This document shows positions 1 through 64,000 of a DNA stretch of 64,000 nucleotides, one piece after another; the stretch's first letter is position 1; each line of letters begins with the position of its first letter. The translations under genes were made by a program, and so were the position numbers. The notes below the pieces were generated by a model. The model saw nothing but the letters and a program-made list of their open reading frames with translations, was not told where the DNA came from and searched no databases. Source of the DNA: Gracilinema caldarium DSM 7334 (lineage in GTDB: Bacteria; Spirochaetota; Spirochaetia; Treponematales; Breznakiellaceae); contig NC_015732.1 of NCBI RefSeq assembly GCF_000219725.1, forward strand, positions 186,001 to 250,000, in the 5' to 3' direction.

Positions 1-946
1 CGAGTTCATTCCGTAAAGCGGCACCACCTTCAATCCCTTTTGTGTAGGCGCAGAATTGCTTTCTCATTTCCTTACAGGCTGTGCTTTCCCCAATATCTGT
101 AGCTAGCCGTTTAAGTTGGGTGAATCCTGTCTGAATCCGCTCCTTCGGCGGAACTGGAGTGTAGGTGCCTATTTCGATGAGTGCTCTGGTTTCTGTAAAA
201 ATAAAGGGGTTCCCCATAGCTCCCCGGGCGAACATGACTGCTGCACAGCCCGTTTCCTGAAGCATCCTCAGAGCATCCTCAGGACTAAAAAGATCTCCAG
301 AACCTACAACGGGAACCGTGAGCCTGCTTGCAAGGTCAGCGATATGTTCCCACTGGGCTTTTCCTGCATACCCTTGAGCTCTGGTACGAGCGTGGAGGGC
401 TACCAGGGCAGCTCCGTTTTCGACAGCTATGGCAGCAGCTTCTCTATAGTTTATGCTCTTTTCATCCCAACCAGAACGGATCTTTACCGTAACTGGTACG
501 CCGCCGAGGGCTTCCCGGGATGCCCGAACGACCGCGGCTACAATCTTTCCGAGCCGATTCAGGTCCCGCATCAGGGCTGATCCGGCACCGGTTTTAACGA
601 CCTTGGGGACTGGACAGCCGCAATTAATATCCACCACTTCAGGGTGATAGGACGCAAGGCGAAGGGCTGCTTGGTACATAACCTCTGGATCTGACCCAAA
701 GAGCTGTATGGCATAGGCCTTTTCGTTATCTGCCCGTTTCATGAGATATTCAGACTTTTTTGCATCTCTGATGAGGGCCTCTGAAGAGATGAGCTCGGTG
801 CAGGTAAAATTCGCCCCCAGTTCAATACAGACCGAGCGGAATGCCCGGTCTGAATAACCTGCTACAGGAGCCAGAAAAAGGTTCCCTTCCAATTCTAAAG
901 TACCTATGGATATCGAGCGATAGAAGGAAGAATTCCTATCGGACAT
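1..946 (-). CDS. dus: tRNA-dihydrouridine synthase (Dus family), 3' end beyond window
   Basis: Reading the minus strand from an ATG at 946 gives an uninterrupted frame that runs off the left edge, so the C-terminus is missing. The product would reduce uridines to dihydrouridine in tRNA with FMN as cofactor. Family marks visible: an N-terminal LFLAPVAGYSDRAFR segment (FMN-binding start of the barrel), QLFGSDPEVM, the DINCGCPVPKV motif containing the catalytic Cys, TVKIRSGWD, HARTRAQGYAG and GSGDLFSPEDA. A purine-rich AGGGAC lies upstream of the ATG. It follows tatD by 21 bp on the same strand, so the two are probably cotranscribed. The Dus subfamily was not resolved. Confidence 0.9.
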   Translation of the reverse strand, partial: MSDRNSSFYRSISIGTLELEGNLFLAPVAGYSDRAFRSVCIELGANFTCTELISSEALIRDAKKSEYLMKRADNEKAYAIQLFGSDPEVMYQAALRLASYHPEVVDINCGCPVPKVVKTGAGSALMRDLNRLGKIVAAVVRASREALGGVPVTVKIRSGWDEKSINYREAAAIAVENGAALVALHARTRAQGYAGKAQWEHIADLASRLTVPVVGSGDLFSPEDALRMLQETGCAAVMFARGAMGNPFIFTETRALIEIGTYTPVPPKERIQTGFTQLKRLATDIGESTACKEMRKQFCAYTKGIEGGAALRNEL

Positions 947-967
947 GAATCAAGTCCCTGTTGCTAT

Positions 968-1744
968 TTAAGCGTTGGGGAGCCCGAAGAACCGGTTTGA
1001 ATTTTCCCATAAGATCGATGCCAGCTCTTCATCATCCATTTCCAGCATATCCGCCAGGAATCGGGCTGTAGAAGGTAGATACTTGGGCATGTTTCGTTTG
1101 CCCCGATACTCTGCAGGGACCATAAAGGGGCTTTCAGATTCGATCAGAATACGATCTAGAGGTAAGACCTGCACCGTTTCATGAAGATTGCGGGCATTCC
1201 GATAGGTTAAGTTTCCGGCAAAGGAGAAGTAGAGATTCAGATCCAAAGCTTTTTCGGCAAAGGCAGCGTCCTCAGAATAACAGTGAAGAACACCACCCTT
1301 GGGTGGAAGCCGATCTCGCAAAATTTCGAGCACATCCTGACCTGCTTCTCGGTTGTGAATAATAACCGGCAAGTTCAATTTTGCGGCTAGCTCGAGTTGG
1401 GTGATAAAGAGCTCAATCTGCGACTTTTTATCGCCAAATTTACGAAAATAATCCAGACCAATTTCGCCAATAGCGACGATCCGGGGTAAACGGACACTCT
1501 GTTCAATGGTTTGAACCCAGTTTTTACCAGGATTCTGAACTTCCGAAGGCGAAACCCCAACCGCATGATAGACATGGTTGGCAGATTTCAGATTTTCGTA
1601 CACTTTGACAAAGTCGTGCAGACTGTTACAAATAGAAACAATCCGACTGACTGAGGCCTGTCGGGCTTCCTGAGTAACAATGAGCTGCTCGATAGGGTCA
1701 TCATAGATGAGCCCTATGTGGGCGTGAGTATCAAAATACTGCAT
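968..1744 (-). CDS. tatD: TatD-family metal-dependent deoxyribonuclease/hydrolase
   Basis: The 258-residue protein has the TatD TIM-barrel layout: FDTHAH near the N-terminus (metal ligands), a central GEIGLDYFR motif (Glu ligand), VIIHNREAGQDVLEIL, GGVLHCYSEDA, and a late ESESPFMVP where the family usually has ETDxPYL. Length is normal for TatD (about 255-265). Family members are metal-dependent 3'-5' exonucleases or related hydrolases; the substrate cannot be told from sequence. It lies directly upstream of dus on the same strand. The Glu-Ser-Glu in place of the common ETD at the last metal motif is a small departure but keeps acidic residues. Confidence 0.92.
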   Translation of the reverse strand: MQYFDTHAHIGLIYDDPIEQLIVTQEARQASVSRIVSICNSLHDFVKVYENLKSANHVYHAVGVSPSEVQNPGKNWVQTIEQSVRLPRIVAIGEIGLDYFRKFGDKKSQIELFITQLELAAKLNLPVIIHNREAGQDVLEILRDRLPPKGGVLHCYSEDAAFAEKALDLNLYFSFAGNLTYRNARNLHETVQVLPLDRILIESESPFMVPAEYRGKRNMPKYLPSTARFLADMLEMDDEELASILWENSNRFFGLPNA

Positions 1745-1872
1745 GGCTTAGTCCAAAAGAATTATGATAGGGGGATTCCAAACTGGATTACTCATACTAT
1801 AGCACAGGCTAGCTGTATCGTCAATGAAATGGTTTTGGAAAAGTTATGGCTTTGAAAAAGTTCTAATTGTAA

Positions 1873-1901
1873 TGGACAAGTATCCTCTTACAGGGTATAC
1901 T
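1873..1901 (+). promoter_or_regulatory. Sigma70-type promoter for the small membrane protein
   Basis: TGGACA (1873-1878) and TATACT (1896-1901) are separated by 17 bp. Predicted transcription start is about 1908, giving a leader of roughly 25 nt with AAAGGAG before the ATG at 1934. Confidence 0.6.
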
Positions 1902-1933
1902 AAAATATATCGTATTGCTTCGTAAAGGAGTTC

Positions 1934-2218
1934 ATGATGGATAACAGAACTAGTATGCTTTTATTTTTAGTCCTCGTAGTACTTTTTGCTTTTACTTTTG
2001 TATTTGGTATTGATGCCCTTGCTCTTCCCAATGTTAGCTATGGGGTTCTAGCTCTCATTGGTTATGTTGTATGTCTTGGGTTTAGTGTATTTCAGTGGGC
2101 TTTGCTTAAAAAAGAGCGGGGTGCCATGATGCCCTGGTTTATCACCTATGCGATTGTAATTGGTATTATTTTTGTGTGGTATGTAACTCGCTGCGGTACT
2201 GCCTTCGGTTGGTGGTAA
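1934..2218 (+). CDS. Small three-helix membrane protein, function unknown
   Basis: A 94-residue, strongly hydrophobic protein. Three predicted membrane segments are visible at about residues 7-28, 34-56 and 65-84, with a charged KKERG loop between the second and third. There is no cleavable signal peptide, only a short polar start. A good AAAGGAG site sits 3-9 bases before the ATG, and a promoter at 1873-1901 precedes it, so it is likely a real monocistronic gene. An in-frame ATG one codon later is an equal alternative. I do not recognise the family, and the neighbours (tatD on the other strand and the FMN-controlled riboflavin operon) give no firm clue. Confidence 0.7.
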   Translation: MMDNRTSMLLFLVLVVLFAFTFVFGIDALALPNVSYGVLALIGYVVCLGFSVFQWALLKKERGAMMPWFITYAIVIGIIFVWYVTRCGTAFGWW

Positions 2219-2301
2219 TTATTTTCTTTCTTGATGTTATCTGTACCATACCTATAAGTTATTTTAAAATAATTCCCGTTGTTAGGAGCAGTTTTTGCAT
2301 C

Positions 2302-2330
2302 TTGACATAGAAGTATAAAATTGGTATTTA
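2302..2330 (+). promoter_or_regulatory. Promoter of the riboflavin operon
   Basis: A consensus TTGACA (2302-2307) is followed after 17 bp by TATTTA (2325-2330), a weak -10. The predicted start near 2337 would place the FMN aptamer almost at the 5' end of the transcript. Confidence 0.5.
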
Positions 2331-2340
2331 GAAACTATGT

Positions 2341-2462
2341 TCTTCAGGGCGGGGTGAAAGTCCCCACCGGCGGTAAAGCCCGCGAGCTATAATACGGTTT
2401 GTCCGTTTTTTAGCATGATTCGGTGAAACTCCGAAGCCGACAGTACAGTCTGGATGGAAGAA
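2341..2462 (+). promoter_or_regulatory. FMN riboswitch (RFN element)
   Basis: The conserved blocks of the RFN aptamer appear in order: TTCTTCAGGGCGGGGTGAAA at 2341, CCCCACCGGCGGTAAAGCCC, a variable arm near 2386-2415, GGTGAAACTCCGAAGCCGAC at 2422, and AGTCTGGATGGAAGAA closing the P1 helix (2341-2346 with 2457-2462). It is followed by a terminator hairpin directly before ribD. FMN binding is expected to switch off the rib operon; this is established for the RFN class, and the mechanism at this locus is inferred from the terminator. Confidence 0.96.
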
Positions 2463-2507
2463 GATACATGTACCTTTAACAATTTTTGTTATTAAACGTG
2501 TATGTAG

Positions 2508-2540
2508 CCCTGTAGACTTTGGTGTTTACGGGGTTTTTTT
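2508..2540 (+). terminator. Riboswitch-controlled intrinsic terminator touching the ribD start
   Basis: CCCTGTAGAC (2508-2517) pairs with GTTTACGGGG (2524-2533) through a 6-nt loop, followed by seven T residues at 2534-2540. The ribD ATG begins at 2541, immediately after the T run. The only Shine-Dalgarno-like bases for ribD (ACGGGG) lie in the 3' arm, so the same helix could also limit translation. Confidence 0.85.
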
Positions 2541-3647
2541 ATGCACGAATTCTTTATGAAAATGGCCCTTGATCTTGCACAGAAGGGTATTGGAAGGGTG
2601 AATCCAAACCCTTTAGTTGGGGCTGTTATTGTAAAGCATGGTAAAGTCATAGGTTGTGGTTTTCATGAGTTTTATGGGGGTCCCCATGCGGAAGTAATGG
2701 CGATTAATGATGCCATACAGGCTGGATGTACCGATTTTGCATCTACAACACTCTATGTTACTTTAGAACCTTGTTGCCATTTCGGTAAAACACCTCCTTG
2801 TACATCTTTAATTATAAAAAGTGGTATCCCTTCAGTAGTAGTAGGAATGGAAGATCCCAATCCATTAGTGTCTGGTAAAGGAATTACGATTTTAAAAAAT
2901 GCAGGAATTGAAGTCCAGGTCGGAGTCCTTGAAGATGCGTGCCGAAAATTAAACCCTGTGTTTATAACCTACATTACGACAAAAAAACCCTATGTATTAT
3001 TAAAATCAGGAATGTCTTTGGATGGGAAAATAGCAACCGTTACTGGAGATTCAAAATGGATTACCTGTGAGGAATCACGCAAGGATGTACACCGTCTTCG
3101 TAGTCAATATATGGCTGTAATGTGTGGTATTGGGACAGTACTTTCTGATGATCCTGAACTTACCGTACGAATAATTGAAGGCAAGAATCCTATCCGTATT
3201 ATCACTGATAGTCATCTTCGGATCCCTTTAGAATCCAACATTGTTCGAACTGCCCGGAATATAAGAACAATCATAGCTACTACAGAGAACAGCGATTCTA
3301 AGAAAGCAGAAAAACTTACCACTATGGGTGTAGAACTTATTTATACAAAGCTAAGAGACGGTCGGGTAGATCTTCAGGAACTGATAAGCATCCTAGGAAC
3401 TATGAATATCGATAGTATTTTACTGGAAGGTGGTGGCACCCTTGCTTTCTCTGCATTAAAGGCAGAGATAGTGCATGCTGTGCGTTTTTATATTTCTCCT
3501 ATATTACTTGGTGGTGTAAAAGCTAAAACAGTCATTGCAGGTGATGGTTTTTCGACCCTATCGAATGCTTTTAAAATTGAACATATTCATGTTGATTTTT
3601 GCGGATCGGATATTGTAATTCAAGGTGCAATATGTTTACCGGCATAA
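2541..3647 (+). CDS. ribD: Bifunctional riboflavin deaminase/reductase
   Basis: This 368-residue enzyme catalyses two consecutive steps of riboflavin synthesis: deamination of the pyrimidine made from GTP, then side-chain reduction with NADPH. The N-terminal deaminase domain (about 1-145) carries the zinc motifs HAEVMA and PCCHFGKTPPC; VNPNPLVGAVIV is the family signature. The C-terminal reductase domain (about 150-365) has LKSGMSLDGKIA, SKWITCEESR and LLEGGGTLAFSAL. Length is typical. The ATG at 2541 directly follows the terminator T tract; the ATG at residue 6 is an alternative. It is the first gene of ribD-ribE-ribBA-ribH, controlled by the FMN riboswitch, and its end overlaps ribE by 16 nt. 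Confidence 0.96.
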   Translation: MHEFFMKMALDLAQKGIGRVNPNPLVGAVIVKHGKVIGCGFHEFYGGPHAEVMAINDAIQAGCTDFASTTLYVTLEPCCHFGKTPPCTSLIIKSGIPSVVVGMEDPNPLVSGKGITILKNAGIEVQVGVLEDACRKLNPVFITYITTKKPYVLLKSGMSLDGKIATVTGDSKWITCEESRKDVHRLRSQYMAVMCGIGTVLSDDPELTVRIIEGKNPIRIITDSHLRIPLESNIVRTARNIRTIIATTENSDSKKAEKLTTMGVELIYTKLRDGRVDLQELISILGTMNIDSILLEGGGTLAFSALKAEIVHAVRFYISPILLGGVKAKTVIAGDGFSTLSNAFKIEHIHVDFCGSDIVIQGAICLPA

Positions 3648-4303
3648 TTGAAGAGATTGGGTATATACGTTCTATTATTCGCGGAAATCAATCAGCAAAA
3701 ATCAAGATTAATGCACATAGGGTTTGTCAGGGAACCCATGTTGGGGATAGCATTGCAGTAAATGGGGTCTGTCTTACGGTTACTGAAATTGCTCCTTCAT
3801 ATTTTACAGCGGATATTATGGCTGAAACACTTTATCGAACTAATCTTGAATATGTACAAAACGGAGATTCTGTTAATCTTGAAAGGGCCCTAACACCTAC
3901 AAGCCGAATAGGTGGACATTTTGTCAGCGGTCATGTTGATGAGAGGGGACTAATTCGTTCACTAGTTAAAAAAGATATTGCATCAATCATAGAGATTACC
4001 TGTAACCCTAATCTATTAAAATATATAGCAGTAAAAGGATCTATTGCACTTGATGGCATTAGCCTTACAGTCTGCGATGTTTCTCATACTTCTTTTTTTG
4101 TTTCTCTTATTCCTCATACCATGATGTATACAAGCTTAAAACAGAAAAAGGTTGGGGATACAATAAATATCGAATGTGATCTCATTGCTCGATATATCGA
4201 AAATTTACTCACCACTCAATATGAGACTACGTTGCACGACCAAGATCCTGCTTTACTTGAAAACTTATTGAAATTATCTGGATTTATAGGAGGAGTGAAA
4301 TGA
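3632..4303 (+). CDS. ribE: Riboflavin synthase alpha subunit
   Basis: Riboflavin synthase dismutates two 6,7-dimethyl-8-ribityllumazine molecules to riboflavin and the pyrimidine precursor. The 223-residue product begins MFTGIIEEIG, the canonical N-terminus of the family, so the start at 3632 is preferred to an upstream in-frame start at 3599; AAGGTG is placed suitably before it. Two tandem lumazine-binding barrels are visible: the first with GDSIAVNGVCLTV and the second with KGSIALDGISLTVCDV. It overlaps the end of ribD and shares ATGA with ribBA, which indicates translational coupling within the rib operon. Confidence 0.95.
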   Translation: MFTGIIEEIGYIRSIIRGNQSAKIKINAHRVCQGTHVGDSIAVNGVCLTVTEIAPSYFTADIMAETLYRTNLEYVQNGDSVNLERALTPTSRIGGHFVSGHVDERGLIRSLVKKDIASIIEITCNPNLLKYIAVKGSIALDGISLTVCDVSHTSFFVSLIPHTMMYTSLKQKKVGDTINIECDLIARYIENLLTTQYETTLHDQDPALLENLLKLSGFIGGVK

Positions 4304-5523
4304 ATAGAGTTGATGAAGCGATTAAAGCCTTTAGAGCGGGAAAAATGGTAATTATTACAGATCATCCAGAACGGGAAAATGAAGGAGATCTTTGTATTGA
4401 TGCTCAATTTGTTACTCCTGAAATTATTAATTTTATGGCTCATTTTGCTTGTGGTCTTATCTGTGTTCCCATGGAGCAAAGGAGATTACAAGAACTTGAA
4501 CTTCAGCCAATGGTTTATACCAATGAAGATAATCATAGAACTGCCTTTACGGTTTCTGTAGATCATAAAGAGACAACAACAGGAATTTCTGCCTTTGAGC
4601 GATCCTACACGATACAAAAGCTCATAGATACATCTTGTGGCCCCTTCGATTTTCGAAAACCTGGGCATGTTTTTCCCCTTGCTGGCTGTACTGGTGGCGT
4701 TTTGGAACGACAAGGACATACAGAAGCGGTTCTCGATCTGGTCAAACTTTCCAGAAGTGGAATACCAGATGTAACAAATAAAGCTGTTGCAGGTGTGATA
4801 TGCGAAATACTTAATTCAGATGGTTCTATGGCTCGACAGAAATCACTGGAAAATTTTGCAAAAACGCATAACCTTTGCATGATAAGTGTTGATGATCTTA
4901 TAAGGTATAGAAAAGAACAAGAATGTGGTGTTACGAGGGAAACCGAGACTATTCTTCCAACAAAATATGGAAACTTCAAACTTATAGGCTATACAGAAAA
5001 CATCACTAAAAAGGAACATGTTGTGCTTACTATGGGTGATGTTTCGGGTGCTCGACCTGTACTCTGTCGAATCCATTCTGAGTGTCTTACAGGGGATGCC
5101 TTCGGTTCACTACGATGCGACTGTGGTGAACAGTTTAAAGAAGCATTAAGATTAATTTCTACCGAAGGTCGTGGCGTGCTTGTGTATCTCCGGCAAGAAG
5201 GCCGTGGGATAGGACTAATCAATAAATTAAAAGCCTACGCTTTGCAAGATACTGGGGTGGATACGGTTGATGCAAATTTACAAATTGGTTTTCCAGCGGA
5301 TATGCGAGATTATCGGGTTGGAGCTTTGATATTAAAAGATCTAGGTGTACAAAAGGTACGGCTTATAACCAATAACCCACAAAAAATTAAAAGTATAGAA
5401 CAAAATGGTATACAGGTCTCTCAACGAATTCCCATTTGTGTTCAAGCCAATGAGTATAATACATTTTATTTACAAACTAAACAAAAACGTATGTGTCATC
5501 AACTTGAACTCATCGATAGATAA
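4300..5523 (+). CDS. ribBA: Bifunctional DHBP synthase / GTP cyclohydrolase II
   Basis: The 407-residue fusion makes both precursors of riboflavin. The N-terminal domain (about 1-205) is 3,4-dihydroxy-2-butanone-4-phosphate synthase, with DHPERENEGDLCIDA, FMAHFACGLICVP and the PGHVFPLAG region. The C-terminal domain (about 210-400) is GTP cyclohydrolase II, with RIHSECLTGDAFGSLRCDCG (zinc cysteines), VYLRQEGRGIGL and the late LITNNPQKI. The start overlaps the ribE stop by 4 nt; the last base of GGAGG lies 8 bases before the ATG. A gap of 30 bp separates it from ribH. The domain order is the common bacterial one and no motif is missing. Confidence 0.96.
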   Translation: MNRVDEAIKAFRAGKMVIITDHPERENEGDLCIDAQFVTPEIINFMAHFACGLICVPMEQRRLQELELQPMVYTNEDNHRTAFTVSVDHKETTTGISAFERSYTIQKLIDTSCGPFDFRKPGHVFPLAGCTGGVLERQGHTEAVLDLVKLSRSGIPDVTNKAVAGVICEILNSDGSMARQKSLENFAKTHNLCMISVDDLIRYRKEQECGVTRETETILPTKYGNFKLIGYTENITKKEHVVLTMGDVSGARPVLCRIHSECLTGDAFGSLRCDCGEQFKEALRLISTEGRGVLVYLRQEGRGIGLINKLKAYALQDTGVDTVDANLQIGFPADMRDYRVGALILKDLGVQKVRLITNNPQKIKSIEQNGIQVSQRIPICVQANEYNTFYLQTKQKRMCHQLELIDR

Positions 5524-5553
5524 ATCATTAATCGATATGGATAGGAGTTTTTA

Positions 5554-6021
5554 ATGAAAGTAATAGAAGGAAATCTCATTGCTCAAAAGATTCGAGTTGG
5601 AATTGTGGCGGGAAGATTTAATGAGTTCATTGTCTCAAAATTGCTCGAAGGAGCGCTTGATGGACTAAAACGACATGGTATAGACGACAAAGATATCATT
5701 GTGATCTGGGTTCCAGGTGCTTTTGAAATCCCCCTCATAGCAAAAAAACTGGCCGAAAAAAAAGAAATTGATGTGGTTATCTGTCTTGGGGCGGTAATCC
5801 GAGGATCAACACCACATTTTGACTATGTAGCTGCTGAAGTATCGAAAGGAATTGCTCAAGTCTCTTTATCTATGGGAAAACCTGTGATTTTTGGAGTTCT
5901 CACGACAGAGAACATAGAACAGGCTATTGAACGTGCAGGAATAAAGGCGGGAAATAAAGGTTATGATGCTGCTCTAAGTGCCATAGAGATGGTAAATCTT
6001 TTACATACATTATGCGAATAA
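5554..6021 (+). CDS. ribH: Lumazine synthase (riboflavin synthase beta subunit)
   Basis: Condenses the RibA/D product with dihydroxybutanone phosphate to lumazine, the penultimate step of riboflavin synthesis, usually as an icosahedral or pentameric assembly. The 155-residue length is standard. Signatures visible: [40 protein letters not shown] (phosphate-binding and catalytic His) and [24 protein letters not shown] precedes the ATG by 7 bases. It is the last gene of the FMN-controlled operon; the next transcription unit starts with its own TPP riboswitch. Confidence 0.96.
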
Positions 6022-6104
6022 TTGAGCTAGTATCTTAGTTACTGGTATTTTTCGGCTTTACATAAAAGTCTGAATATGATAGTCTTATATCAGTTGTTTT
6101 TTGT

Positions 6105-6187
6105 TATTGCGGGGGAACCTCACGGTTGAGAAGGTTAAAACCTGACCCTTGGAACCTGTCAGTTAACACTGTCGTAGGGAAGCAATG
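6105..6187 (+). promoter_or_regulatory. TPP riboswitch (THI element)
   Basis: The aptamer core is clear: GGTTGAGA near 6124 (a variant of the usual GCTGAGA), ACCCTTGGAACCTG at 6145, and GTCGTAGGGAAGC near 6171. ATTGC (6106-6110) pairs with GCAAT (6182-6186) to close P1. A terminator follows at 6218 and thiD at 6336. The class is established as a thiamine pyrophosphate sensor that lowers expression of thiamine genes. Confidence 0.94.
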
Positions 6188-6217
6188 CAAGTATTAAATA
6201 AGAACTGTTATTTAATG

Positions 6218-6256
6218 CAAGCGCTTTTCCGTCGACGGGGAGCGCTTGTTTTTTTT
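6218..6256 (+). terminator. Terminator of the TPP riboswitch expression platform
   Basis: CAAGCGCT...AGCGCTTG arms (extended inside by TCC/GGG) enclose a GTCGAC-containing loop and are followed by eight T residues at 6249-6256. It lies between the aptamer and thiD. Unlike the rib locus, thiD has a separate, strong ribosome site well downstream of it. Confidence 0.9.
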
Positions 6257-6335
6257 AAGCCTAGCTCTTCCCTGATGGAAAAGTTTGAATACGCCTCCGA
6301 TCGGGTATCCCTCAATAACGAAACGAGGAGGGATT

Positions 6336-7193
6336 ATGTACTCGATACAGATGGATGCCGCACGAAAAGAACGTATCAATAAGCAATATTTACGACAGGT
6401 ACTCTCCATTGCGGGTAGCGATACAAGTGGAGGTGCAGGTGTGCAGGCTGATTTAAAAGCTATGAGCGCCTGTGGGGTCTTTGGCATGTCAGTTATTACA
6501 GCCCTCACCGCACAAAACACAAAGGGGGTTCATGCAATATACCCTATCCCAGCTGATTTTGTCGGTACGCAGATCGATGCGATATTCACAGATATAAGGG
6601 TGGATGCGGTAAAAATCGGAATGCTGGGTAATGCCGATGTGATGAAAGTGACAGGAGAGCGATTACGCAGGTATCATCCTGACTTGGTTGTGGTTGATCC
6701 TGTTTTACTAAGTAAACATGGATATCCTCTCATGGATGATACCGCAAGGGAAGTGTTTTTGTCCGAAATTGTTCCTTTAGCCTATCTGATTACTCCTAAT
6801 CTTCCCGAAACAACGTTTCTCGCAGGATTTATACCGAAGACAATAGATGAATTAGAAAGGGCGGGAAAAAAGATTTTATCCCTTGGAGCGAAAGCTGTTC
6901 TTATAAAAGGGGGGCATCGGGAATCCGATGCTGACGATGTTTTAGTAACTACTCAAGGAGTATACATTTTTAAGGGAGAACGGCTTGCTAGCCAGCATAC
7001 CCATGGTACCGGATGTACACTTTCAAGTGCTATAGCAGCATATTTAGCTCGAGGTTTAACGATTGTTAAAGCTATAGAATATGCCAAAAATTATGTCAGA
7101 GTTGGTATTGAACATGGTCTTAATATAGGCCATGGGATCGGTCCTATTCATCATTTTTATAATTTATATCAGGGAGAGGTGCCACAATTATGA
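6336..7193 (+). CDS. thiD: Hydroxymethylpyrimidine (phosphate) kinase
   Basis: ThiD phosphorylates HMP and HMP-phosphate to give the pyrimidine diphosphate used for thiamine phosphate. The 285-residue product is a ribokinase-fold enzyme: VLSIAGSDTSGGAGVQADLK near residue 20, VVDPVLLSKHG in the middle, and HTHGTGCTLSSAIAA (anion hole and catalytic Asp region replaced by GTGC as usual). The ATG at 6336 is chosen because GAGGAGGG stands just before it; a TTG at 6285 is an upstream in-frame alternative without such a site. It shares ATGA with thiM, so translation is likely coupled. Confidence 0.94.
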   Translation: MYSIQMDAARKERINKQYLRQVLSIAGSDTSGGAGVQADLKAMSACGVFGMSVITALTAQNTKGVHAIYPIPADFVGTQIDAIFTDIRVDAVKIGMLGNADVMKVTGERLRRYHPDLVVVDPVLLSKHGYPLMDDTAREVFLSEIVPLAYLITPNLPETTFLAGFIPKTIDELERAGKKILSLGAKAVLIKGGHRESDADDVLVTTQGVYIFKGERLASQHTHGTGCTLSSAIAAYLARGLTIVKAIEYAKNYVRVGIEHGLNIGHGIGPIHHFYNLYQGEVPQL

Positions 7194-8014
7194 ACCAAAC
7201 TCATTTTGAAACAATAAATATTGCGGGTGTTTTAGAGAACATCAGATCTTCTTCGCCACTTATTCACCATATTACCAACACGGTTACAATCAACGATTGT
7301 GCGAATATTACCCTTGCATTAGGTGGATCCCCGGTAATGGCTGATAGTCCGGAGGAAGCGGGTGAAATGGCTAGTTTTGCAGGTGCATTGGTAATCAACA
7401 TGGGAACGTTACATCCCTCTGCCATTTCTTCTATGATAAAGGCTGGTACTCGAGCTCGGGAAATAGGCAAACCGGTTGTCTTTGATCCCGTTGGAGCAGG
7501 AGCAACCCAATTCAGACAAAGTACGGCAAAAGAAATTCTCAGGAATGTTCGACCGACAATCATTAAAGGTAATGCCGCTGAAATAAAATTTCTTGCGGGA
7601 GAGGTGTCCAATCAACGGGGGGTTGATTCCCTGGATAGTAATGCAGATCAAGCTGCATTAGCTTTGGCACGATCAAGTGGATCAATTGTAGCTGCTACCG
7701 GGGCCATAGATACGGTTACTGATGGTAAATTGTTGTATAAAATTAGTGGAGGTAGCCCAATGCTCAGCCGGATAACCGGCACTGGCTGTATGACATCCTC
7801 TCTGGTGGGCTGTTTCAGTAGTGTTATGGCATCTCCACTGTTCGCTGCTATCCTAGGCGTTTTAACTATGAAACTGGCAGGAGAAAAGGCTCAAATAGCT
7901 TTAAAACCAGGGCAGGGGTCTGGACAATTTCGCATTAATTTATTTGATGCGATTAGCCTTCTAACTCCTTCAGATTATGTTTGGGAAGAAAGGATCACCT
8001 ATGTTACCCTTTGA
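7190..8014 (+). CDS. thiM: Hydroxyethylthiazole kinase
   Basis: ThiM phosphorylates the salvaged thiazole alcohol of thiamine. The 274-residue protein shows HHITNTVTINDCANITLALGG at the N-terminus, MADSPEEA, VFDPVGAGAT, IIKGNAAEI and the GTGCMTSSLVG ATP-binding loop near residue 200. Length fits the family. Overlap with thiD is 4 nt and with thiE 14 nt. Together with thiD and thiE, and without thiC or thiG in the window, the operon looks like salvage of thiamine breakdown products rather than full synthesis; that conclusion is limited to what the window shows. Confidence 0.95.
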   Translation: MNQTHFETINIAGVLENIRSSSPLIHHITNTVTINDCANITLALGGSPVMADSPEEAGEMASFAGALVINMGTLHPSAISSMIKAGTRAREIGKPVVFDPVGAGATQFRQSTAKEILRNVRPTIIKGNAAEIKFLAGEVSNQRGVDSLDSNADQAALALARSSGSIVAATGAIDTVTDGKLLYKISGGSPMLSRITGTGCMTSSLVGCFSSVMASPLFAAILGVLTMKLAGEKAQIALKPGQGSGQFRINLFDAISLLTPSDYVWEERITYVTL

Positions 8015-8636
8015 TGCAAGGTTGTGCCTAATAACCGATCGTTCTTTCTGTTCCAGCGATGATTTTTTTAGAATTCTGGAAATTTCCATTGATGCTGGAG
8101 TTACCTGGGTTCAGTTTCGGGAAAAGTCCGGGCCTAACGATCGAGATATATTTGAATTAGGGAAAAAGGTTCGTGCACTGACTGCCAGAAAGGGTGTTCC
8201 AATGATCGTAAATGATCGTCTAGATCTAGCTATGGCTCTGGAGGCAGATGGAATCCATCTGGGACAAGGGGATCTGCCTCTTGAGGTTGCAAAAAAACTA
8301 TGGAGGCCGAATAAAATATATGGTTTATCGGTACAAACTTTGGAACATGCGGAAAGAGCCCGCCATGACGGTGCTGATTATCTGGGCCTTGGCTCTCTAT
8401 TCCCAACAAGCAGCAAAAATGATGCCATTATGGTCCATCATCAGCAGATTGAACTCATCAAAATGATAGGAATACCCCTAATTGGTATCGGAGGAATAAC
8501 TCCCGAACGGATAAAGGAAATACGCAACCTCAATCTTTCAGGAGTTGCGGTTATATCCGCAATATGGGGAGCACCAGATCCTTCCGCGGTTGTAAAACAA
8601 TTTATTCAACAATGGAACAGTCTTATAACATGTTAG
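8001..8636 (+). CDS. thiE: Thiamine phosphate synthase
   Basis: Couples HMP diphosphate with thiazole phosphate to thiamine monophosphate. The 211-residue TIM barrel contains LCLITDRSF, VTWVQFREKSGPN, MIVNDRLDLAMALEADGIHLGQGDLPL, YLGLGSLFPTSSKND and IGIGGITPERI, all standard for ThiE. ATG at 8001 is preferred because GAAAGGA lies 7 bases upstream; an ATG at 7977 is an alternative. The start overlaps the end of thiM, and the end overlaps the following HAD gene, so the four-gene thi unit is continuous. Confidence 0.95.
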   Translation: MLPFDARLCLITDRSFCSSDDFFRILEISIDAGVTWVQFREKSGPNDRDIFELGKKVRALTARKGVPMIVNDRLDLAMALEADGIHLGQGDLPLEVAKKLWRPNKIYGLSVQTLEHAERARHDGADYLGLGSLFPTSSKNDAIMVHHQQIELIKMIGIPLIGIGGITPERIKEIRNLNLSGVAVISAIWGAPDPSAVVKQFIQQWNSLITC

Positions 8637-9391
8637 CTAGTAAAGCTGTGCTCTGGGATAAGGATGGAACTCTGTTGGATACTTTTGGGAGTTGGGTTGC
8701 TGTGGAGCGGAAATTAGCTAAGGCAATTGCGACGGAATTTGGATTTTCATACTTCATGGAGCAAGATTATATCCAGCGAGTGCTTGTTCGGTTAGGTGTT
8801 AAACCAGACGGGTCTGTTGCTAGTCATGGTCCATTGGCTTCGGGAACCAGCGAAGCCATTATTAATGAATTCTATATCGCCTTTTGTGAAATGGATTCTT
8901 TTATTTCTGTGAAAAAACAACGTTTTTTTGATTTAGCAAAGTCTAAACTCTCTGCAATTCTGGAACATGACCCAATTATTCCAATACCTGCACAGGGTTC
9001 TCAAGAGATTTTAAACTTTTTTAAAAAATTGGGTTTATACCAGGGACTCGCTACATCAGACTCTCTCGTAAACACAAAACGGGATATGGCAACGGTAGGA
9101 TTTCTTGATTATTTTACGTTTATTGCCACATCCGATACCGTAGAAATGCCGAAACCTCATCCATATTCCGTATACGCCTTTGCCAACTCTTGTAACATTA
9201 CTCCTGCTGAGATTTTGGTAATAGGGGATACCCCTGCCGATGAGGCAATGGCCATAGCTGCTGGCGCATCTTTTGTTGCAGTCCTTAGTGGAACTGGAAC
9301 CGTCCAGGATTTTTCTCCAAAAACCCATATGATTCAAAACTTGTTTGAACTTTCATATTACCTAACAAATAGGGGTTTAGAAGAGCTTTAG
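8630..9391 (+). CDS. HAD-superfamily phosphatase in the thiamine operon
   Basis: About 253 residues with the haloacid dehalogenase motifs in order: WDKDGTLLDT (nucleophile Asp and acid/base Asp) near the start, ATSDSLVNTK (motif II Thr/Ser), KPHPYS (motif III Lys) and VIGDTPADEAMA (motif IV acidic pair). It is a subclass I HAD phosphatase with an alpha-helical cap. The start is uncertain: ATG at 8630 overlaps thiE by 7 nt, ATG at 8612 is an alternative. As last gene of the TPP-controlled operon it may dephosphorylate thiamine monophosphate before pyrophosphorylation; that role is inferred from position only. Confidence 0.85.
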   Translation: MLASKAVLWDKDGTLLDTFGSWVAVERKLAKAIATEFGFSYFMEQDYIQRVLVRLGVKPDGSVASHGPLASGTSEAIINEFYIAFCEMDSFISVKKQRFFDLAKSKLSAILEHDPIIPIPAQGSQEILNFFKKLGLYQGLATSDSLVNTKRDMATVGFLDYFTFIATSDTVEMPKPHPYSVYAFANSCNITPAEILVIGDTPADEAMAIAAGASFVAVLSGTGTVQDFSPKTHMIQNLFELSYYLTNRGLEEL

Positions 9392-9396
9392 TTTTC

Positions 9397-9437
9397 AAAA
9401 TTAAATAAAAATAGCCACGCTTTTTTTATTTAATTTT
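9397..9437 (+). terminator. AT-only inverted repeat after the thiamine operon
   Basis: AAAATTAAATAAAAA (9397-9411) is a perfect 15-bp reverse complement of 9423-9437, with an 11-nt loop and T-rich 3' side. It sits six bases after the HAD stop codon and before the trp promoter. It lacks a GC-rich base, so its strength as a terminator is uncertain. Confidence 0.55.
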
Positions 9438-9447
9438 ATTGTTTCTA

Positions 9448-9476
9448 TTGACAGAAACGTTTTTAACTGCTATATT
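9448..9476 (+). promoter_or_regulatory. Consensus promoter of the trp operon
   Basis: TTGACA (9448-9453), a 17-bp spacer and TATATT (9471-9476) form a near-perfect sigma70-type promoter. The predicted start near 9483 falls in a small inverted repeat ATAGT-GTT-ACTAT (9479-9491). The leader to trpE is only about 32 nt, with no room for a Trp-rich leader peptide. Confidence 0.75.
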
Positions 9477-9514
9477 CCATAGTGTTACTATATAAAGAAA
9501 CATAGAGGAGTGTC

Positions 9515-10930
9515 ATGGCAGACATACGGGATGATGGGGTAGTTGTTTCACTGCCCGGGGAGCGGTTCACCCCCTTTACGGCAGCCAAGAAGCTGGGTGC
9601 TGTCGCCATATTGGAATCGGCGTCTTTTAAAAAGGGAAGAGAACGTTATTCGATTATCCAGCTTGATGAAGCTTTCAGGATTCGTCAAAAGAACGACGGT
9701 GTGTACTGGGAGTTGAACGGTAAAGAAAGCCCCTGGCCTGATAGTTCGGTCCATGACATTCTGGATGTACTGTATGGTCTTGCATTACAGAACCGGAATA
9801 CTGCCCCCGATCTTCCCGTCCCAGGAGCGGGTATTGGCTTTCTTGGGTACGATTTTGTCCGCCGCTGTGATACGGTGCGGCTTGCGATAAAGCCCGACTC
9901 CATCGGAATTCCCGAAGCTGAGTTTATTATAGGCCATCTGTACCTCGTTATCGATCACTATACGGATATCATGCATCTTGTGGGGCTTAATTATGCAGAG
10001 CATCATATTGATCTCGAAAAGCGGGTTGCAGAAATTAAGCGCCGTCTCGATGATCTGGATTTTACCTATCTGGAAAAGTCTGCTGATCCTGCACCCTTCG
10101 AAGTAGTAAGTGATGAAGTACTGGAAGAACAGATCTTTAAAGAGGGGGTACGCGCCATTCACGAACGGATTGTTGCAGGGGACCTTTTGCAGGCGGTCCT
10201 TTCCCGCCGTCTTACAGGGCACAGCAGCCTTTCTGCCCTGGAAGGGTACCGCCGGCTCCGTTCTACCAGTCCATCCCCGTATCTTTTTTATATTGATTTT
10301 GGCACCTATCAGCTCCTCGGGGCATCTCCGGAAAGTCTGGTTCGTCTGAGAAACGGGACAGCATCTATTCGGCCTATTGCGGGAACCCGCCGGCGGGGAA
10401 GGACCGCCGAAGAGGACCGGCAGTTAGAGCAGGAACTCTTGGAGGATCCTAAGGAACGGGCAGAGCATCTGATGCTCGTGGATCTTGCCCGGAATGACCT
10501 GGGAAGGGTGTGCAAGCCTGGTTCGGTTACGGTCAGCCGAAACATGGAAATTGAACACTTCAGTCATGTGATGCATATCGTTTCCGAGGTAGAGGGCATC
10601 CCCGATGAAGGCGTAACCGGTCCCCGGGTTTTGCGTGCCGCCTTTCCGGCAGGAACCGTAAGCGGTGCTCCCAAGCTTAAGGCCATAGAAATTGTGTCGT
10701 CCCTGGAACGGTTTGACCGGAGTTTTTACGCCGGTGCAGTGGGCTACTTTGATGTCCATGGCGGTTTTGATACCTGTATCACCATTCGATCTTCCCTGGT
10801 GAAAGATGGCCAGTGGCATCTGCAATCCGGGGCTGGGATTGTTTATGCATCCACACCGGACCGAGAGTGGGAAGAAACTAACGAAAAATTGGCCGCCCTG
10901 CGGACGGCCATATCAGGAGGAACGCGATGA
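9515..10930 (+). CDS. trpE: Anthranilate synthase component I
   Basis: The large subunit of anthranilate synthase converts chorismate and ammonia to anthranilate, the first committed step of tryptophan synthesis. The 471-residue protein has the chorismate-binding fold in its C-terminal two thirds: SPYLFYIDFGTYQLLGASPE, RPIAGTRRRGRT, ERAEHLMLVDLARNDLGRV, SHVMHIVSEVEG, FPAGTVSGAPKLKAIEI and SGAGIVYASTPDREWEET. AGAGGAG lies before the ATG. It shares ATGA with the downstream trpGD gene. Codon use here and through trpA is visibly richer in G and C at third positions than in the preceding rib/thi genes. Confidence 0.96.
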   Translation: MADIRDDGVVVSLPGERFTPFTAAKKLGAVAILESASFKKGRERYSIIQLDEAFRIRQKNDGVYWELNGKESPWPDSSVHDILDVLYGLALQNRNTAPDLPVPGAGIGFLGYDFVRRCDTVRLAIKPDSIGIPEAEFIIGHLYLVIDHYTDIMHLVGLNYAEHHIDLEKRVAEIKRRLDDLDFTYLEKSADPAPFEVVSDEVLEEQIFKEGVRAIHERIVAGDLLQAVLSRRLTGHSSLSALEGYRRLRSTSPSPYLFYIDFGTYQLLGASPESLVRLRNGTASIRPIAGTRRRGRTAEEDRQLEQELLEDPKERAEHLMLVDLARNDLGRVCKPGSVTVSRNMEIEHFSHVMHIVSEVEGIPDEGVTGPRVLRAAFPAGTVSGAPKLKAIEIVSSLERFDRSFYAGAVGYFDVHGGFDTCITIRSSLVKDGQWHLQSGAGIVYASTPDREWEETNEKLAALRTAISGGTR

Positions 10931-12549
10931 TTGTCATCATAGATAACTATGATTCATTTACCTATAACCTGTACCAGTATTTTGCCCGGCTGAGCAGTGA
11001 AGCAATCCGAGTCATCAGAAATGATGAGATATCCCTGGCCGAATTGGAAGCCCTGGAACCGAGTCACCTGGTTATTTCTCCTGGGCCGGGGCGTCCCGAA
11101 GATGCGGGTATTAGTGTGGATGCCATTCGGCATTTTGCAGGACGCCGTCCGATTCTTGGGGTTTGTCTGGGGCACCAGGCTATTGGTTATGCCTTTGGGT
11201 CCCCCATAGTGGGAGCCAAACATATCCGCCACGGGGAAGTGGAAGACATCAATCTGGATGGAAAGGGGCTATTCCGTACCATTGGACCGAAGGGAACCTT
11301 TACCCGTTACCACAGTCTGGTCGTAGCTGAAGATGGCCTGAGCCCCGAATTGGAAATAAGTGCCCGATCTAACGATGGGGATATCATGGGTCTGCGGCAC
11401 CGTACTCTGCCGATCGAAGGCATTCAATTCCATCCGGAATCGGTGGCAAGTATTGATGGTGAGGCCCTGATCCGGGCCTTTTTGAATTACCGGCGGGAGC
11501 CCTTTGCCTTTAAGCGATCTTTTGAAAAAACCCTGAGGCGGGAGCATTTATCCCAGAGTGAAGCGGAAGCGTTCATGGAAGAACTCACCGAAGGTTCCCT
11601 CGATACCCCCCGTATTGCGGCAATGCTGACAGCCCTCTCAGCCAAAGGGCCCAGTGCAGAAGAGATCGCTGGTTGTGCTGCAGTGCTGCGCCGGAAAAAG
11701 ACGCCCTTCCTGGTTCCAGGCGGAGCCCAATTCCCGGATCTTACCGATACCTGCGGTACCGGTGGTGATGGACTCGGAACCTTTAATATCAGTTCCATGG
11801 CCGCCCTGGTGGCCGCCAGCTGCGGACTGCCCATTGCAAAACACGGAAACCGGGCCGTATCAAGCCGGTCCGGCAGTGCGGATTTTTATGAGGCCCTCGG
11901 AATCCCCGTAACCATGAGCCCCGCCGAAGCCAGGACCATGCTTTCGGAAACCAATTTTGTGTTCCTCTTTGCGCCGGTGTACCATGGGGCCATGCGTTTT
12001 GCCGCTCCTGCCCGGAAAGCTCTCGGTATTAAGACCTTGATGAATCTGGTGGGGCCCCTCTCCAATCCGGCTGATGCGGCCTACCAGGTGATCGGTGTGT
12101 ATGATGAGGCGCTCCTCGAGACCGTGGCCCGGGCGGCCCGCATTCTGGGGGTGCAGCGGGTGCTGACGGTGCATAGTCGGGATGGAATGGATGAAATATC
12201 CCCCTCGGCCCCCACGGATATAGTAGAAATGGATGCATCGGGTGCGATACACCGCTTTGTGTTTGATCCTGCGGCTTTAGGCCTCGGGACCTATGATTTT
12301 GCGGAACTTGCCGGAGCCGATGCCCGACATAATGCGGCCCTGGCTCTGGATCTTATTGCCGGTGCGGGCCGCCCGGCCCTCGAAGCGGCGGTAGCCTTTA
12401 ATTCCGGGGCGGCCCTGTATGTGGCTGGCCGGGCTGGTTCTATTGCCGAGGGAGCGAAGCTGGCTGCCGATGCCCTGGCTTCCGGGGCCGTGGCGGAGAA
12501 GCTCGAAGCCCTGCGCTGTTTTGCCCAACAGAGGAAAGCCTGTGCCTGA
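10927..12549 (+). CDS. trpGD: Fused anthranilate synthase glutamine amidotransferase / anthranilate phosphoribosyltransferase
   Basis: A 540-residue two-domain protein. Residues about 1-190 are a class I glutamine amidotransferase: NYDSFTYNLYQYF, SPGPGRPEDAG, the nucleophile loop GVCLGHQAIG (Cys about 79) and GIQFHPES. Residues about 200-540 are anthranilate phosphoribosyltransferase: DTCGTGGDGLGTFNIS, KHGNRAVSSRSGSADFYEALG, MNLVGPLSNPA and HSRDGMDEIS. It supplies ammonia to TrpE and adds the phosphoribosyl group to anthranilate. The same G-D fusion exists in enteric bacteria. Its start shares ATGA with trpE and its end overlaps trpCF by 8 nt. Confidence 0.96.
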   Translation: MIVIIDNYDSFTYNLYQYFARLSSEAIRVIRNDEISLAELEALEPSHLVISPGPGRPEDAGISVDAIRHFAGRRPILGVCLGHQAIGYAFGSPIVGAKHIRHGEVEDINLDGKGLFRTIGPKGTFTRYHSLVVAEDGLSPELEISARSNDGDIMGLRHRTLPIEGIQFHPESVASIDGEALIRAFLNYRREPFAFKRSFEKTLRREHLSQSEAEAFMEELTEGSLDTPRIAAMLTALSAKGPSAEEIAGCAAVLRRKKTPFLVPGGAQFPDLTDTCGTGGDGLGTFNISSMAALVAASCGLPIAKHGNRAVSSRSGSADFYEALGIPVTMSPAEARTMLSETNFVFLFAPVYHGAMRFAAPARKALGIKTLMNLVGPLSNPADAAYQVIGVYDEALLETVARAARILGVQRVLTVHSRDGMDEISPSAPTDIVEMDASGAIHRFVFDPAALGLGTYDFAELAGADARHNAALALDLIAGAGRPALEAAVAFNSGAALYVAGRAGSIAEGAKLAADALASGAVAEKLEALRCFAQQRKACA

Positions 12550-14479
12550 TATTCTGGATACCATTATCGAGCAGCGGAAACGGGACCTCTCAGAACTGGG
12601 CCCTACCTTCGGACTTGAATTGCCGAGGGCTCGTGAACGGCCGGTTGTCCCCTTTTTACAGAAACGGGGAGCCATTCTGGAAATTAAGCGGGCTTCCCCA
12701 TCAAAGGGGGATATTGCACCCAACCTGGATGTACCCACCCTCTGTAGACAATATCAGGAAGCAGGAGCTAGTGCCGTATCGGTTCTGACGGAGCCCCACT
12801 TTTTTAAGGGTTCCCTGTTGGACCTTCTCACTGCAAGTCGAAGCGATGGTGTCTCAGGTGGCGGTGGTCCGGGACCACAGGAGGCTCTGCAGAGTCCTAC
12901 CCATCATACAAAGCCGCTGGCCTTTTTACGGAAGGACTTTCTCCTCACTGAGGAAGAAGTTGAGGTAAGTTACCGTTGCGGTGCCGATGCGGTACTTCTC
13001 ATCGCCCGTATTCTTGATGCTGACCGCCTCCTGGCTATGGCTGCCCGCTCTCATGATCTGGGCCTCTGTGCTCTGGTAGAGGTCCGTACTGAAGAAGATG
13101 TGGAGAAACTTGTGACAGTCAGCAGGCATTACCCGGTTTTAGCAGGGGTCAATGCCCGGGACCTGGCGACTTTTACCATTGACCCCCTGATTCCGGCGGC
13201 AATGATTAGACGATTGCCGGTACGGGCTGTATACGAGTCGGGGATACACAGCCCTGCCATGGCCCGCTATGCGGCAAAACTGGGTTACCAGGGCATCCTT
13301 GTGGGAGAAGGAGCGGCTAAAAACCCTGAACAAGCGGCGAAACTGGTTTCCGCTTTCATGCAGGCTGGACAAGATAGCAGGACCGCAGGTGGATCGGCAG
13401 GGGGGGGCCTCGCCGAGATGACAGAATCGCCTACGAAAGGGCCGACTAGCATAGGCCGCTTCTGGCGTGCCCTGGCGGAGCGGCGGGAAGCGAAGGGGGC
13501 CTCCGGTGTTCCGCAGTACTTTCTGAGCAGCGGCTCCCAGTTTGAAGCCGGCCCTCAGTTTAAAGCGAACACTCAGTTTAGACCCAGTGCCCAGTTTGGA
13601 GCTAGTTCCCAGTTTCCAGCCAGCCCCGGGTTGGGGGCCGGTCTCCCCCTCGTAAAAATCTGCGGACTCACTCGGACCGAGGATGCCCTGAAAGCCGCTG
13701 CGCTTGGGGCAGACTTGTTAGGTTTTGTGTTTGCAGAAAGCAAACGTACTGTCCAAACGCCGGTGGTCAGGGAAATCCGACAAGCCCTGCAAGGAATCCT
13801 TGCCGGAGATGTTCTGCACGCACGGTTGGCCGAATCGGTTCCGCCCGTTGGTACCAATGGTTCAAAGTTTAGAGGCAGTCAACCCCTCCTGGTAGGGGTG
13901 ATCAACAGACTCGATAGTCCCCTCGCAGAAGCGGCGATTACCCTCTGCAGGGAAGGTATCCTGGATGCCATCCAATGGCATGGGGATCCTCTCATGGAAG
14001 ATCCCCTGCTGGATGAACTGCCCCATTATCGGGTGGTACCGGTGGGATCCCCTGATGATATAGATCTGGTGCGGAGGCTCCTTGCAAGAGGTGTAGTCCG
14101 CATACTTCTAGATGCAAAGCTTGAAGGTCAAAGCGGCGGTACGGGCACCATGATTGGCGAGGAACTTCTAGATGAGCTTTGCAAAGAGATCCCAGAACTG
14201 GGAAGGAGCAGTCTCTGGCTTGCCGGAGGTCTCGGCCCTGATACGATAGGACCAGTCGTAGCACGCTATGGGCCTGAACTTATCGATGCATCGAGCCGGC
14301 TCGAAGCGGAGCCGGGCAAGAAGGATTGGAATAAACTGGAACTTTTTTTGAGAGAAATTGAAGTGGCTGGGATGCAATGGGGGACCTCCAAAAATCGTAG
14401 TTTTAAGAGGTTACCAAATGAGAAAAGTTCTCACATACATTTGCCACAGGTGCCTCAACAAGAGATAGGAGTAGATTGA
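12542..14479 (+). CDS. trpCF: Fused indole-3-glycerol phosphate synthase / phosphoribosylanthranilate isomerase with repeat linker
   Basis: A 645-residue fusion. Residues about 1-275 are TrpC: LEIKRASPSKGDI, FLRKDFLLTEEEV, CGADAVLLIARIL, CALVEVRTEEDVEKL and GVNARDL, with an extra Gly/Pro-rich insertion of about 25 residues before the LRKDF motif. Residues about 370-610 are TrpF: VKICGLTRTEDALKAA, LLGFVFAESKRTV, IQWHGDPL, LAGGLGPDTI and DASSRLE. Between them lies a long low-complexity linker with five QF-hexapeptides. The start is GTG at 12542, after GAGGAAA, overlapping trpGD by 8 nt. A further polar tail follows TrpF. DASSRLE replaces the usual DVSSGVE. Confidence 0.92.
   Translation: MPDILDTIIEQRKRDLSELGPTFGLELPRARERPVVPFLQKRGAILEIKRASPSKGDIAPNLDVPTLCRQYQEAGASAVSVLTEPHFFKGSLLDLLTASRSDGVSGGGGPGPQEALQSPTHHTKPLAFLRKDFLLTEEEVEVSYRCGADAVLLIARILDADRLLAMAARSHDLGLCALVEVRTEEDVEKLVTVSRHYPVLAGVNARDLATFTIDPLIPAAMIRRLPVRAVYESGIHSPAMARYAAKLGYQGILVGEGAAKNPEQAAKLVSAFMQAGQDSRTAGGSAGGGLAEMTESPTKGPTSIGRFWRALAERREAKGASGVPQYFLSSGSQFEAGPQFKANTQFRPSAQFGASSQFPASPGLGAGLPLVKICGLTRTEDALKAAALGADLLGFVFAESKRTVQTPVVREIRQALQGILAGDVLHARLAESVPPVGTNGSKFRGSQPLLVGVINRLDSPLAEAAITLCREGILDAIQWHGDPLMEDPLLDELPHYRVVPVGSPDDIDLVRRLLARGVVRILLDAKLEGQSGGTGTMIGEELLDELCKEIPELGRSSLWLAGGLGPDTIGPVVARYGPELIDASSRLEAEPGKKDWNKLELFLREIEVAGMQWGTSKNRSFKRLPNEKSSHIHLPQVPQQEIGVD
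13538..13627 (+). repeat. Five tandem 18-bp units coding a QF-hexapeptide linker
   Basis: CAGTTT occurs at 13538, 13556, 13574, 13592 and 13610, exactly 18 bp apart. The units encode QFEAGP, QFKANT, QFRPSA, QFGASS and QFPASP in the linker between TrpC and TrpF. The remaining 12 bp of each unit differ, so the array has diverged or is under selection mainly for Gln-Phe. Confidence 0.9.
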
Positions 14480-15771
14480 TGAAAAGCGAAGCTGGTTACT
14501 TTGGACCCTATGGGGGGCGCTATGTACCTGAGGTGCTCCTGCGGGCCATTCAAGAAATAGAAACGACCTTTTATGAGGCCATGAAGGATGAGGCTTTTAT
14601 CCGGGAACTGGAACGGCTGCGGTACGAGTTTATTGGGAGGCCGACGCCGCTTCTCTATGCGGAACATACCAGTAAACTGCTTGGCGGGGCAGATCTGTTT
14701 ATCAAAATGGAAGGGCTGGCCCACACCGGCGCCCATAAGATTAATAATGCCATAGGGCAGGTTTTGCTGGCCAAGCGGATGGGTAAAAAACGGATTATTG
14801 CCGAAACCGGTGCGGGCCAGCACGGCCTTGCAACGGCGGCGGCCTGCGCCAAACTGGGACTCCCCTGCACCGTCTACATGGGCTCAGTCGATGTGGACCG
14901 TCAACAGCCCAATGTGGCCACCATGGAACTCTTCGGTGCCCAGGTGGTGCCGGTAGAAAGCGGTTCCCAAACCCTGAAGGATGCGATAAATGAGGCTTTC
15001 CGGGACTGGGCTGCCTCATTTGAGGATACCTTTTATGTTATTGGCAGTGCCCTGGGCCCCGCCCCCTACCCGGATATGGTGCGAACCTTTCAGTCCGTTG
15101 TTGGCCGGGAAGTACAGCAGCAGCTTGCCGAATTTGGCCGTACCCCCGATGCCCTGGTGGCCTGTGTGGGCGGCGGTTCCAATGCGATCGGCTTTTTTGA
15201 GCCCTATCTGGACCAGGAGGTGCCCCGGCTTATCGGTGTAGAAGCGGGGGGGCGGGGCCCCGAACCGGGAAACCATGCGGCCCGAATGACCGGTGAAGGT
15301 GCCCGTACTGGTATTGTACATGGTTACAAGAGCCGCTTCCTGCTCACCGAAGACGGCCAGGTGGGCCAGACCCACTCCATATCAGCGGGATTGGACTACC
15401 CCGGGATCGGGCCCCAGCTGGCGGCCCTGGGCCGCTCGGGCCGTCTGGAATTCCGCCGGGCTACAGACCAGGAATCCTTGGAAGCTCTGCAGTTCTTTGC
15501 TCGGAATGAAGGTGTCATCTTTGCTCTGGAAAGCGCCCATGCCGGAGCGGCGGCCATCAACCTGACCCGTTCCCTTCCGAAGGGCAAGACGGTGGTGGTA
15601 AATATGTCCGGCCGGGGCGACAAGGACCTTTTTATCACCGCCCCGCTCCTGCGGCCCCGGGAATGGGAAGCCTTTTTACAGCGGGAACTGGAAGCTCTGG
15701 AAGTTCAGCGGGCGGCTGGTATTGCTCAGGCTGGCAGCGGCCAATCTGACAATGGACAGGGAGGCAAGTAA
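14479..15771 (+). CDS. trpB: Tryptophan synthase beta chain
   Basis: Condenses indole with serine to tryptophan using PLP. The 430-residue protein has GPYGGRYVPEVLL at the start, HTGAHKINNAIGQVLLAKRMG (PLP Lys in HK), ETGAGQHGLATAAA, CVGGGSNAIGFF, SAGLDYPGIGPQL and FALESAHAGAA. Length and motifs match the standard TrpB1 class that pairs with TrpA. ATAGGAG precedes the ATG at 14479, whose A is the last base of the trpCF stop (TGATG); a TTG one codon upstream is less likely. The C-terminal 20 residues are Gly/Gln-rich and probably disordered. It also overlaps trpA by one base. Confidence 0.96.
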   Translation: MKSEAGYFGPYGGRYVPEVLLRAIQEIETTFYEAMKDEAFIRELERLRYEFIGRPTPLLYAEHTSKLLGGADLFIKMEGLAHTGAHKINNAIGQVLLAKRMGKKRIIAETGAGQHGLATAAACAKLGLPCTVYMGSVDVDRQQPNVATMELFGAQVVPVESGSQTLKDAINEAFRDWAASFEDTFYVIGSALGPAPYPDMVRTFQSVVGREVQQQLAEFGRTPDALVACVGGGSNAIGFFEPYLDQEVPRLIGVEAGGRGPEPGNHAARMTGEGARTGIVHGYKSRFLLTEDGQVGQTHSISAGLDYPGIGPQLAALGRSGRLEFRRATDQESLEALQFFARNEGVIFALESAHAGAAAINLTRSLPKGKTVVVNMSGRGDKDLFITAPLLRPREWEAFLQRELEALEVQRAAGIAQAGSGQSDNGQGGK

Positions 15772-16583
15772 TGCAACCGATTACTCTTATGGCCCATCTG
15801 GTGGCCAATTATCCAGACCCTTCGGGCTGTCTTGCAGCAGCCGAAGCCCTGGTAGAGGCTGGTACGAGGTATCTTGAGGTGCAGATTCCCTTCAGTGATC
15901 CCAGTGCGGATGGGCGAAGCATTATGAATGCCTGTGCGGCAACGCTGGAGGCGGGTTTTTCGGTCGCCGATGCGTTCCACCTGGTTCAGGAGCTTAAGGG
16001 GCGCTATCCTCAGATTCCTCTTTTTGTTATGGCCTATGCTAACCTTGTGGTAAGTCCCGGTGTGGATGCCTTTGTGCACCGGCTGCATCAGGCCGGAGTA
16101 TCCGGGCTCATTGTGCCGGACCTTCCCTTTGATAGGGATGAGGGGCTTGCGGCAGCCTGTGCCGCCTATACTGAGCCGGTCATTTCTGCGATCCCTGTGG
16201 CTGCCCCCTCTATGAGCCGGGAGCGGCTCATCAATATGGTATCCCTGGGTCGTCCCTATCTATATGCGGCACTCCGTACGGGGATTACCGGTCAGGCAAC
16301 GGAAATTGCAGACAGTACGAAGGAATTCCTTGCCCTCTGCGGGAGTGGCGGTTCAAAGGTGTTAGGGGGCTTTGGAATTCGCAGTCATGCCCAGGCTTTG
16401 CAGGTAGCAGACCATGTGCATGCTGTGGTGGCCGGTTCTGTCTTTGTGGATGCCATCTCCAAGGCGGTGGAAGCCCATGGTGTGGTGCGGAATGGCAGTT
16501 TCCGGGGCTCAAGCCGGGTCCGTGATGAGGCAATACGGAACCTGGTGCGGGAACAGGTCCTGGAAATTATTCAGGGAGCATAG
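15771..16583 (+). CDS. trpA: Tryptophan synthase alpha chain
   Basis: Cleaves indole-3-glycerol phosphate to indole, which is channelled to TrpB. The 270-residue barrel retains the catalytic Glu and Asp in YLEVQIPFSDPSADG, followed by VMAYANLVV, VSGLIVPDLPFDRDEG and LGGFGIRSHAQ. The region after the catalytic loop (PSMSRERLINMV and YAALRTGITG) departs from enteric TrpA but occupies the same positions. The start overlaps the trpB stop as TAATG, the last of a chain of overlaps from trpE to trpA. The C-terminal tail after residue 245 is a little longer than usual. Confidence 0.93.
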   Translation: MQPITLMAHLVANYPDPSGCLAAAEALVEAGTRYLEVQIPFSDPSADGRSIMNACAATLEAGFSVADAFHLVQELKGRYPQIPLFVMAYANLVVSPGVDAFVHRLHQAGVSGLIVPDLPFDRDEGLAAACAAYTEPVISAIPVAAPSMSRERLINMVSLGRPYLYAALRTGITGQATEIADSTKEFLALCGSGGSKVLGGFGIRSHAQALQVADHVHAVVAGSVFVDAISKAVEAHGVVRNGSFRGSSRVRDEAIRNLVREQVLEIIQGA

Positions 16584-16613
16584 AGGTCCCCATAATTGTT
16601 GTGAAAACATTGT

Positions 16614-16628
16614 AACCCCATAGGGGTT
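16614..16628 (+). terminator. Short GC hairpin after trpA
   Basis: AACCCC-ATA-GGGGTT forms a 6-bp stem 30 nt after the trpA stop, between convergent trpA and ygiQ. The following bases are not T-rich, so termination is only a possibility. Confidence 0.3.
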
Positions 16629-16641
16629 CTGCTGTTTACTG

Positions 16642-18591
16642 TTATGACGAGGGCGTGCGGCGAGACTTGTGTTTGAGCTCCGGTCGGTTTCCTCCTCCTG
16701 ACCGGGGCTCGCTTTTTTTGTGTGGTGCCTCTGGCTTTTGATGTGCCGAGCTTGCAGTACCCGGTATCAGACAGTTCGGTCTGTTTCCGATTAAATCTTC
16801 CCTTCCTGCCTGTATCAAAGCTTCACGAACCAGGGGCCAGTTTTCCGGTTTATCGAATTGAAGCAGAGCTCTTTGTAGTTTTCGTTCCCGTTCGCCTCGG
16901 CTTACCGTGATTGGTCCCATGGTGCGGGGGTCTAGGCCTGTGTAATACATGGCTGTCGAAAGAGTCCCCGGGGTTGGGTAAAAATCCTGCACCTGGTCAG
17001 GGATAAAGCCCGTTTTTTTGAGATATTCGGCCAGTTCTATGGCCTCATTGAGACCGGAGCCCGGGTGGCTCGCGATGAAATAGGGTATGAGATATTGTTT
17101 TAAACCCAGCTTCCGGTTAATCGCTTCAAATTTTTTTCTAAATTGTTCATAGACCCGGTTGCCGCTTTTTCCCATGATATTGAGTACCGTATCTGATACA
17201 TGCTCCGGGGCTACCTTGAGCTGGCCTGAAACATGATAAGCGCAGAGTTCTTCGAGAAAAGCTTCGCCAAAGTTGTGGTCCAGCAGAAGGTAATCGAAAC
17301 GGATGCCCGATCGGATAAATACCTTTTTAATGCCGGGTAAAGCCCTCAGTTTTCGAAGTACCTCCAGGTATTCCCGGTGATCCGCTCTAAGGGTAGAGCA
17401 GGCTTCCGGAGAAAGGCATTCTTTTGTTGTGCAGGCGCCGCCTTTAGCCTGTTTGGGACAGGGGGGCCTGAAAAAGTTTGCTGTTGGGCCTCCTACATCG
17501 TGAATATAGCCCTTAAACTCTGGCAGTTCTCGAAGCAGCGCTGCTTCCCGGAGAAGGCTTTTCTGACTGCGGCCTCGAACTACCCGGCCCTGATGAAAGG
17601 TGATGGCGCAGAAGGAACAACTGCCGTAACAGCCCCGGCTCGAAACGAGGGAAAAGGCTACTTCGGTCAGGGCCGGGATGCCTCCAGCCTGCTGGTAGAC
17701 CGGATGGGACTGACGGGTGTAGGGAAGCTCATAGATATGGTCTAGTTCTTCTGTAGTGGGAGGAAGAGGCGGTGGATTTTGGATAACCCAGCGGGTGTCG
17801 GTTTTTTCGATGAGTATCTTTCCCGAAATGGGGTCCGCATGTTCTTTCTGGAGCATGAAATGCCAGGCATAGGCACGCTTGCCCGTCTCATCGGGACGGG
17901 CCACCGTTTCGAAGTCAGGGAGCCGAACAGTACAATGAGGATCGAGCAGTGGTTCTCCATAGTTAAAAACGCAGGTCCCCCGTACATCGGTAATGGTATG
18001 AATTGGCTCCCCTGCGGCAAGACGCCGGGCTATTTCAGTGATTGGTTTTTCTCCCATGCCATAGACCAGGAGATCCGCCTTGGAATCGAGGAGTATGGAG
18101 CGGCGAACCTTATCGGTCCAGTAGTCGTAATGGACAAGCCGGCGGAGGCTGGCTTCTATACCTCCGATGATGACAGGGACTCCCTTGCAAACACTGCGGA
18201 TACCCTCCACGTACTTGAGGGTAGCCCGGTCAGGCCGGTATCCCGCTTTGCCGCCCGGTGAGTAAGCATCTTCTGACCGCTTGCGGCGGTTGGCTGTATA
18301 GTGGGCCACCATGGAATCCATGTTGCCTGCTCCAACGAGGAATGCGAGCCGGGGTACTCCCAAAGCAAGATAGCTTTGAGGATTCGTCCAGTCCGGCTGG
18401 GCTATGATGCCCACCCGATAGCCCTCAGCTTCGAGCACTCTGCCGATAACGGCAGCAGCAAAGGATGGATGGTCCACATAAGCATCCCCCGAGATAAAGA
18501 CAAAATCGAGGCTGTCCCAGCCCCGTTCTGCCAGATCTTCCTGAGATATGGGTAAAAACTGTGTTCTTAAGGGGTTATAGGTATGGGACAC
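16642..18591 (-). CDS. YgiQ family radical SAM protein
   Basis: A 649-residue member of the YgiQ (UPF0313) group. The N-terminal domain shows FISGDAYVDHPSFAAAVIGR, followed by GGIEASLRRLVHYDYWTDKVRRSIL. The radical SAM cluster motif CYGSCSFC (CxxxCxxC) is in the middle of the protein, after VSSRGC. KVAPEHVSDTVL and the FYPTPGTLSTAMYYTGLDP region near the C-terminus are typical. The last ~50 residues are polar and basic. Its substrate is unknown to me. It lies 15 bp downstream of the small NFU gene, suggesting joint transcription, which fits an iron-sulfur enzyme next to a cluster carrier. Confidence 0.9.
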   Translation of the reverse strand: MSHTYNPLRTQFLPISQEDLAERGWDSLDFVFISGDAYVDHPSFAAAVIGRVLEAEGYRVGIIAQPDWTNPQSYLALGVPRLAFLVGAGNMDSMVAHYTANRRKRSEDAYSPGGKAGYRPDRATLKYVEGIRSVCKGVPVIIGGIEASLRRLVHYDYWTDKVRRSILLDSKADLLVYGMGEKPITEIARRLAAGEPIHTITDVRGTCVFNYGEPLLDPHCTVRLPDFETVARPDETGKRAYAWHFMLQKEHADPISGKILIEKTDTRWVIQNPPPLPPTTEELDHIYELPYTRQSHPVYQQAGGIPALTEVAFSLVSSRGCYGSCSFCAITFHQGRVVRGRSQKSLLREAALLRELPEFKGYIHDVGGPTANFFRPPCPKQAKGGACTTKECLSPEACSTLRADHREYLEVLRKLRALPGIKKVFIRSGIRFDYLLLDHNFGEAFLEELCAYHVSGQLKVAPEHVSDTVLNIMGKSGNRVYEQFRKKFEAINRKLGLKQYLIPYFIASHPGSGLNEAIELAEYLKKTGFIPDQVQDFYPTPGTLSTAMYYTGLDPRTMGPITVSRGERERKLQRALLQFDKPENWPLVREALIQAGREDLIGNRPNCLIPGTASSAHQKPEAPHKKSEPRSGGGNRPELKHKSRRTPSS

Positions 18592-18606
18592 TACAGACAG
18601 AGGCGC

Positions 18607-18831
18607 TTATACACCGATAACAGAGCTAACTTCAGGAACAACCTTTTTTAGGTATTTTTCAATCCCCATTCGCAGGGTCATCTGGGACATAGGGCAGGAA
18701 CCGCAGGCACCAGTAAGTTTAAGAGAGACCACCCCGTCTTCGCTTACGGAAACAAATTCCACATCACCCCCATCGGCCTGGAGTGAGGGGCGTACATCTT
18801 CTAGGGCTGTTTTTATTCGTTCTTCGAGCAT
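18607..18831 (-). CDS. NFU-type iron-sulfur cluster carrier
   Basis: A 74-residue protein corresponding to the C-terminal NFU domain of NifU: IKTALEDVRPSLQADGGDVEFVSV, LTGACGSCPMSQMTLRMGIE and a VPEV ending. The CGSCP pair of cysteines is the cluster-binding motif; dimers of such domains hold a [4Fe-4S] cluster and pass it to client enzymes. The length equals a stand-alone NFU domain. AGGATG stands before the ATG. It is followed closely by the radical SAM gene ygiQ, a plausible client. Confidence 0.92.
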   Translation of the reverse strand: MLEERIKTALEDVRPSLQADGGDVEFVSVSEDGVVSLKLTGACGSCPMSQMTLRMGIEKYLKKVVPEVSSVIGV

Positions 18832-18900
18832 ACATCCTCCATAATGAGAACCTTAGTATAACTATAAGCTATTAGTCCTGCAAGGGATCTGAGGATGAGC

Positions 18901-19104
18901 TTAATAATGAGGCGGTTTGCGGTTGGGGATTTCTTCCAGTTCCTTAGTAAGAAGGAGTATTTTATCTTTAAGCACCCGGTGTTCCTGTTGTAATTTCTCC
19001 GCGAGCCTGTTTTGTTCTACCACAACCGCCTGCAGCCGCTCAACAAAGTCCTCGATGTAGGCGAGCTTAATCTCTAGCCGGTCCAGCCGTTCATCAACCT
19101 GCAT
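18901..19104 (-). CDS. SlyX-like short coiled-coil protein
   Basis: A 67-residue protein with a heptad-like pattern from VDERLDRLEIKLAYIEDFVERLQAVVVEQNRLAEKLQQEHRVL onward, ending NRKPPHY. The end resembles the IPPHY tail that characterises SlyX. The function of SlyX proteins is not known. ATG at 19104 is favoured because AAGGAAG lies upstream in the transcript; the same frame extends to 19227 but that part resembles leader sequence and carries no good ribosome site. It is divergent from pfk, sharing a 153-bp intergenic region. Confidence 0.75.
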   Translation of the reverse strand: MQVDERLDRLEIKLAYIEDFVERLQAVVVEQNRLAEKLQQEHRVLKDKILLLTKELEEIPNRKPPHY

Positions 19105-19190
19105 GATGATTTCTTCCTTAAGATGGGATGATAGCCTATGAGTATAGAGTAGGTCTATAAGCGAATATTGTCCGACTTTTTGTCGCACCA

Positions 19191-19219
19191 TTGAAGGTGA
19201 ATGTATGAAATCGTATACT
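19191..19219 (+). promoter_or_regulatory. Promoter of pfk
   Basis: TTGAAG (19191-19196), 17-bp spacer and TATACT (19214-19219). Predicted start near 19226, about 32 nt before the pfk ATG, with AAGGAGGA in the leader. Confidence 0.6.
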
Positions 19220-19257
19220 TGTTGCAAGATACTTTTTCTGGCCCCAAGGAGGACCCC

Positions 19258-20625
19258 ATGAGTGATGATTTTGATTTTACCGTTGAGGATCTTGGCAAAC
19301 GAACCATAGAATCTCCCATAAGTCTTTCCCGGATTTCCGGTGATTTTATAGCAAATTATGTAAGTGACGAAGAGTTTGTCCGCTACCGGTCAGAGGTAAA
19401 GCTCGGCGATCAGCCGAAGGTAGAACGGAAAATGGTCTTTGAAAAGGCCGGTCCCCGGGAAAAAATCTATTTTTCGCCGAACCATGTGCATGCGGGTATT
19501 GTAACCTGCGGTGGTCTCTGTCCCGGTTTGAACGATGTTATCCGGGCTATTGTGCGGGCCCTCTGGTATCTCTATGGGGTTCGCCGGATTTCTGGCATAA
19601 AATATGGATACAAGGGCTTTTTACCCGAATATGGTTTTGATATTAAACCGCTGGATCCGGATATTGTAGACGATATTCACAAGATTGGTGGTACCATACT
19701 AGGAACTGCCCGTGGTGGGGGCAAGCAGGTAACTGAAATTGTCGATGCCATTGAGCGGCTGAATCTCAATATCCTTTTTGCTATCGGTGGCGATGGCACC
19801 CAGCGGGGGGCGCTGGATATTGCCAATGAAATTACCCGGCGGGGCTTAAAAATTGCCGTGGTTGGGATTCCCAAGACGGTAGATAATGACTTTTCATTTA
19901 TCGATAAGTCCTTTGGGTTTGATACGGCGGTGGTAAAGGCGGTCGAAGCGGTGACGGCGGCCCACATGGAGGCCCATTCCCAGATTAACGGTATTGGTCT
20001 AGTAAAGCTCATGGGACGGGAATCGGGCTTTATTGCAGCCCATACGGCCCTAGCGAGCCATGAAGTGAATTTTGTGCTTATTCCCGAAGTCCCCTTTGAT
20101 ATCGAAGGGCCGAACGGGCTCCTTGCTCACCTGGAAAAACGGCTGGAAAAACGTAAACATGCGGTTATTATAGTAGCCGAAGGGGCAATGCAGGATCAGC
20201 TCGTAAAGGACTCAAAGACCGACGCATCGGGAAACCTGAAATTTGCCGATGTGGGTATATATCTCCGGGATAAGATTCAGGCCTATTTTGACGCTAAGGG
20301 TATGGAAATAAATCTTAAATATATAGATCCCAGCTATACCATCCGGGCGTCCCCGGCGGAGCCTGTCGATTCAATTTACTGTGAACGGCTTGGCAATGCG
20401 GCGGTTCATGCAGCTATGGCGGGGAAAACCAAGGTGCTTATCGGGCTTGTGAATAATGAATTTGTTCATCTGCCCACCAAGGTAGCGGTCTCCCGACGGA
20501 ACCATGTGGATCCTGAAGGCAGTCTCTGGCGGGATACCTTGGAAGCAACCCATCAACCTATTCTGATGGTAAACAGTAAGACCTTAAGTGATGCTCTTGG
20601 TGTAAAACCGGCAAAGGAATCCTAA
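19258..20625 (+). CDS. pfk: 6-phosphofructokinase, group X (G/K) type
   Basis: Phosphorylates fructose 6-phosphate in glycolysis. The 455-residue protein has [36 protein letters not shown] and [12 protein letters not shown]. The GGDGT pattern keeps Gly at the position that is Asp in typical pyrophosphate enzymes, while PKTVDND carries the Lys that typical ATP enzymes lack. This G/K combination marks the clade seen in spirochaetes and trypanosomatids; several members use ATP, so the phosphoryl donor should not be assumed to be pyrophosphate. The start at 19258 follows AAGGAGGA. The stop overlaps the next gene by one base (TAATG). Confidence 0.92.
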
Positions 20626-21998
20626 TGAGACTGATAGATACCAAGGAAGATGTGTTACTTCTCGAATTAGGCGGTGTGGATGCAGATTTATCTGACGAGG
20701 ATATTGAAGTGTCCTTTTCAGAGGCCTTACAACAGGCACTGGCACGGGTACATTCAGGTCCGGTGGCGCTCCTTCCCCCGGACGGGACCAGGTTCCATTC
20801 CCGGGCAGGCTACCTGACCGACATAGCAAGCCGCATACTCACCAGGTGGTCCTCGGGGGACCGGCTTGGCATGGTTATGCCTGCCCTGGGTACCCATATG
20901 CCCATGACTGAGGGAGAGCTAGCCCGGATGTTTCCCGGTACGCCTCTGCAGAAGTTTCGCAGCCATGATTGGAGGCGGGATGTACTCACCCTGGGGCGCC
21001 TGGAAGCTGATTGGGTTGAACAGGCTGCTGAGGGGGCAGTTCGTTTTGATTGGCCGGTGCAGGTTAACAAGGCCCTCTTGGAAAATGACTATTCTCTTAT
21101 TGTTTCCCTTGGCCAGGTGGTTCCCCACGAAGTTATTGGGATGGCAAACCATTTAAAAAACCTCTTTGTGGGAACCGGCGGCAAGGAGGCTATCGATAAA
21201 AGCCACTTTACCGGTGCAGCCTATGGCATGGAGCGGATGATGGGCCGTTTGAATACACCGGTCCGGGCCCTGTTTGATGAGGGCTATCGCCGTTTCGGGA
21301 ACCTTTTACCGCCTATCTTGTGGGCGCTTACGGTCGTGGGAAGCAGGAGCGAAGCAGAGGCCCATCGTACAGGGAAAAAGCCCGGGTCCCTTGCAGTCCG
21401 GGGGCTCTTTGTAGGTTTTGGCCGGTCCTGCTTTGAAAAGGCTGCAGCCCTTGCCCGGCAGGTGAATGTGGATCTGCTGGATGAACCTATACAAAAGGCG
21501 GTTGTTTATCTGGAGCCTGAGGAGTTCCGGACCACCTGGTTGGGAAACAAGGCGGTGTATCGTACCCGGATGGCCATGGCCGATGGGGGTGAACTCTTGA
21601 TTCTGGCACCGGGACTGGAGCGGTTTGGTGAAGATCGGGGGATCGATGCTCTTATTCGGAAGCATGGTTATCGGCCCGCGGCAGAAATCCGGCGGCGGGT
21701 AGAAGCTGATAGGGAACTGCAGGAAGCGCTCAGTGCAGCAGCTCATCTGATTCATGGTTCGAGCGAAGGACGCTTTACGGTTCGCTATTGTCCTGGTCCG
21801 GGGGTGAGCCGGGAAGAGATTGAATCCGTCGGCTATGAATGGGGTGACCTGTCAGAGGCTCTTGAGCGGTATGCTATTACAAAGCTAAGTCTGGGTTGGA
21901 ATACCATGGCCGATGGAGAGCGGATATTCTTTGTCCCCAATCCTGCCCTGGGACTCTGGGCAGAAAAGAACCGGTTTATTAATTCTCCTATTGTGTAG
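20625..21998 (+). CDS. LarA-like (DUF2088) nickel-pincer racemase family protein
   Basis: A 457-residue protein with features of the LarA lactate racemase family: LLPPDGTRFHSRAG (resembling the PDxTR motif), a GTHMPMTEGEL loop with the conserved His, GQVVPHEVIGM, and FVGTGGKEAIDKSH, where the Lys and His would correspond to pincer cofactor ligands. These correspondences are read by eye and the family is broad, so the substrate is unknown. Its start overlaps the pfk stop by one base, so both are one transcript. No larB, larC or larE is visible in the window. The 3' end overlaps the antisense stop of a decayed ATPase remnant. Confidence 0.75.
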   Translation: MRLIDTKEDVLLLELGGVDADLSDEDIEVSFSEALQQALARVHSGPVALLPPDGTRFHSRAGYLTDIASRILTRWSSGDRLGMVMPALGTHMPMTEGELARMFPGTPLQKFRSHDWRRDVLTLGRLEADWVEQAAEGAVRFDWPVQVNKALLENDYSLIVSLGQVVPHEVIGMANHLKNLFVGTGGKEAIDKSHFTGAAYGMERMMGRLNTPVRALFDEGYRRFGNLLPPILWALTVVGSRSEAEAHRTGKKPGSLAVRGLFVGFGRSCFEKAAALARQVNVDLLDEPIQKAVVYLEPEEFRTTWLGNKAVYRTRMAMADGGELLILAPGLERFGEDRGIDALIRKHGYRPAAEIRRRVEADRELQEALSAAAHLIHGSSEGRFTVRYCPGPGVSREEIESVGYEWGDLSEALERYAITKLSLGWNTMADGERIFFVPNPALGLWAEKNRFINSPIV

Positions 21999-22408
21999 GT
22001 TCCAACAGTACGTCAAGAAATTGGTTTCGCGAAATCAGGCTTACTGGGGTTTTATAGGTTTCGAGCCATTGGCTGATTGTTTTTCTCCTTTGGCTCTGCC
22101 ATTTTATCTCGTAGGCGGTAAGGGTTCCTCCCGCTTCTACGACAAGGTCGATCTTTTTCTAATCATAGGTCCGCCAAGAGGGCTTCTAGATCATTGTGAA
22201 CATCAAGTCGATTAAAGATGAAAATAATATCATAGGAATGAAAAAATAGCTGGTATGTTTCAATTTTTCTTGTTGTAAGGATAGTAGCTAGATCCATATC
22301 TTCACCGGTGGATGAGAAAATCCTCTTCTTTCGGTTTGTAAGCATTTGTTTGATCAGCATGGTTTTCCCTACCTGTCGTGCTCCATCTGGAAAATAGTAA
22401 AATAGTCA
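21988..22408 (-). pseudogene. Eroded AAA/DUF4143 ATPase remnant
   Basis: Minus-strand reading shows DGARQVGKTMLIKQML near 22391-22344, a Walker A with the GARQVGKT form typical of ATPases that carry DUF4143, then a frame that ends at 22163 soon after FHSYDIIFIF (where IFIDEAQ is expected). In another frame, from about 22147 to a stop at 21988-21990, lies KIDLVVEAGGTLTAYEIKW followed by VSLISRNQFLDVLL, matching the C-terminal end of the same family. The middle, about 250-300 codons, is absent. The piece is a deletion-frameshift relic in the gap between the LarA-like gene and the histidine kinase. Confidence 0.8.
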
Positions 22409-22411
22409 AAT

Positions 22412-22443
22412 AACTGACCAAGTTTTGCTTAATTTGGTCAGTT
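22412..22443. repeat. 10-bp inverted repeat beside the ATPase remnant
   Basis: AACTGACCAA (22412-22421) and TTGGTCAGTT (22434-22443) are perfect reverse complements with a 12-nt spacer. It lies just upstream (minus sense) of the ATPase remnant and 23 bp after the histidine kinase stop, so it may be an old operator of the former or a terminator of neither; there is no T run. Confidence 0.6.
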
Positions 22444-22465
22444 GGCTAACAATAGTTTATTTCAC

Positions 22466-23770
22466 CTACACGGGAAGTATAAGTGTAATCATGGTACCTT
22501 TGCCGGGGGTGCTGGTAATATCAAGACTTCCCCCAGATCGACTAACCCGTTCGATCGTTCCGCTCAGACCGAGTCCGTGGGATGTGGAAAATTGACTGTC
22601 CGGTGAGGCTATCCCTGCTTTAATTTCCTTAATCCGTTCAAGGCTGATACCCTGACCAGTGTCTTGTATTGTAAATACTATATATGGCTTTTTGTTTTTT
22701 TCTTTTTTTTCGGCAGTAATACTAATACTGCCCTCATTAGTATATTTAATGGCATTGTCCATAAGGTTTTCGATGATTCTGATAAACTCACTTTTAGGCA
22801 TGTCTGGTTTTGGAATATTATGTGATATCTTGATGGTAACGGACAACCCCTTTGTTTCTGCTATTAAACGATAACTGCTTAAGGCATGATCAACTAGGTT
22901 TATTAAGGTTTCCTTTTTATCTGACGCTTCATTCTCGATATTTTCCGGTTCTAGTATAGATTGAATAAGATCCAGCATAAATTTATTTGAACGGGAGAGT
23001 ATATCCACATAGTGTTGTTGTTCTTCAGTCAGCTCTGTAGCAGCAAGTAAAGCCTGTACACCCATTATTGAGGTAATGGGGGAACGAAGATCGTGGGTTA
23101 GTGTTGCTAGACGTACCTGTTCATCCTGTCGAATATCAGAAATGATTTTTTCCAGATTATGGTTCATAATTCGACGAGCTTCTGCGATCTGTTCTAAACG
23201 CTCAAAGTATTTTCGTAAGAATGTATTAATCCCTAAAGCGGATATATGTAAAATAATGACTCCAATGCGTGCATTAATCACTGCAGGTGTAATATAGGAG
23301 TTAAACAGGAGTTCCAGAATATCAATGATGATTGCGATAATAAGTAGCCCTAAGGCACAGCGAAACTGGTTAGAATATAGTCCTATAAGGACAATGGCCG
23401 CAAAAAAAACAAGTGCTGCAAGCGACATGAGGGATCCTGATATGGCTTTATAAAAAGAAGACAGTATGACAGCTGCTGCTACAGACAGGCTGCCTCCAAA
23501 AAAGAGAATCGGAATAGCGGCTTTATAAAGTTTCAATTTAAGTAGCAAGAGGCAAAGCATTACCGATAAACTTGATCCTAATCGGGTAATAGTAAATACA
23601 TCAGGGCCTCTTAGAATATCAAAGCTGATGGTTGAAATAATAATTGGAAAAAGAACAATAAGAAAACGGACAAGGTATTCCTTTCGTAATCTATCGGGTG
23701 AAAGGATGTAATTGTCTTCTTCTCCTAGGATCCAGATTGTAAGCTGGTTAAAAAATCGTGGATATTTCAT
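22466..23770 (-). CDS. Membrane sensor histidine kinase
   Basis: About 434 residues. The N-terminal half has six or so hydrophobic segments (roughly residues 35-205) with no recognisable extracellular domain. It is followed by a HisKA domain with LATLTHDLRSPITSIMG (phospho-acceptor His) and a HATPase with ENLMDNAIKYTNEGSI (N box), IQDTGQGIS (G1) and SHGLGLS (G2). The final GKGTMITLILP closes the ATPase. The start at 23770 is inside the 3' end of the upstream methyltransferase gene, with no strong ribosome site, suggesting coupling; an in-frame ATG at 23800 is an alternative. No response regulator is adjacent, so the partner is unknown. Confidence 0.9.
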   Translation of the reverse strand: MKYPRFFNQLTIWILGEEDNYILSPDRLRKEYLVRFLIVLFPIIISTISFDILRGPDVFTITRLGSSLSVMLCLLLLKLKLYKAAIPILFFGGSLSVAAAVILSSFYKAISGSLMSLAALVFFAAIVLIGLYSNQFRCALGLLIIAIIIDILELLFNSYITPAVINARIGVIILHISALGINTFLRKYFERLEQIAEARRIMNHNLEKIISDIRQDEQVRLATLTHDLRSPITSIMGVQALLAATELTEEQQHYVDILSRSNKFMLDLIQSILEPENIENEASDKKETLINLVDHALSSYRLIAETKGLSVTIKISHNIPKPDMPKSEFIRIIENLMDNAIKYTNEGSISITAEKKEKNKKPYIVFTIQDTGQGISLERIKEIKAGIASPDSQFSTSHGLGLSGTIERVSRSGGSLDITSTPGKGTMITLILPV

Positions 23771-24506
23771 GAAGAAACAAGGTTGCCGCCTGGGCAACAT
23801 TTAGACTTTCAATCTGGCCTGATCCAGGGATCCGGACCAAATATGAACAGGCCCGTTCTACCTCCAGCGAAAGACCTGTTTCTTCGTTACCAACTACGAC
23901 TGCAAATCCGTGGGGGAATGGGTCTGCCAATGTCGGAAGGTCTTTGAGCCGGAGCCGCGCCCGATGATGAGCACCAAGTACCAGCATTTTTTTTTCAGCA
24001 GCCTTTACAAAGGCTTCTATATTATCTGCTTTGCGGATACGGACATATTCCATACCTCCCTCAGCTACCCGGTATGCGCTGGTGGTAAGCCTGGCTTCTC
24101 GATCCCGTTCTGATAGAATAATCCAGGTAGCTCCAAAAAAGGCTGCAGAACGAATGATAGCTCCCAGGTTATTATCATTGCCCACCGAATCCAGAATAAG
24201 ACCGATTTGCCTTTTGCTACTCCATTCATCAAGCTCTTGAGATGAAATCGTTGGCGGTTCAGGTTCCATGATCATGGCGACTACCCCTTGGTGTCGGGGG
24301 CTTTTACAAAGCCGTTCTAACTCATCATCTTCACAAAATTTATAGAGTCTTTTTTGTTCTGCAAGGTATTTACAGGCTTTTGTAAAAATTGGTAACCGGT
24401 CTTTCCGCAAGAAAAGTCGGCGGATCTGTTCCGGATGTTGTTTGGCGAGGGCTGAGACGGCATTTACACCACAGACCGCAAGTTCATTGGTTTTTTTGTT
24501 TCTCAT
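23748..24506 (-). CDS. TrmH/SpoU-family RNA 2'-O-methyltransferase
   Basis: About 252 residues. An N-terminal RNA-binding substrate domain (ELAVCGVNAVSAL, VRHQGV-like SPRHQGVVAMI) precedes the SPOUT methyltransferase with LDSVGNDNNLGAIIRSAAFFGATW (motif 1; the usual Pro after D/N is not apparent), VVVGNEETGLS (motif 2) and IPGSGQIESLNVAQAATLFLHE (motif 3; usual IPM is IPG). The family methylates ribose 2'-OH in rRNA or tRNA; the target here is not predictable. The start at 24506 gives the typical N-terminus; ATG at 24551 is possible. It overlaps the histidine kinase gene by 23 nt. Confidence 0.9.
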   Translation of the reverse strand: MRNKKTNELAVCGVNAVSALAKQHPEQIRRLFLRKDRLPIFTKACKYLAEQKRLYKFCEDDELERLCKSPRHQGVVAMIMEPEPPTISSQELDEWSSKRQIGLILDSVGNDNNLGAIIRSAAFFGATWIILSERDREARLTTSAYRVAEGGMEYVRIRKADNIEAFVKAAEKKMLVLGAHHRARLRLKDLPTLADPFPHGFAVVVGNEETGLSLEVERACSYLVRIPGSGQIESLNVAQAATLFLHEISTIF

Positions 24507-24663
24507 GCTTTCACAAAAAGTATACATCAAAAAAGATATATTGTCATTCATGGAATATTGTTATTTAAAAAAAACTAAATTTTTAAATGTTTCTAATAAG
24601 CGTCTCTAAACATGAAAGCTTTTTAAGGTCATCCCATGGTGGATGCTGTTTTTTTGATTTTGC

Positions 24664-24693
24664 TTGACCTTAAGTTCAGTTGATTATCATACT
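24664..24693 (+). promoter_or_regulatory. Possible promoter of the alaX operon with near-zero leader
   Basis: TTGACC (24664-24669), 18-bp spacer and CATACT (24688-24693; 4 of 6 consensus). The ATG of the AlaX gene begins 6 nt later, so a transcript from here would start at or next to the start codon. An alternative -10 (TATCAT, 24685-24690) has a 15-bp spacer. Confidence 0.4.
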
Positions 24694-24699
24694 AGTTAT

Positions 24700-25950
24700 A
24701 TGAATACTGAGAAACTATATTATGAGCAGCCCTATTTGCAGGAGCTTGATGTACATATTATAGCTGCTGGAACCTATAACGGCCGGCCGGCCCTGGTGCT
24801 TGATAAAACAATTATGTATCCAGAAGGAGGCGGTCAGGGAGCTGACCATGGCTGGATTAATGATATCCCTGTTGTGGATGTACAATTCGGTGATGGGGCT
24901 TCGGTTGGCATGGAGGGTGAGTGTATATACCATATGATTGCTAATGAGGGGTCCGAGGCGGCCAATGTTGCCGATGCTGCTGCGGTGCTCCCCCTCGCCC
25001 CAGGGCCGGCCAGGCTTACCTTGGACCGGAAGCGGCGTCAGGACCTTTCTACTCAGCATACTGCCCAGCATCTTCTTTCTGCTACCATTCTGCGGCTCAC
25101 CGGTGCACCCACGGTGTCTATGCATCTGGGAGACCGTGTTAATACTATTGATGTGGATTTAACTCAGCTGACACAGGAAGAATTAACCTTTATTGAAAAT
25201 TCAGTTCAGGACCTTATTCGTGAAGATTACCGAATTATCACCCATCTTTGTCCTCCGGAGGATATAACTGCCTTTCCGTTGCGTAAAAAGCCACCGGAAG
25301 GAGAAAAACAGCTTCGTATTATAGAAATTGATGGGTATGATTATTCACCTTGTGCGGGGATCCATTTGTCTTCGACTGGAGCTATTGGTGCTCTGGCTGT
25401 TATAGGAGCAGAAAAATACAAAGGAATGATGAGAATATTTTTTATTGCAGGTAATCGGGTAATTCAACAATATCGGATGCTGCGAGAGACCGCAGGCGAG
25501 GCGAGCCGTGCCTTAAAAGTACCTCAGGATGAATTATCCAATGGAGTGGCGGCCTTGATAGAAAAATTGAATCTTCAGGAAAAAAAGTTGCTTATCCTTA
25601 AAGATAGACTCGCCAATTTTGAAGCCGCACATATTTTGGAAGAACAGAAGTATGGGAAGGTGCTTGTTAACATTTTTACTGATCGATCCTTAGATGATGC
25701 ACTTTGGGTTGGTCGGATTCTACAAAAAGCGTCAACACAATTTGTTTTAGTGGCTTCTGTACCAGAATTAAAGGTGGGACTTTTAACGAGCAGAACCGAT
25801 GTGGATCTAAGGCCTGTATGCAAGGAACTGCTGGCGGCCTATGGCGGCTCAGGTGGTGGTGGACCTACCTATTTCCAGGGCGCCTTTAATTCCCGGGATG
25901 ATTTAAACAGATTTATACAAGGAGTAGAAAGCCATGAGTATTTCAACTAA
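24700..25950 (+). CDS. AlaX-like alanyl-tRNA editing hydrolase with C-Ala region
   Basis: A 416-residue trans-editing factor related to the editing half of alanyl-tRNA synthetase, expected to hydrolyse mischarged Ser- or Gly-tRNA(Ala). The zinc motif HTAQHLLSA near residue 118 (HxxxH) and CAGIHLSSTGAIG near residue 225 (CxxxH) are intact. A coiled segment (LIEKLNLQEKKLLILKDRL) links to a C-terminal domain resembling the DHHA1/C-Ala part of AlaRS, ending near GGSGGGGPTYFQG. The start ATG at 24700 is chosen because no Shine-Dalgarno favours the TTG at 24664. It overlaps the adenosyltransferase gene by 17 nt. Confidence 0.9.
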   Translation: MNTEKLYYEQPYLQELDVHIIAAGTYNGRPALVLDKTIMYPEGGGQGADHGWINDIPVVDVQFGDGASVGMEGECIYHMIANEGSEAANVADAAAVLPLAPGPARLTLDRKRRQDLSTQHTAQHLLSATILRLTGAPTVSMHLGDRVNTIDVDLTQLTQEELTFIENSVQDLIREDYRIITHLCPPEDITAFPLRKKPPEGEKQLRIIEIDGYDYSPCAGIHLSSTGAIGALAVIGAEKYKGMMRIFFIAGNRVIQQYRMLRETAGEASRALKVPQDELSNGVAALIEKLNLQEKKLLILKDRLANFEAAHILEEQKYGKVLVNIFTDRSLDDALWVGRILQKASTQFVLVASVPELKVGLLTSRTDVDLRPVCKELLAAYGGSGGGGPTYFQGAFNSRDDLNRFIQGVESHEYFN

Positions 25951-26458
25951 AACAGGTGATGATGGAACAACGGGGCTCTGGTCCGGTGAACGGATAGGAA
26001 AAGATTCGCTTCGGGTTGAATGCTATGGTACGGTTGATGAACTTAATGCTTTCTTAGGTGATGCTCGCAGATATGTAAAAACCGATAGAGTGAAAGAAAT
26101 GATCGATATAATTCAACGGGATCTGTTTCGAGTTGCCGGTTCTTTGGCCACAAGTAGTCCTGGTGCTTATATTCAACCAGTGACCGAAGAGGATGTAGAT
26201 CGGTTAACTAACTGGGTCTATGAGTTGGAAGCGGCTGTTCCGCTTAAAGGGTTTGTTATTCCTGGATCCATCGATAGTTCGGCTAAACTTGATATTTGCA
26301 GAACCGTGTGTCGTCGTGCGGAGCGGCGTATTGTGGCTCTGGCTCGGCAGGATGTAGTAGATGGCCCGACTCGTCGTTTTGTGAACCGATTGTCGGACCT
26401 TCTCTTTATGTTGGCCCGCTATGAAGAACAGGCAGAGGGCGCTATCCGTTATAAATAA
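25934..26458 (+). CDS. PduO-type cob(I)alamin adenosyltransferase
   Basis: Transfers adenosyl from ATP to cob(I)alamin to form coenzyme B12. The 174-residue length matches the ATR/PduO family. Visible motifs: TKTGDDGTTGLWSGERIGKDS at the N-terminus (ATP-binding), VECYGTVDELNAFLG, and CRTVCRRAERRIVALA followed by FVNRLSDLLFMLAR in the helical core. AGGAG precedes the ATG at a good distance, within the 3' end of the alaX gene, so the two are cotranscribed. Nothing else for cobalamin is in the window. Confidence 0.94.
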   Translation: MSISTKTGDDGTTGLWSGERIGKDSLRVECYGTVDELNAFLGDARRYVKTDRVKEMIDIIQRDLFRVAGSLATSSPGAYIQPVTEEDVDRLTNWVYELEAAVPLKGFVIPGSIDSSAKLDICRTVCRRAERRIVALARQDVVDGPTRRFVNRLSDLLFMLARYEEQAEGAIRYK

Positions 26459-26488
26459 AAAAAAATCCATGATAGAGAGCTACAAACC

Positions 26489-26535
26489 TTGACGAACCAT
26501 GTTGGTATATGATATGTTAACGACCGGTCGGTAAC
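26489..26535 (+). promoter_or_regulatory. Efflux-operon promoter and TetR-type operator
   Basis: TTGACG (26489-26494), 18-bp spacer and TATGTT (26513-26518). Overlapping the -10 and predicted start is a 20-bp near-palindrome at 26516-26535 centred on ACCGGT, symmetrical except for one mismatched pair. Its position between -10 and the regulator ATG (26542) suits autorepression by the encoded TetR protein. Confidence 0.75.
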
Positions 26536-26541
26536 ATTAAG

Positions 26542-27765
26542 ATGACTAAGCAAGATATTATTACGGCTGCCTTTGTTGTTTGGGGACGGAGTTTCTACAG
26601 TAATATGAGTCTCACTGATGTTGCAGCCTACTTAGGGGTAACGAAGCCTGCATTGTATCGTCATTTTGCGAATAAAGAAGCTTTGCTCAGTGCTTTATAT
26701 ACCGATTTTTTTGATCGTTTTGCTTTTTATTTAGAGCCAAATTTACCTTTCTTACTTCAATCTGAAGAGACTGAAAAGGTTCTAGGTGTGGCACGAATAA
26801 TGACTAATTACTTTATTAATCATAAATATGATTTCATTTTTTTCTTAAATTTAGTATTAGGTCAAGAAAAGCCAGGTCGTGCTTTCCGACAGGAATTAAA
26901 GCAAAGGGGGCTACTATTTTGGGACATTGAACCGGATTCAGCAAAAAAAGGTTCTTTTTCACTCATACGTATTGTTTCAGTAACAATGGTCTTCTCAATT
27001 GCCCTGTTTCATTTTAAATTGATGCATGTATCTGATGAAATTACTGTTGGTGGGTCTCATGGTTCTGTACAAGCAGTTCTTGATCTTATAGAACATGGGT
27101 TATGCGAAATCGATGCTTCTTCTCGATTACCCGATTTTGCAGGTCTGGATGAATCTTTTACTAGACTATTTGAGGCTCTCAATCAATATGATTTACAAAA
27201 TCATACTGCTTCAGGTCAAATTCTTAAGGCTTTAGCAAATACTATAGCTGAATTAGGTCCCTGGAAGGCTTCTATGAATCTGGTTGCAAAGAAAGCAGGC
27301 CTTGCGAAAAGTAGCCTGTACAGTCACTTTTTAAGCAAAGAAGAAATGTTGCGCCAGTTGTTTTTAAATGAATTTGAAATATTGGCAAACCATATGGAAA
27401 AAGTTGTGGCCCTGTGTTCAGATCCGCTTTCTAAACTCTACCTTACCATGAGAATTGTAGTTGCCTATTTACGTAACCATCAAGATATACTTCGGGTTTT
27501 AGATTGGGTTCGTCTACAAAGAATTTCTCTTGGATTTCTTATGCCCGAACGGGGACAAACCCTTTTTTCTTTTGTTAAAGATTTACCCTTGCGATCAACC
27601 CTTGCAAATTGGGATGAGTTAATCGTAGCTCGCTGGGTTCTCTTTCTTGTGGTGAATCAACTCATGATTGAACTTCGTCATGGTGTGGATGAAGTAGAAT
27701 CACTGAATAATCTTAAGTATCTTTTTAATTATATTATTACAGGAGTAAAGGGATGGAAAAAATAA
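26542..27765 (+). CDS. Regulator with two tandem TetR units
   Basis: A 407-residue protein, about twice the usual TetR length. The first helix-turn-helix (about residues 5-50) reads SLTDVAAYLGVTKPALYRHFANKEALL; a second one (about 232-280) reads SMNLVAKKAGLAKSSLYSHFLSKEEMLRQLF. Each is followed by an alpha-helical region like a TetR ligand domain, so the gene looks like an internal duplication or fusion of two full repressors. It sits first in the efflux operon behind a palindromic operator and overlaps the TolC gene by 13 nt. Likely an autoregulator of the pump; ligand unknown. The 5' leader is short with a weak ribosome site. Confidence 0.88.
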   Translation: MTKQDIITAAFVVWGRSFYSNMSLTDVAAYLGVTKPALYRHFANKEALLSALYTDFFDRFAFYLEPNLPFLLQSEETEKVLGVARIMTNYFINHKYDFIFFLNLVLGQEKPGRAFRQELKQRGLLFWDIEPDSAKKGSFSLIRIVSVTMVFSIALFHFKLMHVSDEITVGGSHGSVQAVLDLIEHGLCEIDASSRLPDFAGLDESFTRLFEALNQYDLQNHTASGQILKALANTIAELGPWKASMNLVAKKAGLAKSSLYSHFLSKEEMLRQLFLNEFEILANHMEKVVALCSDPLSKLYLTMRIVVAYLRNHQDILRVLDWVRLQRISLGFLMPERGQTLFSFVKDLPLRSTLANWDELIVARWVLFLVVNQLMIELRHGVDEVESLNNLKYLFNYIITGVKGWKK

Positions 27766-29138
27766 AAATCGCTTTTCTGGTATTTTTTGCTGTAGGATGC
27801 GGTACCCTTATCGCTCAAGAACCATACACCTTATCTATTGATAAAGCGGTTGCCTTAGCGATTGAACATAATCTTAGTTTGAGCAATACAAAGCGGGATC
27901 TAGAGACAAAACTGCGAAAGGCTGACACAGCTTGGAATGTCTTTATCCCCACGGTGGATGTAAGTGGGACCATGGCCAGGACGAACGAAGCTAGTACGGT
28001 CTCCGCTCTGGTACCGGTGTCCCCGACTGGTCCAGGCGGTAGTTATGATTATGTCCTACCTTATTCTCAAACGTTACCCCAATGGAGCCTTTCGAGCCGA
28101 TTATCAGCCTCTTTAACGTTTAATATTGCTTTATTTGAAGGCATAAAGAATGTTAGGATGGAATATGAGAATGGTAAAATTAGTTATCAAAAGGCCCGTT
28201 TGCAGCTTGAACGAGATATACGAAAAAGTTATCTTCAAATATTGTTGTTAAAAGAAAATATTGTATTGTTACAAGAAAATATATCGGCTGCAGAGCGAAG
28301 ATTAGAGATTGCCAGGGCAAATTATCGCGCTGGTTTAGTTCCTGAATTAACTGTACTTCAAGCACAGGTAGGTTTGGAAAATTTAAGGCCCTCACTACAG
28401 GATCTACAAAATAATCTACAAATTGCAACCGAGTCGTTAGCTATGAATTTAGGGCTCCCCCATGGAACGAAACTTGAGCTTGAAACGATAGGTTTCCCTG
28501 ACCCCATTTCACTAGATATGGAAAACTTTATTAGTACAGCGATCAATAGTAAACCGGATCTTGAAGAATTACGTCGATCGATTGCGTTGCTTAAGAGTAC
28601 CAGACAGGCAAATTGGTATCAACTTTATACGCCTTCTGTATCCTTGGGTTGGACCTATGATCCTACTTTTCAAGGGGATCCGATGAAGGATAATTGGTTT
28701 AATGGCGATGCCTGGCAGCAACGGTCTGGAATGTTCAGTATTACCTTGGCTTGGCGGCTCAATAGTCTTTTACCAGTTTCTCGGGAAGCGCAAGGCTTAG
28801 TAGATTTGGATGATTCACTAGAAAAAATGAACACTAGTTTAGCTCTTGCCGTGCGAGGTACTGAGACAGAGGTTTACGCTGTTGTATTACAGTTGCAAAA
28901 ATCTCAAAAAAGCATTGAAGCCTTGCAACTTAATGTAAAACTAGCGAGTCGTGCTTATACACTTGCTGAGGATGCCTACCGTGCGGGAACCAAGGATGTT
29001 ATGGAAGTTACGAATGCAGAATTAGATTTAAGGAAGGCCCAATTAGAGGTGCTAAAAGAACAATATAACTATATGACCGGGCTTTTAGACCTGGAATATT
29101 CCATAGGGGTGCCCTTTGGGACTCTGACAAGGAGATAA
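27753..29138 (+). CDS. TolC-family outer membrane efflux channel
   Basis: A 461-residue exported protein with a signal peptide at residues 1-21 (hydrophobic FLVFFAVGCGTLIA then QEPYTLS). The body has the two internally similar halves of the outer membrane efflux family, with long helical stretches (for example QKARLQLERDIRKSYLQILLL and SYKLAEDAYRAG-type YTLAEDAYRAGTKDVMEVTNAE near the C-terminus). AGGAG precedes the ATG in the end of the regulator gene. It would form the exit duct for the adaptor and RND pump encoded directly downstream. A Cys inside the signal (GCG) is probably not a lipobox but this is uncertain. Confidence 0.92.
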   Translation: MEKIKIAFLVFFAVGCGTLIAQEPYTLSIDKAVALAIEHNLSLSNTKRDLETKLRKADTAWNVFIPTVDVSGTMARTNEASTVSALVPVSPTGPGGSYDYVLPYSQTLPQWSLSSRLSASLTFNIALFEGIKNVRMEYENGKISYQKARLQLERDIRKSYLQILLLKENIVLLQENISAAERRLEIARANYRAGLVPELTVLQAQVGLENLRPSLQDLQNNLQIATESLAMNLGLPHGTKLELETIGFPDPISLDMENFISTAINSKPDLEELRRSIALLKSTRQANWYQLYTPSVSLGWTYDPTFQGDPMKDNWFNGDAWQQRSGMFSITLAWRLNSLLPVSREAQGLVDLDDSLEKMNTSLALAVRGTETEVYAVVLQLQKSQKSIEALQLNVKLASRAYTLAEDAYRAGTKDVMEVTNAELDLRKAQLEVLKEQYNYMTGLLDLEYSIGVPFGTLTRR

Positions 29139-29140
29139 GG

Positions 29141-30088
29141 ATGAAACATAATCGTGTAATGATCGTATTGATGGGAGCTATACTTATAACTTCCTGTGGA
29201 CAAGCCTCTAAAAATAAGGAACAGAAATCGAGTAAAACGGATCGTCAAAACCAAACAACGGTGTTTGCAGTTGCTACCACAAAGGCTGTTAAAGGACAGA
29301 TTCGTGATTATATGGCTCTTTCTGGGGATATTGTAGCTAGTAGTACGGTAGATGCCTATTCAGATGTGGCAGGAAAGATAAGTAAATTATTTGTATCGGT
29401 AGGACAGCGGGTTCAAAAGGATGAACCTCTTGCTGAAGTGGATCCTTCTCGTCCGGGTATGACTTTTAACCCTGGTATTGTGAAAGCTCCAATTACTGGA
29501 ACTGTGGTAGCCCTACCAGCTCAATTAGGAATGACCATCTCTCAGTCTGTTACGGTAGCACGATTAGCCGGATCAGGGACCCTCGAAGTGCGAACCTATG
29601 TAGCAGAACGATTTATTTCAAAGATGAAGGTGGGACTTCCGGTGGAACTTACTCTAGATGCATTCCCAGGGAAGGTTTTTTATGGCCAGGTGCGAGAATT
29701 GAGTCCTACAGTGGATCCTGCATCTCGAACTATGGAAGTACGGATTACTGTGAAAAATGAATCGAATATTTTAAAACCAGGATTATTTGCTAAAGTAAAA
29801 ATAATAACTGAAGAAAAAACTGGTGTGGTTAAAATTCCAGCCACCGCAATCGTACGCCGATATGGGGAACAATATGTGTTTACTGTAGAAACAGACCCAC
29901 AAGATCCGGCTCGTACAATTGCTAAAAAACGGGTTGTTACAGCGGGGATCCTTATAGATGACCAGGTTGAAATACGAAATGGTATTGAAGCAGGGGCAGA
30001 AGTGGTTCTTCGTGGACAAAGCCTGTTGGAGGATGGTGTTCAAGTACGGGTAGTAGATACTACAGCGCCATTAAAAACTACGTATTAA
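29141..30088 (+). CDS. RND efflux periplasmic adaptor lipoprotein
   Basis: A 315-residue membrane fusion protein. The signal peptide ends in ILITSC, a lipobox, so it should be anchored by a lipidated Cys at residue 20. A lysine-rich linker follows, then a barrel-sandwich domain (DVAGKISKLFVSVGQRVQKDEPL and APITGTVVALPAQLGMTIS), a beta-barrel (LEVRTYVAERFISKMKVGLPVEL) and a membrane-proximal domain (GVVKIPATAIVRRYGEQYVF). The alpha-hairpin between the lipoyl halves is nearly absent, making it a compact adaptor of the short type. It lies 2 bp after the TolC gene and 9 bp before the pump. Confidence 0.93.
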   Translation: MKHNRVMIVLMGAILITSCGQASKNKEQKSSKTDRQNQTTVFAVATTKAVKGQIRDYMALSGDIVASSTVDAYSDVAGKISKLFVSVGQRVQKDEPLAEVDPSRPGMTFNPGIVKAPITGTVVALPAQLGMTISQSVTVARLAGSGTLEVRTYVAERFISKMKVGLPVELTLDAFPGKVFYGQVRELSPTVDPASRTMEVRITVKNESNILKPGLFAKVKIITEEKTGVVKIPATAIVRRYGEQYVFTVETDPQDPARTIAKKRVVTAGILIDDQVEIRNGIEAGAEVVLRGQSLLEDGVQVRVVDTTAPLKTTY

Positions 30089-30097
30089 GAGGTCCCT

Positions 30098-33000
30098 ATG
30101 AGCATAGCTAAGACGGTCGTATCACGGCCAACTACCATATTTATAGCATTTATTTTGTTATTAGGCCTTGGGGTGTTTGCGACGATTAATCTTCCCATTG
30201 ATCTCTATCCAGAAATTGAGCCACCAATATTGGTTGTTCTCACCAGTTATTCTGGAGCTGGGCCAGAAGAGGTTGAAAAAACAATTACAAGACCTTTAGA
30301 GGGAACGCTTTCCAATGTATCAAGCCTTGAAAAGCTTACATCTTCGAGTTCGAAAGGATCGAGCATGATTATGCTTGAATTTACCTATGGAACCGATATG
30401 GCTGATGCAGCCAATTCGGTCCGAGATAATTTGGAACTCGTGAAACGCTTTCTTCCAGAAGGATCTGATACCCCCCTTATATTTAAGTTTGATCCATCAA
30501 TGATTCCTATTATGGGTCTTATGGTTACAGGAAATCGTACCCCTGAAGAGTTACGAGAAATTTCGGAAAATACGATTTTACCTCGTATTGAACAGGTTCC
30601 TGGAGTAGCGATGGGGGCGGTTTCAGGTGGGCGTGAAAAAATCATTAAGGTGGAAATTCCTCAGAATAGGCTAGAAGCCTATGGGTTAACAATTACTCAA
30701 ATTAAAAATATGTTATCAAGTCAAAATATAGCTGTTTCTGCGGGATCTATCCTCGATAATGGGCTTTCATATTTATTAACTTCTGCGGGAGAGTATCGTA
30801 CCCTGGATGAAATACGTTCTACCGTCATTTCCTATAAAGGTGGTGGTTTGGTAAACGGTGAAATTGAGCCGAGCAAGGTAGTGCGTTTGCAAGATATTGC
30901 TGATGTTTACGAAGGTTATCGTGATGAAGATAGCCTTGTCTTTGTGAACGGACAAGCGGCTGTACAAATTACTGTACAGAAACAGAGTGGAAAGAATTCA
31001 GTTCAAACTGCACGAGAATTACGTAAGCGGTTGAATCAAATTTCTAAAGAAATTCCTCAGGGTATTAAAATTACTGAAATATTTAATACCACAGACATAA
31101 TTGAAAATTCAATAAATCAGGTAACCTCAAGTGCACTACAGGGTGCTATACTGGCAGTTCTTATTCTTTTTGTTTTCCTAAGATCTTTTAAACCAACTTT
31201 AATCATTGGTATAACCATTCCAGTATCACTACTATTTACACTAATGGCTATGTATTTCTGGGGTTTAACCCTTAATGTTATGACCCTCGCAGGTCTTGCC
31301 CTGGGTGTTGGAATGTTAGTGGACAACTCTATTGTTATCTTGGAAAATATATATCGATATAGGGAAAAAGGAGCCAAGCTAACAGCTGCAGCAATCCTGG
31401 GAAGTCAGGAAATGATTAATGCTATCGTTTCATCAACCTTAACGACCATATGTGTATTTGCTCCATTAGTGATGTTTAAGAGTCAGCTAGGTATTGTGGG
31501 TGAGTTGTTTGCCGGACTTGCATTTACAGTTGTTATTTCACTGACTATGTCCTTGGCAGTAGCGATGATGCTGATCCCTGTTCTTACAAGTCACTATCTG
31601 CCTTTAACAACGAGAGTCCAAAAACCACTTCGAGGTTTTCTTGTCCGTATCGATAGACCTTTTGCATTGTTCTTCTCATGGCTTGATCAAGCATACCGAC
31701 ATGCTGTGGACCGGGTATTACGACGTAAGTTGCTAACTGTACTTACCATAGCGATTCTGTTTATTGTGAGCATCATTTCAATTCCCCGGATTGGTTATGT
31801 TTTTATGCCTGAACAACAGGCTGACTCTGTTACCCTTTCGATTGAGCTTCCTGTAGGGACCCCCATTACAGAAACTGAAGCTGTGCTCAAACAGATACAA
31901 ACTATTCTAGAACAGGAGGTAAAAGGGTATAAACGAATAATCTTAACGGTTGGTCAGAAATCCTTTTTTGGCCTAAGTGGCTCTTCTTCAGTACATAAGG
32001 GGAGTTTGCAAATTACATTACCGGATTACAAAGAAAGGATTGATTCCGCTGAGACGATGAAAAATAAAATCCGTGCCCATTTTAATGATTTCCCTGGAGT
32101 AATGATGAGTTTTAGCTCAGGCCAACAGGGTGGGCGAATCGGTTCTTCAAGTCCTATAGATATCGTAATTAAAACTCAGGATCTTATTAAAGGAAAAGCT
32201 ATTGCGGAAAGAATTGCGCAATTACTTAAGGAAAAGGTTCCTGAGGCAAAAGAACCCTTTGTTGATTTGAAGGATGGGCTTCCCCAGGTTGAACTCATCT
32301 TTGATCGGGAACGGATGTATTCTCTTGGTTTAAATGTCTATACTGTTGGGAATGAGCTTAAAGCTGCCGTAGATGGGGTTACCGCAACTAAATTTAGAAG
32401 CAGCGGGAATGAATATGATGTAGTGCTTATTCTCCCCCAATCGGATCGGAACGAATTGCCTGCATTGGATAAAATCTTTGTGATGAGTCCTGCAGGACTT
32501 AAGATCCCCTTAGCAAGTTTTGCTCAATATAAGAAAACCACTGGTCCCATTACCATAAATCGAGAAAATCAAGGTCGTGTTATTCATGTTACTGCAGGTA
32601 CAAGCCCTGGTGTTCCAATTAATAAGGTTGAAAGCAATATACGAGAACTGATTCAGCAGGAAATTCCTGCTGAAGATGATGTCGTGATTGAGTATGCTGG
32701 AGATTACCAACAATTAATGGAATATATAGGTAAATTTGCCCTTATCATGTTGGTCGCCGCTTTCCTGGTGTTCGGTGTTATGGCCAGCCAGTTTGAATCG
32801 TTCCGAGATCCCTTTATCATCATATTTACCATCCCCCTTTCGGTAATTGGAATCGTAGTGATCTATGCTGTAACTGGAGAGGTTTTTAATATCCTTACCG
32901 CAGTGGGGCTATTGGTGTTGATGGGAGTTATTGTAAATAATGGTATTGTTCTTGTAGATTATACGAATCTGTTGAGAAAACGAGGTCTAAGCCTGCATGA

Positions 33001-33301
33001 TGCCTGTGTGGAGGCGGCGGGTAATCGTCTCAGGCCTATATTGATGACTACCTTAACAACAGTACTTGGTCTCGTCCCTATGGCATTCTTCCCTGGTGAG
33101 GGTTCAGAATTGGTTGCGCCTATTGGTAAAACAGTACTTGGAGGGCTTTCCTTTGGTACTCTTATGACCTTGTTTTTAATGCCCGTCATTTATGCAATCT
33201 TTAATAAGCGGGCTGATGAACGGGCCGCCCGTGCAGAGGCTCGGCGGGAGCGAATTGCTGCTGGTTTAAGTAAAAAAGCTGCCCAGGAGGTAAAGTTATG
33301 A
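30098..33301 (+). CDS. RND-family efflux permease (HAE type)
   Basis: A 1067-residue inner membrane proton-driven pump. A first helix (PTTIFIAFILLLGLGVFATINLPIDLYPE) is followed by the large porter loop, a block of five helices about 335-500 with LAGLALGVGMLVDNSIVILENIYR in TM4 (proton-relay Asp), a second porter loop, and final helices with LTAVGLLVLMGVIVNNGIVLVDY and RLRPILMTTLTTVLGLVPMAF. This is the usual 12-helix arrangement of drug/metabolite exporters; the substrate cannot be told. The C-terminal tail is Arg/Ala-rich. It overlaps the following small gene by 4 nt. Confidence 0.96.
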   Translation: MSIAKTVVSRPTTIFIAFILLLGLGVFATINLPIDLYPEIEPPILVVLTSYSGAGPEEVEKTITRPLEGTLSNVSSLEKLTSSSSKGSSMIMLEFTYGTDMADAANSVRDNLELVKRFLPEGSDTPLIFKFDPSMIPIMGLMVTGNRTPEELREISENTILPRIEQVPGVAMGAVSGGREKIIKVEIPQNRLEAYGLTITQIKNMLSSQNIAVSAGSILDNGLSYLLTSAGEYRTLDEIRSTVISYKGGGLVNGEIEPSKVVRLQDIADVYEGYRDEDSLVFVNGQAAVQITVQKQSGKNSVQTARELRKRLNQISKEIPQGIKITEIFNTTDIIENSINQVTSSALQGAILAVLILFVFLRSFKPTLIIGITIPVSLLFTLMAMYFWGLTLNVMTLAGLALGVGMLVDNSIVILENIYRYREKGAKLTAAAILGSQEMINAIVSSTLTTICVFAPLVMFKSQLGIVGELFAGLAFTVVISLTMSLAVAMMLIPVLTSHYLPLTTRVQKPLRGFLVRIDRPFALFFSWLDQAYRHAVDRVLRRKLLTVLTIAILFIVSIISIPRIGYVFMPEQQADSVTLSIELPVGTPITETEAVLKQIQTILEQEVKGYKRIILTVGQKSFFGLSGSSSVHKGSLQITLPDYKERIDSAETMKNKIRAHFNDFPGVMMSFSSGQQGGRIGSSSPIDIVIKTQDLIKGKAIAERIAQLLKEKVPEAKEPFVDLKDGLPQVELIFDRERMYSLGLNVYTVGNELKAAVDGVTATKFRSSGNEYDVVLILPQSDRNELPALDKIFVMSPAGLKIPLASFAQYKKTTGPITINRENQGRVIHVTAGTSPGVPINKVESNIRELIQQEIPAEDDVVIEYAGDYQQLMEYIGKFALIMLVAAFLVFGVMASQFESFRDPFIIIFTIPLSVIGIVVIYAVTGEVFNILTAVGLLVLMGVIVNNGIVLVDYTNLLRKRGLSLHDACVEAAGNRLRPILMTTLTTVLGLVPMAFFPGEGSELVAPIGKTVLGGLSFGTLMTLFLMPVIYAIFNKRADERAARAEARRERIAAGLSKKAAQEVKL

Positions 33302-33567
33302 TTCGACTTGAAATATATGCTAACCGATCTGTAGAGGAAGACCTTTTTGATGGGTTTAAAAAAGCGGGGGTTGCACAATATTATACAAAAATACCTGTAG
33401 TCCATGGTGTTGGTTCTTCAGGGCCCCGAATGGGTGATGCTATTTGGCCTGAAGAAAACTTTGCTCTTATTATCTGGTGTGAAGAACAGGAAGCGCAGCA
33501 AGTTGTTAAGGTTATTGAAGATGTAAAAAAGAAATTTCCCCATGAGGGAATTAAACTTTTTAAATAG
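33298..33567 (+). CDS. Small PII-like protein at the end of the RND operon
   Basis: An 89-residue soluble protein with no signal. The pattern of an N-terminal strand (MIRLEIYANRSVEEDLFDGFKKAG), a YTKIPVVHGVGSSGPRMGD loop, then WPEENFALIIWCEEQEAQQVVKVI suggests a ferredoxin-like, PII-related fold. The family call is by eye and tentative. It shares ATGA with the RND pump gene, so it is made with the pump and may bind a ligand or the pump's cytosolic face. It ends the operon, 81 bp before the convergent phosphatase gene. Nothing shows which signal it would sense. Confidence 0.75.
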   Translation: MIRLEIYANRSVEEDLFDGFKKAGVAQYYTKIPVVHGVGSSGPRMGDAIWPEENFALIIWCEEQEAQQVVKVIEDVKKKFPHEGIKLFK

Positions 33568-33583
33568 TATGACCCTCGATAAT

Positions 33584-33619
33584 GGACAGGATCTGATAAA
33601 TCGTTATTAGGTCCTGTCC
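33584..33619. repeat. Inverted repeat between convergent genes
   Basis: GGACAGGA (33584-33591) and TCCTGTCC (33612-33619) are perfect complements with a 20-nt spacer, placed between the end of the efflux operon and the end of the convergent phosphatase gene. It may be a weak bidirectional terminator; there is no clear T run. Confidence 0.4.
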
Positions 33620-33648
33620 TATAAAGCGAGTACTGCAAAAACTAAGGT

Positions 33649-34473
33649 TTATGTAAGTGTACCGTAAGCAATTTTTATTTGTTGAGCTAATAATTCATAC
33701 ACCCCTGGACGACCAGTAACCAGACCACGATGTATAAAAGGATCATAAGGACGGCCTTGAAAGTTTGTAAAGAGATTTCCTGTTTCTTGAAGAAGTAATA
33801 ATCCAGCGGCAACGTCATAGGGCTGAAGATCTACTTCCCAGAAACCTTGAAAAAAACCTGCTGCAACATAACAAAGATCGAGAGCTGCTGAACCACAACG
33901 GCGGACGTCACGAAATGTTTGTAAGACCTGGTCTAAGGCTCGATAAAATGCAGGGACTGTATCGGGAGACCGATAGGGAGTTCCTGTGGCGATTAGAGCT
34001 CCTATTGGATCCATGAACTGTGCCTTAGTAAGGGGGATCCCATTTCGCCAAGCTCCTGTGTTTGCTATGGCAGTAAAAAGTTCTTCTGTGCTTGGCTTGT
34101 ATACTACGGCTAAGACTGGGTGGTCCTGCTGCCAAAGAGCTATAGAAACAGAAAAATGATCGAGTCCCGAAAGATAGTTAGTTGTACCGTCTAGAGGATC
34201 TACGATCCAGGTATATTCAGTACCCCGTTCTTTTTCTGTTTCTTCCCCATAAAAAGCGGCTTCTGGAAGCGTTTTGTGCAATATAGTCTTTATATGTTGT
34301 TCCGACTCTACATCTACAAAGGAGACAAAATCATGGGCGGCTTTGGTATCACCCCAGCCGGGGCCCCGGCAGCGGAATTCTGACATCTGAAAACTACCTG
34401 CTGCCTTTGCAGCAACAACCATTGCTTGTAGTAATGAAGTATTCATACTCCTGTACCAACTCGATGAATTCAC
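33649..34473 (-). CDS. Inositol monophosphatase family phosphatase
   Basis: Magnesium-dependent phosphatase of the IMPase/SuhB/CysQ family, 274 residues. Metal-site motifs are present: FYGEETEKE, WIVDPLDGTTNYLSGLDHFSVSIAL, and the C-terminal VDLQPYDVAAGLLLLQETG. Members hydrolyse inositol phosphate, fructose bisphosphate or adenosine bisphosphate; motif content does not decide which. The start is uncertain: ATG at 34473 or at 34446 (residue 10), neither with a well-spaced ribosome site. It is divergent from the apbE gene across about 100 bp. Confidence 0.9.
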   Translation of the reverse strand: MNSSSWYRSMNTSLLQAMVVAAKAAGSFQMSEFRCRGPGWGDTKAAHDFVSFVDVESEQHIKTILHKTLPEAAFYGEETEKERGTEYTWIVDPLDGTTNYLSGLDHFSVSIALWQQDHPVLAVVYKPSTEELFTAIANTGAWRNGIPLTKAQFMDPIGALIATGTPYRSPDTVPAFYRALDQVLQTFRDVRRCGSAALDLCYVAAGFFQGFWEVDLQPYDVAAGLLLLQETGNLFTNFQGRPYDPFIHRGLVTGRPGVYELLAQQIKIAYGTLT

Positions 34474-34538
34474 TATAAACAGTTATAGTTCCTTCGTCTA
34501 CATTATACTATTTTTCACTATCTAAATGTATATTACAC

Positions 34539-34567
34539 TTGCTGTAAACAATGCTTCCCGGTATGCT
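34539..34567 (+). promoter_or_regulatory. Possible promoter of apbE with no leader
   Basis: TTGCTG (34539-34544), 17-bp spacer and TATGCT (34562-34567). The ATG at 34574 follows the -10 by 6 nt. Both hexamers are imperfect. Confidence 0.35.
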
Positions 34568-34573
34568 CAGGTT

Positions 34574-35590
34574 ATGAAACGGACTATTAACTTTATAATA
34601 CTCCTTGGTAGCGCTCTTATATTTGTATCCTGTACAAAACCAATGCCCGCTCAGACCGAATATGTACTGGGGACCCTGTGTACAATTAACTTATTCGATA
34701 AGGGATCATCTGAATTATACCGAACCCTCTTTACCCGATTACGAGAAATTGAGAATCATATGAGTGTAAATAAGGAAGGTACTGAACTTGACAGGATAAA
34801 TACAGCTGCGGGGCGGGAATCTGTCCATGTGACAGCTGATGTGGTCGAAGTTCTTGCAGCGGCACTTCGCTATGCTGAACTTTCCGATGGAGCCTTTGAT
34901 CCTACGGTCGGGCCTTTAGTAAAGCTCTGGGGCATTGGTTCTGATAATGCCCGGGTCCCGAAAGAACATGAAATAGTTCATGTTTTGCCGCTTATAAATT
35001 GGAAAGATGTAGTTCTTGATGTTCAGGCTAAGACGGTTTTTCTCAAACGCCCTGGTATGGCCCTTGATCTCGGAGCTATTGCAAAGGGGTATGCCGCAGA
35101 TGAGATGGCACGAATTTTAAAAAGTAACAAGGTTGAACGGGCAATTATCGATCTAGGTGGTAATGTACTTGCCTATGGGGAAAAGCAAGGAGGGAAAGCC
35201 TGGCGGATTGGTATCCAGGATCCGACTGGTGAACGGGGTGCGTATGTGGGAATTCTTGAAATCAAAAATAAAACTATGGTGACTTCAGGTGTCTATGAAC
35301 GATTTTTACTCCAGGATGGAATACGCTATCATCATATTCTTTCTACCCAAACAGGATATCCTGTGCAAAACGGGCTTTTGTCGGTTACCATTATTGGTGA
35401 CCATTCGATTGATGCGGATGGTCTTTCTACAACCGTATTTGCCCTAGGTTATGAGAAGGGGCGGGCCCTTTTAGAGTCCCTGGGTAATGTAGAAGGTATT
35501 TTTATTTTTGAAGATGGATCTCTGCGGGCGACCTCGGGCGCTCGGTCCTCTTTTTCACTAACAAGTGATAATTATCGCTGGGCGGATTAA
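34574..35590 (+). CDS. apbE: FAD:protein FMN transferase, lipoprotein
   Basis: A 338-residue ApbE-family protein. The N-terminus MKRTINFIILLGSALIFVSC is a lipoprotein signal with Cys at residue 20, so the enzyme is probably periplasmic and membrane-anchored. FAD-binding motifs: DGAFDPTVGPLVKLWGIG, ALDLGAIAKGYAADEMA, AIIDLGGNVLAYG, VTSGVYERFL and the metal site DHSIDADGLSTTVFALG. The family attaches FMN to Thr/Ser of membrane redox proteins such as Rnf or Nqr subunits; the treponemal homologue is also known to hydrolyse FAD. The start at 34574 is preferred to 34526 because it begins the signal peptide. Confidence 0.93.
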   Translation: MKRTINFIILLGSALIFVSCTKPMPAQTEYVLGTLCTINLFDKGSSELYRTLFTRLREIENHMSVNKEGTELDRINTAAGRESVHVTADVVEVLAAALRYAELSDGAFDPTVGPLVKLWGIGSDNARVPKEHEIVHVLPLINWKDVVLDVQAKTVFLKRPGMALDLGAIAKGYAADEMARILKSNKVERAIIDLGGNVLAYGEKQGGKAWRIGIQDPTGERGAYVGILEIKNKTMVTSGVYERFLLQDGIRYHHILSTQTGYPVQNGLLSVTIIGDHSIDADGLSTTVFALGYEKGRALLESLGNVEGIFIFEDGSLRATSGARSSFSLTSDNYRWAD

Positions 35591-35654
35591 GGGCGGTTCT
35601 CTTGCATCTTATTAGGTACAAAATGCTGGGCGCTGACAACAAACGGAGTTTTTG

Positions 35655-36176
35655 CTAAACCAGCTTCATTATAGCAATGGCTATCCGCTCCGCCCAGGAT
35701 AGCCGATAAGGGCTGTACTTGTTCCGTAAAAGAATACGGTTATGCCAGTCACTGTAGGACCGAGCGCCCTGGCTTGATAACCCCTTAAGTAATTCAATCG
35801 CCACAAGACTGTCAAAGCAAAGAAGTCCTGCTTCCTCTGCAGCGATTAGAATTTTCCGATCTTCTGCAAGCAGGGGCAAGTGGTGCTTTTTCGCGGTTTC
35901 TACTAGTAACTGATCGGTGTTTGTTTTGCTCTTTATGTTTTCTGGATTCTGTGGTTTGATCTGCCGAATTTTGATGGAACCCTCTTTTATATTTATCAGA
36001 AGAGCGCCTGTTTCAGATACCGCTTCGGGGATGGTTACCAGTTCCCAGGTTTGGCTTGCTGTCTCCAGAGCTCCAATAGCAGATAGTACAATAATGCTTG
36101 AAGTATCGATGAGAATGTCTGAAAAGCTTCTTGCAGTCTCTACAAAGGCCTCTGCATCAGCTTCTGGGTATCCCAT
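35655..36176 (-). CDS. PIN-fold protein resembling DUF3368
   Basis: A 173-residue protein with the acidic pattern of PIN nucleases: ILIDTSSIIVLSAIGAL (first Asp), TIPEAVSETG (Glu), TDQLLVETAKKHHLPLLAEDRKI (Asp and Asp). The N-terminal motif and VTIPEAVSE resemble DUF3368, a set often found in toxin-antitoxin pairs. No antitoxin-like gene (Phd, AbrB, UPF0175) is next to it; it lies 13 bp after the immunophilin gene, on the same strand. The C-terminal tail beyond residue 135 (LLRNKYSPYRLSWAERIAIAIMKL) is unusual for DUF3368. It may be an orphan toxin or a housekeeping RNase. Confidence 0.75.
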   Translation of the reverse strand: MGYPEADAEAFVETARSFSDILIDTSSIIVLSAIGALETASQTWELVTIPEAVSETGALLINIKEGSIKIRQIKPQNPENIKSKTNTDQLLVETAKKHHLPLLAEDRKILIAAEEAGLLCFDSLVAIELLKGLSSQGARSYSDWHNRILLRNKYSPYRLSWAERIAIAIMKLV

Positions 36177-36189
36177 GGCTGAATCTTAG

Positions 36190-37227
36190 CTATTTAATGG
36201 CGACTAATTCCATTTCAAAGACTAAGAATGCATTGGGAGGAATGACTCCGCCTGCACCCTGCTCCCCATAAGCTCGTTCTGGCGGTAGAATTATAAGGCG
36301 TTTCTCTCCTTTTTTCATATCTAGTACCATCTGATCCCATCCGGGGATTACCCTGCCGGTACCTACCTGGAATTGGATGGGTCCGCCATGAAAATCTGAT
36401 GCATCAAAAACTTCACCATTCAGGAACATTCCTTTGTAATTAACCGATACGGTAGACCCCGGCTGAGGTTTTGCACCATTGCCTTCTTTTATTATGATGA
36501 AACGTACTTCATTGTCTGTCGTCTGTGCTCCAGGATATTTAGTTGCAATACTCGCTAGATCAGCCTGGCGTTTTGCTTTAATACGCTCAGCGGAAGCTGC
36601 CACGGCATTTTTTAGAAGACTGTCAAAAGCTGCCTGGTCATTTTTAAAAGCTTTCGCTTCAGCCCCATTGCGAATAATAGTGATGCTTTTAATTTTGTCC
36701 CCCTGCTTAATAGCGGTAACCACTTCTTGCCCTTCGATAACATGACCAAAAACCGTATGTTTTCCATCAAGCCAGGGGGTCGCCTTATGGGTAATAAAAA
36801 ATTGACTTCCATTGGTATTAGGCCCAGCATTAGCCATAGAGAGAACTCCAGGGCTATCATGTTTTAGATCATCCACAATTTCATCGGGGAATTTATATCC
36901 AGGTCCGCCGGTTCCGTTCCCTAACGGGTCGCCTCCCTGAATCATAAAATCGCTAATTACCCGGTGAAAGGTTAGACTGTTGTAGTAGGGTTTACCTCCA
37001 GTGGCATTCAGTTTGCCTTCTGCGAGACCGGTAAAGTTGCAGACTGTAAGGGGAGTTTTTTTATATTCCAGTTTTACAATAATATCTCCTCGGTCTGTGC
37101 TAATCCGAGCAAAGAGTCCTTCACCAAGATAAGAATCTGAAGGTAACGATGCGGCGGTGCTTGCTAATAATAAAAACAAAACCCTATTCAAATGAGCACT
37201 GAGTGCAGTACTAATTCCTTTGCTCAT
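36190..37227 (-). CDS. Dual-family immunophilin: cyclophilin fused to FKBP
   Basis: A 345-residue peptidyl-prolyl isomerase with two unrelated catalytic domains. An N-terminal hydrophobic segment (residues 14-27) looks like a signal peptide, so export to the periplasm is likely. Residues about 40-200 are cyclophilin: [15 protein letters not shown] (catalytic Arg), [20 protein letters not shown] and [14 protein letters not shown]. After a helical Lys/Ala linker, residues about 240-345 are [38 protein letters not shown] and [27 protein letters not shown]. Cyclophilin-then-FKBP fusions are known from Treponema. It lies between a hybrid kinase and a PIN gene. Confidence 0.93.
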
Positions 37228-37229
37228 AA

Positions 37230-39947
37230 CTATAATTCTCCTAATGTTTGTTGAATCTGTCGGCGAATACCAAGGGTTTCTCGCTGTATATCTCGTGCAT
37301 CTTCTTCAAGAGCTTCATAGTTCTGGTCCTGAACTGTCCTTCTGTAACGTTTTATCAGTTGAAGACCTCGAATACTTCCAATAGCTGAAAAAATACTTAC
37401 TAAACCATGAAGATATTCTGCAGCATCAGTATAGTTGCCTTGCTCATGATAGGTTATAAATTGTTCCATATGTTTTGGTAAATCCTGGGATGCAATTAGT
37501 AACAGCCGTTTAAATTCATCCTTTGATGATACATAATGCTGCTTAAGTCGATTAATATCAAAATATTCCTTTTTTGTCATGATGGTATCTATTAGGCTCA
37601 GTAAACTTGTAGCATTGATAGGTTTTGATACATAGGCATCGAAATCAGAAAGTTTTTGTTCATGAACTGCTAATTCTGGCTCAGTATAGGCTGTGAGAGC
37701 AATAATAGGTATCTGTGGATCATAATTTATGCCCTTATAGGATCGTATGGTAGATGCAGCAGAGATGCCATCCATCCCTGGCATTTGCAGGTCCATCAAA
37801 ATAAGATCGAAATCGCCCTTTTCCAATTTCTGAATGGCTACAAGACCGTCTTCTGCTACCTCTACCATATGTCCTGCCTTTTTTATGAAATAATGAAGAT
37901 AGTCCCTATTCACGGGATTATCTTCGGCAATTAAAATAGAAAGCCTTTTTTTAGCGATATAGTTGAATTCATCAACTTCGAAAGGTTTTCCTGTTGCTAC
38001 TCCTACAGGGGTATAAAAATAAAAAGTACTACCCTGTCCAGGAATACTATCAAAGGTGATATCCCCGCCCATTTTTACTGCTAATTCTTTGGAAATAGCG
38101 AGACCCAATCCTGTACCATGATGTTTTTTACTCAGTTTACTATGTAACTGGGTAAAATGTTTGAATAACCTTTGTTGGTCCATTCCTGATATACCAACTC
38201 CGGTATCTTTGACAGTTACAAAGAGTCCAGGGGTGTTGTCTTTGGCTCTTATAACGCAATGAATGGAGACTTGCCCTGTTTCAGTAAATTTAATAGCATT
38301 GGATACGAGATTGGAAATAATACGGTTAATTTTTATTCGGTCAGCATAAATAGTAGGGAAGCCGCCATCATCAATTGAATACTGGAAGGTGATTCCCTTT
38401 TCTTCAGCCTGCGCTTTATATGGTAATAGAAGTGTGGTAATAGTTTCATTTAAGTCGAAATTTTCTCGATAAAACTCTATAGCGCGGGCTTCGATTTTTG
38501 AAAGATCGAGGAGGTCATTCAATATAGCTAGAAGCGACTGGCTTGATGATTGAATTGCCTTAATGCGATCATACTGATCACTTCTTGGATTATCAGTTAA
38601 AAGTACTTCGGTAAGGGCTATAATTCCTGCAAGGGGAGTGCGTATTTCATGACCCATATTGGCAAGAAATTCACTTTTTGCTTTATTAGCAGCTTCTGCG
38701 GCCTCTTTAGCATTTTTCAATAGTTCATCCAGGGTTTTACGACGACTTATATCTTCAATTATGCAAAGATAATGGGTTAATGAGCCATTGGGGTTTCGTA
38801 TGGCCGAAATAGTAAGGGAGCTCCAAAATGGATCCCCGTTCATTTTGTGACAGCAAATTTCACCCTTCCAATCAATTCCAGCCTGAAGAGAACTGAGCAG
38901 ATCCTCATAGGTGTTTTGATCTGAGGTGTTAGCAAAATATTCTAGAAATTTATTTCCAATAACCTGCTCCGGTCCTGAGCCGGTCATACTAAAGAAAGCA
39001 GGGTTTACGTACTCTATTAATAAATTTATATTAATAATAAGAATTCCTGCAGGACTTTGATCCACAGCTTGGTACATCTTACGGAGCATTTCTTCAGATT
39101 TTCGCCTGAGTGTAATATCTCTGATAATTCCAACGGTACCAATAAAAATACGTTGAGATGAACCATTAATAAACTGGTAGGTACCTGCAGAAGAAACTTC
39201 TCCATAAGAAATGATACTGGCATACATTTCCTCCATTATAAAACCAGGTCGAATAGATTTTCGTTTAATGCGTAATTCTAGATTTTCTGTTTTTCTTTCC
39301 ACGCTTCGTCGTTCATCAAAAAGCTTTGGAGCAAAACGATCTCCTGTAGTGTTATCTTTATATAGTTTAAGTATGTTATCTCTGCTTACCTGGGGAATAT
39401 CCTCTTCGAACAATATAGTACTGAAATGTTTGCCTAAGAGTTCTTCTGGTTCATATCCTAGTGATCGTACCGCTTGATTTACAAAGGTAAAATGACCTTG
39501 AGGGTCTAGTTCATAGACAATATCTGGTAAGGCTTCTACAAGGTTGTGATATCGTTGAGATGCAAAAAGTAATTCCTGCTGTAAACTATTACGGATATTC
39601 CAGATTCGGTATATGTTTGTATCTATCATGGTATACCAGTCTGAAAGATCGGTAAACATATAATCACTAGCTCCAAGCTTGAGCAGAGTTTCCAGTCGAT
39701 TTTGTTCAGAACGGGACCCCAAGGCTATGCATGGTATAAAGGGATACTGTTTAAGTATATCCTCTACAGCAAGATTTGCCTGAACTAGAATGATGTCAAT
39801 GGCATCGTGATGTAAAACTCGAAAAGCTTCCATAACAGAATCTGCTATACGATAGTTATTTTGATACTGGTTTTGTGTAAGTTGTTTTCGAGCTGTATCA
39901 TATATTTCGCCTGCTTCCAGAATAACCAACACGCTCAGTCCTGGCAT
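37230..39947 (-). CDS. Hybrid sensor histidine kinase with two PAS domains
   Basis: A 905-residue cytosolic multidomain kinase without clear membrane helices. Order: a receiver-like N-terminus (1-125) in which the phospho-acceptor is apparently Gln ([10 protein letters not shown]), so probably a pseudo-receiver; PAS about 135-290 ([22 protein letters not shown]); PAS about 295-415 ([23 protein letters not shown]); HisKA with [16 protein letters not shown]; HATPase with [25 protein letters not shown] and GTGLGLAIS; a full receiver with [11 protein letters not shown] and [13 protein letters not shown]; and a C-terminal helical domain where [13 protein letters not shown] resembles a degenerate Hpt site. 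It overlaps no gene but is 2 bp from the immunophilin gene. Confidence 0.93.
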
Positions 39948-39968
39948 AGTAAATTGGTACCTCTTGCG

Positions 39969-41465
39969 TTATAATGTATGATAACTGCGGGCAACATCGA
40001 TAGCATGATGCCATTGGTTCAATAGTTGCTCCCGGGTATCAGGATTCATGCTTGGTTGGAAGCGTCGTCGAACCCGCCAATTTACTTCAATATCCCGTAA
40101 ACTGTCCCAGTAACCGACTTCGAGACCCGCCAGATATGCTGCTCCCAGGGCGGTTATTTCCATAACCTCTGGTAGAATCACCGCTTTACCCAATATATCC
40201 GATTGATACTGCATGAGAAAAGAGTTCGCCGCAGCACCACCATCTGCCTTCAGTTCCTGAATCGGGTGGCCATAATCACTTTCCATTGCATCAATTAAAT
40301 CCCGGGACTGGAATGCGATACTTTCGAGGGCAGCTCGAACAAGGTGAGCCCGGTTACTGCCTCTGGTAAGGCCGACGATGGTTCCCCGTACGTCGGGGTC
40401 CCAATAGGGGGCTCCCATGCCAACAAAGGCAGGAACAACAAAAACCCCACCGGTGGAATCTACTGACTTTGCTAGACTTTCGGACTCTGCAGCATTATTG
40501 ATCAGCTTTAGTTCATCCCGGATCCACTGGATAACCGCACCGCCAATAAAAACGCTTCCTTCAAGGGCATAGGTGGTTGATCCGCCGATCTTCCATGCAA
40601 TAGTGGTAAGCAGATTATTTTGGGATGAAATAGGGGTAGTCCCCGTATTGAGCAAGGCAAAACAGCCGGTTCCATAAGTGTTTTTTACCGAACCGGGGCT
40701 GAAACAGGCATGTCCAAAAAGGGCAGCCTGTTGGTCTCCGGCGCATCCTGTAATGGGAATACTTTTCCCGAAAAGTTCCGGCTTGGTGTTCGCAAGGAAT
40801 CCTGAAGATGGCAGAACCTCAGGTACAATTTGTTTGGGTATACCAAAGATTTTGAGGAGATCCTCATCCCATTGCAGCGATTTAATATTAAACAGAAGCG
40901 TTCTGGAGGCATTGGTTACATCGGTAAGATGTTTTCCTGTCAGTTTGTAGAGAAGCCATGAGTCGATGGTCCCAAAACAAAGTTCCCCTGCTTCCGCACG
41001 GGTTTTAAGTCCAGGTATTTCCTGGAAAAGCCACATTAATTTGGTAGCAGAAAAATAGGGATCTAAGACAAGCCCAGTTTTTTCTCGGATTACATCGGTA
41101 TATCCCAGGGCTTTAAGTTCTCTGCAGAGGTCTGCACTACGGCGACACTGCCAGACGATTGCATTATAAACCGGTTTCCCGGTTTTTCGTTCCCAGAGCA
41201 AGGTGGTTTCACGCTGGTTGGTAATCCCTATGGCTGCAATTTGTTCTGCGGTAATCTGAGCTTGTTCTATTGCTTCCTGAGCAGCTTCGTACTGGGTTTT
41301 CCAAATTTCTTCCGGATCATGCTCCACCCAACCGCCCTGGGGGTAAATTTGGCGGAACGGTTTCTGACAGAGCGCAATAACAGCCCCGCTATGATTGAAG
41401 AGTATCGCCCGGGATGTGGTTGTCCCTTGATCGAGGGCAAGAATGTATTGCTGTGTTATGGCCAT
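39969..41465 (-). CDS. glpK: Glycerol kinase
   Basis: Phosphorylates glycerol to glycerol 3-phosphate. The 498-residue FGGY kinase has YILALDQGTTTSRAILF at the N-terminus, GITNQRETT, VWQCRRSADLC, GCAGDQQAALFGH, ALEGSVFIGGAVIQWIRDEL and the FGGY-family signature around LKADGGAAANSFLMQYQSDIL. The start ATG at 41465 is preceded by GGAGGT; the frame continues upstream to 41570 but without a family-like sequence. It is alone, without glpF or glpD neighbours, and divergent from the hypothetical gene at 41545. Confidence 0.96.
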   Translation of the reverse strand: MAITQQYILALDQGTTTSRAILFNHSGAVIALCQKPFRQIYPQGGWVEHDPEEIWKTQYEAAQEAIEQAQITAEQIAAIGITNQRETTLLWERKTGKPVYNAIVWQCRRSADLCRELKALGYTDVIREKTGLVLDPYFSATKLMWLFQEIPGLKTRAEAGELCFGTIDSWLLYKLTGKHLTDVTNASRTLLFNIKSLQWDEDLLKIFGIPKQIVPEVLPSSGFLANTKPELFGKSIPITGCAGDQQAALFGHACFSPGSVKNTYGTGCFALLNTGTTPISSQNNLLTTIAWKIGGSTTYALEGSVFIGGAVIQWIRDELKLINNAAESESLAKSVDSTGGVFVVPAFVGMGAPYWDPDVRGTIVGLTRGSNRAHLVRAALESIAFQSRDLIDAMESDYGHPIQELKADGGAAANSFLMQYQSDILGKAVILPEVMEITALGAAYLAGLEVGYWDSLRDIEVNWRVRRRFQPSMNPDTREQLLNQWHHAIDVARSYHTL

Positions 41466-41544
41466 AAAGTTTACCTCCGCTGAACAGTATATCATTGATA
41501 ATGAAAGTCCTGTGGTAAAAAAGTACTGGATAAAATACGATGCA

Positions 41545-43257
41545 ATGGATACAATGCATGAGATGAGCATCCTGGAGCTGGAGACCGAACTCCTTCGTAC
41601 AGAATATCCACAACTATCGCCTGATCATGATCCCGATATAGAGCGGTATTACGATCTCCGCGCACTGGGGCATTCCACAGAAGCACTGGTATTGTACCAA
41701 AGTCGTCTTGTCCCCCGTTACCCCGATGACCAGTTCAGGACCAAGATACTCAAAGCCTATCGAACCCATTCACCCCTATATGGGGAATTGATGAAGCAGG
41801 CTTATTACCAGCTCGGCCAAAGAGTTCTGGAACGAACCAAAAAACTAATCAAATATATTGCTGTAAAGGCAGATTCTTTCAATGAAACTGATGTATATTC
41901 GACGATAAAAACTGCGGATGCAATTTTAGCCCTCCTTCCCCGAGAACGCTTTGAAGCAGTTATGGCCATTGAACGGCTTCACCGGTATGCTGAACGGCTT
42001 CGTTATTGTGAAAAATCTATAGCTAAAGCAGAGGCTTTAATCCGTGCCTATGTGACTGAATCCCTTTCTATTGTAGAAGTAGAACGACAGCGTCGCAAAG
42101 AAGAGCAGGCCCGTGCTCAAGCAGAGGAACGGCGCCGTCTTGTTGCCAGAGATAAGGCTGAACTGCAGAAACAACAGCGATTAGCAAGCGAGAAAGAGTG
42201 GCAGAGGGCTCTTCAGGAGGCGAGGCCGCGGACTAATCTGCAAAAAAGTTCCGGGGCTAAGGAACGTTCGCCCCAGGTTCATATCGATCTGAATAGTATT
42301 CGTTTTTCCCCAGTAGACTTGGCCCGTATTCAGATCCCACCAACCCTCACACGAATCGAAGATAAGACCTTAGCTTTCTGTTTTAAATACTGGAACCTCA
42401 TTCGTGATTCTGCCTTTGAGCGTATCCTCTTTCTGTATTCACGAAAGTATAATACCAAACATTATGAAGTGTTTTCTACGATTCAGCGGGGTCGGCTGAG
42501 CGGCAAGCGGGATGAGGAAATTCTTGCTTCCGTTATGGGGATCCTTATTACGGGATATTACTATTCGATCCAGGGTGACCGCTATTTACAGCGGCAGTGG
42601 CTGCTCTTAAAAGCAAAACTGGAAGATGGTGAAAAGCCACTGGTCCCCAATGTTATTCAGGAACACAACCGGACTAGCCAGAGGCGGCGGGGACAATTAA
42701 AAAGAACTCCTGTCGGTGCTCAGAGTCAGCGCCGTGCATCGTTTCCCCGGGGATCTCCGGGGGGAGCTGAAAATGGAAAGCCAAGCCAGGCGCAGCGGGT
42801 GGATACAGAGAATATTGCAAGCCAGAACCAACCTAAGATCCGGCAGAAAATTCCCGAAACCATCAATGCTCAATCAACGTTAAAGGATCCTATTCCTGCT
42901 GTTTCTGCTCAGGGGTTTGAAGCGGCTAAAAAAGGCCTAGAAAAACCGGTTCGCCGCTTCTCTGTGTCTGAGCGGCTTATGCACCTTTCAGGCCGATCCT
43001 ACGATGTGTATCAGGACCTGTTCTTGGCCCATGTTCGTACCGCAATCCGGCGGGTACTTGGTAAGGGTAAGGGGCTCTTCTTTTCGCTTCCGCAAGAGGC
43101 AGAAGATTTAGTCTATGAATATCTGAAACGGAACTACAGCAACCCCTATATGAATTGGGACCAAAGCCAGGAAAAGCAAAAACTCGAAGCTCTGGGGTTC
43201 TCACTCCCTGCGATAGAAACCATAATTGATGAATGTTATCGAATTATGGGGAAGTGA
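41545..43257 (+). CDS. Large unrecognised protein with coiled-coil and basic linker
   Basis: About 570 residues; I do not recognise the family. Visible parts: an N-terminal region rich in Glu/Tyr/Leu (residues 1-150), a charged coiled-coil (VEVERQRRKEEQARAQAEER onward), a folded-looking middle (AFCFKYWNLIRDSAFERILFLYSRKYNTKHYEVF), a Pro/Gln/Arg-rich linker, and a conserved-looking C-terminal domain (FSVSERLMHLSGRSYDVYQDLFLAHVRTAIRRVLG). No signal peptide and no membrane segment, so probably cytosolic. The start is uncertain; the frame opens at 41443 but that would overlap glpK, so the ATG at 41545 is chosen. It ends 3 bp before the convergent recR stop. Confidence 0.7.
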   Translation: MDTMHEMSILELETELLRTEYPQLSPDHDPDIERYYDLRALGHSTEALVLYQSRLVPRYPDDQFRTKILKAYRTHSPLYGELMKQAYYQLGQRVLERTKKLIKYIAVKADSFNETDVYSTIKTADAILALLPRERFEAVMAIERLHRYAERLRYCEKSIAKAEALIRAYVTESLSIVEVERQRRKEEQARAQAEERRRLVARDKAELQKQQRLASEKEWQRALQEARPRTNLQKSSGAKERSPQVHIDLNSIRFSPVDLARIQIPPTLTRIEDKTLAFCFKYWNLIRDSAFERILFLYSRKYNTKHYEVFSTIQRGRLSGKRDEEILASVMGILITGYYYSIQGDRYLQRQWLLLKAKLEDGEKPLVPNVIQEHNRTSQRRRGQLKRTPVGAQSQRRASFPRGSPGGAENGKPSQAQRVDTENIASQNQPKIRQKIPETINAQSTLKDPIPAVSAQGFEAAKKGLEKPVRRFSVSERLMHLSGRSYDVYQDLFLAHVRTAIRRVLGKGKGLFFSLPQEAEDLVYEYLKRNYSNPYMNWDQSQEKQKLEALGFSLPAIETIIDECYRIMGK

Positions 43258-43260
43258 TCC

Positions 43261-43851
43261 CTACATGGGAATTCGGCCGCGGAAACTGCGTGAAAGGGTT
43301 AGCCGATCTGCATATTCCAGATCGCCCCCGACAGGAAGTCCCGAAGCAAGGCGAGATACCTGTACACCTGTTTCTTTTAAAATCTTGTGTAAATATAGAG
43401 CGGTAGTGTCCCCTTCCACGGTGGGATTTAAAGCCAAAATAACCTCAGTAATGCCTCCGCGGTGAATACGGTTTACTAATTGGCCGATAGCGAGTTTTTC
43501 TGGGCCGATGCCATCCAACGGCGCAATAAGCCCACCAAGCACATGGTAGCGCCCCCGATATTCATGCCCTTCCTCGATAACCCGCACATCCTGAGCCCGT
43601 TCCACAACGCAGAGTATATGCTGATCTCTCCCCGGATCAGTGCAGATGGTGCAGGGGTCAGTTTCCGTAAAACTGCCGCAGACAGAACAGCGTCGAATAT
43701 GACTGTGGAGACTCTGGAGTTCTTCAGCCAATTGTCGGGCATAACTTGGATCAGCGTCGAGTATAAAATAAGCGAGCCGTCCTGCAGTTTTTTTTCCGAT
43801 TCCCGGAAGTTTGGTCAAGAGGCCCACTAAGCGATCGATAGCATTCATCAA
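43261..43851 (-). CDS. recR: Recombination mediator RecR
   Basis: RecR works with RecO (and RecF) to load RecA on gapped DNA. The 196-residue protein has the N-terminal helix-hairpin-helix (LLTKLPGIGKKTAGRLAYFIL), a zinc finger with four Cys (CSVCGSFTETDPCTIC), and a Toprim domain (ILCVVERAQDVRVIEE, YRGRYHVLGGLIAPLDGIGPE). The C-terminal VSRLASGLPVGGDLEYADRLTLSRSFRGR is canonical. Its start overlaps the ybaB-type gene by 4 nt, and the order dnaX-ybaB-recR is the common bacterial arrangement. Confidence 0.97.
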   Translation of the reverse strand: MMNAIDRLVGLLTKLPGIGKKTAGRLAYFILDADPSYARQLAEELQSLHSHIRRCSVCGSFTETDPCTICTDPGRDQHILCVVERAQDVRVIEEGHEYRGRYHVLGGLIAPLDGIGPEKLAIGQLVNRIHRGGITEVILALNPTVEGDTTALYLHKILKETGVQVSRLASGLPVGGDLEYADRLTLSRSFRGRIPM

Positions 43852-44165
43852 AACCCCAGCATTCCCGGGCTAATACCCATACCACCAGTCAGAGCGCCAA
43901 ATTCGCTTTGCAGGGTTTCTTTTACCTTTTCCATGGCGTCGGTAAAAGCGGCCTTCACCAGGTCCTGGAGGAGGGGTATGTCCTCACTATTCACGGCTTC
44001 CGGTGCAAGCCGGACTGCCAGAACTTCCATACGGCCATTCATATCGACCTGAGCCATACCGCCCCCGGCCGAGCCGGTAACCACAATCGTGCCGAGCCGC
44101 TGCTGCATAGCTGCCATCTGCTCTTGTATTTTTTGCGCATTTTTGAGAATCTCAAAGGGATTCAT
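43848..44165 (-). CDS. ybaB: YbaB/EbfC family nucleoid-associated protein
   Basis: A 105-residue DNA-binding protein of the YbaB/EbfC family. It starts MNPFEILKNAQKIQEQMAAMQQRLG, followed by the beta segment with VTGSAGGGMAQVDMNGRMEVLAV and a C-terminal helix with DLVKAAFTDAMEKVKE. EbfC of Borrelia is a well-studied relative that coats DNA. ATG at 44165 is preferred, 11 nt after AGGAGG; TTG three codons upstream is too close to that site. It lies between dnaX and recR with a 4-nt overlap to recR. Confidence 0.95.
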   Translation of the reverse strand: MNPFEILKNAQKIQEQMAAMQQRLGTIVVTGSAGGGMAQVDMNGRMEVLAVRLAPEAVNSEDIPLLQDLVKAAFTDAMEKVKETLQSEFGALTGGMGISPGMLGF

Positions 44166-44180
44166 ATCTATCAACTCCTC

Positions 44181-46085
44181 CTATTTTGTCCGTACAATGG
44201 TTCCCCGAAAGAGTTTGCGCACCATTTCGACTGCAGGAGGAATCTGGTCGGTTCCACCCTGCGGACTATTTTGTGCATCTTTCGGTTCTGCAAGGGTAAT
44301 TTCGATCTGTAATTGGGGGTATCCCATCTGGTGTAAGGTCCCACTGATGCTATGTTTTTCCTTTTTTAAAAGATCTGCGCTCAAACTGTCCCGGGTTGGA
44401 ATAATGAGGGTGCGGCCGCTGGAACCATCGAAGCTGCTATGGCCGTCCGGATCCAGTTTCCAGTCTGCGGTTTTTTCAAGCCCCGAAGCCAGCATACCCC
44501 GTTCTTTTTTCAGTAGATTGATGAGCTCAAGCCGCAGGCTTTCAAGATGCTCTGGTGCAAGGGTCCGCACTGGTTCTGGAGACGATGATTGATGAGGGGC
44601 CGGCGCTGGTTCATGTGCCAGGGCAGGTATTGGTGATGCTATTGACTCAGATGTTGACGAGGAAGCGTGTGACTGTACAGATACTGAAGTATTCGCCTGC
44701 GATGTTGTTGGATCTCCTATGAGTTCTTTTATTTTTTCTCTGCTTCTGGATGGGTCTGTGGATACAGCTTGGCTAGCCTTGGCAGCAAGAAACTGTTTAA
44801 AACCTTCGGTGAGTGAAGGTGGTTGTTCCGGTAAGTCTGTTACTGTTGGCCCTCTGGATTCATGATGGATTGCTGGTGCCTCCTGCGCTGCAGCTTTGAG
44901 GGCCATGGAAGCCGCAGTTCTATGCGGGGCACCATTAGTAGGGTTTAGAATACTGCTCCTGAGGTGTTCTACCGCTTCTTTGAGCTCCAACGGAGCTATC
45001 CAACGGCGGAGCCAACTGAGTTTTGAAATTGCCGTTTCTAGTTCAAAACGAGGAGAAAGAGAATAGCGGATATCACGATACACTCCTAACAAAATACTTA
45101 AAGCTTGTTCAATCTGCTGAACCGATAAGGATGCTACTACGGTTGATGAGTACCGCTCAGCACTGTAGCCGAGGAGGGCTTCCCGTTTTATACCCTGTTT
45201 CAGGAGCAGGATGCTCCGGAAATATTCAGCCAGATCGATAACTAATTGCTCAATGGACACGCCCTGTCCCAGGATATTATCCAATTGTAAGAGTGCTTCG
45301 GCAGCCTGTTCCTGAACACAGGCTTCTGCAAGCCTGTTAATTGCATCGAGTCCAACAAGGCCAAGTTTTTCTCGAATCAGTTCGGTACGGATGTATCCCT
45401 CGGAGAAAGCAACCACTTGGTCAAAGAGGGTGTATGCATCCCGAAGACTGCCGGTAGATTCTTTGGCAATCCAAAATAGGGCCTCATCCTCCGCACGGAC
45501 TCCCAGTTCTCGGCAGGCATCGGCAAGAATAGCCTTTATCGTTTCAATGGGAATGAGCCGGAAGGCAAACTGCTGGCACCGGCTTTTTATCGTAGCTGGA
45601 ACTTTATGCAACTCTGTGGTTGCGAATATAAAAACAATGTAGGGTGGCGGCTCTTCGATGGTTTTAAGGAGGGCGTTAAAGGCACTATTCGAGAGCATGT
45701 GCACTTCATCGATGATATATACCTTATAGCGGCCTGAATTAGGAGGGAACAAAACCTCATCCTTAATCTGACGAACATCGTTGACACTCGTATTGCTTGC
45801 ACCATCAATTTCGATGACATCGAGACTTGCACCCCGGGCAATTTCCACACAGTTGGTACAGACTCCGCAGGGGGTGGCGGTGGGCCCCTTTTCACAGTTA
45901 AGGGATCGGGCAAGGATACGGGCTGTACTTGTCTTACCACAGCCCCGGGGGCCAGAAAAGAGGTATGCATGGGCAATTCGTCCTGTTTCGATGGAGCTTT
46001 TAAGCGTAGCCACGACAAATTCCTGGCCAGCCATTTCATCGAAGGTTTTGGGACGTCTTCTTGTTGCGGTTACTTCGTAAGCCAT
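44181..46085 (-). CDS. dnaX: DNA polymerase III clamp-loader subunit gamma/tau
   Basis: A 634-residue clamp loader ATPase. MAYEVTATRRRPKTFDEMAGQ at the start, Walker A SGPRGCGKTSTARILARSLNC, the zinc module with four Cys (C at 71-89 region: CEKG...PCGVCTNC), VYIIDEVHMLSNSAFNALLK and ATIKSRCQQFAF (SRC sensor). Domain III runs to about residue 370, followed by a low-complexity Ser/Ala/Pro stretch and a short C-terminal domain. Start at 46085 fits the family; the frame opens upstream at 46142 inside the SRP RNA region. An A-AAA-AAG heptamer at codons 574-575 is a candidate frameshift site producing a shorter form. It precedes ybaB and recR. Confidence 0.96.
   Translation of the reverse strand: MAYEVTATRRRPKTFDEMAGQEFVVATLKSSIETGRIAHAYLFSGPRGCGKTSTARILARSLNCEKGPTATPCGVCTNCVEIARGASLDVIEIDGASNTSVNDVRQIKDEVLFPPNSGRYKVYIIDEVHMLSNSAFNALLKTIEEPPPYIVFIFATTELHKVPATIKSRCQQFAFRLIPIETIKAILADACRELGVRAEDEALFWIAKESTGSLRDAYTLFDQVVAFSEGYIRTELIREKLGLVGLDAINRLAEACVQEQAAEALLQLDNILGQGVSIEQLVIDLAEYFRSILLLKQGIKREALLGYSAERYSSTVVASLSVQQIEQALSILLGVYRDIRYSLSPRFELETAISKLSWLRRWIAPLELKEAVEHLRSSILNPTNGAPHRTAASMALKAAAQEAPAIHHESRGPTVTDLPEQPPSLTEGFKQFLAAKASQAVSTDPSRSREKIKELIGDPTTSQANTSVSVQSHASSSTSESIASPIPALAHEPAPAPHQSSSPEPVRTLAPEHLESLRLELINLLKKERGMLASGLEKTADWKLDPDGHSSFDGSSGRTLIIPTRDSLSADLLKKEKHSISGTLHQMGYPQLQIEITLAEPKDAQNSPQGGTDQIPPAVEMVRKLFRGTIVRTK
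44361..44367 (-). other. Candidate dnaX -1 frameshift heptamer
   Basis: The minus strand reads A AAA AAG with AAA and AAG as zero-frame codons 574 and 575. Slipping back one base gives GGA AAA ACA then TAG (44350-44352), so a shifted ribosome would stop at about residue 578 instead of 634. This is the heptamer used by enteric dnaX. Confidence 0.6.
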
Positions 46086-46112
46086 AGTAGCCAGTATACA
46101 TAGATTAGGTTC

Positions 46113-46203
46113 AAAAAAAAACCCCGCCACCAGGATGGTCACGGCGCAAAAAACAGCTACTTACCGTTGCTTCCTTCCGGACCTGGCGGGGTTGGGCAGT
46201 GTT
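46113..46203 (-). ncRNA. ffs: Signal recognition particle RNA (4.5S type)
   Basis: On the minus strand the conserved apical motif GTCCGGAAGGAAGCA is followed by a helix partner, and CCCCGCCAGG near the 5' end pairs with CCTGGTGGCGGGG before a T run at 46113-46121. The size and motif match the short bacterial SRP RNA. It is 28 nt upstream of the dnaX start and 31 nt downstream of tRNA-Ser(GGA), all on one strand. The 5' end is estimated. Confidence 0.92.
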
Positions 46204-46233
46204 TTTTCGCATGATTCCTGATGGTGGGGAATA

Positions 46234-46321
46234 CGGAGAGAGAGGGATTTGAACCCTCGGTACCCTTTAGGGGTACACACGACTTCCAATCGTGCACCTT
46301 CGGCCGCTCGGTCATCTCTCC
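46234..46321 (-). tRNA. tRNA-Ser(GGA)
   Basis: An 88-nt class II tRNA. Acceptor GGAGAGA/TCTCTCC with discriminator G, anticodon loop TTGGAAG, a long variable arm (GTACCCCTAAAGGGTAC) and a GGTTCAAATCC T-arm. CCA is not encoded. It is the last of the serine tRNAs before the SRP RNA. Confidence 0.96.
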
Positions 46322-46370
46322 AGGTTGTCATTCAACAGCTTTTTACATCGATATACTTTCTGGGTACATC

Positions 46371-46560
46371 CCTGCGGAGAGAGAGGGATTCGGTCTCCAG
46401 TCGCGTGCTTCCTGCACGCTCCTTCCGACCCGCCCTTGCCCTCTTCCGGCGGTATCCTGCCGCCTTTTCCTCCCGTAGGTCGGCGAGGGCAAGGTTTCTC
46501 ATCCCTCTCCTCACCTTTGCCGTATAATATGGGCCATTCCTGCGGAGAGAGAGGGATTCG
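46371..46560 (-). repeat. Structured segment bounded by 22-bp copies of a tRNA-Ser 3' end
   Basis: A 22-bp sequence beginning CCTGCGGAGAG occurs at 46371-46392 and again at 46539-46560, where it forms the 3' end of tRNA-Ser(CGA). The 168-bp unit between the two copies contains a 9-bp closing stem (46381-46389 with 46501-46509), a 6-bp hairpin (46403-46408 with 46414-46419), and a 10-bp stem (46434-46443 with 46485-46494) enclosing a 5-bp hairpin (46448-46452 with 46460-46464). No protein-coding content is convincing. It could be a small integrated element, a tRNA-derived duplication or an RNA gene. Confidence 0.75.
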
Positions 46561-46629
46561 AACCCTCGGAACCCTTACGAGTTCAACGGTTTTCGAGACC
46601 GTCCGATTCAACCGCTCTCGCATCTCTCC
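46543..46629 (-). tRNA. tRNA-Ser(CGA)
   Basis: An 87-nt class II tRNA with acceptor GGAGAGA/TCTCTCC, anticodon loop CTCGAAA, long variable arm and GGTTCGAATCC T-arm; discriminator G, no encoded CCA. Its 3' 18 nt are part of the 22-bp direct repeat that bounds the structured segment next to it. Confidence 0.96.
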
Positions 46630-46637
46630 AATATGCC

Positions 46638-46711
46638 TGAGGCTGAGAGGATTCGAACCTCCGACCTTCAGATCCGCAATCTGAAGCTCTATCCAGCTGA
46701 GCTACAGCCTC
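46638..46711 (-). tRNA. tRNA-Arg(GCG)
   Basis: A 74-nt tRNA. Acceptor GAGGCTG/CAGCCTC, D-arm GCTC-GAGC with AGCTGGATA loop, anticodon stem TCAGA/TCTGA with loop TTGCGGA (anticodon GCG), T-arm GGAGG-TTCGAAT-CCTCT, discriminator A. Most bacteria read CGU/CGC with an A34 (inosine) tRNA-Arg instead, so GCG is unusual. Confidence 0.93.
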
Positions 46712-46735
46712 ATCCTACTACGAGTTGTAGTAATT

Positions 46736-46823
46736 CGGAGCAGGGGGGATTCGAACCCCCGGTACCCTTTAGGGGTACAACTCCTTAGCAGGGAGCCCGA
46801 TTCGGCCACTCTCGCACCGCTCC
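46736..46823 (-). tRNA. tRNA-Ser(GCT)
   Basis: An 88-nt class II tRNA with acceptor GGAGCGG, anticodon loop CTGCTAA, long variable arm (GTACCCCTAAAGGGTAC) and GGTTCGAATCC T-arm; discriminator G, CCA not encoded. Confidence 0.96.
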
Positions 46824-46843
46824 AAGGAACCTCTTCTGGACAA

Positions 46844-46930
46844 CGGAGCAGGGGGGATTCGAACCCCCGGAACCTTCGCAGGCTCAACGGTTTTCAAGAC
46901 CGCCTCCTTCAACCGCTCGGACACCGCTCC
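46844..46930 (-). tRNA. tRNA-Ser(TGA)
   Basis: An 87-nt class II tRNA with acceptor GGAGCGG, anticodon loop CTTGAAA, long variable arm and GGTTCGAATCC T-arm; discriminator G, CCA not encoded. It is the first of the cluster, close behind a strong promoter at 46944-46973. Confidence 0.96.
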
Positions 46931-46943
46931 AGAAAGGTGACTT

Positions 46944-46973
46944 ACAGTAGCCTGAATAGGCTTTCTCTGTCAA
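46944..46973 (-). promoter_or_regulatory. Promoter of the tRNA cluster
   Basis: On the minus strand, TTGACA (46973-46968) and TACTGT (46949-46944) are 18 bp apart. The predicted start is about 46937, 7 nt before tRNA-Ser(TGA). No other promoter is obvious until the SRP RNA, so the tRNAs may be one transcript. Confidence 0.6.
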
Positions 46974-47158
46974 GTGGGAAGGCTCCTCTGCCTGATAGGT
47001 AAAGAGAGAAGATGACCGCTGGACAGCCCCAGAAAATGTGGCGGATTTAATTGATAACCGTATTGGTCTGGACTTTGTACCCCAATTTTGCTATTTTAAA
47101 AAAAACAGAGAATAAGTTCGGCACAAGAGATCAAAAAGTTATAAGGCGTATATCTTTC

Positions 47159-47884
47159 ATGTTTAAGAACATCATATTTGATTTATATGGAACCTTAGTA
47201 GATATCCGGACTGATGAACAGAAGCCTGAATTTTGGCAAGCCTTTTCCGGCGTTTTACAACAGGAAGGCCTGTCTTATAACCCTGTTGAATTACAAAAGC
47301 GATATCTCTCTCTTGTTCAGAAAGCCCTTGCCCGGATCACCCACAGTCCCTACCCTGATACCAGGGTGTATTTAGTTTTAGAAACCTTGTTTCACCAGCA
47401 TTCAGTATCGGTTACACCGGAAAAACTTCTCTGGATCACACAGCAGTTCAGAAAACTTTCAACAGAATATATTCGGCTGTATCAGGGTATCCCTGAAATG
47501 TTGCAAAAACTGAAAGAGCACGGTTTAAAACTTTATATACTTTCTAATGGTCAGCGGGAATTTTCAGAAGGAGAGCTCAGGGAACTTGGCATATATGAAT
47601 ATTTTGACGGGTTTTATTTTTCCGCAGATTATGAGATGAGTAAGCCGGATCCTCAATTTTATCGTGTTTTGCTAGAACGGGAGCATATTACCCCATCAGA
47701 ATGTCTTATGGTTGGTAATGATCATACAACCGATATAGCCGGTGCGAATGCAATTGGTATGGCTTCGGTATATATTCAGAGCAATCATTCACACGAGGTT
47801 TCCCTCGAGTCTGTTCCAAGCACGTATAAGGTTGCTCAAACGCAGAATCAGGGAAGAGCCTTGGAAAGTATTCTATTAAAATAA
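47159..47884 (+). CDS. HAD-superfamily hydrolase, subclass IA
   Basis: A 241-residue phosphatase with IIFDLYGTLVDI (motif I; Asp nucleophile, with Tyr where the second acidic residue is usually two positions later, i.e. DLYGT), YILSNGQREFSE (motif II), KPDPQFYRVLL (motif III) and MVGNDHTTDIAGANAIG (motif IV). The DLYGT form of motif I is shared by a set of HAD nucleotidases and haloacid dehalogenase-type proteins, some lacking the second Asp. ATG at 47159 is chosen since the family begins there; AAGGCG lies 12 nt before. An open frame upstream to 47051 has no support. It stands alone. Confidence 0.87.
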   Translation: MFKNIIFDLYGTLVDIRTDEQKPEFWQAFSGVLQQEGLSYNPVELQKRYLSLVQKALARITHSPYPDTRVYLVLETLFHQHSVSVTPEKLLWITQQFRKLSTEYIRLYQGIPEMLQKLKEHGLKLYILSNGQREFSEGELRELGIYEYFDGFYFSADYEMSKPDPQFYRVLLEREHITPSECLMVGNDHTTDIAGANAIGMASVYIQSNHSHEVSLESVPSTYKVAQTQNQGRALESILLK

Positions 47885-47947
47885 AGATATTTATTATCGG
47901 TTAGAAGTATTATCGATTATTTAACAAAAGATTAAAGATGTTTTAAC

Positions 47948-47996
47948 TATAATGACTTAAGACATACAACCAGAAATGTAAATGGAGGTTGTATGT
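47948..47996 (+). promoter_or_regulatory. -10 box and start-codon hairpin of the metallophosphoesterase gene
   Basis: A consensus TATAAT lies at 47948-47953 (no good -35), predicting a start near 47960. ACATACAACC (47962-47971) is the exact complement of GGTTGTATGT (47987-47996), with a 15-nt loop. The right arm contains the last two G of the GGAGG site and the whole ATG (47993-47995). Confidence 0.7.
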
Positions 47997-49888
47997 ACAA
48001 ATTTATACGTTCACTTATGTTTGCGATTCTTATGGTGATCGCACCTTCGCTATTCAGTGACGATTTGGTTGTTCTTCCCAGGGATGCGATTTGGCGTTTT
48101 AATGATTCAGGTGTTGATTTAGGTAGCGTTTGGAGAGAGCCCGGTTACAAAGATTTCGAATGGAAGCGAGGTCGAGCTCCCCTTGGGTTTGGAGATGATG
48201 TTTCTGAAACAGATCCAAATATACCTTTGGCGACAACTGTAAGTTTTGGGGCTGATCCACAAAATAAGCATATGACTACCTATTTTCGTACTGAAATAGA
48301 GGTACCTTCTTCTTATAAAGATTCAAAGGAGCTCGAAGTATACATCCATGTTGATGATGGGGCTGTAGTATATTTTAATGGAGTCGAAGTTTTTCGTCGT
48401 GGAATTAAAGATGATAGTAAAGTTGCATACAACACCCCTGGTAAGTTTAAACCAAAGGAAGAAACCTTTACACTTCCTGCATCGTTACTTAAGGTTGGCA
48501 GTAATCTAATTGCTGCAGAAGTTCATCAGGATGGAGTGGATAGTTCAGATCTTTGGTTCGAAATGGGTCTGAAAGCCCGAGGTGTTTCTGCTCATACAAC
48601 TACTAGTACAACTACATCATCTGGGGCTATTGTTCGTTTTATTCCTGATTCTTCCGCTCCCCGTGGTTCAATTACTAAAGTAACCCAGATGTTTGGATCT
48701 GATCCTGCGACAACCCGTGCTTTTACTTGGTATACAACCTTTGCTTCTGGTTCTACCGATGTTCAGGTTGTAGAAGTTATCGGCGCTTCACCAAATTTTT
48801 CAAAGGCATTCACGTTTTCAGGACGTGTAAAACCCTCGTATAACAGTCCGGACGAATTGGTTCATATGGCCGAAGCTGTAGGTCTTAAAAGTGGTACTTC
48901 TTATTGGTATCGAGTAGGTGATGCTAAACTTGGTCTTTGGAGCGATGTTGGTACCTTTAAAACTATGGATAATAAAAAAGGTCCTTTTACCTTCATCAAC
49001 CTAGCAGATACACAGGCAAAAACGGAGGATGAAGCGATCCTGTCAGCTAAGACCTTAGCTGATGCTGTTCGTACCGTTAAAAATGCTGAGTTTATGATAA
49101 TTAACGGTGATATTGTAGATACAGGTCGTAATGAAAAACAGTGGGACTGGGTTCTCGGTCATGCTGCTGAAACAATGCGAAATATAGCTTTTATTCCCGC
49201 TGCGGGAAACCATGATGAAGACCCTTATTCCTTCATTGAGCATTTTAATCTTCCTGTGCCTAAAGGGGCTGATATAAAGACTGGTGCCTATTATTCTTTT
49301 GATTACAAAAATGCTCATTTTATTATCTTAAACAATAATGAAGACAGCCCTGAATGGGCGGATTTTTCTCTTCAACAGATTGAATGGTTTAAGTCTGATG
49401 TGCTGGCCGCTAAAGCACGGGGTACTGATTGGATTATACTTATTGTGCATAAAGGGCCTTACACTACTTCTAATCATGCTACGGATGAAGATATTACAGG
49501 CCCCAATGGAGTACGTACCAAATTTGCACCTCTCGCTGCACAGCTTGGTGTTGATCTTGTTTTTCAAGGACATGATCACAGCTATTCAAGGACTAAATCA
49601 CTAAATGGTGTAGTTTATATTACTCCAGGAACTGCAGGGCCAAAGGTATATTATCTTAATAAAAAAATTGATTCTGCATATTGGGCAAATTTTGTGGTAG
49701 CGAAGGAACATCCAGCATCAAAATATGGATCTGACCCGGCTGATCAAAGTAGGCCTATGCGGGGAGTGATTCAAAATTTTCTTGCGGTTACTATTAATGG
49801 TAAAAACGTAAGCATAACAGCCTATGAAGTCGATCGCATCAAGGGTGGATTACCTTATGTAATTGATACATTGGAGTTAAAAAAATAA
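47993..49888 (+). CDS. Exported calcineurin-type metallophosphoesterase
   Basis: A 631-residue protein with a signal peptide (residues 1-22, ILMVIAPSLFS then DDLVV). The N-terminal ~200 residues form a beta-rich domain (TYFRTEIEVPSS, VYIHVDDGAVVYFNGVEVFR) like a carbohydrate- or ligand-binding module. Then a Thr/Ser hinge, an Fn3-like domain with WYRVGDAKLGLWSDVGTFKT as in purple acid phosphatases, and a metallophosphoesterase domain with the metal motifs NLADTQ, NGDIVDTGR, AAGNHDED, VHKGPYTT and FQGHDHSYSR. It probably acts outside the inner membrane on phosphate esters. GGAGG precedes the ATG, but a hairpin covers it. Confidence 0.9.
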   Translation: MYKFIRSLMFAILMVIAPSLFSDDLVVLPRDAIWRFNDSGVDLGSVWREPGYKDFEWKRGRAPLGFGDDVSETDPNIPLATTVSFGADPQNKHMTTYFRTEIEVPSSYKDSKELEVYIHVDDGAVVYFNGVEVFRRGIKDDSKVAYNTPGKFKPKEETFTLPASLLKVGSNLIAAEVHQDGVDSSDLWFEMGLKARGVSAHTTTSTTTSSGAIVRFIPDSSAPRGSITKVTQMFGSDPATTRAFTWYTTFASGSTDVQVVEVIGASPNFSKAFTFSGRVKPSYNSPDELVHMAEAVGLKSGTSYWYRVGDAKLGLWSDVGTFKTMDNKKGPFTFINLADTQAKTEDEAILSAKTLADAVRTVKNAEFMIINGDIVDTGRNEKQWDWVLGHAAETMRNIAFIPAAGNHDEDPYSFIEHFNLPVPKGADIKTGAYYSFDYKNAHFIILNNNEDSPEWADFSLQQIEWFKSDVLAAKARGTDWIILIVHKGPYTTSNHATDEDITGPNGVRTKFAPLAAQLGVDLVFQGHDHSYSRTKSLNGVVYITPGTAGPKVYYLNKKIDSAYWANFVVAKEHPASKYGSDPADQSRPMRGVIQNFLAVTINGKNVSITAYEVDRIKGGLPYVIDTLELKK

Positions 49889-49918
49889 GAAATATGAATA
49901 ATGTTAAGGGGCAAAAAA

Positions 49919-51103
49919 TTAGGCTTTATAAGTGGTCTTTTTAAACCACACTACAAGCCCGATGAGGATGCTGGTCCATAATACCAGCATCCAGGGGATG
50001 CTGAAGAGCCCAATTTGTTTGCCGATAAAGCCCATGAAACCGGGAAGTAATCCTACCCCGAGTCCTGCAAAGGCCATCTGCATGCCAATAGTATTTCCTG
50101 CATGTTCTCTGCCGACCCTGTTTGCAGTGGTAGAGATCAGTGATGGGAAAATTGGGGCGATACTAAAACCAAGGAATAAAATTGCGATAATTTTTATTGG
50201 GGCTACAGGAATTGCTGCAAGGATGAGGGTGGTAAGGGCTGTACTGATGAGGCTTCCTTGGAGCAGTGCTGCTGGTGAAAAACATTGAGTGGCAAAGCCT
50301 CCAAGGATACGCCCTATGGTAAAAGTAGCCCAGTAACCTGCAGTCCAAAGGCCTGCAAGGGATGTACTCACAGCCAAACCTTCCGTAAGCCAGGTATAAG
50401 CCCAGTGGCCCATGCCTAATTCAATACCGGAGTAAATAAAAAATAAAAGGGCGCTCAGCCAGGCTTTGCTTTGACGAAGGGTCTCTGAGAAGGATCGTAG
50501 TTCCAGGCCACCAGAGGTTTGAGCTTCAAAATGGGCTGCTTTAGGAGCTCCTTCCCAACGATGGACCTGGGATAGAAAGAAAAGCCCCAGTAAGAGCTGC
50601 ATTCCACCTACAATCCAATAGCCGGGCCGCCAGGACCCAGTCTGACGTAAACCTGCGGTCATGATAAGGGGCCCGGTTGTGATACCGATGCCGAAACTGG
50701 CATGGAGCCACTGCATAATCCGCTGGCTCATGTGGGCTTCTACCCAATTATTAAGGCTTGCATCTATGCCGCCGGCTCCTGCTCCTGCAAAAAAGCCTAG
50801 AGCAACAAACACTGGCCAGGCAGGACTCATGGTATACCCAAAGAGGGCTAAGCCCGTTAGTAAGGTACTCCCTGCAAGCAGTTTCCCCACCCCAAGCTTC
50901 GACATAAGGTAGCCGTTGCTGAAGCTCGAAATAAGGTAGCCGGTTACAGAACTGATGAGGAGTATCCCCAGAGCATCGAGCGGGAGCTGAAAGGTACCCC
51001 GTATACTGGGCCAGGCAACCCCGAGGAGTCCATCGGGCATTCCCAGGGCGATAAAGGCGATAAAACATAAGATGACTAGACCGGATGATTGTTTTTGAGA
51101 CAT
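49919..51103 (-). CDS. Major facilitator superfamily transporter
   Basis: A 394-residue protein with about 12 membrane helices. The N-terminal half has FIAFIALGMPDGLLGVAWPSIRG and GYLISSFSNGYLMSKLGVGKLL (the loop 2-3 motif region), and the C-terminal half LGFSIAPIFPSLISTTANRVG. The architecture resembles the FucP/sugar or YfmO-like branches, but the substrate cannot be inferred. No periplasmic domain or fused part. The upstream region carries an 18-bp inverted repeat (51113-51130) that may be an operator. The gene is not in an obvious operon. Confidence 0.88.
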   Translation of the reverse strand: MSQKQSSGLVILCFIAFIALGMPDGLLGVAWPSIRGTFQLPLDALGILLISSVTGYLISSFSNGYLMSKLGVGKLLAGSTLLTGLALFGYTMSPAWPVFVALGFFAGAGAGGIDASLNNWVEAHMSQRIMQWLHASFGIGITTGPLIMTAGLRQTGSWRPGYWIVGGMQLLLGLFFLSQVHRWEGAPKAAHFEAQTSGGLELRSFSETLRQSKAWLSALLFFIYSGIELGMGHWAYTWLTEGLAVSTSLAGLWTAGYWATFTIGRILGGFATQCFSPAALLQGSLISTALTTLILAAIPVAPIKIIAILFLGFSIAPIFPSLISTTANRVGREHAGNTIGMQMAFAGLGVGLLPGFMGFIGKQIGLFSIPWMLVLWTSILIGLVVWFKKTTYKA

Positions 51104-51112
51104 ACAAAAAAT

Positions 51113-51130
51113 ATACTCTAAAACGAGTAT
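51113..51130. promoter_or_regulatory. Inverted repeat upstream of the MFS gene
   Basis: ATACTC (51113-51118) and GAGTAT (51125-51130) are complementary with a 6-nt spacer, 10-27 nt before the transporter ATG. It may be a repressor site overlapping the promoter; no regulator gene adjoins. Confidence 0.4.
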
Positions 51131-51212
51131 AAATGCTACCTAGCGCTCTGTTTAACAGCATATATCCTGGCCCTTAAAGAGACTCGAGTAGCTAGAGTTT
51201 TTAGAGGCCCCG

Positions 51213-52466
51213 TTAATCAAAGATTGCGCCGGAAAGGATTGCATCGTATATGGCCTTAGATTCCTCATACACCTCTTCACAGGAATCGAGAATGATACCT
51301 ATATGTACCGGGTGATCCATGCGGTCGTAGATTTCATTCGGTTTGTAAAAGGATTTTTCACTGCCCGAAACAAATATTTGGGGTATTTCGAGTTGTAAGC
51401 CGCTCTCTGGTGAAGCAGGCAAAGTAAGAAATGTCATATACCCATGAGCTCCGCCCATATGAGCATAGGTTTCTTTATCGATCCATTCGTATCGTGTTAT
51501 AGGAATGGGTGTATTTTGAACAGAGATTTGCTTTGTCCCTTTGCTCAAATATGGTTTTATAAAGGTTTCTTGGTTTATATCATTAAAATTGATAAGTACA
51601 ACAATGTTTATTCCTATTTCTTTCCCTGTTTTAGATTTTATTTGGGGGGGCGCGAGGATTGCCGCACTGGTGCGATTGTTCACACCAAAATGTTTTACAT
51701 TCCACGTACCCTGTATGGGTAAACGCATACCAAATAAGCGGCTCATCAAATAGTAGGATTCTCCGCTTTTTATGATGTTCCAGACATCCGTATCTGAAAA
51801 GGTTCCGTTTATATCAGGTTTTTTAAGTTGTTCTATGGCTGTGGAAGCAATTTTATATGAGGATAGTGGTATGTTATATAAGTCCGCAGCTTTTTGAAAA
51901 GCTGTAATGGCATTTTTAGGCATCAATGCGAGGTAGCAGGCTTTTCCATAATCTTCCCAGAATGCTCCTGGCAATAATTGAGCAGAGGCTTTCTCGGTGA
52001 TAATTTTTCTAAATTGAGAAATGGCTTCTAGTGAACGGCCCGCAGAAGAAAGGAAATCCCCATAAAGCCATGAAAATCTAATATCCATAGGGAAATCATG
52101 AGTTGCTTCTGAAATGACAGCCTCTAGTTGTTTTGCAACTCCAGGACTGTCTAAATTATACAAATATTTTAATATAATTACCTTTAAGACCCATAGCTCA
52201 GGATTTGACCGATGTTGTGAAATTCGTTCATCAATATGAGCAGCAATAATAAGGAGCTGTTTTTCGATGGTTTCTTTTGAAAGGGGATAATCCCACTGGA
52301 ATTCATAATGATCTACGTATCCAGATAAAGCTTGTAATGTTGTAAAATCCTTTGTGAACTCAGTATCGGTTGGCAGTTCCTTGATCGAGATGAGAGAAAG
52401 ATCCTCTGAAAACGCCATGATCCCAGTTATGAGAATACAAAGTAAAACGAATATACCTTTTTTCAT
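51213..52466 (-). CDS. Exported TPR-like protein of unknown function
   Basis: A 417-residue protein with an N-terminal signal peptide (MKKGIFVLLCILITGIMAFS). Residues about 65-200 have tetratricopeptide-like helices (NPELWVLKVIILKYLYNLDSPG, IRFSWLYGDFLSSAGRSLEAISQFRKI, EDYGKACYLALMPKNAITAFQKAADLY). The C-terminal part is beta-rich with no recognised motif. It is predicted to be periplasmic or surface-located and may mediate protein interactions. ATG at 52466 is selected since it begins the signal; a longer frame reaches 52529. I do not recognise the family. Confidence 0.75.
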   Translation of the reverse strand: MKKGIFVLLCILITGIMAFSEDLSLISIKELPTDTEFTKDFTTLQALSGYVDHYEFQWDYPLSKETIEKQLLIIAAHIDERISQHRSNPELWVLKVIILKYLYNLDSPGVAKQLEAVISEATHDFPMDIRFSWLYGDFLSSAGRSLEAISQFRKIITEKASAQLLPGAFWEDYGKACYLALMPKNAITAFQKAADLYNIPLSSYKIASTAIEQLKKPDINGTFSDTDVWNIIKSGESYYLMSRLFGMRLPIQGTWNVKHFGVNNRTSAAILAPPQIKSKTGKEIGINIVVLINFNDINQETFIKPYLSKGTKQISVQNTPIPITRYEWIDKETYAHMGGAHGYMTFLTLPASPESGLQLEIPQIFVSGSEKSFYKPNEIYDRMDHPVHIGIILDSCEEVYEESKAIYDAILSGAIFD

Positions 52467-52604
52467 GATACTTTTACCTTTGTCGTCAGGGTTTGCATGC
52501 TGATTACTCAACTCGTCCCAGTGTATCATGATACTATAAAGGCCACAATTTTATAAATAAAAAACGCGATGACAAATTTATAATATCCGTTTATGCTGAG
52601 GGTA

Positions 52605-53486
52605 ATGAAAGCTAATTTGCACCTTCATTCCCGAATATCCGATGGCACCGAATGGCCCGCGGAACTTGCAGTACGGGCGTATCAATCTGGGTTGGAGTGG
52701 GTTGCCCTTACCGACCATGATACTTTGGGTGGGGTACAAGAATTTTCTAGGGCGGCAGAAAAGCTGGGGTTGAAAACTACTGCGGCGGTAGAGATAGATT
52801 GCAGGGCTCCCGAAATCGGTTATCGAAGCGAACTTTTAGCCTATTTTCCCCAAGGCCGATATGAACATACCAAGGCTTTACTTGCGGAGGTTACCAAAGG
52901 CCGGCTTGAGTATATCCGTTCATCAATCCGAAATGCACAGCGCCACTTTGTGAAATCCCAGGTTTCCTTTGAAGATTTACTACAGTATAAGCGAAAAGGA
53001 CGGCCAGAGCTTCCTGCAGAAACCTTTTCTTTTAATAAAGTTGATATATTCCTTTATTTTAAAGCCCATGGCATTATTGCCCAGGAGGTAAGCTACCGGG
53101 CTTTTAAAAAGGCCTACCTCGATACGGGGCTCCTTTCAGGTACCTCCTATGAAAAACCGAGCTGTGCTGAGGTTATTCGTACAATACATGCCGATGGGGG
53201 CCTTGTGGTGCTTCCCCATATAGGCCATGAGTTTGAGGATTCCCTGGATACTATTAAAAAAAATAAAACTAAATGGAAAGAAGCCCTCGATTATTTTTGT
53301 GGTCTGGGGCTTAATGGTATTGAACTCTACTGGTATCGGAACGGAGATACGGAGGCTATCAACAAACTGGTGGCCGCTGAAGCGGAAAAACGGCATCTGC
53401 GTATTACCTACGGCTCAGACTGCCATGGCCCCGGCTCGGGAAAAGAAACGATGGAACTTTTTTGTGGAGAACTGAAAGAGCTGTAG
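52605..53486 (+). CDS. PHP-domain phosphoesterase
   Basis: A 293-residue polymerase-and-histidinol-phosphatase domain protein. Metal motifs: NLHLHSRISDGTEWPAELA (His-x-His), ALTDHDTLGGV, VEIDCRA, LPHIGHEF and a late YGSDCHGPGSG. Such proteins (YciV/RnaseAM type) hydrolyse phosphoesters including 3',5'-nucleotides or RNA; the exact substrate is not assigned. Start either at 52605 with GAGGG closely upstream, or at 52593. It is divergent from the TPR protein gene and convergent with the sugar ABC operon. Confidence 0.87.
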   Translation: MKANLHLHSRISDGTEWPAELAVRAYQSGLEWVALTDHDTLGGVQEFSRAAEKLGLKTTAAVEIDCRAPEIGYRSELLAYFPQGRYEHTKALLAEVTKGRLEYIRSSIRNAQRHFVKSQVSFEDLLQYKRKGRPELPAETFSFNKVDIFLYFKAHGIIAQEVSYRAFKKAYLDTGLLSGTSYEKPSCAEVIRTIHADGGLVVLPHIGHEFEDSLDTIKKNKTKWKEALDYFCGLGLNGIELYWYRNGDTEAINKLVAAEAEKRHLRITYGSDCHGPGSGKETMELFCGELKEL

Positions 53487-53546
53487 TGTAGCCGCCCATG
53501 ATGCTAGTAATTATGGCCGGACTAACAATAGGGCCCGACCGTAGAG

Positions 53547-53569
53547 CCCGCCCGGGGGACCCGGGCGGG
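53547..53569 (-). terminator. GC-rich hairpin after the sugar ABC operon
   Basis: CCCGCCCGGG (53547-53556) pairs with CCCGGGCGGG (53560-53569) around a 3-nt loop, 8 nt beyond the last permease stop. It lacks a T run, so it may stabilise the mRNA end or stop transcription with help. Confidence 0.6.
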
Positions 53570-53576
53570 GATAATT

Positions 53577-54452
53577 CTATTCCTTTCCAGAAGAATAGAC
53601 TGAGGAGCCCCCGACAAAGTATTTAGAAAGGGTCAGGAACATGATGATGACCGGAATGCTGGCTATGAGGGCCGCGGCCATCATGGCACCTTCGTCGGAA
53701 AGTTTTTCTTCCGCAAAGCTTACAATATAGGTCGGAATCGTTTTGAACTTTTTATCCTGGGCAATCATGAGGGGCCACATCAGGTTGTCCCATTGCTGAC
53801 GGAAGGTTAGGATGGCCAGGCTCGCCACAGCTGGCCCGGAGTTCACCAGGACGATACTGCGGAAAATCCGGGGCTCGGAACAACCGTCGATTCGGGCCGC
53901 ATCGATGATGTCTAAAGGAAAGGTTTGCAGGTATTGCCGCATGAGGAATACCCCAAAGGCGTTCATCATAAAGGGGACAATGAGTCCCTGGTAGCTGTTC
54001 TGCATACCAAGATTCAGGGCTACCATATACATGGGAACCATGATGGTTTCAAAGGGAATCATCATGGTCATCATAATGCCCATGAAAACAATACTCTTTC
54101 CCTTAAATTTAAATTTAGCCAAACTGTAACCGGTAATCGATGACAAAATGACCGTGGTAAAGGCTACGGTTACTGAAACAAAGAGAGAGTTCAGTATGTT
54201 TCTGATATATAAAAAGTTTCTATCGTTTCCTGCCAGGGCCCGATAAAAATTCCTCCAGGCAATTTTAGAAGGAATCCACCGGTAGGGCATCTGGGTAATT
54301 TCCGAAGAAGGCATGAATGATGCGGTGAACATAAAAACCAGCGGTACCAGTACAATGACTGCAAAAAGCAGAAGAAAAAAACGAATTAAAATATCAATGC
54401 CATAAGAAACTTGCATTTTAGAAGATTTAAGGCTCATCGCTTTACTCGTCAT
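53577..54452 (-). CDS. Sugar ABC transporter permease (MalG type)
   Basis: A 291-residue membrane protein with six helices and the EAA loop DIIDAARIDGCSEPRIFRSIVLVNSGPAVASL, the site that couples to the ATPase. The first helix and the MPSSEITQMPYRWIPSKIAW segment are typical of carbohydrate uptake permeases of the CUT1 class. It pairs with the MalF-type permease directly upstream (17 bp) and the binding protein. No ATP-binding subunit is encoded here, so a shared ATPase elsewhere is likely. GGAGCGG lies before its ATG. Confidence 0.94.
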   Translation of the reverse strand: MTSKAMSLKSSKMQVSYGIDILIRFFLLLFAVIVLVPLVFMFTASFMPSSEITQMPYRWIPSKIAWRNFYRALAGNDRNFLYIRNILNSLFVSVTVAFTTVILSSITGYSLAKFKFKGKSIVFMGIMMTMMIPFETIMVPMYMVALNLGMQNSYQGLIVPFMMNAFGVFLMRQYLQTFPLDIIDAARIDGCSEPRIFRSIVLVNSGPAVASLAILTFRQQWDNLMWPLMIAQDKKFKTIPTYIVSFAEEKLSDEGAMMAAALIASIPVIIMFLTLSKYFVGGSSVYSSGKE

Positions 54453-54468
54453 GGTTGGCCGCTCCTTT

Positions 54469-55389
54469 TTAATAGGTCACATCGTCACTGCGGGAAACCT
54501 TAAGCTGAATAATGGTAAGTATCAGCATGGTTACAAAAAGCAGGATACTCATGACGCTGGCCCGCCCAACGTTGTAGTCCTTAAGGGCAGTGTTGTAAAT
54601 ATTCAGGGTGATCACATTTATTGGTGCCTTAGGCGCACCGCTTTGGGTAAATAGAAATTGGGTCGAGAAGGTCTTAAGACACTGGAGCATGGCCACAATC
54701 GACACCAGGGCTGTAGTGGGTTTTAAAAGAGGAAGCGTTATCTTAAAAAAGGCCTGGCTCCTGCTTGCCCCATCGATGGTCGCCGCTTCGTATATGACGG
54801 GGGGTATTTTTGTAATGCCCGTAATATAGAGTACGGTAAAATACCCAATATATTTCCAGAAATACACAATCATGGTGGAAAGTTGAACCATTTCACCGCT
54901 GGAAAGCCAGCGCATATCTACACCGCTTGTATGGCGGAGGGCATTCACAACCTGATTCGCAATACCGGTGGGAGTAAAAATCTGCATCCAGATAAGGGCC
55001 GCAACGGCAGAAGAAAGCACCGCCGGAGAATAATACAACAATTGCCAAAGCCTGAAATTTCTTCCTTGCAGGGTAATTAAAATAGCAATTAAAAGGCTAA
55101 ACACAACCAGGGGAATAAAGGTCCCCAGGGTAAAGGTGAGGGTTGCCCGAACGGAATTCCAAAAATCCGGGGACTGTAAAACGAACATATAGTTACCCAG
55201 GCCGATAAATCGGGGCGGCAAAGGAGAAATCATGTTCTTTTTAAAAAAACTAAGGGTAAAAGCATTTATTATCGGATAAAACGAAAATATGGAAAAAAAT
55301 ATGATTGCGGGAATAACAAAATACCAACCCCATCGGGCTTGAACCTGCTCTACCCCGTGCCGTTTTTTACTTTTCTTTTCTGCTTTCAT
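54469..55389 (-). CDS. Sugar ABC transporter permease (MalF type)
   Basis: A 306-residue permease with six membrane helices, beginning WGWYFVIPAIIFFSIFSFYPIINAF. The EAA motif is YEAATIDGASRSQAFFKITLPLLKP. It forms the membrane channel with the MalG-type permease. The start at 55389 follows GGAGGT; an ATG at 55407 is further upstream. A strong hairpin lies between the binding-protein gene and this start, likely allowing more binding protein than permease to be made. Confidence 0.94.
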   Translation of the reverse strand: MKAEKKSKKRHGVEQVQARWGWYFVIPAIIFFSIFSFYPIINAFTLSFFKKNMISPLPPRFIGLGNYMFVLQSPDFWNSVRATLTFTLGTFIPLVVFSLLIAILITLQGRNFRLWQLLYYSPAVLSSAVAALIWMQIFTPTGIANQVVNALRHTSGVDMRWLSSGEMVQLSTMIVYFWKYIGYFTVLYITGITKIPPVIYEAATIDGASRSQAFFKITLPLLKPTTALVSIVAMLQCLKTFSTQFLFTQSGAPKAPINVITLNIYNTALKDYNVGRASVMSILLFVTMLILTIIQLKVSRSDDVTY

Positions 55390-55409
55390 GGGTTGTACCT
55401 CCAGCAAAA

Positions 55410-55435
55410 CCCTGGCGGGTCAAGACCCGCCAGGG
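55410..55435 (-). terminator. Intercistronic hairpin between binding protein and permease
   Basis: CCCTGGCGGGTC (55410-55421) and GACCCGCCAGGG (55424-55435) are exact complements; practically a 10-bp stem with a 6-nt loop. On the minus strand it is followed by TTTT. It fits an attenuating terminator or mRNA-stabilising element that sets expression of the binding protein above the permeases. Confidence 0.7.
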
Positions 55436-55448
55436 GCATTGTGTGTAA

Positions 55449-56753
55449 TTACCGGTTTTCGTCCACCAGAGCCTGGACATCCTTTTTCAGTTTGGTCACT
55501 GCAACTGCAGGATCGACCTTATTCATCATGACGTTTTCGATGGCTTCTTTAATAAGCTCATTAACCCGCCAGCTAAAGGATGAATGATAAACCACATGGG
55601 CCCGTTTCAGGTCATTGTAGAACACGTTGCTGTAGGGCATGCTCTTAAATACTGAGCCTTCAAATACCTTCTTGGTTGGCTGGGTCAGGGCTACCTTTTC
55701 CAAATAATCTTCCCCATGGCTTAACATATAGAATACAAATTTCCAGGCTTCGATCTGTTCATTTAATGGAATCTGCGAATTTACCATGTAATACTGGAAA
55801 TAATAGGTATTGGCGATATCCTTTCCACCTTTAAATACCGGGTAGGGAATAACCATCCAGTCTTTGCTGTTGTAGAACTCAGGATTTGCGGTCTTCATCC
55901 GGGCTTCCTGGTACAGGCCGGAAAGGTGCATGGCAATTTCATTTTTGTCATTATCAAAAATCTTACGGGCCACCGGATATGTGGGACCACCGAGGTTTTT
56001 ACCATTGGGCCCCCAGTCTTGCATGAACTTCAGCGCCTTGGTCCAGGCTTCGGTGTTCACAATCGCTTCTTTTCCGTCATCGCTGACTACTTTTCCGCCC
56101 AGCTGTTCTACCATGGGCACCCAGGAAATAAGATAGTCGCCATAACGAAAATCGAAGCCCCGGCGGGTAATAATGTCCCCATTTCGTTTAACAATTTTTT
56201 CAGAGACGGCCATGACATCTTCCCAGGTCTTGGGGTAATCCTTGTCGGGATCGAGCCCTGCATCCCGGAAAATCTTCTTGTTTAGGTAGATGCAGAAGTT
56301 GACCATTTCCAAAGGCAGTCCATAGATTTTCCCCTTTTTCCCAAACAGTTTGCCATCTTTATCGGTGACCGGATCGAGCATGCCCGGCAGATAGGTGTCG
56401 ATAAGGGCCTGTTCATTCTTAAAGCCTAATTCCTGTACCGGAATGGGGGCTACCAGGCCTTCCATTAAGAGGGGGTAGGCTTTTTGCAGTTCCAGGTTCC
56501 AAATACTGGGTGCATTCTTTGCCGCATAGGCTGAGGAAATAAGGTCCTGAATTTTGGTAGAGGGAAATACCGAATATTTAATAGTAACATGGGGATTCTT
56601 AGCCATGTACTCTGCGGCAAATTGTTCTTCTATTTTCTGTCGGTTGGGATCCTCATGGGTCCAGAGGGTCAAAGTGACCGGTTTGGGGTTCGCCGCAAAA
56701 AGCGGAACAGATAAGTTGGCCAGCACCAAAGCGAGGCCGAGCAATTTCTTCAT
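55449..56753 (-). CDS. Sugar ABC transporter substrate-binding protein
   Basis: A 434-residue extracellular solute-binding protein family 1 member. A signal peptide (MKKLLGLALVLANLSVPLFA) is followed by VTLTLWTHEDPNRQKIEEQFA. A glycerol-3-phosphate or oligosaccharide specificity cannot be told. FYMLSHGEDYLEKVA and WRVNELIKEAIENVM are in the C-terminal lobe. The start at 56753 follows GGAGG and is the first codon of the signal. It is the first gene of the transport operon; upstream is a two-component system on the same strand. The signal lacks a lipobox, so it should be soluble in the periplasm. Confidence 0.94.
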   Translation of the reverse strand: MKKLLGLALVLANLSVPLFAANPKPVTLTLWTHEDPNRQKIEEQFAAEYMAKNPHVTIKYSVFPSTKIQDLISSAYAAKNAPSIWNLELQKAYPLLMEGLVAPIPVQELGFKNEQALIDTYLPGMLDPVTDKDGKLFGKKGKIYGLPLEMVNFCIYLNKKIFRDAGLDPDKDYPKTWEDVMAVSEKIVKRNGDIITRRGFDFRYGDYLISWVPMVEQLGGKVVSDDGKEAIVNTEAWTKALKFMQDWGPNGKNLGGPTYPVARKIFDNDKNEIAMHLSGLYQEARMKTANPEFYNSKDWMVIPYPVFKGGKDIANTYYFQYYMVNSQIPLNEQIEAWKFVFYMLSHGEDYLEKVALTQPTKKVFEGSVFKSMPYSNVFYNDLKRAHVVYHSSFSWRVNELIKEAIENVMMNKVDPAVAVTKLKKDVQALVDENR

Positions 56754-56853
56754 AGATTCCTCCATTTTGATGAAAGGGTACGTGGATTCCGGCTGAACAC
56801 CGGCTTTCTGTATGCTATGGTAGGGCCAGTAGAGGTTATTGAAAAGGCTGGAA

Positions 56854-56889
56854 AGTACCGATTTTAGTACCGATTTTGGTACTGGTTTT
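56854..56889. repeat. Three tandem 12-bp repeats upstream of the sugar operon
   Basis: AGTACCGATTTT at 56854-56865 and 56866-56877, then GGTACTGGTTTT at 56878-56889. The last unit reaches the stop codon of the response regulator gene. They lie about 100 bp before the binding-protein gene and could be sites for a transcription factor. Confidence 0.8.
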
Positions 56890-57569
56890 CAGTCTCGCAG
56901 GGGTTTTAATTTTTCTATAAGCTGGGATCTATCCTTAACATCGAGTTTTTTATAGAGTGAAGAAACGTGATTTTTTACAGTTTGTTCTGCTAAAAACATA
57001 AGGTTTGATATTTCATGATTATCCAAGCCCTTAGCCAGCAGCATTGCCACCTCCCGCTCGCGATAACTCAACTCATGGTACCAGTCGGGCCGGCTTTTCA
57101 TCAACCTGGGTGTGGATTGGGTTTTTTCGCTGGTTTTAGAAAGCATCTGGGCAATTACTTTGGAAGCGATGGTTTCAGACATGAGCACCGTTCCGGCCGC
57201 CGCCGCCCGGATTGCATCCACCAGTTTCTGGGGTTCAATATCTTTTAAGAGGTACCCGCAGGCACCCTTAGCCAGGGCTTCATGAACATACTCATCATCG
57301 TCAAAGGTGGTCAGCATGATAATCTTACTCTGGCCCTGAAGCCTCCGGATATGTTCCACCGCATGGACCCCATCAATTTTAGGCATCCGCACATCCAATA
57401 TGACCAGGTCCGGTTCCAGTTCCCGGGCCATCCGGATTGCTTCTTCCCCGTCATGGGCAATTCCCACCACCGATATAGCTGGATCCATCGTTTCGATGAC
57501 CCGTTTCAGGCTTTCGATAAAGAGCACCTGGTCGTCGGCGAGCAATATCCGGATAGCATTATGCTCCAT
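56889..57569 (-). CDS. NarL-family response regulator
   Basis: A 226-residue two-component regulator. The receiver (1-125) has ILLADDQVLFIESLKRV and LVILDVRMPKIDGVHAVEH (phospho-Asp), MLTTFDDD (Thr) and GACGYLLKDI (Lys). A linker to a LuxR-type helix-turn-helix: LSYREREVAMLLAKGLDNHEISNLMFLAEQTVKNHVSSLYKKLDV. Start at 57569 follows AGGAGG within the end of the kinase gene, giving an 11-nt overlap and coupling. The gene stands between its kinase and the sugar ABC operon, whose promoter region has tandem repeats, so that operon is its likely target. Confidence 0.94.
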   Translation of the reverse strand: MEHNAIRILLADDQVLFIESLKRVIETMDPAISVVGIAHDGEEAIRMARELEPDLVILDVRMPKIDGVHAVEHIRRLQGQSKIIMLTTFDDDEYVHEALAKGACGYLLKDIEPQKLVDAIRAAAAGTVLMSETIASKVIAQMLSKTSEKTQSTPRLMKSRPDWYHELSYREREVAMLLAKGLDNHEISNLMFLAEQTVKNHVSSLYKKLDVKDRSQLIEKLKPLRD

Positions 57570-58785
57570 GGCCTGCCTCCTTAAGGGGAATATGGGCGGT
57601 AAGTTTAAAGCCTCCGGTAATTGGGCCTGCGCAAAACTCACCTCCCAGGGCGGAAATATTTTCTCTCATACCTGCAAGTCCTATCCCTTCGTTAAATTCG
57701 GTGGTTCCCCGGCCATTATCCATCATATCGATGATTAAAAAGCCTTCATGTACCCAGAACGAAATCATAATTTTGCTTGCCTTACCGTGCCGTAGGGCAT
57801 TCGTCATCCCCTCCTGCAACAGCCGTATAATCGTGTTCTGGGTGCTCTCGCTGACTTCCCCGATAGCATTCCCAAAATCCACCTGAACCTGCACCCCGGT
57901 AGCATGCTGGAATGAATAGGCCAGCTTCCTGATCGCATCCACCAGGGGGACCGCGGCGGTCTCGATGGAACGCAGTTGCCGCAGGGACTGACGGGTTTCT
58001 GCCAGGCCGCTCTGGCATTGCTGGTCCGCCTCATCTAATATGTTTTTCATAGGGGTGTTTCCTGCGATATAGAGCTTTGCCTCCCGCAGTAACATGATGA
58101 CCGTCGTCAGAGTATAGCCGATTATATCATGGATTTCCTTGGTAATTCGTTTCCGTTCCATCTCCCGGGACTGTTCTTCCACATATTTAGCGTATTCCTG
58201 AAAGCCGATATTGGCAGTGGTGAGCTGGGCAATGGTATTTTCCAGGTTCCCGATCTCACTTCCCTGTTCCCGGATGGTTCGGATGGCATAGGCAAAGGCC
58301 GCAGAAATACTAAAGAGGGCGGCGATCACCACGATGCTCCCCAGCCGTTCTGAATAATCGGGTTTTACAAGCCATACGTCCCAGGCAAGCTCGGTACGAA
58401 TAGATGCGAAGGCGGCGAAAATAACCACCGGTCCCATGGCAAGATTAAAGGGCGGCGGTACGCACAGCCCGCCGCTTATCGCAGTGGCGGCAAAGAGACA
58501 GAGCCGGATGCCGATACGATTCCCTTCGGGGGTAACCGCCACCACAATACTAATAAGGGACAGCACGAGGGGAATGATTGCTCCGGGCTTTTCCGCCAGG
58601 GCTACCGCCAGTAGGATACATACAAAGGCCACAACCACAAGAAAGTAGAACTGGGTATCCCAGAGGTCGGGAATATCCGCAGGACGCCCATCAATATAAT
58701 ATTGAAATAGTGCAATCCCAAACAATATCAGGTTGATGAACATACAGAGGGGTTTTAGCTTTTCCGTGATCAGGTGATTGCCCAT
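57559..58785 (-). CDS. NarL-type (HisKA_3) sensor histidine kinase
   Basis: About 408 residues. The N-terminus carries six or so membrane segments (residues 12-180), a coiled linker (REQGSEIGNLENTIAQL), then the HisKA_3 dimerisation with RKRITKEIHDIIGYTLTTVIML (phospho-His) and a HATPase with LLQEGMTNALRHGKASKI, IDMMDNGRGT and GIGLAGMRENISALGG. No periplasmic sensor domain of size is visible, so the ligand may be a membrane-borne or intramembrane signal. The ATG at 58785 is preceded by a 17-bp spaced promoter whose -10 ends 6 nt before the ATG, so the mRNA may be leaderless; an upstream frame reaches 58917 without a good start. Confidence 0.88.
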   Translation of the reverse strand: MGNHLITEKLKPLCMFINLILFGIALFQYYIDGRPADIPDLWDTQFYFLVVVAFVCILLAVALAEKPGAIIPLVLSLISIVVAVTPEGNRIGIRLCLFAATAISGGLCVPPPFNLAMGPVVIFAAFASIRTELAWDVWLVKPDYSERLGSIVVIAALFSISAAFAYAIRTIREQGSEIGNLENTIAQLTTANIGFQEYAKYVEEQSREMERKRITKEIHDIIGYTLTTVIMLLREAKLYIAGNTPMKNILDEADQQCQSGLAETRQSLRQLRSIETAAVPLVDAIRKLAYSFQHATGVQVQVDFGNAIGEVSESTQNTIIRLLQEGMTNALRHGKASKIMISFWVHEGFLIIDMMDNGRGTTEFNEGIGLAGMRENISALGGEFCAGPITGGFKLTAHIPLKEAGHGA

Positions 58786-58791
58786 GGTGGT

Positions 58792-58820
58792 ATAGTAGGT
58801 GGTGCTATGAATCCCGTCAA
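58792..58820 (-). promoter_or_regulatory. Promoter of the two-component system, likely leaderless
   Basis: TTGACG (58820-58815) and TACTAT (58797-58792) are 17 bp apart on the minus strand. Only ACCACC lies between the -10 and the kinase ATG at 58785, and no purine-rich ribosome site is present. Confidence 0.65.
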
Positions 58821-58858
58821 CCGGAACATTGAAGGATAGGCTGTGAACATGATTGTTA

Positions 58859-58887
58859 TTGACAAAGAAATAATGTGACCATAATAT
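58859..58887 (+). promoter_or_regulatory. Promoter of the toxin-antitoxin operon
   Basis: TTGACA (58859-58864), 17-bp spacer and TAATAT (58882-58887). Predicted start about 58894, 14 nt before the antitoxin ATG, with AGGGA in between. The promoter is divergent from that of the two-component system. Confidence 0.65.
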
Positions 58888-58907
58888 ATAGTCATAGGGA
58901 ACAATAT

Positions 58908-59141
58908 ATGGACACAATCTATGGGGCGGCTGAATTTAAAGCCCATTGTCTACAGATTATTGAAAAGGTTGTACTAACAGGTCAGGATGTTCATGTTACT
59001 AAAAGGGGGCATCCCATGGTTCGTATTGTACCAGAATATGTGGAAGAACCAAAAACTGCATACGGGTTTTTGGCTGGATCGGTGACTGTTAAGGATGATT
59101 TGTTAAGTACCAATGAAGTCTGGGACGCTGACCATGAGTGA
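58908..59141 (+). CDS. Phd/YefM-family antitoxin
   Basis: A 77-residue protein with the Phd-like N-terminus DTIYGAAEFKAHCLQIIEKV, VHVTKRGHPMVRIVP and a C-terminal toxin-binding tail YGFLAGSVTVKDDLLST. It should bind the VapC-like toxin and repress the shared promoter. ATG at 58908 is preferred to the TTG or ATG further upstream because AGGGA is at the right distance. It overlaps the toxin start by 8 nt. No similar pair is close by. Confidence 0.9.
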   Translation: MDTIYGAAEFKAHCLQIIEKVVLTGQDVHVTKRGHPMVRIVPEYVEEPKTAYGFLAGSVTVKDDLLSTNEVWDADHE

Positions 59142-59562
59142 TCTCTGGCTTTTAGACACCCATATATGGATTCGTCTTTTAAATGGGGATCCCCTTTTTA
59201 ATACTCCTGGTTTTCTTTCTGCGTTACAGGAGCAGGAAAAATCAGGACGGATAAGAATTGCGGCAATAAGTCTCTGGGAAACGGCTATGCTTGTTGCGAA
59301 GGGAAGACTAAGTCTTTCTATGCCGGTTCTGGATTGGCTTACTAAGGCACAATCAATGCCTGGTTTATCAGTTCTCCCATTTACCACCGAAATTGCGGCT
59401 GATAGCTGTTTTTTACCAGGTTCTTTCCATGGCGATCCAGCGGATCGGCTTATTGTTGCGACCACGCGAAGTGTAAATGCCATATTACTCACCTTTGATC
59501 AGGCCATACTTTCATATGGAACTGAAGGTTGGGTAAAAGCGGTAAATCCTCTCACCATGTAA
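59134..59562 (+). CDS. PIN-domain toxin (VapC-like)
   Basis: A 142-residue PIN ribonuclease. The four acidic positions are visible: LLDTHIWIRLL (Asp), SLWETAML (Glu), GDPADRLIVATTRS (Asp) and LTFDQAILSY (Asp). The WETAMLVAKGRLSL segment and the HGDPADRLIVATA-like motif are of the Phd-linked PIN group. The translation start lies inside the antitoxin stop region; an upstream alternative at 59113 has no support. As toxin it likely cleaves tRNA or rRNA; neutralised by the antitoxin above. Confidence 0.92.
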   Translation: MSDLWLLDTHIWIRLLNGDPLFNTPGFLSALQEQEKSGRIRIAAISLWETAMLVAKGRLSLSMPVLDWLTKAQSMPGLSVLPFTTEIAADSCFLPGSFHGDPADRLIVATTRSVNAILLTFDQAILSYGTEGWVKAVNPLTM

Positions 59563-59611
59563 GTTATAAAGAGCCTGTTTGATTATAACCCCTGTCCATG
59601 AATATATCGTC

Positions 59612-59640
59612 TTGACTTTATCGATAAAAAATTATATAAA
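59612..59640 (+). promoter_or_regulatory. Promoter of the hydrogenase/hydrogen-sensor operon
   Basis: TTGACT (59612-59617), 17-bp spacer and TATAAA (59635-59640). Start predicted near 59647, 13 nt before the first ATG, with GGGAGGT as ribosome site. The T-rich -10 region is an AT-rich pocket in an otherwise GC-rich operon. Confidence 0.65.
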
Positions 59641-59659
59641 TAAACCCGGGAGGTAAACC

Positions 59660-59938
59660 ATGGAACAGAAGGCTGAAAAACACCGTATAACCATTTGTAT
59701 GGGAAGTTCCTGTTTTTCCCGGGGAAACAGCGTGAATGCAGAGCTGGTTCAGCGGCTTATTCAGGAAGGAAAGATCCGGGCGGAACTTCAGGATGCGGAA
59801 GTAACGGGGACCCTGTGCGAAGGGTTGTGCAAGGATGGCCCCATCGTCATTATCGACGGCATTATTCACCGGCAGGTGACCCCCATGGTGTTACAGGACC
59901 TCTTAACCTCCTCAAACCGGGTCCGGGAAAGGGCCTAA
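59660..59938 (+). CDS. Thioredoxin-like [2Fe-2S] protein
   Basis: A 92-residue protein with the thioredoxin-like ferredoxin fold: ICMGSSCFSRGN (two Cys) and TGTLCEGLCKDGPIVIIDG (two Cys) give the four ligands for a [2Fe-2S] cluster, as in the NuoE/HoxE and HydB N-terminal domains. Probably an electron carrier to the sensory hydrogenase encoded directly after (6-bp gap). It leads the operon; GGGAGGT precedes its ATG. A second member of the same fold is encoded at 62925. No larger NADH-binding subunit is within the window. Confidence 0.88.
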   Translation: MEQKAEKHRITICMGSSCFSRGNSVNAELVQRLIQEGKIRAELQDAEVTGTLCEGLCKDGPIVIIDGIIHRQVTPMVLQDLLTSSNRVRERA

Positions 59939-59944
59939 TGTGCT

Positions 59945-61687
59945 ATGGATGTATTAAACCCTATTTATACAGAAAAAGCGGCCTGTCAGGACTGTTATAA
60001 ATGTGTCCGCCAGTGTTCAGTAAAGGCTATTCGGGTGGAAAACGGCAGGGCCGCGGTGGTTAAGGATCTCTGCGTCCTCTGCGGTCACTGTGTCGAAGTG
60101 TGTCCCGTGGGGGCAAAGAAGGTCCGCAGTGACCTGGGCCGGGCCCGGAAATTGATCGCTTCGGGCAAAAGGGTTATTGCTTCCTTAGCTCCTTCCTTTG
60201 CTTCCGAATTCCCCGGCATAGACCTGGACCGCATGACCGCCGCCCTGACCCGGCTTGGCTTTTGGGCAGTCTCAGAAACCGCCTGGGGTGCGGACCTGGT
60301 AGCCAGAGCGGTGGCCCAACAATTACAGACCGCGCCCCAGGGGACGATCCTTGTGTCTTCTGCCTGCCCTACCGTGGTAGATTATATTACCAAATACAGG
60401 CCTGCCTTTGCGGATCGGATTACGAGCCTTGCCAGTCCCCTGATGGCCCAGGCTCGGGAACTGCATCGCCTCTATGGCGATGACTGTGCAATTGTCTTTA
60501 TCGGCCCCTGTATTTCTAAAAAGCAGGAAGCGGATGAGCATAGTCAGGATATCGCGGTAGCCATAGATTTCGAAGATCTCCGTACCTGGTTTACCGAAGA
60601 AAAAATAATGCTACCCCTTATCCAGCCAAATTCCGAAGCCCGGCTTATCCCTGAACGGGCTGGTAAGGGCGCTCTGTACCCTGTGGATGGGGGCATGATT
60701 GCCGCTATAAAGAGCTGGAATGTTCCGGCCCAGGTAAAATTTATGTCCTTTTCAGGGATAGAAGAAATAGAGCGTGCTCTGGATGAATTGGAAGAAGCCT
60801 TAGACCAGGGGGAACTGCAAGAGCCCCTTTTCCTGGAACTCTTGGCCTGTCCCGGGGGCTGTGTTAATGGCCCCCGTACAAAAAAGCGGACCGGTACCAT
60901 CCGCAAGCGGCTTTCAGTGTTGGAATACGGACAAAACCGCCTTGCCGGGGCGGTAGCCCAAAGCCTGACCGATACGGCAACGGTATTGTACCAACAGTGG
61001 ACTACAAAACCGGTGACACCGGGGCCCTGTAGTGAGCAGGAATTGGCGGAAGCCCTGCGCCGGACCGGTAAATACAGCCGGGAGGATGAGCTTAATTGCG
61101 GGGGCTGCGGTTATGATACCTGCCGGGACTTTGCCCGGGCCATGCTGGCGGGCAAAGCAGAACCGGACATGTGTGTGTCCTACATGCGCAAGCTTGCCCA
61201 GAAAAAAGCCAATGGCCTTATCCGGGCTATACCGAGCGGCGTCGTCATCGTAGATGCCCGCCTCACTATTGTAGAATGCAACCAGAATTTTGCCCGTATC
61301 CTTGGGGAAGAGGCCCTCCAGTTATGGGAAGCCAAGCCCGGTCTCGAAGGGGCTTCCTTAGAAAAACTGTTTCCCTTCTACCGTTATTTTCAGGATGTGC
61401 TGGATGGAGCTGAAGCGATTGATCGGGATATCCGTTTTAATAACCGGATCCTTCATACCACCATTTTTGGTATAGAACGGGGGGCCTATGCAGGGGGTGT
61501 ATTCCAGGATGTGACCGCCCCCTGGGTGCAGAAGGACCGGGTTGTTTCCCAGGCCCGAAAGGTCATTACCCGGAACCTGGCGGTGGTACAGAAAATTGCA
61601 TTCCTGCTTGGAGAAAATGCGGCAGAAACCGAGGCCACCCTTAATTCCATCATAGAGTCCTTTGAAAAATCTGAGGGCAACTCATGA
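59945..61687 (+). CDS. hydS: HydS-type sensory [FeFe] hydrogenase with PAS domain
   Basis: A 580-residue protein. Two [4Fe-4S] motifs at the start (CQDCYKCVRQC and CVLCGHCVEVCP). An H-cluster domain with SSACPTVVDY near residue 142 (L1), IGPCISKKQE near 189 (L2) and LACPGGCVNGP near 307 (L3): the four cluster ligands are kept, but the proton-relay Cys of the catalytic TSCCP motif is Ala. Then a four-Cys motif (CGGCGYDTCRDFA...DMC, about 384-411) and a C-terminal PAS domain (AIPSGVVIVDARLTIVECNQNFARIL). This layout matches the group C hydrogen sensors. It shares ATGA with the phosphatase downstream. Confidence 0.88.
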   Translation: MDVLNPIYTEKAACQDCYKCVRQCSVKAIRVENGRAAVVKDLCVLCGHCVEVCPVGAKKVRSDLGRARKLIASGKRVIASLAPSFASEFPGIDLDRMTAALTRLGFWAVSETAWGADLVARAVAQQLQTAPQGTILVSSACPTVVDYITKYRPAFADRITSLASPLMAQARELHRLYGDDCAIVFIGPCISKKQEADEHSQDIAVAIDFEDLRTWFTEEKIMLPLIQPNSEARLIPERAGKGALYPVDGGMIAAIKSWNVPAQVKFMSFSGIEEIERALDELEEALDQGELQEPLFLELLACPGGCVNGPRTKKRTGTIRKRLSVLEYGQNRLAGAVAQSLTDTATVLYQQWTTKPVTPGPCSEQELAEALRRTGKYSREDELNCGGCGYDTCRDFARAMLAGKAEPDMCVSYMRKLAQKKANGLIRAIPSGVVIVDARLTIVECNQNFARILGEEALQLWEAKPGLEGASLEKLFPFYRYFQDVLDGAEAIDRDIRFNNRILHTTIFGIERGAYAGGVFQDVTAPWVQKDRVVSQARKVITRNLAVVQKIAFLLGENAAETEATLNSIIESFEKSEGNS

Positions 61688-62913
61688 ACGGGGATATTTT
61701 TATAGAGGTGGGCCACTACTGCTGTAAAAAGTATGGCCAGGGTGCGGAAGGTGATGTTTTTCTGTCCCGCAAAACCGATGACGGCCGGATCATTTCAGTC
61801 CTTTCCGACGGCCTCGGGTCGGGTATAAAAGCCGGTGTATTGGCAACCCTCACCGCTACCATGGCCGCTAAATTTGTGGCCGAGGATATGCCCCCAAGAA
61901 AGGCCGCCCGGATCATCATGAAGACCCTGCCGGTCTGCAAAGAACGGGGTATCAGTTATGCCACCTTTACCCTGGTGGATATGGACAGTCAGAGTCAGGT
62001 TAAGATCATTGAATATGATAATCCCGCCTACCTGCTGTTTCGCCAGGCCGCTGAACCGGTCCTTCTGGAACCCCTGAAACGGGACCTGGTGGTACGGCGG
62101 CCCGCCGGAAGCCGGAGAGACCATGGCGGTACAGCCACGGCTATGCTCAGCCGGGCGGTGATGCACTATAGTGAATTCGAGGCGAAACCGGGGGATCGGC
62201 TCATTTTCTTTTCCGATGGCGTGGCCCAATCCGGTATGGGAAGCCGGGCATACCCCCTTGGCTGGGGCATTCCCAGAATTCAGGCCCATGTGATGAAGCT
62301 TATTCAGGAAACACCGGACATTTCGGCCCGAAAACTGGCCCAGGCAATCGTAAAGGAAGCAGAATCCCACGATGCCTACCATGCCAAGGATGACATAACC
62401 TGTGCGGTGATTTACTTTAGAAAACCCCGGCGTCTGCTCTTAATGACCGGCCCTTCTATTGACCCTGAACGGGATGCGGAAATGGCTCAAATTTTCCGGG
62501 ACTTTAAGGGCGCTAAGGTGCTTTGCGGCGGCACCACCGCAAGCATTATTTCCCGGGAATTAGGAAGGCCCATCAAGGTGAACCTGAAGAATATAGACCC
62601 CAGCATTCCGCCAGCCTCGACCATGGAAGGGGCTGACCTGGTAACCGAGGGCATCATTACCTTGGGTAAGGTGGCAGAACTGCTGGAAAATCCCGCCACA
62701 GCAGAGCGATACCGGGTAAACCCGGCGACCCAGCTAACGGAACTGCTTTTGAATTCCGATTGCATCGAATTTGTGGTGGGAACAAAAATTAATGAAGCCC
62801 ACCAGGACCCGACCATGCCGGTAGAGCTGGAAATACGGAGAAATATCATCAAACGTATAGCAGGATTGCTCGAAGAAAAGTATCTTAAGGAAATCCAAAT
62901 CCGTTTTATATAG
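61684..62913 (+). CDS. SpoIIE/PP2C-type serine/threonine phosphatase with an extra C-terminal domain
   Basis: A 409-residue protein. Residues about 1-245 are a PP2C SpoIIE-like domain: VFLSRKTDDGRIISVLSDGLGSGIKAG (metal Asp), YATFTLVDM, GDRLIFFSDGVAQSGMG and HAKDDITCAVIYF. Residues about 250-409 form an additional domain (MTGPSIDPERDAEMAQIFRDFKGAKVLCGGTTASII... TEGIITLGKVAELLE) that I do not place in a named family. The gene overlaps hydS by 4 nt and is followed by a [2Fe-2S] protein, so it may translate the hydrogen signal into protein dephosphorylation; that link is inferred from the operon. Confidence 0.88.
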   Translation: MNGDIFIEVGHYCCKKYGQGAEGDVFLSRKTDDGRIISVLSDGLGSGIKAGVLATLTATMAAKFVAEDMPPRKAARIIMKTLPVCKERGISYATFTLVDMDSQSQVKIIEYDNPAYLLFRQAAEPVLLEPLKRDLVVRRPAGSRRDHGGTATAMLSRAVMHYSEFEAKPGDRLIFFSDGVAQSGMGSRAYPLGWGIPRIQAHVMKLIQETPDISARKLAQAIVKEAESHDAYHAKDDITCAVIYFRKPRRLLLMTGPSIDPERDAEMAQIFRDFKGAKVLCGGTTASIISRELGRPIKVNLKNIDPSIPPASTMEGADLVTEGIITLGKVAELLENPATAERYRVNPATQLTELLLNSDCIEFVVGTKINEAHQDPTMPVELEIRRNIIKRIAGLLEEKYLKEIQIRFI

Positions 62914-62924
62914 AGGAGCCATAT

Positions 62925-63188
62925 ATGAGTGAAACCATTGTCAAAGTCGTTGTCTGTTCCGGTACGGCCTGTTACGTCATGGGCGGTTCTGAACTACTGC
63001 TTTTAGATGACCACATCCCCGCCAAATGGAAGGGCCGGGTGGAATTGGAAGGTTCACCCTGCCTTGGGTTTTGCAAGGACAAGGCCAGCGGCAAAGCCCC
63101 CTTTGCCATGATCGATGGGGAACTGATTCCCCAGGCAACAATCCCTGAAATACTGCGAAAGATTGGAGAAAAATTAGGAGACCGATGA
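62925..63188 (+). CDS. Second thioredoxin-like [2Fe-2S] protein
   Basis: An 87-residue paralogue of the protein at 59660: VVCSGTACYVMGG (two Cys, CxxxxC) and GSPCLGFCKDKASGKAPFAMIDG (two Cys). The spacing of the second pair (CLGFC) equals that in NuoE-like domains. It overlaps the following hydrogenase gene by 4 nt (ATGA), which suggests tight coupling and a role as its electron donor or as a small subunit. GAGGAG precedes its ATG. Confidence 0.86.
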   Translation: MSETIVKVVVCSGTACYVMGGSELLLLDDHIPAKWKGRVELEGSPCLGFCKDKASGKAPFAMIDGELIPQATIPEILRKIGEKLGDR

Positions 63189-64000
63189 TGCACTATAACA
63201 ACAATGCCGCCCTGGTAAAACGGGAGCTATTAATATCGCTCATCAAATTGATGCTCGAAGACCGCCTCGAAGAAGGTATCGATAAGATTCCCTATGAGAT
63301 GACCCGGGACCCGGATTATCAGCCCATACGTTGCTGTGTGCACCACGACCGGGAAATTCTTAAGAGCCGCTTGCTCGCCCGTCTGGGCTTTTCAGTAGAA
63401 CAGTATGTTGATGACGGTACCCCCCTGTCGGTCTATGCCAGGGAAGCCTTGGCGCGGGAACGCATTTCTGCCCCGATTCTTACGGTGCTCGACGAAGCCT
63501 GCAATGCCTGTGTTAAGACCCAGTTCATGGTGACCAATGCCTGTCAGGGTTGTCTTGCCCGGCCCTGTATGATGAACTGCCCCAAAAAGGCGGTGACCAT
63601 AGTGGACGGTCATGCGGTCATCGATAAGGATAAGTGTGTAAACTGCGGCATTTGTCAGCAGGTTTGTCCCTACCATGCGATTATTAAAATCCCCGTTCCC
63701 TGCGAAGAAGCCTGTCCGGTGGGGGCCATTTCAAAGGATGCAAATGGCAAAGAACGGATTGATTATGAAAAATGTATCTTCTGCGGCAATTGTATGAGGG
63801 AGTGCCCCTTCGGCGCCATGATGGACAAATCCCAGATTATCGATGTCCTTGCGGCCAAAAAGCGGGGTAAAAAACTGGCAGCCCTCTTCGCACCGGCTGT
63901 GGCAGGGCAGTTCAAGGCATCCCTGGGCAAACTGGTTGCCGCTCTGGAAAAGGCAGGATTCGACGCAGTCTATGAGGTAGCCCTGGGGGCGGATATTACC
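63185..64000 (+). CDS. [FeFe] hydrogenase, catalytic type, 3' end beyond window
   Basis: The first 272 residues of a longer protein. After an N-terminal helical region without known motif come several cysteine groups: CQGCLARPCMMNCP, CVNCGICQQVCP, CEEACPVGA and CIFCGNCMRECPFGA, i.e. at least two complete [4Fe-4S] motifs and extra ligands, then the beginning of the hydrogenase domain (KKLAALFAPAVAGQFKASLGKLVAALEKAGFDAVYEVALGADI). The H-cluster loops L1-L3 fall beyond the right edge, so catalytic integrity cannot be judged. ATG at 63185 or 63188, coupled to the upstream [2Fe-2S] gene. Likely the hydrogen-forming partner of the sensor system; domain order resembles the group B monomeric enzymes. 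Confidence 0.85.
   Translation, partial: MMHYNNNAALVKRELLISLIKLMLEDRLEEGIDKIPYEMTRDPDYQPIRCCVHHDREILKSRLLARLGFSVEQYVDDGTPLSVYAREALARERISAPILTVLDEACNACVKTQFMVTNACQGCLARPCMMNCPKKAVTIVDGHAVIDKDKCVNCGICQQVCPYHAIIKIPVPCEEACPVGAISKDANGKERIDYEKCIFCGNCMRECPFGAMMDKSQIIDVLAAKKRGKKLAALFAPAVAGQFKASLGKLVAALEKAGFDAVYEVALGADIT

Follow-up and report, generated by a model that had tools for sequence, protein, structure and literature searches.

Phosphatase gene and its start hairpin

In the window, by which we mean the whole 64,000-nucleotide stretch of DNA analyzed, a phosphatase gene begins inside a perfect inverted repeat that lies just downstream of a putative promoter. The features concerned are the following.

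47920–47948, forward strand: Pho-box-like repeats TTTAACA, ATTAAAG, and TTTAACT in 11-bp phase, the second of which ends 10 bp before TATAAT
47948–47953, forward strand: predicted −10 hexamer TATAAT, with no good −35 element at 16–18 nt
47962–47971, forward strand: left arm of the hairpin, ACATACAACC, read directly, the stem being found by script and by folding; predicted 5′ end of the mRNA
47972–47986, forward strand: 15-nt loop, AGAAATGTAAATGGA, which carries the first three nucleotides (GGA) of the Shine–Dalgarno (SD) sequence
47984–47988, forward strand: SD sequence GGAGG, with the ATG 4 nt downstream
47987–47996, forward strand: right arm, GGTTGTATGT, which carries the last GG of the SD sequence and the entire ATG
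47993–49888, forward strand: gene for a 631-aa protein with a purple acid phosphatase N-domain, a calcineurin-like phosphoesterase domain, and an N-terminal hydrophobic segment

The segments follow one another from 47962 to 47996 in the order ACATACAACC, AGAAATGTAAATGGA, GGTTGTATGT, and the arms form 10 uninterrupted Watson–Crick pairs. A perfect 10-bp hairpin had been described here in the first-pass annotation of this DNA, and its arms were confirmed at exactly 47962–47971 and 47987–47996. As also claimed, the right arm contains the whole ATG (47993–47995) and part of GGAGG, of which the stem takes just the last two G. With the start codon and part of the SD sequence paired in the predicted mRNA, the hairpin as folded is of the ribosome-binding site (RBS)-occluding class, in which the start codon and/or the SD sequence is paired. 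RBS-occluding hairpins at the 5′ terminus are an already known kind of element.

The product of 47993–49888 matches the Pfam families PF16656 and PF00149 above the cut-off, and purple acid phosphatases of known structure also match it. Judging from its N-terminus, the phosphatase is presumably exported. The distribution of the gene is patchy: of 200 family genomes, 4 carry it, all three other sampled members of the genus lack it, and the phylum sample contained no further orthologs. As those three genomes are devoid of the gene, there is no close sequence for a test by compensatory changes. The closest ortholog, in genome G022, shows 64% identity. The ortholog of genome G038 (L005) was excluded, since its 5′ end consists of a truncated and rearranged copy of the N-terminal domain, with no identifiable start. 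At L005:1397–1530, it starts in a truncated second copy of this domain (HQDDGQSSDLWFELGI is repeated), and the gene appears rearranged or fragmentary. Homologs on Priestia plasmids are devoid of the N-terminal domain, and one of them has just a 6-bp stem over its start.

Rarity of the stem and openness of the RBS

The background for comparison consisted of about 284 kb of sampled genome stretches, window included, with 156 called genes whose starts were assigned by a simple script, not a gene finder. Perfect stems of at least 10 bp within −60 to +10 arose in about 0.1% of Markov-1 sequence trials and were found in 4 of the 156 real genes, the phosphatase gene included; for stems of at least 9 bp, 6 of the 156 were listed. 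A perfect stem longer than 7 bp that overlaps the SD-to-start segment occurs in the phosphatase gene only (10 bp, against at most 7 bp in the other 155). The folding z-score of the whole region is only −1.6, and what is unusual is thus the position and perfection of the stem, not the total energy. The gene at 54469–55389 on the reverse strand was also seen to have a perfect stem, of 11 bp (CCCTGGCGGGT/ACCCGCCAGGG) with a 4-nt loop, about 20–46 nt before its start codon.

With a 33-nt leader, opening the SD-to-start segment is computed to cost 11.7 and 9.0 kcal/mol at 37 and 50 °C, where the background means are 4.7 and 3.0 kcal/mol, respectively. This places the phosphatase gene second among 99 strong-SD genes. 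The single higher one of the other 98 looks like a mis-called internal start from a reading of its protein, and the higher scorers in the wider gene set look the same from a reading of theirs. When the leader was set to 53 nt instead, the gene dropped to the top 5–10%, so the claim about its rank hangs on the predicted start site.

These counts bear on the explanation that the inverted repeat arose by chance and is tolerated, whether on account of ribosomes that cope with it at 50 °C or of a low demand for the protein. The four genes with stems of at least 10 bp are in line with chance, as is a hand estimate by which perfect 10-bp stems over starts should number one or a few in 2,869 genes; moreover, conservation is backed by the G022 ortholog only, and via a different stem. 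On the other hand, RBS regions are normally more open, as their mean opening energy indicates, and all four orthologs compared below have a perfect stem of 8–10 bp in the same interval. We consider chance an unlikely explanation, if still one to be taken seriously.

Predicted start site and Pho-type promoter

The hexamer TATAAT predicts a transcription start near 47960, and the first-pass annotation had accordingly placed the start about 2 nt before the left arm. This placement is reasonable and, in spite of the missing −35 element, is now backed by a Pho-box-like promoter spaced as in pstS and phoU. The phoU and pstS promoters of the same genome share TTTTAATCAWNTTTTAACAWATTCTTTAYAGTNTNTTCAT in 11-bp units that end 10 bp before TAGATT (spacing by eye). 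These units were noted at L058:2878–3010 for phoU and on L057 for pstS, with window positions 47892–47953 listed alongside. When the repeats are read so that 10 bp separate the second one from TATAAT, the start again comes to lie near 47960, and the likeness to the Pho boxes of pstS and phoU-phoB-phoR supports the predicted site.

The computed resemblance can be put in figures. Scored against the pstS/phoU consensus, the region upstream of the phosphatase gene reaches 23/37, the top value among 156 genes (maximum of the other 155, 22); the lead is narrow, several sub-motifs entered the comparison, and the best register sits one repeat off with respect to the −10 hexamer, so that Pho control of the gene is judged likely from the sequences, not proven. 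In the promoter of the G022 ortholog, the last two consensus units match at 14 of 16 positions, a value reached by 0 of 54 in the background, and TTAAC repeats in 11-bp phase also precede pstS in both G022 and G156. The genome contains pstS and, at 844264–847947, a phoU-phoB-phoR operon, in which PhoU matches its family above the curated cut-off and PhoB is the best family match but stays below the curated cut-off. As for members of a Pho regulon, the box lies at the proper distance from the −10 hexamer, and PhoB–PhoR is encoded in the genome.

A stricter Pho pattern was dropped as evidence because it was derived from the window itself and its matches with three mismatches were near the control level. 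Two further observations concern these regions. A direct repeat, TATTATCGGTTA and TATTATCGATTA, 16 bp apart, occupies 47892–47919 of the window, upstream of the Pho-box-like repeats. The pstS leader (L057) has a possible 6-bp hairpin, ATTGAC-TAGGAG-GTCGAT (by eye), with the SD sequence in the loop, directly before the ATG.

Folding and the effect of temperature

In the folding calculations, every 5′ end tried between 47900 and 47961 left the ATG with a pairing probability of 0.97 or more, a level kept up to 60 °C. The probability of the hairpin was about 0.97–0.99 at both 37 and 50 °C for 5′ ends at 47945–47961. For 5′ ends at 47930–47935, it fell to 16–24% at 37 °C. This decrease would suit a switch, read by a protein, a small RNA, or an alternative upstream structure, in which the hairpin is the off-state, and the upstream GATGTTTTAA can indeed pair with the beginning of the left arm (TTAAGACAT) if the RNA begins before about 47935. 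However, the ATG remains paired, with downstream letters, even in the alternative fold, so that such a switch gains nothing, and we regard it as extremely improbable. A search of Rfam gave no match up to E = 5 in 47700–48200, which counts against a known thermometer family as well as a switch.

The first-pass annotation had taken the geometry for that of an RNA thermometer or another translational switch. The geometry stands, with the hairpin about 2 nt after the predicted +1, and the step to a thermometer is not established. A dedicated thermometer would have been selected to turn translation of the phosphatase on at growth temperature and off in the cold. The start codon and partial SD sequence in the stem agree with this, as does the growth range of the organism, described as Spirochaeta caldaria H1T (now Treponema caldarium), which is 25–60 °C with an optimum at 48–52 °C (PMC3739177). 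Known RNA thermometers have imperfect pairing with mismatches or noncanonical pairs (PMC3669281), whereas the present stem is perfect and free of such destabilizing mismatches. A melting model of a 93-nt transcript leaves the stem 95% formed at the limit of growth, 60 °C; the fraction falls to 83% at 70 °C and to 33% at 80 °C, and a simple melting thermometer is therefore unsupported. In the same model, the opening energy of the Escherichia coli ibpA thermometer starts from 7.7 at 25 °C and has dropped to 5.1 by 42 °C; since opening the phosphatase RBS at 50 °C (9.0) is costlier than opening ibpA at 25 °C, by this yardstick the hairpin would not open within the growth range.

The second yardstick is the MS2 coat hairpin, for which the fit ln(1/ER − 1) = −13.8 − ΔG/RT at 42 °C has been published (PMC9894550). 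Carried over to the phosphatase hairpin, it gives translation of 0.8%, 8%, 58%, 77%, and 97% at 37, 42, 48, 50, and 55 °C, respectively, with the half-maximum at about 47–48 °C, on the assumption that the E. coli rate constants hold at all temperatures and with energy parameters newer than those of the fit. Under this calibration, the RBS might be released gradually around the growth optimum. The hairpin of the G022 ortholog follows nearly the same curve, but any RBS hairpin of equal energy yields such a curve. The two yardsticks disagree, as the modeled stem is mostly closed at 70 °C and the MS2 calibration places release near 48 °C. There is no obvious reason for heat control of a phosphatase. 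A dedicated thermometer seems to us distinctly unlikely.

Leaders of the orthologs

Perfect stems are also present within −60 to +10 in the leaders of the orthologs from G022 (9 bp), G156 (10 bp), and a contig labeled Anaerolineaceae (L006, 8 bp). The four orthologs' stems of 8–10 bp are each at roughly the 2–7% level in the sampled genes. They differ in sequence, position, and pairing partners, and the loops are 15, 24, 5, and 7 nt. In G022, the favored fold (ATCTTCCTTA/TAAGGAGGAT) buries the whole SD sequence AAGGAGG with a probability of about 0.95 at 37 °C. Its letters are unrelated to those of the window hairpin, and its computed stability is nearly equal at every temperature (−11.3 versus −11.5 at 37 °C and −7.9 versus −8.1 at 50 °C). 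With a 53-nt leader, 0–2 of 35 genes of G022 exceed this occlusion, which appears only with leaders of at least about 50 nt and is ordinary with 33 nt. In G156, the SD sequence is paired in a weaker outer stem, and 4 of 20 background genes exceed the occlusion in most settings. The Anaerolineaceae ortholog leaves the SD sequence free, with no occlusion. The check on conservation in relatives suggested in the first-pass annotation gave a mixed picture, with occlusion in G022 under the 53-nt leader, weak occlusion in G156, and none in the Anaerolineaceae contig. The recurrence of stems points to a constraint on the leader at the RNA level, on the thin evidence of two or three cases with different anatomy.

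The stems in G156 and L006, which do not cover the SD sequence, are also what one would see if the 5′-terminal stem guarded the mRNA against decay that depends on the 5′ end, with occlusion of the start codon as a by-product. The window stem would begin about 2 nt into the predicted mRNA, as in known stabilizing 5′ hairpins, of which that of ompA is an example with such placement. Stabilizing hairpins normally leave the RBS free, whereas here the start codon is buried, which makes protection of the mRNA very improbable as the main function.

As DNA, the same letters form a perfect palindrome just downstream of the −10 hexamer, where a dimeric repressor bound from about +2 to +37 could block transcription. 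A genome-wide search with up to three mismatches found no second copy of the hairpin pattern, and the half-site ACATACAACC occurs six times genome-wide, against about seven expected from the GC content of 45.6% (computed by hand). These searches led us to reject a regulon-wide operator. Furthermore, the orthologs keep neither the sequence nor the spacing of the arms, and the centre-to-centre distance of 25 bp would demand a local regulator with a single target. The choice between RNA and DNA had been left open previously; the lack of a second copy and the retention of SD occlusion in G022 with unrelated letters favor an RNA element, and a local operator is kept as a minor, very unlikely possibility.

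Proposed function

Here, we propose that the inverted repeat acts as RNA, namely as a 5′-terminal RBS-occluding hairpin that limits translation of a Pho-controlled mRNA for an exported phosphatase. We hold this explanation tentatively, as the likeliest of those considered and one that may quite possibly be correct. A PhoB-type promoter would respond to phosphate starvation and start transcription from about 47960. The mRNA would then open with the hairpin covering the start codon and part of the SD sequence, and the 30S subunit would have to wait for, or capture, the open form. In this way, the hairpin would cap translation of the phosphatase. Because occlusion weakens as the temperature rises, the cap may hold firmly up to about 42 °C and be mostly lifted around the optimum of 48–52 °C; the reduced translation and the size of this temperature effect are inferences. 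A bolder version, in which transcription upon phosphate starvation is joined with an RNA thermometer that has a perfect stem and is tuned to near 48 °C, and relatives conserve the stability of the RBS hairpin and not its sequence, seems highly improbable.

If the hairpin does limit translation, it would offer a small natural test of how thermophile ribosomes handle a start codon that is paired throughout, and of perfect stems as temperature-graded controls at 40–55 °C. In the literature searched, a single paper brings together RNA thermometers, thermophiles, and spirochetes, and its subject is Listeria. The Pho-box-like motif provides a starting point for predicting the phosphate regulon in these treponemes.

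Comparison with known systems

The putative promoter resembles those of the Pho regulons controlled by E. coli PhoB and Bacillus subtilis PhoP in its 11-bp-phased repeats, which end 10 bp before the −10 hexamer and adjoin a phosphatase gene. It differs in that the repeats are TTTAAC, not TGTCA; within the genome, the box is less like the pstS and phoU boxes than those two resemble each other.

The closest counterpart of the proposed RBS-occluding hairpin is that of the MS2 coat gene studied by de Smit and van Duin, which encloses the start codon together with a partial GGAG, and whose stability controls translation (PMC9894550). In the phosphatase mRNA, too, a single stem would contain the start codon and part of a GGAG-type SD sequence, and its stability should set translation. 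The MS2 hairpin belongs to an internal cistron of a phage RNA and is unrelated in sequence, whereas the phosphatase stem is at a predicted 5′ end and its effect is a computed one. ROSE-like (E. coli ibpA), FourU, and hsp17-type thermometers share the pairing of the RBS in a short 5′ leader, which becomes weaker with heat. Their stems are imperfect and weak and open over the growth range, in contrast to the phosphatase stem, which is perfect and closed in the melting model. Stabilizing stem-loops of the ompA type likewise lie within a few nucleotides of the 5′ end, but the RBS is free in those, whereas the start codon of the phosphatase gene is buried in the stem.
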